In this document: positions 1-36,425 of the stretch, in pieces
How positions within the stretch are numbered: position 1 is the stretch's first letter
How the letters are laid out: each line of letters opens with the position of its first letter
Origin: a virus
Reading direction: 5' to 3' (one strand)
IMG/VR virus record: IMGVR_UViG_3300027719_000268
Span: 1-36,425 of that record
DNA: 36,425 nt
Position numbers and translations under genes: made by a program
Notes under the pieces: model-generated
Seen by the model: only the letters and a program-made list of their open reading frames with translations
The model's database searches: none
Told to the model about the DNA's origin: nothing

Positions 1-288
1 TTATACATCTTCAGCTTCTGCCCATTCGTTGGTCTCAACGCCGTCCGCGTCTTTCCGGCTTTCCTTTATTTTGCCGTACATAGCGCCCCTGGCCATGTTC
101 TCTCCGGCCATTTGGATTACTGCCGTATAGATATATTCATCCGGCCTCTCCAGCCGCACGGCTCCGGACAGATACAAGCCCAGGATTACGCTGGTGATGC
201 CGCCGAGGTGGTCGGTGCGGCTGTGGATGATTTTCCAGTAATCGCCGGTGATGCCGCCCTGGATGGTTTTTTGCCGTTTAAGCGCCAT
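1..288 (-). CDS. Small protein at the distal end of the tail operon, unknown function
   Basis: A 95-residue protein and the last gene of the late operon. I start it at the ATG at 288 (MALKRQKT) because GAGG lies just upstream; an upstream in-frame extension is out of frame with the real tail gene and looks non-coding. Its start overlaps the 3' end of the large tail gene by 11 bases, which implies translational coupling. There is no signal peptide or clear membrane segment; the C-terminus is acidic. The position after the fibre gene suggests a tail-tip accessory or fibre-assembly role, but I do not recognise the family. The window begins exactly at its stop codon. Confidence 0.7.
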   Translation of the reverse strand: MALKRQKTIQGGITGDYWKIIHSRTDHLGGITSVILGLYLSGAVRLERPDEYIYTAVIQMAGENMARGAMYGKIKESRKDADGVETNEWAEAEDV

Positions 289-3200
289 TTTTACCTCTTT
301 TTTTATGGTCAATCCGTGTCTGCAAATATTCCGGCATGGGTTCATAAGGTAAGGGCTCAGGCCGTTTTCCGCGCGCCTTGTCTTTTTCTGGCAGCGCGTC
401 AAACTCCGCTATTTGCGCCTTTCGTTTATCAGCCTGCCGGGCCTGCTCCGTATCCCAATCAAGCAGTTCATCCTCCGCCATTTCCTCAATATGAATAAAT
501 TTCTTGCCGGTCAACGCCTCAATAGCAGCGATGGCCCCGTACATATCCACATTGATACGGCGGCCCAGGAAGCTGTTTTCGCTATAATAAGACCACGGGA
601 ACAAATAGGCTTCGTCCGGTGTGAACATGGAAAAATGGTGGGGTGAAATGGTGGTTTTATTGCCTGCGGAATCCTGAACCCGGACTTCGACATTGGTATT
701 CAGGAACCCGTAAATCAGCGCGCGGCCAGTTACGGCGGCGGGGTCTGCGATGTCGTCGAGGATGATCTTTCCGTTCATAAAGAGATCTCGCCATTCATTG
801 GTGCTTTTGCCAAGATCGCCTGTTCCAAGGGTATTATAAAAATCGTATCCGTCCCAACCGACCGGAGCCTCAATAGAACCTCCAACCATAAAAACCGTGT
901 CCGCTGCCAAAACTATGTTATCAAATCTTCTAACAGAAGCATCACCGATATAAAAGGCTCCGGTGCTATCCGTATCAGGCATTATTGATACAGTATCAGC
1001 CCAATTCGGCCCCAGTGTAAAGACTCTGTTTTGAGTAACAAACTTTATAACACCTTGATCAAGATACGATGTTGTGTTTAATGTTATATCCCCGCCAGCC
1101 TTTATCGTAATTCCGGCCCCTGAATTAATCACCAGGCCGGCACCAGAGGCCATATCTATGGTCAGGCTGCTTCCGTCCCATTTCAGGGCGCTTGACGCAT
1201 CCCCGATATGGAATTTATAGGCCCCGGAATCATACCCCAGCCAAAACCCGGCTGTGGTGTCCGTATACGTGTCTTTCCCATCAGACCGAATACCGCCGCC
1301 GCTGCCGATGGTCAGCCATCTAAGGACTGTCGCATCTTCCGCCAGCAGAATGGCCGTGGCCACTGATGAAAACGTCGCCCCGAACGCCGCCCAGTTTCCC
1401 GCGACCCATGTTGGCTGGGTGGATGCGTCCGTGCCGGCATACAGGTAATAGGCCCCGGAATATTTGACAATGTCACGTCTGACAGCGTTGTTATAAAAAA
1501 CCTTGCCGTCGCCTGGCACATACTCACCCCGATACACCACACCCGGCCCTACGGCGCCGGTAACCCCATCCGCGCCGGTTGCCCCGGTTTTGGCTTTGGT
1601 GATGGTTTGCTTGATGGTTAGGGCCACGGTTGACCCATCGAATTTCGTGATGGATATGGGATAAGAGATGGTCACCACATCCACTGCCGCGCTCATGCCG
1701 GAATGATCGGCAATAGTGCAAGTAGTTGTCCCGCTGCCGCTTCTCCCGCCAACTGTAATGCCGCCAGCGGGGTCGATTGTGGGCGTGCCAACCAGGAAGC
1801 GCCCAGCAGCAGCCACAGTGTGAAAATTCAAAAGGGTGGTGCCGTCATAAATTTGCAGGGTGGCCCTTGACCCGGCATAACTTGACGGCGTGCCGTCAAC
1901 CGCGCACGGGACCGAATGGGCATGGTTGGAAAACACCGGCGTTATCGCGTCAAAGGTATAGACCGACCACAATGTCGGGGCCGCAAAAACGCCCCATAAA
2001 CCATCGGCCCCCCGGTTTCTGGAGCTGATCCACTCCCAGGGATAACTGGCGCTCACCCCCGCCGAATCATCCGTCCATCCGGAGGGGACATAATCATCCG
2101 TCTGCACCGCCGTGGTGGTCAGGGATGGTGTGGCGCTGGTGGTCATGCGCCTAAAAATGTATTCCGTGGATATCCCGTCCCGCACGCAGGGCGCATAATC
2201 CGGCATGACATGCCCCCGGAAAACCATGCCCTGTTTGCCGTAGAGGGTGACGCCCGCGGTGATAGTGGCCGAATGGACCCCGAACCAGGCGTACACCGCG
2301 CCAGCCGGTATGGTGGCGGTCCGGTAGATGCGTTCATAGGCTGTCTGACCCACGGCAATCGTGGTGGCAGGCCCTGCCGTGTATGTGATGGCCGAACCGG
2401 GCGGATCACCGTAAAATGTGACAAGGCATTGTCCTGTGGCCGCATTTGTCCCGGAGAACCGGGCCAGCACGGAAAACCCGATTTCGTCGCCCACGGCAAA
2501 CCCCAGATCAGATAGCCGGATAGAGGTTTGATTGCCGAACCTCGCCACACCATACAACCCGGCTCCTAAAACGCTGATCTCTCTATTCATCTGCGGGATG
2601 CCCAGATTCACCTGGCCGGTTTCGCCGTCCGCCACTTTGGCGATGGTGATTTCTCCGGAATAGGTTCCGGACAGGCACTTGACCCGGAGGGTCTGGTTTG
2701 TGCCCCAGGCTGCGTTGTTGTATGCCAGCGCGTAGGTGTTTGTGGTTTTTGGGGCTGCCAGATCCGCCCATGCGGTCCCGTTCCAGTATTGCCAGAGATA
2801 CCCGGTCAGGTCCCCGGAAAGGACCGCCGTTAAGGTCACGGATGTGGGGACCGGCACGGTTTCACCCGGTCCGTATTTAAACACGGTTTCCCCGGAGATC
2901 GTGACCAGTTTGGTTAAAGACAAAAATTCAAAATCCGAGCCCAGGGACGAATCCGGCGTTATGGCGGTCTTTGAAATATCCGAGAACTGCTCCAGATGAT
3001 TGTAAACCGTGCCGTCGATATCCACCGTTAAATCCGGCTTAATATGGATGGATGTAATCACCACGGGCTTTGAATCGCCGTACACCTTCAGGCCCGAGAA
3101 CGCCTCATACACCGTCACCACCTGGCCGGGAATCAATGTTGCGCGGGCCGCAATTTTGCTCATTTCGGTGGAGAACCGGACCGAATATTTCTGATCAAAT

Positions 3201-4444
3201 TTTTTCTGAAAATACAGGATGCCGAAGGCCTGGGCGTGCTGGTTATTATACCCGTATTTGTATTCAAACACACCCCCGGACGGGTCATTGATGGTCGTTT
3301 GCGCGCCATACAGCCCCACTGCCGCCTCGCCGGTCAATTCGTCCTGTGGCTCCCCGTTCCAGGCAAACCGGATGGTTCCGCCGTCCACTTCCGCCCTGCC
3401 CATGCGGGCCGGGGAAAAAGACATGCTTTTGATTTTTGCGCGGGTGAAGGTTTCCACGGACGTCTTAACAAACGGGTTTATTTTGACCGTCAAATCCATT
3501 GACAGGAAGCTGTCGCACTGGGAAAGCAGGGAGGAAAGAATGCTTTCCTTGCTTTCCGGCTTCCAAAACCCGCCTCCCCAGGAAACGCCGGATCTCGCTG
3601 TATTTACCGCCGTGAAAGACGCGGAATCCAGATACCCGGAAGCAACGCCGAACAATTGCAGAATGGCGTATATCCATGAGCCGGGGCCGGTGGCCGAACT
3701 GTAAGGCCCGGAAAACTGCACCAATGGCGGCAAGATGGCCCCGGATTTAATCCATACCCCGTTGGCGTCCACAATCCCATCGCCGTCGCTGTCCGCGATA
3801 GTCATTTGGGTCGCCTTGACGGTGATTTGCTCGCCCGCCTTGTCCGACTGGGTATAAGTGTATGAATTATCCCACTCACTCACGAAATCCCATTGCCGGG
3901 GGGACCGCACCTTATTAACGGTGTAGGTGTACCCGGTTTTACCCAGGCAATAATACCGGGAACCTGCGGACAAAAACGGGGATACCGGGATAAACGCGGT
4001 CCCCAGGGTGATGGGCACGCGGGCCTCTGTATCTTCTGGCGCGTCGTCAGATGGAAAGTTAGCGGAGACAGCCGGGGTGACCGGGAAATCACCCTTGAGA
4101 TACCGGGTGATGGGGTCCACACAAGTGCAATGGATTTTCCCGTAAGCTTCCACGGCGGTCTCGATATGGAGACACCAGCGCCTGCAAAGCACCCCGTCCA
4201 GCAGCAGCCCGACACAGCACCGCACATCCTGAAAATCGGCCTCGCTTAATGCGCCGGATACGTTTGATATATCAAATTCCGCCTCATTGGGCGCGTATAG
4301 CCGGGACACAATATCAACCCGCATATGGATGCCGGAAAACGATTCCGGGATGATCTTGGCCGCGTAGTCCGTGCCGCCGTAGGTGTACGCCTCCATCCCG
4401 TAATAATACGTCCCGTCGATTTCAAACAGCCAGGTTGCTTTCAT
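278..4444 (-). CDS. Tail tip / host-specificity fibre protein
   Basis: A 1388-residue structural protein, the second largest in the window. The N-terminal 130 residues look like a tail-hub domain (beta-rich, similar in feel to DUF2163-type minor tail proteins). The middle contains Ig-like or carbohydrate-binding beta segments around residues 510-620 and 840-940. A short collagen-like stretch (GATGADG, GAVGPG) sits near residues 945-970, followed by repetitive fibre-like sequence. The last 60 residues are charged and helical. The position after the tape measure and a small minor tail gene fits a lambda gpJ-like hub fused to a receptor-binding fibre. Start: the ATG at 4444 overlaps the stop of the upstream gene as TAATG. 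The tail-tip role is well supported by order and size; domain names are inference. Confidence 0.8.
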   Translation of the reverse strand: MKATWLFEIDGTYYYGMEAYTYGGTDYAAKIIPESFSGIHMRVDIVSRLYAPNEAEFDISNVSGALSEADFQDVRCCVGLLLDGVLCRRWCLHIETAVEAYGKIHCTCVDPITRYLKGDFPVTPAVSANFPSDDAPEDTEARVPITLGTAFIPVSPFLSAGSRYYCLGKTGYTYTVNKVRSPRQWDFVSEWDNSYTYTQSDKAGEQITVKATQMTIADSDGDGIVDANGVWIKSGAILPPLVQFSGPYSSATGPGSWIYAILQLFGVASGYLDSASFTAVNTARSGVSWGGGFWKPESKESILSSLLSQCDSFLSMDLTVKINPFVKTSVETFTRAKIKSMSFSPARMGRAEVDGGTIRFAWNGEPQDELTGEAAVGLYGAQTTINDPSGGVFEYKYGYNNQHAQAFGILYFQKKFDQKYSVRFSTEMSKIAARATLIPGQVVTVYEAFSGLKVYGDSKPVVITSIHIKPDLTVDIDGTVYNHLEQFSDISKTAITPDSSLGSDFEFLSLTKLVTISGETVFKYGPGETVPVPTSVTLTAVLSGDLTGYLWQYWNGTAWADLAAPKTTNTYALAYNNAAWGTNQTLRVKCLSGTYSGEITIAKVADGETGQVNLGIPQMNREISVLGAGLYGVARFGNQTSIRLSDLGFAVGDEIGFSVLARFSGTNAATGQCLVTFYGDPPGSAITYTAGPATTIAVGQTAYERIYRTATIPAGAVYAWFGVHSATITAGVTLYGKQGMVFRGHVMPDYAPCVRDGISTEYIFRRMTTSATPSLTTTAVQTDDYVPSGWTDDSAGVSASYPWEWISSRNRGADGLWGVFAAPTLWSVYTFDAITPVFSNHAHSVPCAVDGTPSSYAGSRATLQIYDGTTLLNFHTVAAAGRFLVGTPTIDPAGGITVGGRSGSGTTTCTIADHSGMSAAVDVVTISYPISITKFDGSTVALTIKQTITKAKTGATGADGVTGAVGPGVVYRGEYVPGDGKVFYNNAVRRDIVKYSGAYYLYAGTDASTQPTWVAGNWAAFGATFSSVATAILLAEDATVLRWLTIGSGGGIRSDGKDTYTDTTAGFWLGYDSGAYKFHIGDASSALKWDGSSLTIDMASGAGLVINSGAGITIKAGGDITLNTTSYLDQGVIKFVTQNRVFTLGPNWADTVSIMPDTDSTGAFYIGDASVRRFDNIVLAADTVFMVGGSIEAPVGWDGYDFYNTLGTGDLGKSTNEWRDLFMNGKIILDDIADPAAVTGRALIYGFLNTNVEVRVQDSAGNKTTISPHHFSMFTPDEAYLFPWSYYSENSFLGRRINVDMYGAIAAIEALTGKKFIHIEEMAEDELLDWDTEQARQADKRKAQIAEFDALPEKDKARGKRPEPLPYEPMPEYLQTRIDHKKRGKNGA

Positions 4445-4863
4445 TATGCCTTGTATCCTTCAATCCGGAGTTTCACGCTATCCACGGACACAAAGCCGCC
4501 CCGGTTGCTGTATGCTGTTTTTTTAACCACATCCATAAAGCGCGCCACGTAAATATTGGTCTCGTTCGGGTGATCCCAATAAAACGTTTTGGCCCGCCCG
4601 TTGGCCTTTGACGTATTGTGCCATAAATCCAAGATAACGCCCGCGTCGGATTCGGATAGGTTGTCAAATTGCAGCTCAACATCAAAATAGGTGTCATCGG
4701 ACATCCGGGCCACGACCACGGACCCATCATCGAACTCATGGACCACTTGTTTTTTATCGCCGAATTCCGGAAGCACGGACCACGGGTGTACTGACAGGGT
4801 TTCTGCCGTATAATCCGCGACTTTGGTGGCGGTGAAATAATCTTTCATGGTTTTGACTGCCAT
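4444..4863 (-). CDS. Minor tail protein, gpM-like
   Basis: A 139-residue protein between the tape measure and the tip protein, the place of lambda gpM or distal-tail proteins in siphoviruses. It has a motif order typical of such proteins: an early 'EFGDKKQVVHEFDDGS' segment, then 'LQFDNLSESDAG', then an aromatic 'FYWDHP' segment, all on a beta-rich background. It is coupled to the next gene by TAATG. A weak AGGA precedes the start. The assignment rests on gene order and pattern, not on a searched family. Confidence 0.7.
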   Translation of the reverse strand: MAVKTMKDYFTATKVADYTAETLSVHPWSVLPEFGDKKQVVHEFDDGSVVVARMSDDTYFDVELQFDNLSESDAGVILDLWHNTSKANGRAKTFYWDHPNETNIYVARFMDVVKKTAYSNRGGFVSVDSVKLRIEGYKA

Positions 4864-4883
4864 AGTTGGTCCTTTTTATATTT

Positions 4884-7800
4884 TTACCCAGCCGCCGCGA
4901 TGCGCCGCACCTGTGCCTGTGCCTCCGGGTTGGTCCGGAGCGTCTGGACCGTGATATCCTTTAACTCCTTATCGCCCACATATACCCGCACGGTGACATT
5001 CCCGCCCGCGTACCCGTCCGCCGCCGTGATCTGACTCATGGTGGAATTCAGATTCACCATTTCCTGGTATATCTGCGCCAGGCTGGTATTGGATGTTGTG
5101 AGCTGAGAACTCAGATCGCCGATGGATGCCCCGGCGTCATAATCGATCTTGGCTTCCAGCGCGGTCAGGTCCGTGACAATCTTGCTGTTCACATCCGCAT
5201 AATTGCCGTAACCCTTCAGGAAATCCACGAACTCGCCGGAAACAAAGGACGTAAACTTGTTGCTGTCGCCGGATGTCATGGCTCCCTGGTACAAGTTCTG
5301 GTACCGGGCGTTCATGGCCTCCATGCTCTGCACTGGGGCCAGGGAGCCTCCCTGCAAGTCCCAGATCAGGTCAGACACCTGTTCTTTGAGCGTGTCATAA
5401 AAATCAATGATGGTGGAATAGGCGGATTCTTTGGCGTTTTCAATTTCAATGCCCCAGGCCTGCATAAAGGTTGAACCATCGGCAACCATAGCCGGGTCAA
5501 TTTCTTTTAAGGTCTCATAATTCGCCTGATATGCCTTGTTGATGCCGTAGAGGGTGGATTCCAAATCCGTCATTCCGCTGGTGGATACAACGTCCCCGGC
5601 GTTTTCGAGGATGGCCGCGCTTCTTGACTCACGGACCGCCGCTTTCATGGCAACCGCCCAATCATAGGCAGCCTGCTCGGCTTCCGCGTATGTCATGCCC
5701 TGGTCGATCAATTCCACTCGGTAGCTTTCCGCCTTATCCATGATGCCTTTGTATGCCTGATCCAGTTCCGTAAGGTTCCCGGCTGCCACGTCCATTTCGT
5801 AAGCCATAGACGCCGTTGTTTCGGCTCTCAGGTCGGCATAATGCTTTTCAATAAGGATGCGGGTTTGTTCGGCTTCCGCCAGTTTGCCGGTGGAGTCGGT
5901 CAGCACCTTGTTTAGTGCGTCGATGTTTTTAAAGTGGTCGGCAAGGGCCGCTGCGTCCATTTTATCAAGTTTTTCATCCGGCATATTCATCAGCGCGTCG
6001 CGGGTGGCCTTGATCTGGGCCAGGTAATTTTGCATACCTTCCCCGGCAAAGACGTTCATGGTTTCGTCCCAGTCCTGCTTATCCTTATCGTATGCGGTCA
6101 GGTCTTTATCTTTCCATGTCTTTGCAAACGCATCACTCGCCATGTTCATCGCGTCAATGCCTTTGGACAGCTCCATGATACCGTTCAGCATGGTTTCAAA
6201 GATGGCTTCCGCGACTTTCTCAATGCGCTTTGACTTGCTGGAGGTGCCTTCTGAATAGTGGTCAAGTACCCGCTGAGGAATTTCCGCCGCAATATCGCCG
6301 GATTTGATTAATGCCTGAATGAGCGCTCCGGCGTCATTGGACGTTTCGGCCATGAGGGAAATAAAATCCGGCACGCCTATTTCATCGACCAGGCTGGATA
6401 TGATGCCAGAGGTTTCGCTTTTGCTGTAATCATAAGAGGTATAGCCTTTGTCCTTCAGTACCGTGCGGCTCATGATATTCAGCTTGTCCTCCCCGGCGAT
6501 GGTGTCAACAAATGAGGAGACAAAATCAAGGGCCACGGCCTGGTAAATATCGCTGCTGTCGCTGCGTTTTCTCATCCCCTCCGGGATTTTAAATGCCCCG
6601 GCAAGGGTAGCGTTCACCCCTTCCATTTTTGTGGAAAAGATGTCCCTAATCATGGATTCCTGGGCCAGGGTCAATTCATCGGTTTTCAGGATTTGATCGG
6701 CAATGGCCCGGGTGTTTGTCTTGAGGGTTTCGATCAGGTTGTCAATGGAGTCGGCGAGCTGTTCGCCATAAGAAGGGCCGTTGTCGCCCAGCATAGAGCC
6801 AGCCGCCGCGCCCAGAATGCCGCCCACGACTGCCGCCTGCCACCCTTTTGTTGCGCCCGCCTGCGCCCCGGCAGCGCCACCAGAAATAGCACCCTGGGTT
6901 TTCGTCATTTTCGTTGTGTTGTAAAGGGTGGCGGCTACGGCCACAAGGTTGCTGATCTCAAAATTAACCCCATCGGTAAGGTCTTTAAATACCTTGCCAA
7001 GCGGCCCACCAAGTGCCTCACCGAGTTTCATGTCCGCAATCAGTTTGGGAAAATTTTCAGCGAACTTTTGAGAAGACACGTCAATCATGGTATTGCCGAT
7101 GGACTCAAAGAACTCGCCAAAACTTTTTGAGTTGCCTTTCATGGTTTCAGAAAACAGGCTTGCAAAGGCGTCTTGAATCTTTTCGGCTGTGTGCTTCCAG
7201 GTGTCTTCGACTTCTTTGGCAGTATCAGACGTATTTTTAGAGTATTCCTCGTTGTATTCTTCCATTGATTTCAGGTTGGCAGCTTGCACGTCCATCATGC
7301 CTTCATGGTGTTGCGTAACCGCCGCCGCCTGGTCATCATTGCTCATGAACCCATCATATTTGGCCCATTCCGCATTCCGTTCCGCAATAGCCTTCTTTTC
7401 CATGTCAAGCTGCATCGTGAGGCCATAAATAGCCTTTTTTTGCGCGTCTGTGGCTCCGGCCCCCGCTGACCGCACCGCGTTTAATGCCGCTTGCTCGGCT
7501 TCGGATTTGCCGAGGATGGACAATTCAAAATTCAGGTTGTCGATGGTCTGGCGGATGGCGTCTGAGTGCTTTGCGGCGGCTTTGGCGGCGGATTCCTGTT
7601 CTTTGGTGAGTTCACCGGTAGCAGTGGCAACTCCTTTAATCTTAGCTATAGCGTCCCCCGCTTCTTTTGCGGCTTTCGCCTGCGCTTTCCCTTCAGCAGT
7701 CAGTGAAAATTCAAGGGCTTGATATCTTTTTTCAAGCGCTGCGGCCTCCGCATCACTCTCTTTAAACCTTTTTTCATATTCTTGATTCCGAGCCAGCGCC

Positions 7801-8861
7801 GCATCAAACCTTTTGGTGCTGCTTTCAGCCCCCAGCATCATTCCGGGGCCATAAAGGAGCATTTGCATCTGGGTCAAAGACCCGCCTATTTTATCAAGGC
7901 CCATTGCGATAACTCTGAATTCCTGGGATACCCTTATGGCCACCATGTGCATTTGCGTTCCCCAGTCGGCGATCTCTTCTTTGTTTTCTATCAGCCAACC
8001 GTTCATCTCTTTTGTTTTATCGATGATGCTCCTGTAAGCCGGTTGCATAAGCCCGCGAAGAACCTGTGTTGCTGTTGTGTCGATGGTGGATTTTACCGCC
8101 TGCCATTGGTTTTCAAGCAATGCCGTCGCGGGGCCGAATCCGGACAACAAACCGCCGATATTCTCCAGCACGGTGTCGCTGGTCCGCCAGGTCTTGAGGT
8201 TTTTTTCAATTTGCGGGTCAATGGCTTTTAATGTGGTCAGCAGCATGGACGTTGATTCGTTTGAGCCGGTCATGACGGCCCTGATTTCCGTGTTGATCTG
8301 CCGCATGATTTCCTGGCCATCGGTCAATAGGGGAAGGGCATTTGAAATGCGGGTGAAACTTTCCATCTGCGCCTGGTTTGTGCTTTCCAAGAATACGCCA
8401 GAACGCGCAAAAGCATTTGCAAGGGCGGTTGTTTCTTCGCCGGATAGAAGCGTTTTTGCCGCTATGTTTTCCAGAACAGGGACCATTGCGGTGGCATATT
8501 TGAGCGCATCTTTCCATTGATCTTCCAGTCCCATGCCCTTTTGACGCTCGCCGAACGTGGTGACCATCGCCGCGAGGCTGGCAATTGACTTTTGATAGGT
8601 ATCAACGGCGGCAAAGCCCTTTTCAAACACGGCCTTTGCGGTCTGCACGCCAACATAGGCGGCGGCAAGCTGTTTGAGGCTGCTGAACAGCATGGCGTAA
8701 CCTTCACCGGCTTTTTTTGCCGATGCCCCCATCTTATCAAACCCGCGTTTGCCTTCATCCCCGGCTTTGTTGGCGGCTTTGCCCACGGATTCCAGAACCT
8801 TGACGGTGCCGTCATCGGATACTTTGATTTTTAGTTGGAGTGTGGCGGTGTTGGTGGACAT
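4884..8861 (-). CDS. Tail tape measure protein
   Basis: A 1325-residue protein with the usual features: a lysine/alanine-rich helical N-terminus, long coiled-coil stretches (roughly residues 350-560 and 980-1150), a glycine/alanine-rich hydrophobic patch near residues 653-693 (GGAAGAQAGATKG, GGILGAAAGSMLG) and another helical region after it. It is the longest gene after the fibre and follows the tail chaperones, as expected. Tape measure length sets tail length; at roughly 1.5 angstrom per residue this predicts a tail near 200 nm. GAGG precedes the ATG. The gene immediately upstream is separated by a repeat element (8886-9009). Confidence 0.9.
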   Translation of the reverse strand: MSTNTATLQLKIKVSDDGTVKVLESVGKAANKAGDEGKRGFDKMGASAKKAGEGYAMLFSSLKQLAAAYVGVQTAKAVFEKGFAAVDTYQKSIASLAAMVTTFGERQKGMGLEDQWKDALKYATAMVPVLENIAAKTLLSGEETTALANAFARSGVFLESTNQAQMESFTRISNALPLLTDGQEIMRQINTEIRAVMTGSNESTSMLLTTLKAIDPQIEKNLKTWRTSDTVLENIGGLLSGFGPATALLENQWQAVKSTIDTTATQVLRGLMQPAYRSIIDKTKEMNGWLIENKEEIADWGTQMHMVAIRVSQEFRVIAMGLDKIGGSLTQMQMLLYGPGMMLGAESSTKRFDAALARNQEYEKRFKESDAEAAALEKRYQALEFSLTAEGKAQAKAAKEAGDAIAKIKGVATATGELTKEQESAAKAAAKHSDAIRQTIDNLNFELSILGKSEAEQAALNAVRSAGAGATDAQKKAIYGLTMQLDMEKKAIAERNAEWAKYDGFMSNDDQAAAVTQHHEGMMDVQAANLKSMEEYNEEYSKNTSDTAKEVEDTWKHTAEKIQDAFASLFSETMKGNSKSFGEFFESIGNTMIDVSSQKFAENFPKLIADMKLGEALGGPLGKVFKDLTDGVNFEISNLVAVAATLYNTTKMTKTQGAISGGAAGAQAGATKGWQAAVVGGILGAAAGSMLGDNGPSYGEQLADSIDNLIETLKTNTRAIADQILKTDELTLAQESMIRDIFSTKMEGVNATLAGAFKIPEGMRKRSDSSDIYQAVALDFVSSFVDTIAGEDKLNIMSRTVLKDKGYTSYDYSKSETSGIISSLVDEIGVPDFISLMAETSNDAGALIQALIKSGDIAAEIPQRVLDHYSEGTSSKSKRIEKVAEAIFETMLNGIMELSKGIDAMNMASDAFAKTWKDKDLTAYDKDKQDWDETMNVFAGEGMQNYLAQIKATRDALMNMPDEKLDKMDAAALADHFKNIDALNKVLTDSTGKLAEAEQTRILIEKHYADLRAETTASMAYEMDVAAGNLTELDQAYKGIMDKAESYRVELIDQGMTYAEAEQAAYDWAVAMKAAVRESRSAAILENAGDVVSTSGMTDLESTLYGINKAYQANYETLKEIDPAMVADGSTFMQAWGIEIENAKESAYSTIIDFYDTLKEQVSDLIWDLQGGSLAPVQSMEAMNARYQNLYQGAMTSGDSNKFTSFVSGEFVDFLKGYGNYADVNSKIVTDLTALEAKIDYDAGASIGDLSSQLTTSNTSLAQIYQEMVNLNSTMSQITAADGYAGGNVTVRVYVGDKELKDITVQTLRTNPEAQAQVRRIAAAG

Positions 8862-8885
8862 GGGGATTTACCTCTTCGTTATTTA

Positions 8886-9009
8886 TTGTTGATTGATAAG
8901 GATTGTTGATTTTCGATTGTTGATTGTTGATTTAAAAAGGAGCGCAAAGCGCATCATTCAATCACAAATCGCCAATCAACAATCACCAATCCTTTTCAAT
9001 CGCCAATCA
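8886..9009. repeat. Heptamer-arm repeat, family A
   Basis: The left arm is GATTGnn-type heptamers, the core is GCGCAAAGCGC at 8942-8952 followed by ATCATTCAATC, and the right arm carries the same heptamers inverted (GCCAATC). It fills the gap between the chaperone and tape-measure genes. Confidence 0.85.
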
Positions 9010-9020
9010 TAAATAGAGCT

Positions 9021-9278
9021 TCACATTAGCCTCGGCGGCTGCAACATCTGATTCACCCGTCCCAGGTCCAGCCATTCTTCATAATTCAGCATATCCGCAT
9101 CCATCGGAAAGCCTGCGGCCTGAAGCGTCCGGATATTCAGCAATTTCCGGGTGTAGGGGCTGATATCCTCGGCCTTTAATTTCGGGCAATTGGCGCAGGC
9201 CCAGGCCAGTTCACGTTCGTCGTATTCTTCCAGGCACTTGGCGACCTCCGCGTCTCCGCAAAGGTCGCCTTTTTTCAT
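9021..9278 (-). CDS. Tail assembly chaperone, downstream (T-like) part
   Basis: An 85-codon frame from an ATG at 9278, but this is probably not the true start. No ribosome site precedes that ATG, and the same frame stays open upstream to 9380, overlapping the end of the previous gene in the -1 frame. Residues just upstream read ETLDEILDRDIQA, which looks like protein. Position between tube protein and tape measure, the small size and the -1 overlap match the lambda G/GT tail-chaperone pair, so the product is likely made as a fusion by frameshifting. It contains a CxxC-like 'CANCPKL' segment and helical 'LNYEEWLDLGR' near the C-terminus. Confidence 0.7.
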   Translation of the reverse strand: MKKGDLCGDAEVAKCLEEYDERELAWACANCPKLKAEDISPYTRKLLNIRTLQAAGFPMDADMLNYEEWLDLGRVNQMLQPPRLM

Positions 9279-9317
9279 GGCCTGAATGTCACGGTCGAGT
9301 ATTTCGTCAAGGGTTTC

Positions 9318-9360
9318 GGGCGTATTGCCGTTAAAGGGCGTATTGCCATACGCCCCTACG
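9318..9360. repeat. Palindromic repeat, family G, inside the chaperone overlap
   Basis: Contains GGGCGTATTGCC and GCCATACGCCC in inverted order. It supplies the TAG stop of the upstream chaperone (9356-9358) and is read through in frame by the downstream -1 frame, giving a GAYGNTPFNGNTP linker. Confidence 0.75.
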
Positions 9361-9748
9361 CCCCCTCCAGGTCTTCGCCCTCATCCACGGATGCCGTCTG
9401 TTCAAAGGCATGGATGGCCAGGGCTTCAACCAAATGGGGGGCGTATTTGCAAACCAGTTGCTTCCATTCCTTATCGAAATTCGGGGAGGCAGGATCGGAA
9501 CTGATCACCACGCCGCCGGGCTTTTCAAAATCCCCTTCCCGGAACCCGGTCAGGATTTCAGCGCCCATCTTCTGCCGCTGTTCGCCGGTGCAGTTCACCA
9601 GCTTGTTCCGCTCACGCCGGGTCATGCCGTTGACGTATGAGGCCTGTTCTTTGGCGGACGGGGTGCGGTAAAACAGTTCGATGGATGAATTGGAAAGGTG
9701 ATCGTTTAATTTCAGTTTGTTGGGTTGATCTGTGAAAATGAAGGGCAT
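9356..9748 (-). CDS. Tail assembly chaperone, upstream (G-like) part
   Basis: A 130-residue protein immediately after the tail tube gene, the usual place of the G-type chaperone that binds the tape measure. AAAGGAG precedes the ATG. The fold appears mainly helical; the C-terminal 20 residues are acidic (SVDEGEDLEG), as is common just before the frameshift in G proteins. The last codons overlap the downstream -1 frame. The stop codon lies in a palindromic repeat, so the natural C-terminus may have been altered by that insertion. Confidence 0.7.
   Translation of the reverse strand: MPFIFTDQPNKLKLNDHLSNSSIELFYRTPSAKEQASYVNGMTRRERNKLVNCTGEQRQKMGAEILTGFREGDFEKPGGVVISSDPASPNFDKEWKQLVCKYAPHLVEALAIHAFEQTASVDEGEDLEGA
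9361..9365 (-). promoter_or_regulatory. Candidate -1 ribosomal frameshift site
   Basis: On the coding strand a run of five G (GAG GGG GCG TAG in the zero frame) lies two codons before the stop of the upstream chaperone gene. A -1 slip of the GGG codon keeps perfect pairing and enters the downstream frame, which opens at 9380 and has no stop until 9021. Downstream, the palindromic repeat could fold and stall the ribosome. It is not a canonical XXXYYYZ heptamer, since only the P-site codon re-pairs perfectly. Confidence 0.5.
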
Positions 9749-9783
9749 TTTGGTCTCCTTTGGGTTTTAATATTTAATATTTA

Positions 9784-9870
9784 TGATTGGCGATTGGTGA
9801 TTTGTGATTGAATGATGCGCTACGCGCTCTGATTTTAAATCAAAAATCAACAATCGAAAATCGCCAATCC
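9784..9870. repeat. Heptamer-arm repeat, family A, inverted orientation
   Basis: The core GCGCTACGCGC (9817-9827) has GAATGAT on its left, the reverse of the copy at 8886. The same asymmetric core therefore occurs in both orientations, as expected for an inserted element. Arms are GATTGGC/GCCAATC-type heptamers. Confidence 0.85.
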
Positions 9871-9876
9871 TTTTAT

Positions 9877-11178
9877 TTACGCCGCATACGTCGCCGCCAA
9901 ATCCTTGACATTGACAATAATGCTGCCGCTGGTTATGTCTTCCAAAATCTGCAAATCCCCTGCTTCCGCCAGGCGCTTGCCATTGACAGACAGCGGGGCA
10001 TTCAGCACTGCGCATCTCGGAAAAATCAATTCTATCTCGTAGTTATGGCCGGTCTCATATTCTTCGCCAGTGGCCCGAACCATACAGGCGAAATAACGCC
10101 CAGCGTCAATGTGCGCCCGGAGAACATAATCCCTCGCCTCCCGATCCAGCTTCAAACTCTGTGTCCGGCCTTCCTTAAAATACCGTGCGCCATATGCGCC
10201 GGAACTTCCCACGCAAAACTCAATCTGGCCATTATTGTTCAGGTTGTGTTCCAGAGAATTTACCTCGCACCCAAAAAGCCTCGGACCAAAGACATACCCA
10301 TCAGCGACGCTGTACCATCCGCCAACATGCACAGTTAAGCCAGACACCTTCAAAGGCGTTTGGGAAACGCGGGCAGGGAATGTCCGCCAGTCTGAGCCAG
10401 GCTCTTTGGCCGCATAAATTATCGTATACGGACGCACTGTAACGGCAGTGCCGGGGGCTGCGATGGTTATAACGGCTGGTTCCGCGGCTGAAACAGCGGA
10501 AAAAGCAACCTCTTTCATTCTTGATCCATCAGCCGCCGTAGACAGATCGCACATGATCTGATGAATGGAATCAAGCCGCTCATCCGCCGTTGAACCATCC
10601 ACCGCATTTGCCGCCAGGGTCAGGGTGGTGGCGTTTTCTGCCGCCGACACGACCTCTTCGGTGATGGAAGTCTCACTTCGCCCGGTCCCTTTAAGCTGCG
10701 CGCTGATACCCACCCAATCGCCTTTCGCAAATTTGGATGTCACCTGGTCGACAAACATGCTCGCAAACCGTTCCTTGAACACGGTTTTCCCATACCGCTG
10801 GGCCACCGTCAGGCTCGGCAGGCTGCGGAACCGGTCAAGGTCATAGGTCGATGGCGTGATGGTTTTTTTATACCCCGAACCTGCCGCTGCGGAGGCCACG
10901 GACCCGAGGGCGTAACCGTACAGCAGCGCAAAATGCTGTGGCTGTGCTTTCGGGAAATTGAGCGACAGGGATGACGTTTTCCCCATGTCGTACACGGTAT
11001 CCGGCTCTTCTCGCCCGGTCATTTCATCTGCGTTGTTTTGCCGGATATAATCATTCTGGGCAAGGTCCGAGGTCTGGGCCAGGAGGCTCAAATCAAGGGT
11101 TTTGTAAGTGTTGATGGCCGTTTCTTTCGCGTAGGCGGAAACGGCTATCTGGTTAAAATTGGCTCTGACGGATCTCAT
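9877..11178 (-). CDS. Major tail tube protein
   Basis: A 433-residue protein with a strong AAAGGAG before the ATG at 11178. It lies upstream of the chaperones and tape measure, exactly where a siphovirus tube gene belongs. The sequence is beta-rich. An N-terminal tube-like segment ends near 'SLSLNFPKAQPQHFALLYGYALG' (about residues 70-92), and an alanine/valine-rich possible Ig-like stretch (residues 185-250) follows. There is no sheath-like gene next to it, so the tail is taken as non-contractile. It is larger than many tube proteins, perhaps because of the inserted middle domain. Confidence 0.8.
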   Translation of the reverse strand: MRSVRANFNQIAVSAYAKETAINTYKTLDLSLLAQTSDLAQNDYIRQNNADEMTGREEPDTVYDMGKTSSLSLNFPKAQPQHFALLYGYALGSVASAAAGSGYKKTITPSTYDLDRFRSLPSLTVAQRYGKTVFKERFASMFVDQVTSKFAKGDWVGISAQLKGTGRSETSITEEVVSAAENATTLTLAANAVDGSTADERLDSIHQIMCDLSTAADGSRMKEVAFSAVSAAEPAVITIAAPGTAVTVRPYTIIYAAKEPGSDWRTFPARVSQTPLKVSGLTVHVGGWYSVADGYVFGPRLFGCEVNSLEHNLNNNGQIEFCVGSSGAYGARYFKEGRTQSLKLDREARDYVLRAHIDAGRYFACMVRATGEEYETGHNYEIELIFPRCAVLNAPLSVNGKRLAEAGDLQILEDITSGSIIVNVKDLAATYAA

Positions 11179-11195
11179 TTATCGATCTCCTTTGG

Positions 11196-11319
11196 AAGAT
11201 TTAAGATTTAAGATTTAAGATTTAAGATTTAAGATTTAAGATTTAAGAGGAAGCGGTTAAGCTTTTGCTTAAAACTTAATCACTTAAAACTTAAATCTTA
11301 ATCACTTAACACTTAAAAC
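11196..11319. repeat. Heptamer-arm repeat, family B
   Basis: About seven exact AAGATTT heptamers, then a core around AAGCTTTTGCTT, then an inverted arm of AACTTAA-type units. It sits between the tube gene and the gene upstream of it. Confidence 0.85.
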
Positions 11320-11585
11320 GTTTTACTTTCTCCCGCATCCGTAGCCGGGATTTCCGGGGCAGGTTCGCGTTTTTTTTTGATGGCCTGGAGTTCAGGCGTC
11401 AGCCTTTTATCGGCATCGTAGGCCGGATTAGGCGTTGTTTGCCGTAATCCGGCAATGGCTATTTCCTCAAACCGGTCTTCATATCCTGCCGGGGCAACGT
11501 CATAAACGCTCCCCCGCTTGAACTGTTTCCCCTCATCCGGGCCGCCCATGATTTCAAAACTTTCGCCTTTTAATTTGTATGGCAT
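11313..11585 (-). CDS. Small head-tail region protein with a repeat-encoded insertion
   Basis: A 90-residue protein. I start it at MPYKLKG (ATG 11585), whose A is shared with the preceding stop (TAATG), with GGAGG ten bases upstream. The N-terminal 40 residues look like a small beta domain. Residues around 45-58 (AGLRQTTPNPAYDADK) are encoded by a palindromic repeat of the GTAGGCCGGATTA family (11417-11453), the same family found between genes elsewhere. The repeat keeps the frame and the gene continues for about 30 more charged residues. The function is unknown; the position suggests head-tail joining. Confidence 0.65.
   Translation of the reverse strand: MPYKLKGESFEIMGGPDEGKQFKRGSVYDVAPAGYEDRFEEIAIAGLRQTTPNPAYDADKRLTPELQAIKKKREPAPEIPATDAGESKTF
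11417..11453. repeat. Palindromic repeat, family C, inside a gene
   Basis: CGTAGGCCGGATTA ... TAATCCGGC palindrome, in frame within the gene at 11313-11585. Confidence 0.8.
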
Positions 11586-12004
11586 TATGGTCTGTCCTCC
11601 TTTGTATATTCGCACATAATCATTTTTCGTATAATAAACCCGTCTTTAATCACCATTAACTGAATCGGAGACTCGTTCCCCGTGGACATCTCACGCACAT
11701 ATCCATCCAACAGGTTATCGGACAATGCTTCCACCACGGCCTCGGCAATGTCGAAAACCGTCACTATCGTTTCTTCATCCTTTAGCAGCCGGGCATATAC
11801 AATCACGGAAACCGGCAGTGTTTTTTCCGTGCACCCGCCCATCAATTCCGACCGCGTAACCTGGCCGTCCTTGATGCCGATGCAGGGCAGTTTGACATGC
11901 TCGGGGATGAGATCCGGATCAGGTGACAAAAAAACATCCCTGCCCCGGACCAGATCCACCTCCGCCTGGAGTTCGGTCTGTATTTTTTGGATCAATGTTT
12001 TCAT
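11585..12004 (-). CDS. Tail terminator-like protein
   Basis: A 139-residue alpha/beta protein. An N-terminal helix (MKTLIQKIQTELQ) is followed by strands and a C-terminal helix, the general pattern of gpU-type tail terminator proteins. These cap the tube and join it to the head. It overlaps the preceding gpG-like gene by four bases (ATGA) and is coupled to the next gene by TAATG. The location between head-completion and tube genes supports the call. Family membership was not searched. Confidence 0.65.
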   Translation of the reverse strand: MKTLIQKIQTELQAEVDLVRGRDVFLSPDPDLIPEHVKLPCIGIKDGQVTRSELMGGCTEKTLPVSVIVYARLLKDEETIVTVFDIAEAVVEALSDNLLDGYVREMSTGNESPIQLMVIKDGFIIRKMIMCEYTKEDRP

Positions 12005-12555
12005 GCGCGCCTCAAAATCAGCCAGTCCTTTACGGTTTCCGTGAATTCATTCACATCCCCATCGGAAAAGCCGAGAAATTCACGTTTCGGGATGGTCACG
12101 TTCATATTCATGCTGTGGGCCTGCACCATAACGCTCCGGGCCGGGATTTTTTTGCCAAAGGCCTGGGTCATCAACCGCCAGTGGGCCGGCACGGACACGG
12201 TTTTGTTGATGCTTCCGCCTTTCTGGTGTATGGCGGCATAAGGCCGGTCGGATGAAATGGTGACGCTGTCTTTACCGGTTTCCGCGTGGACCACCCGCAA
12301 ATAGCCGTCCCGCTGAAGGATTTTCATGATCTTGCCGTGCTTTTGCTTTTCTTCCACCGTCTCATCGGATAATTTTTTCCAGCCAGCACCCTTCGGGTCC
12401 ACCTGGTTCCTGAACCGATCATCCGTGGCCTTGACCATATACTCGCCAAAGGCTTTCATGGCCGGCGTCAAGTCCAAAACCCTGCCGGCCACCCCTGCCA
12501 GCATGGATTTCAATTCAGCGTCATTCACTGAAAACAATACGGTCGCGCCGGCCAT
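12001..12555 (-). CDS. G: Virion morphogenesis protein, Mu gpG-like
   Basis: A 184-residue protein resembling the phage virion morphogenesis family (Mu gpG, P2 gpS-like; Phage_tail_S). Supporting segments are 'RFRNQVDPKGAGWKKLS' near residue 47, which is the typical W-x-x-L signature, and 'DRPYAAIHQKGG' near residue 103, followed by 'PKREFLGFSDGD' near the C-terminus. GGAGGGG is about eight bases upstream of the ATG. The family acts in head-tail joining or tail completion. The gene order DUF1320-gpG is the same as in Mu. Confidence 0.9.
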   Translation of the reverse strand: MAGATVLFSVNDAELKSMLAGVAGRVLDLTPAMKAFGEYMVKATDDRFRNQVDPKGAGWKKLSDETVEEKQKHGKIMKILQRDGYLRVVHAETGKDSVTISSDRPYAAIHQKGGSINKTVSVPAHWRLMTQAFGKKIPARSVMVQAHSMNMNVTIPKREFLGFSDGDVNEFTETVKDWLILRRA

Positions 12556-12557
12556 GT

Positions 12558-12983
12558 TTAAAACCCCTCCATTTTGGTTCTGGAAAAAATCCGGGGGCTG
12601 GTGGTGATAACGGCAGGATGGGAGGCTTTTTCAGCAGGCTCATCCACCGCGCCGTCAATATTGGCCCGCTTCTCCGCCACGTCTTTTAAAAACTTCACGG
12701 CGTCGTTATAGGCGTTGCGCTCGGTTTCCCCGGCCCGGCCCCTGCGGGAAAACAGCTTGTACACCGCGATGTCCACGGACAGCATGGTGATGATTTCCGG
12801 TACCGGGTCAAAGGGCACGTCATACCGCCTGGCGCAATAGGCGTTAATCAGGGCGTCCGCCGCCGTTATGGCGGCATTCGTCCGGTTCGTGTTTACCGCG
12901 CCGAGGTTTTCGTCATCGGTCAGGCTTATGATCTCTTCTTCGTCTATTCTGTCTTTCAGATCGTCCAGATCGCAATATGACAT
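12558..12983 (-). CDS. DUF1320 family protein, Mu gp36-like
   Basis: A 141-residue protein beginning 'SYCDLDDLKDRIDEEEI', the recognisable start of the DUF1320 (Mu gp36) family. An alpha-helical middle follows with 'ALINAYCARRYDVPF' and 'DIAVYKLFSRRG'. These are connector-like adaptor proteins between head and tail. It lies directly upstream of the gpG-like gene, as in Mu. The ribosome site is weak (TAGGG). Confidence 0.9.
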   Translation of the reverse strand: MSYCDLDDLKDRIDEEEIISLTDDENLGAVNTNRTNAAITAADALINAYCARRYDVPFDPVPEIITMLSVDIAVYKLFSRRGRAGETERNAYNDAVKFLKDVAEKRANIDGAVDEPAEKASHPAVITTSPRIFSRTKMEGF

Positions 12984-12992
12984 GGCATGGCC

Positions 12993-13229
12993 CTACCGTT
13001 TTTTTCTTTTCTGGGGTTCCGGGGCGGCTTCGGCTTCCATCGTCGAAGCGGGTTCCCGTGCTGGTGCTGGTTCCGGTTCCGGCATGGTAACGGTCAGCAT
13101 CGGTTCCGCCTTCAACGTTTCCAGCTCCGCCGCCGTAAAGTGGCCGTCCGGATAGTCCATAGGGCCTGCCGGATGGGATATCCCGCAGCGCCGGAAAAGG
13201 TGTTTTTTTGATGTGATGGTGATGGGCAT
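12993..13229 (-). CDS. Small Mu gp35/HI1506-like protein
   Basis: A 78-residue protein between the major head gene and the DUF1320 gene. The central motif (RRCGISHPAGP, YPDGHFTAAELETLKAEPMLTV) matches the pattern of the small Mu-like head-region proteins in which a 'W/Y-P-D-x-x-F-T-x-x-x-L' segment precedes a short strand. The C-terminus is a proline/glutamate/alanine-rich tail ending in KKRKK-like basic residues, probably disordered. GGAG precedes the ATG. The role is unknown. Confidence 0.7.
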   Translation of the reverse strand: MPITITSKKHLFRRCGISHPAGPMDYPDGHFTAAELETLKAEPMLTVTMPEPEPAPAREPASTMEAEAAPEPQKRKKR

Positions 13230-13242
13230 GGGATCTCCTTTG

Positions 13243-13325
13243 GAAGTGTTAAGTGTTAAGTGTTAAGTTTTAAGTGATTAGGTGATTAAGTGATTAACCA
13301 CTTAAAACTTAATCACTTAAAACTT
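13243..13325. repeat. Heptamer-arm repeat, family B
   Basis: TTAAGTG heptamers on the left arm and CACTTAA units on the right. It lies between the major head and gp35-like genes. Confidence 0.85.
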
Positions 13326-13334
13326 GCTTTTTCT

Positions 13335-14255
13335 TTACGCGCCGCCGGTGCTTCCGTAAGAAAGCTGCCACAGCCCATATCCGCCTGCTGCTCTGGCCTC
13401 TGCGCCGAATTTGTATTTTTTGCGCATGAACACATCGTCGGCTTCCATGGACGTCTGGGACACAAACACCGGTGCCTTGCGCTCCTGATAGATAAACGGC
13501 TTGAGGGGCCGGTTGGTGACGTGAACCATCCACTGGGCCGAGTTGGACAGGCGCGGATTGATTTTGAGGGTCAGTTTCTTGTAATAGGGATTCGGGGTGT
13601 CATCCTGCAATTTCGGGTTATTGCAGAGGATTTCGCCAGCCTCCATATTATCGGTCCCCACTTCCAGCATGTCCGGCACCAGGCCAAGTTTCCGGCCTTC
13701 GTCATCGGTAAAATTCATGATGGCCTTGATGGCCGCGCCCAGGGAAGCCTGTGCCAGGATCAGGGTTGCCGCGCTTAACGCCGCCGTGCCCTTGTTTGAT
13801 ACGCTGGACACAATGCCGTTGGCGTTTTTCACCGGATGATCGGTATCATAAAAATACTGGCCGTCGTAACACACGTTGGCGAAAGCGCCGTCTTTTAGCT
13901 CCGTAATCAGTTCATCCGGCAATTGCCGGGACGAATAGCCAGCCTCCTGGGCCTGGGGTCCATACAGCCCGATCTGGTCGTCTTCAATATCGTTCCGGTC
14001 CACTTCCACGGTGGCCTCGAAATCATCGTTGACCACGGTGTATTTGAACGCGGACAGGGCTTTGATGACCTTATCCCCGAGCCATTTGCGCATTTTCGGG
14101 AAACGCGACAGCCAGGAATAATCGTTCTGGGATGATCCGGACGGAACCTTCATGGCCGTGTCGGTCCAATCGGACGGGGCGCCGTCAAATGCCTTGTTGA
14201 AAATGGTTTTCAAGCTGATGGAAACCGCCGTCAGATTCGCTTTGTTTACAAGCAT
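13335..14255 (-). CDS. T: Major head subunit, Mu gpT-like
   Basis: A 306-residue protein of the Mu gpT major capsid family. The start 'LVNKANLTAVSISLKTIFNKAFDG' and the segments 'SWLSRFPKMRKWLGDK' and 'VEVDRNDIEDDQIGLYGP' are characteristic. AAAAGGAG precedes the ATG at 14255. It forms the icosahedral shell and is expected to be one of the most strongly translated products. It lies downstream of the protease/scaffold and decoration genes, as in Mu-like phages. Confidence 0.95.
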   Translation of the reverse strand: MLVNKANLTAVSISLKTIFNKAFDGAPSDWTDTAMKVPSGSSQNDYSWLSRFPKMRKWLGDKVIKALSAFKYTVVNDDFEATVEVDRNDIEDDQIGLYGPQAQEAGYSSRQLPDELITELKDGAFANVCYDGQYFYDTDHPVKNANGIVSSVSNKGTAALSAATLILAQASLGAAIKAIMNFTDDEGRKLGLVPDMLEVGTDNMEAGEILCNNPKLQDDTPNPYYKKLTLKINPRLSNSAQWMVHVTNRPLKPFIYQERKAPVFVSQTSMEADDVFMRKKYKFGAEARAAGGYGLWQLSYGSTGGA

Positions 14256-14287
14256 GGGTGTTCTCCTTTTGTTTAATTTGTAGGTTT

Positions 14288-14386
14288 GTAGGGTGGATTA
14301 GCGTAGCGTAATCCACCGATTGACCGCGTAATCCACCGATTGAGCCATTGCCGGATTACGCCAAAAAGCGGCTAATCCGGCCTACG
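14288..14386. repeat. Palindromic repeats, family C (two types in tandem)
   Basis: GTAGGGTGGATTA/TAATCCACC with a second partial copy, followed by GCCGGATTACGCC/GGCTAATCCGGCC. It fills the gap upstream of the major head gene, which keeps its own ribosome site. Confidence 0.85.
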
Positions 14387-14396
14387 GGTGCGACGG

Positions 14397-15476
14397 TTAC
14401 GACGTCAAAATTTTCTTGGTGTAAGTAATATACGCCCCCAGCAGAATGACATCATCCGTACCCAGGGTGCCGTCTTTGGGTTTGATGGTCAGCTCAATGG
14501 CGCTGCCGGCAGCCGGGAGGTCGGCAAGGGCCAGGGTCAAGGTCACTTTCTGCACAAACTTGGTGGTCAGATCCCCGGTCATGGCGCTGGAGTCCCCGCC
14601 GAAATTACTGTCCGCGTCATAAGCAGCCCCCACCACGTTGTTATAGGCCGCCACCGTGAATTTGACCGCATCGCCGATTGTGGCCCCGACTTTGGCCGCC
14701 AGGATATTCAGGACCATATTGGCCGTTACATCCGCATCCAGGGGAACAAGGACTTTCGCTCCCACAGCGCCGGGGGTTCCATGGTTATTCCACCGGATGC
14801 CGAGACCTTTGGCGGTCACGCAATAGCCTGGGACGGCTGAATCACCGTTGGAAAACGCCGCCAGGGCCACGCCTGCATCCGTGATATAGGGCATTGGAAT
14901 CGGGATCATGCCCTGGGCGGAGGTGAGGCTGACATAGATTTCATCCAGGGCCGCATCCACTTCCGCAGCATTGGTCTTGTTCCCGCTGTCCGCAAAGCTG
15001 ATGGCCGATGCCGCATGCGCCCCTGTGCCGTCCGCAATATGGGTGGCCACGTCCGCCTGGCGGATGGCCGGCTCAATATCAATCCAGGCTATCGTGCTGG
15101 ACACATATTTGGCGATGATGCCGCAAAAGATGGCGTTGGTGACGTTGGCCGTCAGGTCAACGGTCTGATCATCCACCAGAAATACATTGTCCCCCACGTT
15201 GGCCTGGGTAATGGCCGTGCCCATGGTCACCATCACCAGGCCCCGCCGCCTCAGCACAACGGACTTGTCGCCATTGGCCCCGGCTGAATTGTCCACCTGG
15301 TTCATGGCGATGCCCTGGAAGATCAGGCCTGCTGTGTCCGATCCTTCCAGCGCGAACCCTGCCGCGTTGACGCAGACCATAGCCCCGCCAAAAATCTTCT
15401 GCGAAGCGGCCACCGGAAAATCCAGCTCCACACCGTCGCTTTTTTGAAGCACTTTGTCTTCAGTTAATGCCGGCAT
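14397..15476 (-). CDS. Capsid decoration-type protein with C-terminal extension
   Basis: A 359-residue protein between the protease/scaffold and the major head gene, the usual place of a decoration or head-fibre protein. The N-terminal 135 residues resemble DUF2190-like decoration proteins (small beta barrel, 'GGAMVCVNAAGFA', 'VGDNVFLVDDQTVDL'). A short helical linker around residues 135-180 (ADGTGAHAAS...) joins a second, beta-rich domain, probably displayed on the capsid surface. AAAAAGGAG precedes the ATG. The second domain is longer than in plain decoration proteins. Confidence 0.7.
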   Translation of the reverse strand: MPALTEDKVLQKSDGVELDFPVAASQKIFGGAMVCVNAAGFALEGSDTAGLIFQGIAMNQVDNSAGANGDKSVVLRRRGLVMVTMGTAITQANVGDNVFLVDDQTVDLTANVTNAIFCGIIAKYVSSTIAWIDIEPAIRQADVATHIADGTGAHAASAISFADSGNKTNAAEVDAALDEIYVSLTSAQGMIPIPMPYITDAGVALAAFSNGDSAVPGYCVTAKGLGIRWNNHGTPGAVGAKVLVPLDADVTANMVLNILAAKVGATIGDAVKFTVAAYNNVVGAAYDADSNFGGDSSAMTGDLTTKFVQKVTLTLALADLPAAGSAIELTIKPKDGTLGTDDVILLGAYITYTKKILTS

Positions 15477-15529
15477 TTATATTTCTCCTTTTTGGTTGTT
15501 AAGCCATTTGATTAAGAATATTTTTGATT

Positions 15530-15588
15530 GGCGATTGATGATTGGCGATTTAAATCACCAATCAAAAATCAAAAATCGGCAATCAACT
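15530..15588. repeat. Heptamer-arm repeat, family A, core lost
   Basis: GATTGGC/GATTGAT heptamers directly meet inverted AATCACC/AATCAAA units at ATTTAAAT; the GCGC core is absent. Confidence 0.8.
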
Positions 15589-16115
15589 CATTCCCCGTAC
15601 TTTTTCAAATCCTCCGCCGACACATCCAGCATCCCGGCCACCAGCAGAACGGCGTCATCCATGACTCTGTCCTGCACCGGCGTCTTTTTCACGTCCAGAG
15701 CGCCCACGGGGATCACCTGGGGGGCTTTGGAGGCATACAGCTTAAATCCTTCCAGATCCTGCTTGGCGTACTGCATGGCCCAGTCCTTCTGGGCGGGTGC
15801 GACCTTGCCGGCGGTCATGGCTGCCCCTACGGCATCCGATGCGTCCCTGTCGGCGATTTTGTCCTGCAACGCCTTGAAGGCCTCCGGGGTCACGCCGTTT
15901 TTCGCCGTCTGGTTCAGGGCATGGATGGAGGCGACAACCATGGTTTCCGTGTCGGTATCGCTCAGGCCCAGGGCCGCGGTCACGGATTTGGGAATCACCT
16001 CCCTGGCCTCGGGCTCCGGGGGCGTGACGCCAAGTTTTGCCACCGCCGCCAGAATGTCGGCATCCGTTGCATTTGCGGCCAGTTCAAGGGCCGCGATCAA
16101 TTGTTCTTTGTTCAT
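15588..16115 (-). CDS. Z: Nested scaffold protein, Mu gpZ-like
   Basis: An in-frame internal ATG at 16115 (MNKEQLIAALELAANAT, residue 164 of the protease) has AAGGAG five bases upstream, a better ribosome site than that of the full gene. It would give a 175-residue helical scaffold lacking the protease. This is the same nested I/Z arrangement known in Mu, where the scaffold is the C-terminal part of the protease gene. Confidence 0.8.
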   Translation of the reverse strand: MNKEQLIAALELAANATDADILAAVAKLGVTPPEPEAREVIPKSVTAALGLSDTDTETMVVASIHALNQTAKNGVTPEAFKALQDKIADRDASDAVGAAMTAGKVAPAQKDWAMQYAKQDLEGFKLYASKAPQVIPVGALDVKKTPVQDRVMDDAVLLVAGMLDVSAEDLKKYGE

Positions 16116-16604
16116 GGGATCTCCTTTTTGGTTTGGGTTATTTTCATCCCCGGCAAACAGCCGGGCAAGAATGGGTTGCAGGTGTGTGGTTTTGGGCCGG
16201 TTGGTCAGGGCCACGCTGTCCAGGTAGCAGACCCGGAGGTCTGATTTGCGGACGGCAAACACGGGCGAAAAATACCGGTATTCTTTTGATGCAATGAATC
16301 CGGCCGCTTTTGCCGTCCATTCCACCCTGGCCAGAATGCCCTTGCCGTCCTCCCATTTCAGTTCCTTGACCCATCCGGCTGCCGGGGCCGCCTGTTTTTC
16401 CAGGGAGGCGTGTTCATAATCAAAATGAATATCGTTGCCCCGATCGGCGATAATGGCCTGGATCATGGCAAGGGATTTATCATCCACCAGATACCGGGTG
16501 CCGTCCGCAAGCGCGCCCCAGCCCGCGGCAAACAACAGCATCCATTCCGGGGCCGCGTTTTCGGTGCGGTTGATTTTGGTGATAAGGGTTAAAAATTCTG
16601 GCAT
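15588..16604 (-). CDS. I: Mu gpI-like head maturation protease with scaffold region
   Basis: A 338-residue protein of the Mu I protein family. The N-terminal half carries the protease pattern: 'EWMLLFAAGWGAL', then 'IHFDYEHAS' near residue 60, then 'YRYFSPVF' near 109 and 'LDSVALTNRP' near 128. The C-terminal half is a helical, alanine-rich scaffold. The protease cleaves the scaffold and itself during capsid maturation. Translation starts at 16604 with only a weak, distant AGGA. A strong internal start at 16115 makes the scaffold alone (separate entry). Confidence 0.9.
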   Translation of the reverse strand: MPEFLTLITKINRTENAAPEWMLLFAAGWGALADGTRYLVDDKSLAMIQAIIADRGNDIHFDYEHASLEKQAAPAAGWVKELKWEDGKGILARVEWTAKAAGFIASKEYRYFSPVFAVRKSDLRVCYLDSVALTNRPKTTHLQPILARLFAGDENNPNQKGDPMNKEQLIAALELAANATDADILAAVAKLGVTPPEPEAREVIPKSVTAALGLSDTDTETMVVASIHALNQTAKNGVTPEAFKALQDKIADRDASDAVGAAMTAGKVAPAQKDWAMQYAKQDLEGFKLYASKAPQVIPVGALDVKKTPVQDRVMDDAVLLVAGMLDVSAEDLKKYGE

Positions 16605-16729
16605 TGACTTTATATCCTACCTGTTATATTGTTTTCCCAGGCTGTTGAAACACGGTGAATCTCCCAGCCGTAGAACGTCCCTTTAGCGGGGCGGATCGCG
16701 TGGGGTTTATAGGGAGTACCCCCAGCAGC

Positions 16730-17911
16730 CTACTCTTCCAATCTGTCAAAAATAACGTTTCCGTTTCGCCGCTCCCTGCGCACGTCTTGCAATGATGCCC
16801 GTCTAAATGACACTAAAAACAAACCTTTTTTATCTCTGGTTGTTTTCAGCGCCGCCAGATAATATCTGCCATCCCTTTTGATGAAGACTTCCCGCGTTTC
16901 TTGTTTTTCGACCACCATATCCGGGCTGCCGATGACATCAGGAAGAAGCCTGTACTCATCAAGGCTTAATTCTGGATGCCCACTACTCCGCTCAGGGAGA
17001 TCTCCCTTATTTTTGGCCAGACTGTCGTCTGAAAACCATACAACCTTGGACTCCGCCTTAATGGCGGCTCTCGCTGTTTCATCCAGAACTGCCACAGGGA
17101 AATCGCCCTTGATAGCGCCTGAAACAAACCGCTCGAATGCCGGGCCATGCACATATTCCCGCATCCACTGCAATGCGATATCGTCAGGCAATGCCTCAAA
17201 CTTATTCGCCAAAATCTTGTATGACTGGTCCGCCGCTTTGCCGGGGTCATAATCAAACCCGGGGTCAATGCCTTGCGGGATTTTTTCAATCTGGCCCGTC
17301 ACCCGGTTTTTATAATCCACATAATTGATTTCCGGGCTCGTATCCGGGGCGGATTTGCCCATTTTGGCCAGATCTCTTTCGGACAGGGTGAATATCTTGC
17401 ATTTGCATCCCCATCCGTTTTGGGGCTTGTGGGTGTTCCAGAACGGGTCATCATGGCGCAAGACCAGGCCGTCCCAGGCAAGGTGCTGGCGGCGATAGTT
17501 TCTGGAATCCCCATGGCGGTAAAGAATATATGGCCGGAGGGCGATCACATCCGGGTCCGCCATTTGCTTATAGCGTCCGGCGTTATTTGCCTGCCGCAGG
17601 TTGGTGTCATAAATCACTTTGGTGCGCCAGTTCCGGCCCCCTTTGTAGACCCAGCCGCGCTTTGCAACGATGTCGTCAAAGCGTTTCCGGAAAGCATCCA
17701 GGGATTCGCCGTCCGTGATGGCTTTTGAAACCGCGCCCCGAAGGTCCATCAGCAGATCGGCCTTCATGGCCCCGGCCACCATAAACCCTTTGGCGTGCTG
17801 GCCTTTCCACAGTTCATCCCATTTTTCGGATGGCATGTTGACCTTTTGCTGGAAGAACTGCACCGCTTCGTCAAAGGGTTTGGCACCGTATATTTTTGTT
17901 ATTTCAGCCAT
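16730..17911 (-). CDS. F: Mu gpF-like head morphogenesis protein with C-terminal BECR-type nuclease-like domain
   Basis: A 393-residue protein. I start at MAEITKIYG (17911), preceded by GGAG; the eleven residues further upstream are repeat-derived. Residues 30-180 are the Mu F domain, ending in the hallmark 'DDPFWNTHKPQNGWGCKCK' (about 154-172), with 'RQHLAWDGLVL' before it. The remaining C-terminal part (about 270-393) is separate, with 'KVVWFSDDSL' and a strand-rich 'REVFIKRDGRYYLAALKTTRDKKGLFLVSFR' ending. This resembles the phage Barnase-EndoU-ColicinE5/D-RelE-like (BECR) nuclease domains fused to Mu F proteins. gpF is packaged in the head; the extra domain may be an effector delivered with DNA. 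The fusion call is inference from pattern. Confidence 0.85.
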   Translation of the reverse strand: MAEITKIYGAKPFDEAVQFFQQKVNMPSEKWDELWKGQHAKGFMVAGAMKADLLMDLRGAVSKAITDGESLDAFRKRFDDIVAKRGWVYKGGRNWRTKVIYDTNLRQANNAGRYKQMADPDVIALRPYILYRHGDSRNYRRQHLAWDGLVLRHDDPFWNTHKPQNGWGCKCKIFTLSERDLAKMGKSAPDTSPEINYVDYKNRVTGQIEKIPQGIDPGFDYDPGKAADQSYKILANKFEALPDDIALQWMREYVHGPAFERFVSGAIKGDFPVAVLDETARAAIKAESKVVWFSDDSLAKNKGDLPERSSGHPELSLDEYRLLPDVIGSPDMVVEKQETREVFIKRDGRYYLAALKTTRDKKGLFLVSFRRASLQDVRRERRNGNVIFDRLEE

Positions 17912-17919
17912 GCTGCTCC

Positions 17920-17972
17920 GTAGGCCGGGTTTCTTACCCGGCAATTGTGTCGGGATTGGAATCCCGACCTAC
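17920..17972. repeat. Two palindromes, family G, at the portal/gpF junction
   Basis: GTCGGGATT-CC-AATCCCGAC and GCCGGGT-AAGAA-ACCCGGC on the coding strand. The portal stop codon (TAA) lies in the loop of the second palindrome, and the last dozen portal residues are repeat-encoded. Confidence 0.85.
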
Positions 17973-19514
17973 TTCATACATTCCCATCAATTCCGCCGCT
18001 GTCATGGCCCTGGCGATCAGGTTTCCCAGATCTCCGGCGTCCATGGCCGGGTAGGCGTCAATCAGGGCGTCCCGGAAATCCTCCATGGATTCCGCTTTTG
18101 CCAGCAGGACCCGCACCGGTTTCAGCATTGCCTGGATATGGTTGTCGGATTCCCGTGAAAGGCGGTCCGCCATAAGATCAACGGCGTCGGGTTCGTCATC
18201 GGGAGGCATGGTTATTTTTGCGACATGGGTATTGCCATCGGGCGCATTGCCATACGTCCCCGCCGTTTTCGGCTTCAGCACATCCTCATCCTTTTCCCGT
18301 TCCGGGATGTCAAACACCCGGCGCACATGGGAAACCGGAATGTCCATCCGGTCCGCCATTTTATCAAATATCTCGGACATGAGCTTCATGTCCGCCGCTT
18401 CATTGAACATTCCCTCGTATTTCGGAATGGCGGCGTCCCATCCATAATTGAACCCAACCCATGGCCGGATGATCTGGTTCCGAAGGGTGGCGGCCAGCGC
18501 CCTGGCATCGGCCCGCATCAGGTCAAGCCGGACCTCGTTGTGGGTGTTTGCGGCGGCGTAACTGCCGACATCCCCCACGTCCGCAGTGAGGGTGGCCCCG
18601 AGGATGGCCTTGGAAATTTCCTTATTTCCAAAGGCCGCCAGCTTTTCGTATAAATCCGCGTTGGCCGTGCCTTTTGCGCTCTCCACAAATTCGATTTCCG
18701 TGGATTTGGAGATAATCCCCGCCGCATCGCTCCCCAGTGTGCGAACTGCGATTTCCAGGGCGTCTTTGTCCGCCTGGCTTGAGCCACTGTCGTATTTTCC
18801 CAGCCGGAGCGGCATTCCATAAACTTCCAGAAATATCAGCCAGTCTTTCACCGCGTAATTTTTGAACAGATACCACCAGGCGCAGATGCGATGGATGGCA
18901 TTGCGCACGGGGTGCCCGCTCATGCCGCCATACCCGTGAAACAGGGTTTTGAAAGCCGGTATTTCCTCGCCCATGGTGTTCGCTTCCGTGAGAAGCCGCG
19001 GGATTCTGGTCAAATTGCCGTAAGGGTCTGTGAAGATGAACCGGTTTTGCTCGATAAACACCATTTTTTCGATGTTCGCCTGACCGGAGGACACGTCCCA
19101 GAACAGCTCAAACGAAGCGTACCCTTTGCCCACGGCGTCCTGGCAGGAAACCATGATATCCGGCCAGTCCATGATTCCAGCGATCATTTTTTCAACGGAT
19201 TCGGCGATGTCAATGTCCCGGCGATCTTCAGAGGCGGGCGATACTTTAAACTCAGCGTCCAGAATCACATTTTTCCGTTTGCTGATCTCGCCGATAATAT
19301 GGCCGTCCCGTTCCTCGATCTCGTCAAAGAGTTCCGCCTGCCGGAGCATATCGCCGTTGTCAGCATCCCTGAGCAGGGCCGCCAGACGTTCCGGGGTCAG
19401 GCCGTTTGCCACGTATTCCCGGTATGCGTTGGACAGGGGCGCGGCCGCAAGCGGTCTCCGGTCCGGTTTTGATTCCGGCCGCACAATGGGCCGGTTGAAC
19501 TGGTCATACAACAT
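17934..19514 (-). CDS. Portal protein, DUF935 / Mu gp29-like
   Basis: A 526-residue portal protein. I start at MLYDQFNRPIV (19514), five bases after the terminase stop. It carries DUF935 features: 'DGHIIGEISKRKNVIL' near residue 80, 'GYASFELFW' near 130, 'WLIFLEVYGMPLRLGKYD' near 232, and a C-terminal helical region. The portal ring is the DNA channel and terminase docking site. Two repeat insertions are visible. One is internal (18227-18260), giving 'TYGNAPDGNTH' near residue 420, and one is at the end, giving the tail 'GRDSNPDTIAG'. Neither breaks the frame. Confidence 0.92.
   Translation of the reverse strand: MLYDQFNRPIVRPESKPDRRPLAAAPLSNAYREYVANGLTPERLAALLRDADNGDMLRQAELFDEIEERDGHIIGEISKRKNVILDAEFKVSPASEDRRDIDIAESVEKMIAGIMDWPDIMVSCQDAVGKGYASFELFWDVSSGQANIEKMVFIEQNRFIFTDPYGNLTRIPRLLTEANTMGEEIPAFKTLFHGYGGMSGHPVRNAIHRICAWWYLFKNYAVKDWLIFLEVYGMPLRLGKYDSGSSQADKDALEIAVRTLGSDAAGIISKSTEIEFVESAKGTANADLYEKLAAFGNKEISKAILGATLTADVGDVGSYAAANTHNEVRLDLMRADARALAATLRNQIIRPWVGFNYGWDAAIPKYEGMFNEAADMKLMSEIFDKMADRMDIPVSHVRRVFDIPEREKDEDVLKPKTAGTYGNAPDGNTHVAKITMPPDDEPDAVDLMADRLSRESDNHIQAMLKPVRVLLAKAESMEDFRDALIDAYPAMDAGDLGNLIARAMTAAELMGMYEVGRDSNPDTIAG
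18227..18260. repeat. Palindromic repeat, family G, inside the portal gene
   Basis: GGGTATTGCC ... GCCATACGTCCC, related to the copies at 9318 and 32364. It is read in frame and falls in the variable linker before the last portal domain. Confidence 0.7.
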
Positions 19515-19518
19515 TACA

Positions 19519-20820
19519 TCACCATATCCCGTAAGGTCTTGCCATTGTTCGTGATGAAACGGATTTATACTCAATCGGTCCGGCCGGTTGATGGGCCGCG
19601 GAAAGTGCCAGAAAACAAGCCCAGGTTCGGTCCGCATGGCCCGCCGCATCGGAGTCCGCCACAAAGCGCGGGGTCCCGGTGGGGCCGGTGGTTTTGGTCA
19701 ATTTGTGGAGATCCGCCCGGAGGTCCGCGTCTCCCATGGGAATGCGGATTTTCCGGTCTTCAAAGGCTTCCTTGCCGATGGTGGCCAGCACCAGCTTGGA
19801 GGCTGAGGTGAAAATCACCCCTTCCACCCTGGAGCTGCCGTGCTTTCTCTGGGCGTCTTCAACAGGTTTTTCGCCCATGCCGGTCTGATCCATGCAGCAC
19901 CGGATCACCCGGTACCGGCTGAATACATCCGCCAGCAGGTCGTCTTGTTCCTTGAAGCTGATGCGCTTTTTCGCAATGATTTCCCGTGTCCAGAGCACAT
20001 CCCCCACGGATTCCAGCACATAAATCACAAACAAATCGTTCCGTGCCCCGATGTCCACCCCCACAAACGCGGGGTTTTTGCCGTATAAATCAGGTATTCC
20101 GGCCTGTTCGTGCTCGCATGCGGAAATAAGTTCATAGGACAGCCAGGCAGAGGCTTCATCCAGCCATTTTAATTCAAATTCCTGCGCCCAGGCGTCTTCA
20201 TCGTTTAGTGCCCGCTTAAGCTCTTCAATGTTCCGGGGCAGGCCGTCCGCCACTGCCTGATAGATATCCGTGATCTGGCGATACCACACCGGATCATCGC
20301 CGGTGATAAGATCATAAAACTTGTTGCCCTTGCCGTTCGGGGTGGAAACCACCCGGATTTTATGGCCTGCGGATATGACCGGGAAAAGCGCGGTCCAGAT
20401 CTTGCGGCTGTCCTGGTGGAAGGCAAATTCGTCCAGGAACACATTGGCGGAAAATCCCCGTGCCGTGTCCGGATTGGCGGGCAGGGCCGTGATTTTGGAG
20501 CCATTGGGAAACACGGCTTCAAGGGCCTTGTAGCTGGCGTCTCCCTTGTATTCGGTTTCAACCGCCTTAATGACGGCCCCCAAGGCCTGACAGTGTCGTT
20601 TAACGCCCTCATCCATGGCTTCCCTGGCCTGGCGTTCCCCGCGGGACAGAATCACCCACCGGACCCTTCGGCCTTCGATGTCAGCAATCTGACAATCTTT
20701 GGCGATCTCAAACGTGGTGGTAAACGTCTTGCCGGTCTGCCGGGCGAACATGCCCGCCTTGAACCGTGTTTCGTTGCCCGCCCACTGGCGTTGATAGGGA
20801 TAGAAAAGGGTGGTTGTCAT
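19519..20820 (-). CDS. Terminase large subunit, Mu gp28-like
   Basis: A 433-residue packaging ATPase/nuclease. The Walker A-type motif ARQTGKT is at residues 26-32, and the Walker B segment VFLDEFAF is at 127-134. The C-terminal RNase H-like nuclease domain begins at VGVDIGARNDLF (Asp256), with a second acidic site in 'CCMDQTGMGE' near residue 310. It cuts and pumps phage DNA into heads; in Mu-like phages it packages from the integrated copy. No clear ribosome site precedes the ATG at 20820: the upstream bases are repeat-derived, so translation may rely on coupling or reduced initiation. Confidence 0.95.
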   Translation of the reverse strand: MTTTLFYPYQRQWAGNETRFKAGMFARQTGKTFTTTFEIAKDCQIADIEGRRVRWVILSRGERQAREAMDEGVKRHCQALGAVIKAVETEYKGDASYKALEAVFPNGSKITALPANPDTARGFSANVFLDEFAFHQDSRKIWTALFPVISAGHKIRVVSTPNGKGNKFYDLITGDDPVWYRQITDIYQAVADGLPRNIEELKRALNDEDAWAQEFELKWLDEASAWLSYELISACEHEQAGIPDLYGKNPAFVGVDIGARNDLFVIYVLESVGDVLWTREIIAKKRISFKEQDDLLADVFSRYRVIRCCMDQTGMGEKPVEDAQRKHGSSRVEGVIFTSASKLVLATIGKEAFEDRKIRIPMGDADLRADLHKLTKTTGPTGTPRFVADSDAAGHADRTWACFLALSAAHQPAGPIEYKSVSSRTMARPYGIW

Positions 20821-20828
20821 GGGTTGGT

Positions 20829-20917
20829 ATTCAGTTTTAAGTTTTAAGTTTTAGGTTTTAAGTTTTAGGTGGTTAAAATGGTTTTTACTTAAAACTTAAC
20901 CACTTAACACTTAAAAC
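20829..20917. repeat. Heptamer-arm repeat, family B
   Basis: TTTTAAG/TTTTAGG heptamers, then CTTAAAA/CACTTAA units inverted. It separates the two terminase genes and reaches almost to the large-subunit start. Confidence 0.85.
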
Positions 20918-20920
20918 CCT

Positions 20921-21373
20921 TTATACTCCGTAACTGTCCTTCACAATCTGCTTAAACCGTTCCGCCGTCATGGGTTTCCCTTCTTTTTCCGCCGCGTCAA
21001 TGGCGCTTTCGGCGGATTTCGCGGCGGTCTTCAAAATTTCTTTCTCAACCCGGTCCCACCGTTCCACCAGCGCGCCGAGCTTTGATAACGTATCCATCAT
21101 GGGGGCGGTAACATCGGCAGGGTCGCAGGATTCCACGTATTCAAGCTGCCGGTCGAACAGATCCCGGAGGCGCTGCATGCCGGAGGCTTTCTGGCTTCTG
21201 GCCCGGTCCCATCCGTCTACATCCTCGCCCGGAACAAGAGTATCCGCTTTCCACTGGGTCAGGGTCTGGCGGGATACGCCCAGGGCATCCCCGATGGCGG
21301 TGAGGCTGTGGCCGTCGATGTATAATTTCATGGCCGCATCGTAGAGTTTTGCTTTGTCGCCCTTGTTCGCCAT
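20921..21373 (-). CDS. Terminase small subunit, DUF1804-like
   Basis: A 150-residue protein starting with a helix-turn-helix: 'AAMKLYIDGHSLTAIGDALGVSRQTLTQWK' (about residues 14-43). It continues as a helical oligomerisation region and a charged C-terminus. This is the DUF1804 pattern of small terminase or packaging-recognition proteins in D3112/B3-type transposable phages. It lies immediately upstream of the large subunit. It would bind phage-end DNA and recruit the large subunit. Confidence 0.8.
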   Translation of the reverse strand: MANKGDKAKLYDAAMKLYIDGHSLTAIGDALGVSRQTLTQWKADTLVPGEDVDGWDRARSQKASGMQRLRDLFDRQLEYVESCDPADVTAPMMDTLSKLGALVERWDRVEKEILKTAAKSAESAIDAAEKEGKPMTAERFKQIVKDSYGV

Positions 21374-21386
21374 TCCGGTTCGTCCC

Positions 21387-21542
21387 TTATTTGCCCTTGT
21401 CGTTGTTCATAAACATGTTACAAACGGACTTCATGATTTTTACGGCCCGTAGACCGTCTCTGGAAAGATCGTGCCAAATATCGCCTCTCAGGAAGAAGTG
21501 ATGAGGACTAATGGCTGAGGGTAGAAGACTGAGGGCTGAAGG
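21387..21542 (-). pseudogene. Possible 5'-truncated small gene
   Basis: An open frame with no start codon at its head, ending at TAA 21387. The last 36 residues look like protein (FFLRGDIWHDLSRDG, KIMKSVCNMFMNNDKGK), while the first 15 (PSALSLLPSA...) are encoded by the heptamer repeat at 21510-21661. The repeat appears to have replaced the original 5' end. A short peptide from the internal ATG at KIM-KSV is the only remaining in-frame methionine start. No family recognised. Confidence 0.35.
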
Positions 21543-21661
21543 TCATAATGCATAAAATCATTTTTAAAAAATCCCATATTCCTTCCCCCCTTCAGCCTTT
21601 AGCCTTCAACCCTCAGCCTTGCTTTTCCCTTCAGTCTTCAGCCTTCCCACCTTCAGCCTTG
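21510..21661. repeat. Heptamer-arm repeat, family D
   Basis: Left arm of GGCTGAG/GGGCTGA units, centre containing GGTCATAATGCATAAA and a run of A/T, right arm of CTTCAGC units. It shares its centre with the copy at 22509. It fills most of the roughly 300-bp gap between the small terminase and the next gene. Confidence 0.85.
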
Positions 21662-21670
21662 TTTTTCCCA

Positions 21671-21916
21671 TCATTTTAACGCCCTTCCCAGCCGGTCAAT
21701 TTCCGACACAACCCCCTGCAATTCTCCCCAGGCCATCACCAGTTCATCCATCTGGGTGGAGAGCATGGGTACTTCCAGATCATCCGCGCGAAACAATGCC
21801 GTGTTGAGCCCGGAGCGGATGCTCCGGCAAAGGCCCTCGATCCGAAACCGGAGCCTCACGGCCATGTCCTGTTTTTCCGCCAATACGCCGCGCATGGCGG
21901 CACGTTCCATATTCAT
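21671..21916 (-). CDS. Small helical protein, unknown
   Basis: An 81-residue, wholly helical protein whose ATG overlaps the stop of the upstream gene (TGATG), indicating coupled translation. Alternating charged and hydrophobic residues suggest a coiled coil. It is located between the membrane/lysis genes and the terminase, where Mu-like phages carry small uncharacterised proteins. No family recognised. Confidence 0.6.
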   Translation of the reverse strand: MNMERAAMRGVLAEKQDMAVRLRFRIEGLCRSIRSGLNTALFRADDLEVPMLSTQMDELVMAWGELQGVVSEIDRLGRALK

Positions 21917-22296
21917 CAGTTTCTACCGGTAGCCTTTCTGGCGATGGGACACCATTGATTGTTGTCGACCCGTTGGACCAGTCCCTCCAGGGTGCGTGTG
22001 GAAAGGGTGATGATGCCGGCCAGATCGTTGGCCAGCTTGTTATAATCGTTCACCAGCTCCACGTTGTTTTCATACATGCGGACCACTTCTACAAACCGCT
22101 TTTCGTGATGCGCGGCATTTTCCATATTCCGTTTCAGTGCTTTATCCAGGTTATTGCTGTTGAAATGGGTAATAACGGCCATGCCCACCCATGGCCCTAC
22201 AAAAATCAGCAGGACAATCACTCCAAGGGGCAGTGCGCCCATGGCCTTGATAATGGCGACTATGGCTGTGATGGTCTGCACCTGGTCCGGCGTCAT
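21916..22296 (-). CDS. Membrane-anchored coiled-coil protein
   Basis: A 126-residue protein. The start at 22296 (MTPDQVQTI) has GGAGG four bases upstream and overlaps the previous stop as ATGA. An N-terminal hydrophobic segment (residues 10-42, ITAIVAIIKAMG ... VIVLLIFVGPWVGMAVI) forms one or two membrane helices, and the rest is an amphipathic coiled coil. This fits the DUF2730-like or spanin-like small membrane proteins between lysis and packaging genes of Mu-like phages. The exact role is uncertain. Confidence 0.6.
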   Translation of the reverse strand: MTPDQVQTITAIVAIIKAMGALPLGVIVLLIFVGPWVGMAVITHFNSNNLDKALKRNMENAAHHEKRFVEVVRMYENNVELVNDYNKLANDLAGIITLSTRTLEGLVQRVDNNQWCPIARKATGRN

Positions 22297-22496
22297 GATG
22301 CCTCCGTATCCTTGAGACACGCAAAATACGCCAGCGGGTCTTTGGTCAGCTTCAGGGCCTCAATGCGCTCCGCCGTGATCCGGTTATCCTGGGCTGCTTT
22401 GACAGCGCCGATAATCGCCGGAAGCACCATCCAGAAAACCTGCTTGGCCACTTCGGAAATGAAATCCGCCATTGCTTCTTTGTCGTTGGTATCCAT
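22293..22496 (-). CDS. Small helical protein, lysis region
   Basis: A 67-residue protein with AAAGGAG before the ATG. A moderately hydrophobic stretch 'VFWMVLPAIIGAVKAAQ' (residues 20-36) may sit in the membrane. The start of the next gene overlaps its stop by four bases. Possibly a holin partner or antiholin; no family recognised. Confidence 0.55.
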   Translation of the reverse strand: MDTNDKEAMADFISEVAKQVFWMVLPAIIGAVKAAQDNRITAERIEALKLTKDPLAYFACLKDTEAS

Positions 22497-22508
22497 TGTT
22501 TTCTCCTT

Positions 22509-22621
22509 TGAGGGCTAAGGGCTGAGGGCTGAGGGCTGAGGGTCGTAAGGCATAAATCATTTTTTAAAATCCCACGCTCCGCTTTCCCTTCAGTCTTCGG
22601 CCTTCCCTCCTTCAGCCTTGT
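22509..22621. repeat. Heptamer-arm repeat, family D
   Basis: GGGCTGA repeated, centre GGTCGTAAGGCATAAA, then CTTCAG/CTTCGG units inverted. Second copy of the element at 21510. Confidence 0.85.
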
Positions 22622-22622
22622 T

Positions 22623-23132
22623 TTATTTTACCCCAAAAACCATCCGAATATTGTCTCCGGACAAAATATCCGGGATATCGATTCCCTTGCCGGTCAATGT
22701 TTTCACGTCCCGCACCAGGTCCATGGCGGCGGCCGCCAGCCCGGTCAACTGGGAAAACACGACGGCTTTGGCCGTTTCCGTGTCCCCCCGGATCTCAATG
22801 GTCCGCATCCACCCATCCACCGCAATTTGGGCCGCATTATGGCTCAGATAGTAAATATTGGCGGCGTTCACGATTTTCCGGGCGGTTTCATCGGAAATTT
22901 TATTATTGCAATGCAGGGTTCCGGCAATGGTCAGAGAGGTGTCATAAATGGTCTGGCCAGCCTCCAGCACCTGAACCGCATAGCCCAGGCCGGGGGGAAG
23001 TTCCCGCCCGGTATCCGATACAAACCGGGTATTGCAGCCCTGGGTTCCTGTTATTATCAGCCCGCCCGCCAGGCCCGCGATCAGCCATGCGGAAAAAGAC
23101 AATGCTAAGAGAATTTTTGATCGTTTGGTCAT
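22623..23132 (-). CDS. Secreted lipoprotein-like protein, lysis region
   Basis: A 169-residue protein with AAGGAG seven bases before the ATG. Basic residues then a hydrophobic core (ILLALSFSAWLIAGLAGGLIIT) form a signal sequence or anchor. It is followed by TQGC at residues 30-33, resembling a lipobox but with Q-G rather than A/S-G. The mature part is helical. In a lysis cassette this could be an outer-membrane spanin-like or periplasmic component. The lipoprotein call is tentative. Confidence 0.55.
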   Translation of the reverse strand: MTKRSKILLALSFSAWLIAGLAGGLIITGTQGCNTRFVSDTGRELPPGLGYAVQVLEAGQTIYDTSLTIAGTLHCNNKISDETARKIVNAANIYYLSHNAAQIAVDGWMRTIEIRGDTETAKAVVFSQLTGLAAAAMDLVRDVKTLTGKGIDIPDILSGDNIRMVFGVK

Positions 23133-23145
23133 ATTCTGTCTCCTT

Positions 23146-23219
23146 CGTAGGGTGGATTAGCGTAGCGTAATCCACCGATTGCGCCGGATTACGCCAAAAA
23201 GCGGCTAATCCGGCCTACA
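23146..23219. repeat. Palindromic repeats, family C
   Basis: GTAGGGTGGATTA/TAATCCACC followed by GCCGGATTACGCC/GGCTAATCCGGCC, the same pair and order as at 14288. Confidence 0.85.
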
Positions 23220-23226
23220 TCTTAAT

Positions 23227-23466
23227 TCAAACCCCGGCCAAATACTGCTTCACCTCACGAATCACCCGCTCATTGCTGACAAACATGGGTTTATCTATGA
23301 TGGTGATCGTTACTTCATGCCCTACAATAGAATACCGGCCCTCAAATCCCGACCCGAAAAACCCCCGGTTCTCAACCAGGATGTCGTTTTCCGCAAACCC
23401 CTGTTTGATCTTGGCTTCCGCCGCTTCCGGGATATTGACCGTCACCTTGAAAGAGAATTGTTTCAT
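23227..23466 (-). CDS. Small beta-rich protein, unknown
   Basis: A 79-residue protein with GGAG before the ATG. Alternating hydrophobic residues (FSFKVTVNIP, EVTITIIDKP) predict a small beta-sheet domain with a C-terminal helix. It lies in the lysis/packaging interval. No family recognised. Confidence 0.55.
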   Translation of the reverse strand: MKQFSFKVTVNIPEAAEAKIKQGFAENDILVENRGFFGSGFEGRYSIVGHEVTITIIDKPMFVSNERVIREVKQYLAGV

Positions 23467-23491
23467 TTCGCACTCCGTTTTTATATTCTTG

Positions 23492-23573
23492 TCCGCAGAT
23501 TACGCAGATTACACAGATTGTTTTTCGCGCAAAGCGCGCTCTTATCTTTTATCTGCGTAATCTGCGGATTGCT
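23492..23573. repeat. Nonamer-arm repeat, family E
   Basis: CGCAGATTA-type units on the left, core GCGCAAAGCGC (23527-23537, as in family A), inverted TAATCTGCG units on the right. The right arm encodes the end (SADYADKR) of the holin-like protein. Confidence 0.85.
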
Positions 23574-23817
23574 TTTGTTCCACCATATTTTCCGCAAATT
23601 TCTGCATGACCTTGGGGAAAAACGCGAACCCCATAAACAGGCCCGTGATAATTAACCCGGTATCCGGGTCAACGGCCACACCGGCCAGACACAAAAACGC
23701 GGCACCCACACCGGCAACCAGCGATATCATGCTCATGAGCCGCATGAGGCTGAACACGCCCGGCACTTCCTCAAAAAAACCCACCGGTTTTATCATTCCG
23801 CATTCATCATTCATCAT
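23542..23817 (-). CDS. Holin-like two-helix membrane protein
   Basis: A 91-residue protein starting at 23817, with GGAG five bases upstream and a four-base ATGA overlap with the muramidase stop. Two hydrophobic helices (roughly residues 26-45 and 52-70; MISLVAGVGAAFLCLAG and GLIITGLFMGFAFF) are joined by a short DPDTG turn. Placed right after two endolysin genes, it is the best holin candidate. The first six residues (MMNDEC) and the C-terminal 'SADYADKR' are encoded by repeat sequence. Confidence 0.65.
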   Translation of the reverse strand: MMNDECGMIKPVGFFEEVPGVFSLMRLMSMISLVAGVGAAFLCLAGVAVDPDTGLIITGLFMGFAFFPKVMQKFAENMVEQKQSADYADKR

Positions 23818-24365
23818 TGTTTCTCCAGCCTCTCCAGCCACCCGGCAATATACCTCGGGTTCCCGTCCGCATAATGCTTGTATGCTTCGCCCTTGAGGGC
23901 CGCCATGAGTGCGCCGTGATACGGGCATCCGCCAATGACTGCGAGGGTCACGGGTCCAAGGAGTCCGTCCACTTTCAATACTTTGCCGGCCAGAAGCCGG
24001 ACGATTTCCTGCCGCCATGCCGCCGCCCGCCTGGGCTCCACACCCAGCCAGCACACGACGTTGACCGCCCGCTGAAGAAACTTCACGGCGGTTTGCTGCC
24101 CGCAATTCACCCCCAGATCAAAGCATTTGACGGCCAGATCCGGGGCCACATCGGCCAGGCGGTGGAATCCCGGCTTTTGCCAGTAATCCATGCGGTAAAT
24201 GGTTTTTGCGCCGTCCACCGTCAGGGCTTTGATGTTTAAGCGCGGGTATTGCCGTGCGCTGATGCCGTATTTGGTTTCTCCGCCCGGATCATCCGGGTCA
24301 AAAACATAGCCTTTTTCATGGCTCAAGGTGATGCTTACGGCCCGGCCGAAATGAGACAATTTCAT
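23814..24365 (-). CDS. GH108-type endolysin (muramidase)
   Basis: A 183-residue glycoside hydrolase family 108 protein. The start ATG at 24365 overlaps the amidase stop (ATGA). The signature 'SHEKGYVFDPDDPGGETKYGIS' runs from about residue 15, with catalytic Glu17. The C-terminal half has the peptidoglycan-binding-3 pattern ('CFDLGVNCG', 'LLGPVTLAVI'). It cleaves the glycan strand at host lysis. No signal peptide, so it needs a holin; the next gene encodes one. Confidence 0.9.
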   Translation of the reverse strand: MKLSHFGRAVSITLSHEKGYVFDPDDPGGETKYGISARQYPRLNIKALTVDGAKTIYRMDYWQKPGFHRLADVAPDLAVKCFDLGVNCGQQTAVKFLQRAVNVVCWLGVEPRRAAAWRQEIVRLLAGKVLKVDGLLGPVTLAVIGGCPYHGALMAALKGEAYKHYADGNPRYIAGWLERLEKQ

Positions 24366-24952
24366 CGCCGCCACTCCTCAATCCCCTGACTGATCACCGC
24401 CGCAATGTCGGTCTGGTTTTCCGGGTTTGTTAAAAACGCCCGGTCTGCGTCGTTTGCCATGGACCCCAGTTCCACCAGCACGGCAGGGGCAAGGGCATAG
24501 GCCAAAAGGTAAAACCGGGAATCATTGTCCGGATTCGGATGCGGTGTAAATTTTGCCTCACCCGCCGGCGCCACATTGCCGAAAGCGGTTTTCAAGGCAT
24601 TGCGGATACATGCCGCAACGTTTTTTCCGGACACTCTGCCAGGGTATGTCTGCACCGCCATGCCGCTGCCTTCAGGGGTTGCGGCATTGGCGTGCAGGCT
24701 CAGCAGCAGGTCATAACGGCCCATATGCTCCATGGCCACACGTTTCGGGGGTGTGATTTGGGTATCCCCGGACCGGGTCATCTGGCAGTGGTGCCCGGCA
24801 TCTTCCAGCATGGCCCAGAGACGGCCGGCTATTTTCAGATTGATATCGGCCTCCCGGATGCCGCCGCAGGAGGCTCCGGCATCACGTCCCCCGTGTCCTG
24901 GGTCGATGAGGATGCGCAGTGTCGCGGGTGTTTTGGATTTGGTTTGGGTCAT
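24362..24952 (-). CDS. N-acetylmuramoyl-L-alanine amidase (Amidase_3)
   Basis: A 196-residue zinc amidase. The fold begins at LRILIDPGHGGRDAG, with zinc ligands His20, Glu34 and His87 (LSLHANA) and catalytic Glu161 (VLVELGSMAN). It removes the peptide stem from peptidoglycan. No signal peptide or cell-wall binding repeat is visible. As the first gene of the late operon it precedes a second lysin of different chemistry. The ATG at 24952 lacks a strong ribosome site. Confidence 0.92.
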   Translation of the reverse strand: MTQTKSKTPATLRILIDPGHGGRDAGASCGGIREADINLKIAGRLWAMLEDAGHHCQMTRSGDTQITPPKRVAMEHMGRYDLLLSLHANAATPEGSGMAVQTYPGRVSGKNVAACIRNALKTAFGNVAPAGEAKFTPHPNPDNDSRFYLLAYALAPAVLVELGSMANDADRAFLTNPENQTDIAAVISQGIEEWRR

Positions 24953-24968
24953 GGTGAAGTCAAGTTTG

Positions 24969-25084
24969 TGATTGGTGATTGATAAGGATTGGCGATTTTT
25001 GATTGGCGATTGGTGATTGAAAAGGCAGCGCGGAGCGCATCATCAAATCAAAAATCAACAATCAACAATCAAAAATCACCAATC
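24969..25084. repeat. Heptamer-arm repeat, family A
   Basis: GATTGGT/GATTGGC heptamers, core GCGCGGAGCGC (25028-25038) with CATCATCAAATC, then inverted AATCAAC units. Confidence 0.85.
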
Positions 25085-25340
25085 TTAAATCCCGTTCGCT
25101 CGTTATTCCCATCCCCCGGACAATCCGGAGGATGGGGGTTTAAGAGGATCAACCGGGAAGCGATTCCGGATGATGTGCCATCATAGGGCACAAATTCACG
25201 GGTGGCGCGGCGTTTCTTCCGATTTTTGCACAGGTTGATGGGGTTTTCAGAGCCGCGACTGTCAGGGAGCGATTCCGGTCGCTTACGCTTGCGGCTCGGA
25301 AAGCAATTCGTGGACATGCACGAGATGGTTGATCTGGAAT

Positions 25341-25383
25341 AAAAAAACCCGGTCATGCGGGATGCATGGCCGGGCGTTTTTTA
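25341..25383. terminator. Bidirectional intrinsic terminator
   Basis: Stem CCCGGTCATG/CATGGCCGGG (25348-25374, one G-T pair) with seven A on the left and a T run on the right, so it can stop transcription in both directions. It would end the repressor transcript and shield the late operon. Confidence 0.8.
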
Positions 25384-25411
25384 TTCGGGTTTTGGGGCTA
25401 ACTGATTATCG

Positions 25412-25515
25412 GGGTTTATTTTTCATTTTTTATCAAATTGATAAATTTCTTTTTTGTAAGTGCTTGTTTTTTATACAACCGACCAAAAAAAATTTATCAA
25501 ATTGATAAATTTTAC
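25412..25515. repeat. Paired-palindrome cassette, copy 1 (ATC/GAT type)
   Basis: A 104-bp cassette bearing TTTATCAAATTGATAAA at 25429-25445 and the identical 17-mer at 25493-25509 (centres 64 bp apart). Between them TTTATA (25470-25475) gives a leftward -10-like TATAAA. It is identical to copy 2 at every base outside the palindromes. Confidence 0.9.
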
Positions 25516-25577
25516 CATCGGCAGGCCTCATTTTTGCCAGCCCAAAACAGGGGGTGGGCGAAAAACCTGACGATGGT
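25514..25577. other. Inverted repeat between the two cassettes
   Basis: ACCATCGGCAGG (25514-25525) and CCTGACGATGGT (25566-25577) are complementary at 11 of 12 positions and enclose a 40-base loop with an inner GCCC/GGGC stem. It could be a hairpin in RNA of either strand or a DNA cruciform. Not followed by a T run. Confidence 0.6.
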
Positions 25578-25579
25578 CA

Positions 25580-25683
25580 GGGTTTATTTTTCATTTTTTG
25601 ACAATTTGTCAAATTTCTTTTTTGTAAGTGCTTGTTTTTTATACAACCGACCAAAAAAAATTTGACAATTTGTCAAATTTTAC
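25580..25683. repeat. Paired-palindrome cassette, copy 2 (GAC/GTC type)
   Basis: Same cassette 168 bp to the right. Both palindromes (25597-25613 and 25661-25677) read TTTGACAATTTGTCAAA instead. All ten base differences between copies lie in the palindromes, and the eight non-central ones form four symmetric pairs, so dyad symmetry is kept. A leftward TATAAA is read from 25638-25643. Confidence 0.9.
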
Positions 25684-25717
25684 TCCATCGCGGCATCAGA
25701 TTTAAAGCACACAAAAA

Positions 25718-26203
25718 TCACCCGGCCTTTCTTACCATATTTTCCTCGTTTTGACACCGCTTTGCAAACTCACCTCGGGCCTCTATTTTTTCCAGCCGGG
25801 ATTCCATGTCCATCAACCGCTTTTCCACTTCAATGGCATGGGAAAAATACCGGATATTCCGTTCCAGTGCGTCATAGGCAATGGGGTTGCCGCTGGTCAG
25901 CACCCTGCGCGCACCCTCCAGCAGGTCCGCAATCATGGGGTCCGCATCCAGGGCTTGGCTTTGGGTGGGCGCGATTGTTTCGGTATCAATCAGGTAGTGG
26001 GGGCCGTGTCCGCTAACCAGCCAGTCGATATTTACATGATAATATTCGCGAATGCGTAACAAGTGTTCAAGTTTTGGCTGCCTTCCATCAACGTATGCCT
26101 GGAACGTGCTTGGCGGGATTCCGGCATTTTTGGCGAAAACAGTATGCTTTCCGCCCGCCTGCTCATTAATGATAATTTGTAGCCGGGAAATTAAATTACT
26201 CAT
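25718..26203 (-). CDS. CI-like phage repressor
   Basis: A 161-residue DNA-binding protein transcribed away from the early operon, the position of the Mu c repressor. Residues 5-65 are a CI/XRE helix-turn-helix: 'HTVFAKNAGIPPSTFQAYVDG' then 'LLRIREYYHVNIDWLVSGHGP', a typical Bacteriophage CI repressor N-terminus. The C-terminal 80 residues are helical and coiled-coil-like, with no S24 protease Ser/Lys pair, so induction is probably not by RecA-driven self-cleavage. Antirepressor-type proteins encoded at 34881 and 35829 may do that instead. Its start codon touches a TTTGCGAA repeat of the early operator. Confidence 0.88.
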   Translation of the reverse strand: MSNLISRLQIIINEQAGGKHTVFAKNAGIPPSTFQAYVDGRQPKLEHLLRIREYYHVNIDWLVSGHGPHYLIDTETIAPTQSQALDADPMIADLLEGARRVLTSGNPIAYDALERNIRYFSHAIEVEKRLMDMESRLEKIEARGEFAKRCQNEENMVRKAG

Positions 26204-26241
26204 TTGCGAATTTTTTTCTTGACACCTTTCGAGTTTGCGAA
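26203..26241. promoter_or_regulatory. Candidate repressor operators
   Basis: TTTGCGAA occurs at 26203-26210 and again at 26234-26241, 31 bp (three turns) apart. The second also completes an inverted repeat TTCG-N6-CGAA (26228-26241). The repeats bracket the early -35 box and overlap the repressor start codon, so bound repressor could block the early operon and control itself. Confidence 0.6.
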
Positions 26242-26247
26242 TAAATG
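26219..26247 (+). promoter_or_regulatory. Early operon promoter (rightward)
   Basis: A perfect TTGACA (26219-26224), a 17-bp spacer and a weak TAAATG -10. It points at the first early gene, which starts at 26309 with AAAGGAG upstream. The spacer overlaps the TTTGCGAA operator repeat. Confidence 0.6.
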
Positions 26248-26308
26248 TAAAAACAAGCTATCTAAAACCTATCCAAAAATTAGACACCCAAAAACAAAGG
26301 AGAAAGAC

Positions 26309-26542
26309 ATGACCACGACCGACGCACCAGCCAAAGAATTAACAGATTTTACCAGCCTGGATCTGGCCGTCCGGATCGCCAATTTTTTAGACGGCGTTCC
26401 GATGATCGCCGCCATGGAGGCCATCGACAGCGCCAAGGCGTGGATATTATCAGCCCAGACCGTGAGCCTGGAGGCGATGTTAAAAATCGAAGCTGAAGAA
26501 CTCAGGCGTGAGAGCGCGCTTCAAGCACGCGGCTCCGGTTAG
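26309..26542 (+). CDS. First early gene, small helical protein
   Basis: A 77-residue protein beginning MTTTDAPAKELTD, with AAAGGAG upstream; an earlier in-frame ATG at 26204 lies in the operator and is rejected. Helical with a hydrophobic middle (AVRIANFLDGVPMIAAMEAI). First product after induction, so a regulatory or host-takeover role is plausible. No family recognised. Its 3' end overlaps an opposite-strand small gene by 41 bases. Confidence 0.6.
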   Translation: MTTTDAPAKELTDFTSLDLAVRIANFLDGVPMIAAMEAIDSAKAWILSAQTVSLEAMLKIEAEELRRESALQARGSG

Positions 26543-26672
26543 CCTGGATTTCCCGGACGGCCTCATCGATACAGTCGCTGGTTGTCGTTTTTTTGGCCTT
26601 CAACTGTTTCGCAAGGCAAAGCACCTGGGCGACATACAGATCCTGAAGCATCACCCGTTCAAAATCGTCCAT
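26502..26672 (-). CDS. Small opposite-strand gene inside the early operon
   Basis: A 56-residue frame (MDDFERVMLQDLYVAQ...) on the minus strand, with GAGGG five bases upstream. It has helical, protein-like composition, while the plus strand here shows no plausible gene. It overlaps the end of the first early gene tail to tail. If real, it would be transcribed toward the repressor and could act as antisense to the early transcript. I see no promoter. Unknown family. Confidence 0.4.
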   Translation of the reverse strand: MDDFERVMLQDLYVAQVLCLAKQLKAKKTTTSDCIDEAVREIQANRSRVLEARSHA

Positions 26673-26711
26673 TTCAACCCTCATTATTATTAATTGTTAA
26701 AGGAGCAACCC

Positions 26712-26945
26712 ATGACCCCGCGACAAATCAAAATCGAGCTCCGGGAACGCAATATTCTCCAAAAGGACCTGGCTGAAGAGCTGGGCGTATCCGACGTTTC
26801 CATCTCCCGGACCATCAACAAAAAAAACGTGTCCAGGCGGCTGATGCTGGCCATATCCGACCGGATAGACACCCCCATTAAAAAGGTGTTTCCGGAATAT
26901 TTCGACCTGGAAGACCCGGATGAGCTGGATCAGGAAGCCGCGTGA
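26712..26945 (+). CDS. ner: Ner-like helix-turn-helix regulator
   Basis: A 77-residue DNA-binding protein starting at MTPRQIKIEL with AAAGGAG upstream. The HTH is 'ILQKDLAEELGVSDVSISRTINKKNVSRR' (residues 14-42), followed by 'LAISDRIDTPIKKVFPEYF'. That final 'hP-hhaPhYF' turn is typical of Ner/Nlp family proteins. Ner lowers early and repressor transcription in Mu to set the lytic course. Location near the start of the early operon supports the call. Confidence 0.75.
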   Translation: MTPRQIKIELRERNILQKDLAEELGVSDVSISRTINKKNVSRRLMLAISDRIDTPIKKVFPEYFDLEDPDELDQEAA

Positions 26946-26955
26946 TTGGAAAAAC

Positions 26956-27035
26956 GTTTTAAGTTTTAAGTGGTTAAGTTTTATGTAAAAGCCCCTTAAC
27001 CCTTAAAACTTAAAACTTAACCACTTAAAACCGCA
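26956..27035. repeat. Heptamer-arm repeat, family B
   Basis: GTTTTAAGTGGTTAAG units, then inverted CTTAAAACTTAACC units, between the ner-like gene and the next gene. Confidence 0.8.
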
Positions 27036-27074
27036 TCCCTAACCAAACATTAACTTAAAATTTAAACCCGGTCA

Positions 27075-27629
27075 ATGTCTAAATCCCCCCAAAAAATAGA
27101 CGCGTCCCGTCCCAGGCAGATGACATTTGATGATATCCCGCGAAGGGTGGATCTGCTGATTGAGGAAAAACGGGAGATTCACCAGGCCATCCACAGCCGG
27201 CACAATCGGCCCAAAGTCCAATCGGAATATTATGATGAGGACTGCGTGGAGCTGGCCGCGGCCGTGAAAACCGCCATCCGCGAATCCGGCATGAGCCGCC
27301 CGGAACTGGTAGACGCCGTGAACCGGCATTATGGCTGGCCCGTGCTCGCCGAGGTGGAAAACATGGCGGAACGGCCCGAAGATCACCTGTCCCTTCACAT
27401 GTTCAACCATTATTTGTCCAAACCCACAGAATACCGCATGCCCGGCGCGTTGCTGTTCGCAATTATCCGGATTACGGGGTCCATGACACCCATCCGGGCC
27501 ATGGCGGAGACCGTGGGCGGAGATGTGGTGACCCGGAGTGAAAAAGACGATTTGACCCTGGGCAAGGCGGAGCAGGCGGCATACGAATTATCCAGATTGA
27601 CCCGGCAGATCAAGAAGGGCCGGAGGTAG
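27075..27629 (+). CDS. Early regulator-like protein, unknown
   Basis: A 184-residue helical protein. The middle (about residues 55-140) reads like a phage CII/CP76-style regulator: 'VKTAIRESGMSRPELVDAVNRHYG' resembles an HTH, and 'LSLHMFNHYLSKPTEYRMPGALLFAIIRITG' then 'AMAETVGGDVV' resembles the second half of those proteins. No good ribosome site precedes the ATG at 27075, because a repeat lies upstream; MTFDDIPRR at 27120 is an alternative start. DNA binding is inference. Confidence 0.55.
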   Translation: MSKSPQKIDASRPRQMTFDDIPRRVDLLIEEKREIHQAIHSRHNRPKVQSEYYDEDCVELAAAVKTAIRESGMSRPELVDAVNRHYGWPVLAEVENMAERPEDHLSLHMFNHYLSKPTEYRMPGALLFAIIRITGSMTPIRAMAETVGGDVVTRSEKDDLTLGKAEQAAYELSRLTRQIKKGRR

Positions 27630-27637
27630 GCATAATT

Positions 27638-27726
27638 GGTGGATTACGCTTCGCTAATCCACCCTACGATACGGAGACAGAATGACCTCGTAGGCCGGAT
27701 TAGCCGCTGTTTGGCGTAATCCGGCA
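27638..27726. repeat. Palindromic repeats, family C (two)
   Basis: GGTGGATTACGC/GCTAATCCACC at 27638-27663 and CGTAGGCCGGATTA/TAATCCGGC at 27689-27726. Confidence 0.85.
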
Positions 27727-27761
27727 AAACCGGAATCAACCACAGGGAGCACAGAGGCAAA

Positions 27762-28079
27762 ATGGAAAAGGGTAAGTCCTACCGGCGCATTGGCGCGGTG
27801 AAAATAACGGTTGCCATCATCCGGCATCTGGCCGATCAGAGAAGGCCGGTATCCGGGCAGGAAGTGAGCGAATCTCTCGGCATCCCGCATGCCACGGTTA
27901 TGTGCCATCTGGCCACATTATCCGACGAAGGGCTGATCAGGGAAGTGGGCGGGGCGGTGGAGCCGGGCATGGGTCTGGCCCTGTTCTGGGCCAGATATCG
28001 CAGTATTGCAGAGGGCAAAATAGAAACATTAAAACAACAACTTAAAGAATTGGAGATTACTGAAAATGGGAATGACTGA
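27762..28079 (+). CDS. Winged-helix regulator, IclR/MarR-type HTH
   Basis: A 105-residue protein with GAGG upstream. Residues 12-65 form a winged helix: 'ITVAIIRHLADQRRPVSGQEVSESLGIPHATVMCHLATLSDEGLI'. The C-terminus is a coiled coil (AEGKIETLKQQLKELE). It overlaps the next gene by 14 bases. Probably a transcription regulator of early genes; the target is unknown. Confidence 0.7.
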   Translation: MEKGKSYRRIGAVKITVAIIRHLADQRRPVSGQEVSESLGIPHATVMCHLATLSDEGLIREVGGAVEPGMGLALFWARYRSIAEGKIETLKQQLKELEITENGND

Positions 28080-29049
28080 AATCCAGGCTGCTGATGAAAT
28101 CTATGCCGTGGCAAGACAAAAAGCGGATGCGGAAATGACGGTGCTTCGCGGCGAAATGGACGCCGTTCGGGCAGAATCGTTTGCCCTGGGCGTGCTGAAA
28201 AAGATCGAATACGACCGGGCGCACAATGAAATGCTGAAATATGTGGTGCTGCACCGCATTAAACAAGCCAAGGATTACCGCAAGGGCGGCATGACCTGGG
28301 CCGGTTTCTGCGAGGCCATCGGAGAGCCGATGCATGCCGTTGACCGGATCACCAAAGACCTGCTGCCGTTATATGAGGCTTTCTCGGGGAAGCTGATGGA
28401 ATTGTCCGGCGTTGGGCTGAGTAAAATCCGGTATCTGGGCCGATCGATATCATCCGAAGCCGCTGCCATTGAAGACAACCATCTGGTGATTGACGGAAAC
28501 AAAATTCCCATTGACCCGGAGCACAAAGAGGAAATCGAAGCGGCCATTGACGCCATGCGGGAAACCGGCGCAGAGGCCCTCGAAGAAGCCAACGCATCCA
28601 TCCGGGCAAAGGAAAAGGTTCTGGAATCCAAGGAAAAAGTGATCCAGAAGCAGGAAAAAGACCTTATGAAGCTGGAAAAAGCCATGGCCCACCAGACCAA
28701 GTCCCCGTTTTCCGAGGATGTGGAAAAATTCAACACGAACACGGAAACCCTGGCCAAAACCCTGATCGAAATGACCAGCGCCCTGGTGGAATCCGTGCCG
28801 GAAAACGCCTCCGGGTTGATGAAAAGCGCTGTTCTGGAGGCTCTGGCAACGATCCACCGGCATGTGATCGCCATGCACCGGGAGGCCATGGAACGGTATG
28901 AAGACCCGGAAGTATATAATTCCCCCCTGGATTCGGCGGATAACTTCGGGGCCAACGCGGTATATCCCGAGGACATGAAGGATTTCTGGACCGAAGGTCC
29001 GAAATATATTCCACCCCCGAGCGCGACCCCTGATCCTGATGCCAAATAA
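28066..29049 (+). CDS. Coiled-coil protein upstream of the transposase, unknown
   Basis: A 327-residue protein. Residues 15-60 are helical, and 'GMTWAGFCEAIGEPMHAVDRITKDL' (about 75-100) looks like an HTH-like segment. Residues 165-215 are a strong coiled coil (EALEEANASIRAKEKVLESKEKV...). The C-terminal 50 residues are acidic and proline-rich. It sits between the winged-helix gene (14-base overlap) and the transposase (15-base gap), so it is co-translated with the transposition machinery. A role in transposition or its regulation is plausible; the family is not recognised. Confidence 0.65.
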   Translation: MGMTEIQAADEIYAVARQKADAEMTVLRGEMDAVRAESFALGVLKKIEYDRAHNEMLKYVVLHRIKQAKDYRKGGMTWAGFCEAIGEPMHAVDRITKDLLPLYEAFSGKLMELSGVGLSKIRYLGRSISSEAAAIEDNHLVIDGNKIPIDPEHKEEIEAAIDAMRETGAEALEEANASIRAKEKVLESKEKVIQKQEKDLMKLEKAMAHQTKSPFSEDVEKFNTNTETLAKTLIEMTSALVESVPENASGLMKSAVLEALATIHRHVIAMHREAMERYEDPEVYNSPLDSADNFGANAVYPEDMKDFWTEGPKYIPPPSATPDPDAK

Positions 29050-29064
29050 TAAGGAACTCCTGCC

Positions 29065-30780
29065 ATGCCGAGACCAACACAAACACCCGAGTGGATACCT
29101 GAAATGGTTGCACAACTGCACTCGGCCCAAAACGGGGAAAAAGCCATGGTGATCAGCAGATATGCGGCGCTGACGGGAAAATCGAGCAACACCCTTTACC
29201 GGATCGCCGGGAAAAACGGGTATTGCCCGGAACGAAAATCCCGTGTGGATAAAGGGGCCATCCGGAGCGGGCTGACGCGCGACCAACTGCAAACCGTTTC
29301 CGCCATGCTCCAGACATCGGCCCGGCAAAACAAGGGGGCCATCCTGCCGGTGACAGAGGCGCTCCGGATCTGCGAAGACAGCGGTAAAATCCAACCCGGA
29401 ACCATCAGCGCCGGACGCCTGGCCGCCCATCTGCGGGACCTGGCCATGGGCGCAAAAGCCATGCGTGAGCCAAGGCCCCACATCCACATGGCCAGCCTGC
29501 ACGCCAATCATGTGCATGTGTTCGACGGGTCCGTGTGCGTCCAGTATTATCTAAAAGGCGGCGGCATCGGTATTATGGACGAACGGGATTTCAACGAAAA
29601 AAAGCCCGTCAATTGCGCCAAAATGAAGAAGCAGCGGCTATTGCGCATGATGATGGTGGACCATTTTTCGCACTACATGTTTGTGAAGTATTACGCATCG
29701 GACGGCGAAAGCCAGCTCGTGATTTTTGATTTTCTGGCGGATGCGTGGCTGGGCGGGCTGCATGAAAAGCTGCCGTTCCGGGGCCTGCCCAAATTCCTGC
29801 TTATGGACGCGGGATCGGCCAACATATCCAAATCCATGATGCATATGATCAAGGAGCTGGGCATCGAAATCCCCAAAAACATGCCCCACAATCCGCGGCG
29901 CCAGGGCTCAGCGGAATGCGCCCATAATATATGGGAGACGCATTTTGAGGCCCGGATGGTGTTTGATCCGGCCTATGATGTGGACCAACTGAACGCCGCA
30001 ACAAGGGATTATCTGGTGTGGTGGAACTCCACCCTTGTACACAAGCGGCACAGCGAGACCCGGACCAACTGCTGGTTGAGAAACGTGCAGGGGCATCTGA
30101 TTGACTGCCCGGCGCGCGAGCTGCTCCAGGAGGCATTTGCAGCGCCTGCCAAAACCCGGAGGGTGAACGGGGATTACACCATCTCCTGGGAAAACAACGT
30201 GTACCGGCTGGCCCATATCGAGGGCATTCGGCCCGGCATGACCGTCACCGCGAAAAAGCGGCCGGTGCTGTGGCCCCAGCTTATTATCATGATGAACGAT
30301 ACGGAATATGCAGTGGAACCGGTGGGCAAAATGAATGGCGGATTTTTGGAAGGCTCCGCCGTCATCGGCCAGGAATACAAGGCGCAAAAAGAAACGCCCA
30401 CCCAGAAAGCCATGAAGGAAAACGAACAGCTTGCATTCGGCGATGCGGCGGACCGGAAGAAAGACGCCGTGCCGTTTGCCGGGAAACTCAAGGTTTTCGG
30501 GCATCATGCGGACAAAGTGGGGGCCGTGCCCATGCCCATCAAGGGCGCGCCCATGACCGTGGAACATGCGCCGGATCTGGCTGCCCGCGAAATCCCCATC
30601 ATGGAACTGTTCAAACGGCTCCGGGATGCGGGGGTTAAAATGGATGCGGCGATTAACGCTGATTTGCGGGCCGCGTTCGGCGACACGGCAACGGTGGGCA
30701 TGGCGGAACATGTGGTTTGCGCCATGACGGAAGGCCGGGATTGGCGCATGGATATCCCCAGAATCGCGGCAGTAGGGTAG
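29065..30780 (+). CDS. A: DDE transposase, MuA-like
   Basis: A 571-residue transposase. The N-terminus has an HTH ('ISRYAALTGKSSNTLYRIAGKNGYC', residues 30-54). The catalytic core has Asp154 (HVHVFDGSVC), Asp248 (KFLLMDAGSAN) and Glu284 (RRQGSAECAHN), a DDx35E spacing, with the 'MMVDHFSHYMF' strand at 196-206 between them. A beta-barrel domain follows (about 365-435). The C-terminal helix region may contact the AAA+ partner. It is shorter than MuA (663 residues), consistent with BcepMu-type enzymes lacking part of the N-terminal end-binding domains. It cuts the phage ends and joins them to target DNA. Confidence 0.93.
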   Translation: MPRPTQTPEWIPEMVAQLHSAQNGEKAMVISRYAALTGKSSNTLYRIAGKNGYCPERKSRVDKGAIRSGLTRDQLQTVSAMLQTSARQNKGAILPVTEALRICEDSGKIQPGTISAGRLAAHLRDLAMGAKAMREPRPHIHMASLHANHVHVFDGSVCVQYYLKGGGIGIMDERDFNEKKPVNCAKMKKQRLLRMMMVDHFSHYMFVKYYASDGESQLVIFDFLADAWLGGLHEKLPFRGLPKFLLMDAGSANISKSMMHMIKELGIEIPKNMPHNPRRQGSAECAHNIWETHFEARMVFDPAYDVDQLNAATRDYLVWWNSTLVHKRHSETRTNCWLRNVQGHLIDCPARELLQEAFAAPAKTRRVNGDYTISWENNVYRLAHIEGIRPGMTVTAKKRPVLWPQLIIMMNDTEYAVEPVGKMNGGFLEGSAVIGQEYKAQKETPTQKAMKENEQLAFGDAADRKKDAVPFAGKLKVFGHHADKVGAVPMPIKGAPMTVEHAPDLAAREIPIMELFKRLRDAGVKMDAAINADLRAAFGDTATVGMAEHVVCAMTEGRDWRMDIPRIAAVG

Positions 30781-30807
30781 GAGCGGGCCACGCCCGCGAA
30801 CCGGTAA
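30776..30807. repeat. Palindromic repeat, family H
   Basis: GCGGGCCACGCCCGC with flanking AACCGGTAA. It starts at the transposase stop codon; the sister copy is at 33802. Confidence 0.8.
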
Positions 30808-30816
30808 ACCTGATTG

Positions 30817-30893
30817 TTTTAAGTTTTAGGTTTTAAGTTTTAAGTGGCAGTGATTAAGCTTTTGCTTAAAACTTAATCACTTAACACTTAAAA
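30817..30893. repeat. Heptamer-arm repeat, family B
   Basis: TTTTAAG/TTTTAGG units, core AAGCTTTTGCTT as at 11196, inverted CACTTAA units. Confidence 0.85.
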
Positions 30894-30918
30894 CGTACAT
30901 CAACCTTGGAGGCAAACA

Positions 30919-32106
30919 ATGGCGAAAAACGACCCAACCCCGGCAATCCGCATCAAGAAACTCTTGATCGATTGCAGCATCAACCAAACGGATCTGGCCC
31001 GGATGGTTTCCGCATGGCTGGCCCGGCCCGTAAGCCGCACCACCATGAATCTGGTCATCAACCGGGGATACGTACCGGCCACCCTGCCGGGGATCCGGAA
31101 GGCTGTGGAGGATGTGCTCATCCGGAGACCAAAGGCCCAAAAATGGCTTGCGGACCGAAAAATGAACCCAAGTGATGTGTGGCTGCCGGAAGAGAGCGAA
31201 CCGGGCATTCATCATTCATCACTCATCATTCATCATTTAAAAGTGGAGGTAGAAATGATAACCCAAGAAGCGATGAAGCATTTCAAATTATTCAGGAATC
31301 CCTTTGTAAACGACATCCAGAAAGAAGCGGATATCTACATGTCCGACGAGCACCGGTATATCGAGGCCGCCATGCTGGATGCGGCCCGGCACGGGGGATT
31401 TATCGCCGTGATCGGGGAAGTGGGGTCCGGCAAAAGCGTGATGCGCCGCAAGGTCATCGATCAATTAAAAAAGGACGGCGACACCCTCGTGGTCTATCCC
31501 CAGATGATCGACAAAACCCGCCTTACCGCCGCAAGCATTTGCGACGCCATCATCCAGGACACCAGCTCCGAAAAATGCAAATGCAAGCTGGAGGACAAAA
31601 CCCGGCAGGTGCAGCGCCTGCTGATGGACCGGAGCAAAGCCGGTTACCGGGCCGTGCTGATTATCGAGGAGGCCCATGATTTAAAAATCCAGACCCTCAA
31701 ATATCTCAAACGATTTTACGAGCTTGAAGACGGGTTCAAAAAACTGCTGGGTATCGTTTTAATCGGTCAAACCGAACTCAACAACGTGTTTGACGAAGGC
31801 AAATATGTGGACATGCGGGAGGTGATCCGGCGCGTGCAGGTGGCCGAAATCCGGGGACTGGACGGCAACTTAAAAGATTATCTCAATCTCAAATTCAAGC
31901 GCATCGGCCGGGCTGTGGAGGATGTGTTCGCGGGCGACGTGTTCGACGCCATGGGCCGCAGACTGTCCGGCACCGGCAAAGACGGGGTGGGCAGCGTGAG
32001 CCATGCCTACCCGCTGCTGGTCAATAATTTTGTGGCGCGGGCCATGAATCTGGCCTGCGAACTCGGGGAACCGAAAATCAGCACCGATGTGGTTATGGCG
32101 GTTTAG
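30919..32106 (+). CDS. B: AAA+ transposition activator, MuB-like, with N-terminal HTH
   Basis: A 395-residue ATPase that would deliver target DNA to the transposase. Residues 10-70 are an HTH ('IKKLLIDCSINQTDLARMVSAWL'), as in MuB. The AAA+ domain has Walker A GEVGSGKS (166-173), Walker B AVLIIEEAH (245-253) and a sensor segment LIGQTE (282-287). The two parts are joined by 'PGIHHSSLIIHH' (about 95-106), encoded by an ATTCATC heptamer repeat. Immediately after it, GGAGG (31245-31249) precedes an in-frame ATG at 31255 (Met113), so the ATPase may also be made alone. The fusion may be original, or created by the repeat. Confidence 0.9.
   Translation: MAKNDPTPAIRIKKLLIDCSINQTDLARMVSAWLARPVSRTTMNLVINRGYVPATLPGIRKAVEDVLIRRPKAQKWLADRKMNPSDVWLPEESEPGIHHSSLIIHHLKVEVEMITQEAMKHFKLFRNPFVNDIQKEADIYMSDEHRYIEAAMLDAARHGGFIAVIGEVGSGKSVMRRKVIDQLKKDGDTLVVYPQMIDKTRLTAASICDAIIQDTSSEKCKCKLEDKTRQVQRLLMDRSKAGYRAVLIIEEAHDLKIQTLKYLKRFYELEDGFKKLLGIVLIGQTELNNVFDEGKYVDMREVIRRVQVAEIRGLDGNLKDYLNLKFKRIGRAVEDVFAGDVFDAMGRRLSGTGKDGVGSVSHAYPLLVNNFVARAMNLACELGEPKISTDVVMAV
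31205..31238. repeat. Heptamer repeat, family F, inside the MuB-like gene
   Basis: Units ATTCATC and ACTCATC repeated. Seven-base units read in three frames give a seven-residue period (HHSSLII). A shorter copy overlaps the holin-like start at 23796-23818. Confidence 0.85.
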
Positions 32107-32145
32107 TCCGAATTTTTCATCATTATATATAGGAGGCAAAACAAA

Positions 32146-32439
32146 ATGGCGAAATATATCCTTTCAGATGAGCAATTGAACGAACTGGCGGACTGGTTTT
32201 TAAAAAGCCGGGCCGGAACGGTGCTGGACATCACGTTTCTGGAATACCTGGAAAACCGGGATTATTATGATGACCTGTTTGACGCCCTGCAAGACGGCGC
32301 AGCCCTTCACCGGCTCCCGGATGGCAGGCAGGAAATCATCGGCAATCATGGCATCATGCAACACGTAGGGGCGTATGGCAATACGCCCGTAGGCCGGGAT
32401 TCTTTCCCGGCAATAACCCACCAAATGGAGGCAAACTAA
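32146..32439 (+). CDS. Small early protein with repeat-encoded tail
   Basis: A 97-residue protein with AGGAGG upstream. The first 70 residues are an acidic helical domain (LSDEQLNELADWFLKSRAG...FLEYLENRDYYDDLF). From about residue 72 the sequence 'HVGAYGNTPVGRDSFPAITHQ' is encoded by family G repeats, and the frame runs through the ribosome site of the next gene, stopping one base before its ATG. The natural protein was probably shorter. Family unknown. Confidence 0.65.
   Translation: MAKYILSDEQLNELADWFLKSRAGTVLDITFLEYLENRDYYDDLFDALQDGAALHRLPDGRQEIIGNHGIMQHVGAYGNTPVGRDSFPAITHQMEAN
32364..32412. repeat. Palindromic repeats, family G, inside a gene end
   Basis: GTAGGGGCGTATGG/CAATACGCCC followed by GCCGGGATT...CCCGGC. 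It encodes the C-terminal tail of the gene at 32146. Confidence 0.8.
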
Positions 32440-33054
32440 ATGGATAACAACCTGAAAAACGTAGGCTACATGAAAGACCCCCAGGGCCGCCTGGTTCCGG
32501 TGGCCATGGTGACGGAAATCGACAAAACCCGGAACGATCTGGTGCTGGAACTCGTGGAAAAAGCCCAGGACCTCTCCGTTATTCTGGCGGATTTCAAAAC
32601 CGACGCCATGGCCGATATCGCCGCGTTTGTGGAATTATCGGCGGAAAAATTCGGGGTGAAACTGGGCGGGGAAAAGGGGAACGTGCAACTGGTGAGCTTT
32701 GACGGCCAGTATAAAATCATGCGGGCCGTGAGTGAAACCATCTCCTTTGATGAGCGCCTGCAAGTGGCCAAAGAACTTATCGACGGGTGCATCCACGAAT
32801 GGAGCCAGGGCAGCACCGACCAGATCAAAGCCCTGGTGAATGACGCCTTTTATGTGGACAAACAGGGCAAAATCAATACCAACCGCATCCTGGGCCTCAG
32901 GCGTCTCAACATCACCGACGAAAAATGGAAACAGGCCATGGACGCCATATCCGAAAGCATCCAGGTGGGCGGCAGCAAATCATACATCCGCATCTATAAA
33001 CGCCGGGAAGACGGCAGCTACCAGCAAGTAAACCTCGATATGGCAGCGCTGTAA
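32440..33054 (+). CDS. DUF3164 family protein
   Basis: A 204-residue protein of the DUF3164 family, common in the early region of Mu-like phages. Characteristic segments are 'GYMKDPQGRLVPVAMV' at the start, 'FDGQYKIMRAVSETISFDERLQVAKELID' (about 89-117) and 'VDKQGKINTNRILGLRRL' (about 138-156). GGAGG lies within the previous frame, and the ATG directly follows its stop. The function of the family is unknown. Confidence 0.9.
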   Translation: MDNNLKNVGYMKDPQGRLVPVAMVTEIDKTRNDLVLELVEKAQDLSVILADFKTDAMADIAAFVELSAEKFGVKLGGEKGNVQLVSFDGQYKIMRAVSETISFDERLQVAKELIDGCIHEWSQGSTDQIKALVNDAFYVDKQGKINTNRILGLRRLNITDEKWKQAMDAISESIQVGGSKSYIRIYKRREDGSYQQVNLDMAAL

Positions 33055-33063
33055 ACACAATAT

Positions 33064-33101
33064 CGTAGGCCGGATTAGCCGCTTTTTGGCGTAATCCGGC
33101 A
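33064..33101. repeat. Palindromic repeat, family C
   Basis: CGTAGGCCGGATTA ... GTAATCCGGC, between the DUF3164 gene and the next gene. Confidence 0.85.
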
Positions 33102-33142
33102 AATTGACCAACATCAATAATACCAACAAATTGGAGGCAATA

Positions 33143-33454
33143 ATGAAGCACATTTTAAAAGAAGACCCAAAAAATTTTGAAGAATTATGGAATGCGCGGC
33201 GAGAATTGGAAATCCGCTTCAATGACCGGGATTTCAAGGTGGGCGACGATCTGGTAATCGCCGAAACCCGATATTCCAGCCTGGAAATGCAAGCCGGAAA
33301 GCCGCTGGAATACACCGGACGGGCCGTGACCGCGGAAATCAGCGAGATCCTCATGGATGAACATGGCGTAAAAGAAGGCTGGTGCGTCTTAAACCTCGCG
33401 ATAGATAACTGGCATGAAGACTTTTCACCAGCTTCCCCGGACGCGGAGGAATAG
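33143..33454 (+). CDS. DUF3850-like (ASCH/PUA-type) protein
   Basis: A 103-residue protein starting MKHILKEDP with TTGGAGG upstream; an upstream frame extension is repeat-derived and rejected. The pattern 'FEELWNARRELEIRFNDRDFKVGDDLVIAE', then 'YTGRAVTAEISEIL', then 'EGWCVLNLAI' is the DUF3850/ASCH fold, a small PUA-like barrel that binds RNA or modified nucleic acid. It replaces the usual Gam position, but is unrelated to Gam. Confidence 0.75.
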   Translation: MKHILKEDPKNFEELWNARRELEIRFNDRDFKVGDDLVIAETRYSSLEMQAGKPLEYTGRAVTAEISEILMDEHGVKEGWCVLNLAIDNWHEDFSPASPDAEE

Positions 33455-33457
33455 CCC

Positions 33458-33715
33458 ATGAATCTGGCCCTGACAAAATGGCAAACCGACATGCTCGAAG
33501 TGTTTTTTGACATCGCAAAAACCGAGCTGGATATGGGGAAACCCGGCATCCTGCTGGCCCAGATCACCAAAAATTCAGACGGCACGGCAAGCATGGCGGT
33601 CGCATACGCCGAACACGAAACCGCCATAAAATTGCAGGAAGTGACCGGCATCGATAAAGGCAAAATGACGGCGGCAGAGGTTCTTGTCTTTTACCCGCTA
33701 AACGACGAATCATAA
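33458..33715 (+). CDS. Small alpha/beta protein, unknown
   Basis: An 85-residue protein with GGAGG just upstream, three bases after the preceding gene. N-terminal helix (WQTDMLEVFFDIAKTEL) followed by strands (GILLAQIT, ASMAVAYA, VLVFYPL). No family recognised. Co-translated with the DUF3850-like gene. Confidence 0.6.
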   Translation: MNLALTKWQTDMLEVFFDIAKTELDMGKPGILLAQITKNSDGTASMAVAYAEHETAIKLQEVTGIDKGKMTAAEVLVFYPLNDES

Positions 33716-33722
33716 AGCGAAA

Positions 33723-33823
33723 CCCTGCCCCCGCAGGGTCGCCGGAACGTGGCGGTTCCGGCCTGATGAGCAGCCGTAGGCCGGGATTCCAATCCCGGCA
33801 TCGTAGGAGCGGGCCATGCCCGC
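33723..33823. repeat. Cluster of four perfect palindromes
   Basis: CCCTGC/GCAGGG (33723-33738), CCGGAAC/GTTCCGG (33742-33761), CCGGGATT/AATCCCGG (33781-33798) and GCGGGC/GCCCGC (33809-33823). The last two belong to families G and H. None is followed by a T run. The cluster lies in the 133-bp gap before gemA. Confidence 0.8.
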
Positions 33824-33848
33824 GAACCGGTAAAAAGGAGGCCCCAAA

Positions 33849-34388
33849 ATGAACCCCACCTACCCATCCACCAAAAAACAGCGCCAATTAATCGCCATCG
33901 GCTGCCAGAAACTGGGCATCCCCGCCGATCTGCGCCATGACATGCTGATGGAGCGGTTTAAACAGGATTCCTCCACAAAAATCACCCACGCCCAGGCCAA
34001 ACTGTTCCTAAACGAACTATCCAAAATGGGTTTCGACATCCAGCCCGGGGCAGGGGTCAACAACATCCCGAGAAACGCCGCGGCAAGCATCAAACGCGAC
34101 GGCAAAACCATCCGCCTGGTCTCCCGCGCCGAAATGGATAAAATCAGCGCCCTGGCCGGCCTGATTGAATGGAAATTTGAAAACGGCCTGGAATTATGGA
34201 TGAAAAAACGCCTCCATATCGACAAGGTCAGGACCGCAGGCGAGGCCTGGCTGGTCATCGAAGGCCTGAAAAAAATGTTCGAAAATCACATGAAAAAAAC
34301 CCACGGCCCGGCCTGGTGGACCCAGCAGCACGATAACCCGGATGTGATGATCTACATCCATGAACATTGCCCGGAGGAATACCGGTAA
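33849..34388 (+). CDS. gemA: GemA family protein (DUF1018)
   Basis: A 179-residue protein of the Mu GemA/gp16 family: 'TKKQRQLIAIGCQKLGIPADLRHDML', then 'THAQAKLFLNELSKMGF' (about 44-60) are hallmark segments. In Mu this product alters host gene expression and DNA supercoiling. AAAAAGGAGG upstream. Its stop overlaps the next ATG by one base (TAATG). Confidence 0.92.
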   Translation: MNPTYPSTKKQRQLIAIGCQKLGIPADLRHDMLMERFKQDSSTKITHAQAKLFLNELSKMGFDIQPGAGVNNIPRNAAASIKRDGKTIRLVSRAEMDKISALAGLIEWKFENGLELWMKKRLHIDKVRTAGEAWLVIEGLKKMFENHMKKTHGPAWWTQQHDNPDVMIYIHEHCPEEYR

Positions 34389-34732
34389 TGCCAGATATGG
34401 ACACGGCCATCGATATGGATATCGAAACCGACACCGGCACCAATTTAAATAAGATGCTGGATGCGGCGAACCTGCCCGTGAAAGCCTCCTACACGCGGGC
34501 CGAGGTGTGCAGCATCCTGGGCGTTTCACCCCGGACGTTCTGGTCGATGGTGTGCTTGTTTGAACCCCTGCCGGAGCATGGACAGGTCCACCCGTCCACC
34601 CTGGATTCCTTCATGCTGCGCGGCCATCGCCGGGTGCCGTATCACGAACTGGTGTCCTTTTTGAAGCGAAACCGCACATACGACCGGGTCCATGCGGAAG
34701 ATCCCCGGCAGATGTCGATTCCGGGGTTTTGA
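34388..34732 (+). CDS. MerR/excisionase-like HTH protein in the Mor position
   Basis: A 114-residue protein starting MPDMDTAID, coupled to gemA. The N-terminal 35 residues are acidic. Residues 40-100 form a MerR/excisionase-type winged HTH: 'SYTRAEVCSILGVSPRTFWSMV' then 'HRRVPYHELVSFLKRN'. In Mu the gene after gemA is mor, the middle-operon activator; this unrelated HTH protein may fill that place. That role is inference from position only. Confidence 0.65.
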   Translation: MPDMDTAIDMDIETDTGTNLNKMLDAANLPVKASYTRAEVCSILGVSPRTFWSMVCLFEPLPEHGQVHPSTLDSFMLRGHRRVPYHELVSFLKRNRTYDRVHAEDPRQMSIPGF

Positions 34733-34769
34733 TAGGGGGTTTATGGTTAATGGTGACTATAAACCTATA

Positions 34770-34803
34770 CTGAATAAGTTACGTTTGAACGTAACTTATT
34801 CAG
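34770..34803. repeat. Perfect hairpin, GAATAAGTT family, copy 1
   Basis: 16-bp arms with a 2-base loop: CTGAATAAGTTACGTT and its complement. Preceded by AAACCTAT. It lies upstream of the BRO-like gene. Confidence 0.85.
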
Positions 34804-34819
34804 ATAGAGGATAGCGGCT

Positions 34820-34849
34820 GAATAAGTTGTCTTTAAAGCCAACTTATTC
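34820..34849. repeat. Hairpin, GAATAAGTT family, copy 2
   Basis: GAATAAGTTG/CAACTTATTC arms around TCTTTAAAGC. It lies 31 bases before the start of the BRO-like gene and could mask or present its ribosome site. Confidence 0.8.
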
Positions 34850-34880
34850 CCAAATTTTAATCAATAATAAGGAGGCGAAC

Positions 34881-35555
34881 ATGAAAGAAATCACAACATC
34901 ACCGGTAAAAGTTCAAAACGGCGAAGATGGCATCGAGATGTATGAATCCAAAGGCGGTTTCTGCATGACCACCGAGTTTCTTGGTCAGTGCGTCGGATAT
35001 GCACACCCAAAAGTGAAAATGGCCCAACTCTTTAAACGTCATAAAGAGGCCCTCGAACCCCATAGGTTTATCATCAATAAAGATGACAAACCTATGGGGA
35101 ATAAGTTACCTTCAAAGGTAACTTATTCCCCCATCGGGCAGCCCTCTTTTTTCTATGACGAGGAAGGCATCTTAAAAGTGTTTTTGCTGGCCGGAACCCC
35201 GCAAGCAAAAGAATTCGGCCCGAAAATAATCGACCACCTGAAGCATCTGAACGCTCTGCGCATCCAGCAAATAGAAAAATACTGGTTCAAACACCGCCCA
35301 TACTGGCCGGAAATCCGCGACCGCGTCATGATGGGCCAAACCTTCAGGGAAATCGCCGATGCCGTGGGCCGAAGCGCGGCCAGCATCCGGAACGCCGTCC
35401 GTCGCATGATCGAGGTCGGCATCCTCCAGCCCGCGCGGGCGTTGCAATCCGTGACCGGCTCCACCAAAAAGACCCTGATCCGCTACACCCGAAAATTTAT
35501 GGGCGATGACCGCCAGTTATCGCTGCCCAACTTTGGCCCCATCAAAATCCCTTGA
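34881..35555 (+). CDS. BRO-N-type antirepressor-like regulator with C-terminal HTH
   Basis: A 224-residue protein. I start at MKEITTSPVK with GGAGG upstream. Residues 20-125 resemble the BRO N-terminal domain: 'MTTEFLGQCVGYAHPKVKMAQLFKRHKEALEPH' and 'SFFYDEEGILKVFLLAGTPQAKEF'. Residues about 60-84 between these (FIINKDDKPMG, NKLPSKVTYSP) are encoded by two adjoining hairpins of the GAATAAGTT repeat family and look like an insertion. Residues 140-190 form an HTH ('FREIADAVGRSAASIRNAVRRMIEVGIL'), closely matching the C-terminus of the Rha-type protein downstream. Likely an antirepressor or late switch protein. Confidence 0.75.
   Translation: MKEITTSPVKVQNGEDGIEMYESKGGFCMTTEFLGQCVGYAHPKVKMAQLFKRHKEALEPHRFIINKDDKPMGNKLPSKVTYSPIGQPSFFYDEEGILKVFLLAGTPQAKEFGPKIIDHLKHLNALRIQQIEKYWFKHRPYWPEIRDRVMMGQTFREIADAVGRSAASIRNAVRRMIEVGILQPARALQSVTGSTKKTLIRYTRKFMGDDRQLSLPNFGPIKIP
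35058..35099. repeat. Hairpin inside the BRO-like gene (CCCCATAGG)
   Basis: CCCCATAGGTTT and AAACCTATGGGG enclose an 18-base interior with a near-complementary ATCATC/GATGAC pair. Its last four G are shared with the next hairpin, so in RNA the two stems compete. Confidence 0.8.
35096..35131. repeat. Perfect hairpin, GAATAAGTT family, copy 3, inside the BRO-like gene
   Basis: 17-bp arms with a 2-base loop: GGGGAATAAGTTACCTT and its complement. Preceded by AAACCTAT as in copy 1. Substitutions relative to copy 1 are paired across the stem. Confidence 0.85.
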
Positions 35556-35581
35556 CATTTAAAACCCTTCCGGGTTATCCT
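35552..35581 (+). promoter_or_regulatory. Promoter of the C4-like RNA / rha transcript
   Basis: A perfect TTGACA (35552-35557, overlapping the stop of the BRO-like gene), an 18-bp spacer and TATCCT (35576-35581). Predicted start near 35588, at the first base of the RNA's leading hairpin. Confidence 0.65.
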
Positions 35582-35587
35582 GCCCCC

Positions 35588-35669
35588 GTCACTGAAAAAA
35601 CAGTGATCGGGTTTGGAAGCCCGGAAACTGAGGCGGACCGCCGCCAATTCTTTCATAGGCGGTTTTTTT
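35588..35669 (+). ncRNA. C4-type antisense RNA candidate
   Basis: About 82 nt between its own promoter and terminator. Elements in order: hairpin CACTG-A6-CAGTG (35590-35605); hairpin CGGG-TTTGGAAG-CCCG (35608-35623) whose loop TTGGAAG (35613-35619) is complementary to CTTCCAA downstream (35748-35754); and GGCGGACC (35632-35639), complementary to GGTCCGCC downstream (35762-35769). Two short antisense boxes matching the leader of the following antirepressor-type gene are the design of C4 RNA in phages P1/P7, where C4 blocks ant translation. The match to the family is by architecture and remembered consensus. Confidence 0.7.
35637..35669 (+). terminator. Intrinsic terminator of the C4-like RNA
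   Basis: Stem ACCGCC/GGCGGT (35637-35642 with 35658-35663) followed by seven T. It should release the short RNA, with read-through needed to express rha from the same promoter. Confidence 0.75.
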
Positions 35670-35670
35670 A

Positions 35671-35828
35671 TGGGTCCGCTGGTTCTGATTCTCCCCCTGG
35701 GCGGATCAGGCAGGGAGGCGAAAGCCTCGCCGGTTCCTCGGTCCGGTCTTCCAACCTGCTTGGTCCGCCCTTTTGCGTTTGGAAGCGCAGGGCGGTAACT
35801 CTATTTTTTTTTACTGAGGAGAACGCAC
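35671..35828 (+). promoter_or_regulatory. Structured leader of the rha gene, target of the C4-like RNA
   Basis: Contains GGTCCGC (35673-35679) and both target boxes CTTCCAA and GGTCCGCC, a GAGGC-GAAA-GCCTC hairpin (35715-35728), and a large hairpin CCGCCC...TGCG-TTTGGAAG-CGCA-GGGCGG (35765-35795). The large hairpin's loop repeats that of the upstream RNA. A T run follows at 35804-35812, then GAGGAG and the rha ATG. Binding of GGCGGACC to GGTCCGCC would break this large hairpin, so it may work as a switch. Confidence 0.65.
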
Positions 35829-36425
35829 ATGAGCCAAAACCAAAACCAGATCACAGTAATCAAAAAGCAATTGCAGGTAAAGGGAACGAAGGTTATTGCA
35901 ACGTCGAAGGCCGTGGCGGAAGGATTCGAAAGAAAACACTATAATGTTATCAGAGACATTGAAGCCCTTGAAATCCCTGAAGAATTTAGCCGCCTCAACT
36001 TTGAGGCGGCTAACTATCTCGACGCCCAGGGCAAAAACAGGAAGATGTATACCATGACGCGGGACGGGTTCACTCTTCTGGTTATGGGCTACCTGGGCAA
36101 AAGAGCCATGAAAATCAAGATCGCCTATATTGAAGCCTTCAACCAGATGGATCGGGAGCTTGCGGCCAAGAGGGAAGCGCGTCCGGTGGTAATCTCCGAA
36201 CTCCTTTCCGCCCGGCCCGTGTGGGGTAAAATCGCCAGATATAAAAGGATGGGCCTGAGCCATGCGGATATCGCGATATTGACGCGATGGAACGTGGCCA
36301 CCGTGCGCAAACATGTGCGGCGCATGGAAGCCTGCGGGATTCTGCGGGAGCCGGAAAACCTGCCCAGACAGCGGATATGCGCCCGGAACCTGATCGACTT
36401 CCGATCCGGAAAGGCGGTGAACTGA
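35829..36425 (+). CDS. rha: Rha-family phage regulator with C-terminal HTH
   Basis: A 198-residue protein with GAGGAG upstream. Residues 15-110 are the pRha domain: 'VATSKAVAEGFERKHYNVIRDIEAL' type start, 'LNFEAANYLDAQGKNRKMYTMTRDGFTLLVMGY' and 'YIEAFNQMDREL'. The same domain occurs in the P1 Ant antirepressor and in P22-type Rha. Residues 125-180 add an HTH ('SHADIAILTRWNVATVRKHVRRMEACGIL') shared with the BRO-like protein upstream. Expected to override the CI-like repressor or host lysogeny controls. The window ends exactly at its stop codon. Confidence 0.88.
   Translation: MSQNQNQITVIKKQLQVKGTKVIATSKAVAEGFERKHYNVIRDIEALEIPEEFSRLNFEAANYLDAQGKNRKMYTMTRDGFTLLVMGYLGKRAMKIKIAYIEAFNQMDRELAAKREARPVVISELLSARPVWGKIARYKRMGLSHADIAILTRWNVATVRKHVRRMEACGILREPENLPRQRICARNLIDFRSGKAVN

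Follow-up and report, generated by a model that had tools for sequence, protein, structure and literature searches.

The window, that is the whole stretch of 36,425 bp of an IMG/VR virus record analysed here, belongs to a Mu-like phage with a B3-type layout. Its late genes run leftward from position 24952, and its early genes run rightward and encode a Ner-like protein, a CII-like protein, an IclR-like HTH protein, a 327-aa protein (28066-29049), a MuA-type transposase and a MuB-type protein. The same gene order is found in B3, Ps59, JBD25, JD18 and others. Two 104-bp cassettes, copy 1 at 25412-25515 and copy 2 at 25580-25683, lie between the late genes and the CI-like repressor gene (25718-26203, minus strand), which adjoins copy 2. 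Both are read here on the minus strand, which is the sense of the homologous gene segment described below. Each cassette is flanked by terminator-like hairpins, one at 25348-25374, strong on both strands, between copy 1 and the late genes, and one at 25566-25581, also present on both strands, which separates the two cassettes.

Each cassette consists of two perfect 17-bp palindromes, the putative operators, around a 47-bp core. In copy 1 the palindrome is TTTATCAAATTGATAAA, at 25429-25445 and 25493-25509, with the core at 25446-25492; in copy 2 it is TTTGACAATTTGTCAAA, at 25597-25613 and 25661-25677, with an identical core at 25614-25660. The palindrome centres are 64 bp apart within a copy, and the copies are 168 bp apart. 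When the two 104-bp blocks were compared, all 10 mismatches were found among the 34 bases that belong to palindromes, and the remaining 70 are identical (P = 5e-6 if mismatches were placed at random). The same five positions are changed in each palindrome, as two mirror pairs plus the centre, and both palindromes of one copy carry identical changes. The flanks directly outside the cassettes have diverged between the copies, with indels. In the region 25385-25717 we observed four palindromes with arms of at least 8, where 5000 dinucleotide shuffles gave 0.06 on average and 3 at most. In both copies the right-hand palindrome sits in the middle of a longer perfect palindrome of 25 bp. No other copies of either palindrome, up to 3 mismatches, are present in the window. 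The description of paired palindromes switched as a set, which was the starting point of this analysis, was thus confirmed, with the changes being mirror-paired except at the centre.

A scan of related loci for matched palindromes revealed that the gene immediately preceding that of the MuA-type transposase contains such pairs; in these relatives it is annotated as hypothetical or as DUF3102 (B3ORF13). An alignment search for this DUF3102-like gene gave 80 loci (L137-L216), nearly all of which contain two odd palindromes following the pattern N4-AC-S-GT-N4'. The palindromes occur in two different reading frames, and every pair detected among these loci has its centres exactly 76 nt apart. Counting arms of at least 5, a matched pair is present in 64 of the 70 distinct genes (0.45 expected from synonymous-codon shuffling). 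The arms vary among phages and agree within a phage (GCTG, CCTG, GGTG, CGTG, CCGG, GGTC, CCGC, CCGA, GCGA, ACGA, GGTA, CGTA, CCAA, CAAG, GAAG and CGCG were seen). The expectation that palindromes in related prophages would vary as matched pairs was therefore strongly borne out on these homologous sites, which also lend support to the proposal of two operator specificities carried in one frame. The relatives L094/L095, L125 and L126 have no clear sites. Other branches of the family have one long palindrome with a constant centre and variable arms (L104, 7893-7918; L105, 7264-7289; L108, 27919-27946; and L045, L085, L088, L090, L092, L097 and L102), such as CAAAA-CGGAC-AACGTT-GTCCG-TTTTG in B3 and CAAAA-GCGCC-AACGTT-GGCGC-TTTTG in Ps59. 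In L089, one gene of the family contains two different long palindromes with a common CCATGG centre, AAAACCTGACCCATGGGTCAGGTTTT and CCTGCGCCATGGCGCAGG (3757-3782 and 3797-3814), which is possibly another case of two specificities.

The arms were then compared with the HTH of the protein encoded by the same gene, using 28 distinct combinations of helix and arm. Residues are numbered p3, p4, p5 and p8 in the motif LG-x-S-p3-p4-p5-x-x-p8, and bases are counted outward from the palindrome centre. Glutamate at p8 goes with G as the third base in 11 of 11 cases and never otherwise (P = 5e-8), aspartate at p4 with CG in 13 of 13 (P = 3e-8), lysine at p5 with A (P = 4e-7) and arginine at p3 with G (P = 1e-5). 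More generally, p3 specifies the sixth base (G with R; C with V, A or K), p4 the fifth and fourth bases (CG with D, mostly GT with E, mostly CT with Q or A) and p8 the third base (G with E, C with R, A with others). The one exception is L216, whose site is half-mismatched. In a column-wise association analysis, from which the residues coded by the palindromes themselves were set aside, the top columns were helix residues 106, 107, 108 and 111 (numbering of the reference L138).

Comparison of individual phages points in the same direction. The proteins of B3 and Ps59/Fc22 are nearly identical outside an HTH block of about 60 residues which contains the palindrome, and the arms change along with the block, with the neighbouring CII-like and IclR-like regulators differing by at most one residue. 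The recognition helix is identical in the very divergent L093 and L107, and so is the palindrome, TGCCGACGTCGGCA. Common descent of adjacent DNA might produce some association between helix and arms, but a factorised pattern such as RSREQIDEDI/GGTG, RSREQVDRDI/GGTC and MSREKADQDI/GGTA would be hard to obtain from ancestry. From the covariation and this pattern we infer that the DUF3102-like protein binds the palindromes in its own gene. Mor was also considered as a reader of the palindromes and rejected: its alleles differ between B3 and Ps59 yet do not track the palindromes, and B3 and JD18 have similar Mor proteins and different sites.

In the early operon of the window, it is 28066-29049 (plus strand) that directly precedes the transposase gene. 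Homology to the family was detected by phmmer (L073 to the window protein, 1.5e-5; window protein to L100, 4e-60), and the protein is 44-46% identical to the nearer relatives L226-L230. The phrog_4623 profile matches L227 with 2.6e-7, and the window protein directly with just E = 0.032. The Pfam DUF3102 gathering score (24.4) is exceeded by B3ORF13 (26.5) and KP12 (30.2) and is not reached by the window protein, L227, L103 or L100; for this reason we call the window protein DUF3102-like and not DUF3102. AlphaFold gave a confident HTH with a predicted recognition helix at residues 89-97 (28330-28356, plus strand), M88, H89, A90 and R93 aligning with the specificity residues, within a poor whole model (pTM 0.29). 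A fold search of the PDB with this model found no meaningful match, and a profile search of PDB sequences gave no match. The segment homologous to the site block of the relatives is present in the window gene (28381-28467, plus strand), the sites being absent from it. No palindrome pair occurs anywhere within 28066-29049, which sets the window apart in a family where the pair is common, although not universal.

The nearer relatives, collected by a search over the orders of two host genomes, have in-gene site pairs that closely follow the HTH, at a spacing of 66 bp. L230 contains GGACAAnTTGTCC twice at this spacing, and L227 contains it at the second position, the first being imperfect. The sites of L229 and L225 are GGCGGAnTCCGCC and GGAAAAnTTTTCC, respectively; those of L224, L226 and L228 are imperfect, and some were picked by inspection. 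In this branch, the rule linking p8 to the third base holds in 8 of 8 relatives (L100 included) and arginine at p4 is accompanied throughout by G as the fifth base; the p3 rule fails to carry over. The window cassettes likewise present two matched odd palindromes at a fixed spacing, 64 bp as compared to 66 in L230 and 76 in the Pseudomonas-type branch.

The cassette core also resembles a piece of this gene. The minus strand of the 47-bp core can be aligned to the stretch of coding sequence that separates the paired in-gene sites in L226-L230 (FLGIxFNKIRYLGKSI), with one 2-nt gap with respect to L227 that accounts for the spacing of 64 instead of 66 bp. The pairwise alignment on which this homology is based scores 44, with a shuffle mean of 24.7 and none of 8000 dinucleotide shuffles scoring as high. 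Among 3487 AT-rich 47-mers, that score was reached by the true gene copies and the two cassettes alone. In a wider scan of 49-mers the cassettes scored 49 and unrelated sequence up to 45. The plus-strand core does not align with the spacer above shuffles; the minus strand alone does. Because the cassettes were missed by a nhmmer profile derived from the gene segments, we regard the case for homology between cassette spacer and in-gene spacer as good but not beyond doubt. A broken reading frame makes the cassette non-coding.

The code suggests an assignment of the two specificities. The third base is C in both copies, as predicted from R93 at p8. The window protein has H89 at p4, whereas L227 and L230 have arginine at both p4 and p8. 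The fifth base is G in copy 2, as in these arginine-type siblings, and A in copy 1, which favours copy 1 as the partner of the resident protein. The core of copy 2, GACAAnTTGTC, exactly matches the in-gene sites of L227 and L230. The resident protein is therefore probably matched by copy 1, and the sibling type with arginine at p4 and p8 probably by copy 2.

Further extragenic cassettes were sought in several collections. Patterns of the exact core and of the copy 2 palindrome pair had no match in the collection of viral contigs, and blastn of phage and plasmid records gave no relevant match. In 395 Desulfobacterota genomes there were merely short AT-rich chance matches, such as one in L116 near a ferredoxin-like/oxidoreductase operon. 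The amidase neighbour used as bait retrieved no relatives, whole contigs of the window-like relatives G396, G397 and G398 contained no extragenic pairs, and no Rfam family was found at the cassettes. A second phage with an extragenic cassette was thus not found in the viral contigs, phages, plasmids and Desulfobacterota searched.

Taken together, these comparisons make it probable that the cassettes serve, outside the gene, as operator pairs for the DUF3102-like HTH protein that 28066-29049 encodes, kept in two specificities. In most relatives the palindromes would serve as targets within the coding sequence of the regulator itself, beside the part coding for the recognition helix; helix and targets would then change together, as the observed covariation indicates for presumed binding partners. 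The window gene lacks such sites; instead, what would be an operator-spacer-operator unit stands in two non-coding copies between the repressor and the late genes. The symmetry and internal match preserved within each copy make it likely that two dimers bind per cassette, at the fixed 64-bp spacing and possibly with looping over about six helical turns. The likeliest output of such binding would be autoregulatory looping or a roadblock, or the sensing or titration of a sibling phage's regulator. A more specific and rather doubtful extension is that copy 1 is an operator pair for the phage's own regulator and copy 2, in the same frame, one for the regulator of sibling phages, forming a self/non-self detector with two channels, made from a part of the regulator gene that has been moved. 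With such a detector the phage could sense a resident or superinfecting relative, or titrate it.

The cassettes are 2.4 kb away from 28066-29049 and neighbour the CI gene, which is a point against ownership by the DUF3102-like protein. Operators of lambda-type CI and Cro are 17-bp odd dyads in spaced sets, a form that the cassettes share, and the repressor gene ends 40 bp from copy 2. The cassettes might therefore be operators of the adjacent CI-like repressor, or of competing CI and Ner proteins in a lambda-like switch, and the intergenic region between the repressor and the early genes does contain TTTGCGAAT twice, about 31 bp apart, which loosely resembles TTTGACAAT. This region, however, has no cassette-type palindrome, so CI would require a second type of operator; the repressor relatives L085 and L004 have no such sites beside the repressor; and both the matched-pair logic and the core homology indicate a different gene. 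We consider CI ownership unlikely. The family of the presumed owner is moreover unrelated to CI and Cro, and the cassette sites, in contrast to lambda operators, appear to derive from a coding segment. More generally, of the interpretation given in the original prediction the two matched-pair specificities stood, while the owners it listed (CI, Ner, MerR or Rha) received no support, since the covariation indicates the DUF3102-like regulator upstream of the transposase.

Nor was its placement of the late promoter at the cassettes supported. The cassettes are upstream of the late operon, and a minus-strand arrangement TTGATA/TTGTCA-N19-TATAAA is present, so that the palindrome pairs might be sites for an activator (Mor/C-like, or the MerR-like product of 34367) of leftward late transcription. 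A 19-bp spacer is poor, however, the promoter scan gave nothing above chance and no convincing promoter in the core, and the strong two-strand terminator-like hairpin at 25348-25374 separates the cassettes from the late genes; we find this reading very unlikely. The Mu C dyad is TTAT-N6-ATAA, and the cassettes have in common with the sites of the Mu late activators C and Mor an AT-rich interrupted dyad. The suggested resemblance to Mu C is weak, the dyad of copy 1 having N7 instead of N6 and copy 2 lacking it, with the hairpin between site and late genes. It is scarcely probable that the cassettes are remnants of an earlier DUF3102-like allele that has decayed into two functionless fragments. 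They do resemble frame-broken copies of a gene segment, but the 70 non-palindrome bases are all identical between copies whose flanks have diverged, and the palindromes are perfect with paired changes, a pattern that decay would not produce. Finally, the 25-nt arms of a cassette are 92% complementary, with folding z-scores of -5.1 and -6.0, as would be expected if it acted as a folded strand (an RNA or ssDNA stem-loop) and the paired changes preserved the stem and not protein binding. A stem, however, requires only arm-to-arm complementarity and not that each arm be a perfect palindrome, and the in-gene homologues covary with the HTH; we give this explanation almost no weight. An exact copy of a possible transposase end site, ACCTTTCGAGTTT, was also looked for in relation to the cassettes, and the idea was rejected, the single copy being located elsewhere.

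The DUF3102-like regulator, still the preferred owner, is a distant homologue of the DUF3102 proteins of B3-like phages (phrog_1748/phrog_4623; B3ORF13, JBD25 gp15), with which it has in common a gene upstream of the transposase and an HTH followed by a long coiled coil, the family showing paired or single palindromes with variable arms. The known B3-type members have their sites in their own gene and in one specificity, whereas in the window they are outside the gene, present twice and in two specificities. The function of this family is unannotated. The plasmid autoregulator KfrA of RA3, which binds an operator of five 9-bp direct repeats over its promoter, likewise has an N-terminal HTH, a long alpha-helical tail and autoregulation (PMC7783346); this comparison concerns only how the proteins work, and no sequence match of the window regulator to KfrA was found. 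A comparative study of D3112-type phages describes variable repressor and Ner genes in general terms only (PMC4378225). By annotation, the D3112-type group and Mu have no gene of such size beside the transposase, and in the literature we found no description of in-gene, covarying operators in B3-like transposable phages. An HTH regulator with paired palindromic operators is made of known elements; what is new is the location of the presumed operators within the sequence that codes for specificity, along with the relocated cassettes of two specificities. With target sites in the regulator's own gene, beside its specificity-determining part, one exchange would swap lock and key together, and the window shows such sites outside the gene, kept in two specificities. 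The analysis suggests a likely function for the phrog_4623/1748 gene, which is widespread among transposable phages and unannotated, as well as a code for its DNA recognition, and the code would make the specificity groups of B3-like phages predictable from sequence. The near-perfect correspondence between HTH and in-gene palindromes across 80 phage loci merits a separate study beyond the window cassettes.

Some other features were noted during the analysis. Two long perfect palindromes, at 34770-34803 (34 bp) and 35096-35131 (36 bp), have GAATAAGTTAC...GTAACTTATTC in common and different centres; one lies upstream of and one inside a BRO/antirepressor-like ORF (34827-35555), which is another gene with an embedded long palindrome. 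At 35575-35770, upstream of the Rha-type gene, there is a C4 antisense RNA with its a1/b1 target and an isrK match; together they make up, where the early operon ends, an antirepressor control unit like that of P1. A type II hammerhead ribozyme (Rfam RF02276, 67.9 bits) is located at 33715-33779, just after the gene 33458-33715, in the early region before the GemA gene. Downstream of the repressor of L004 (6556-7300), near the contig end, are about seven copies of a motif like CACACCTTGCGAGT, perhaps transposase end sites; a single similar motif occurs in the window, at 26223-26242 between the repressor and the early genes. Heptanucleotide tandem repeats, many of them intergenic, occur in the window at 11196-11319, 13244-13325, 20833-20867, 21588-21673, 22509-22542, 24987-25091, 30816-30845 and 31206-31237.
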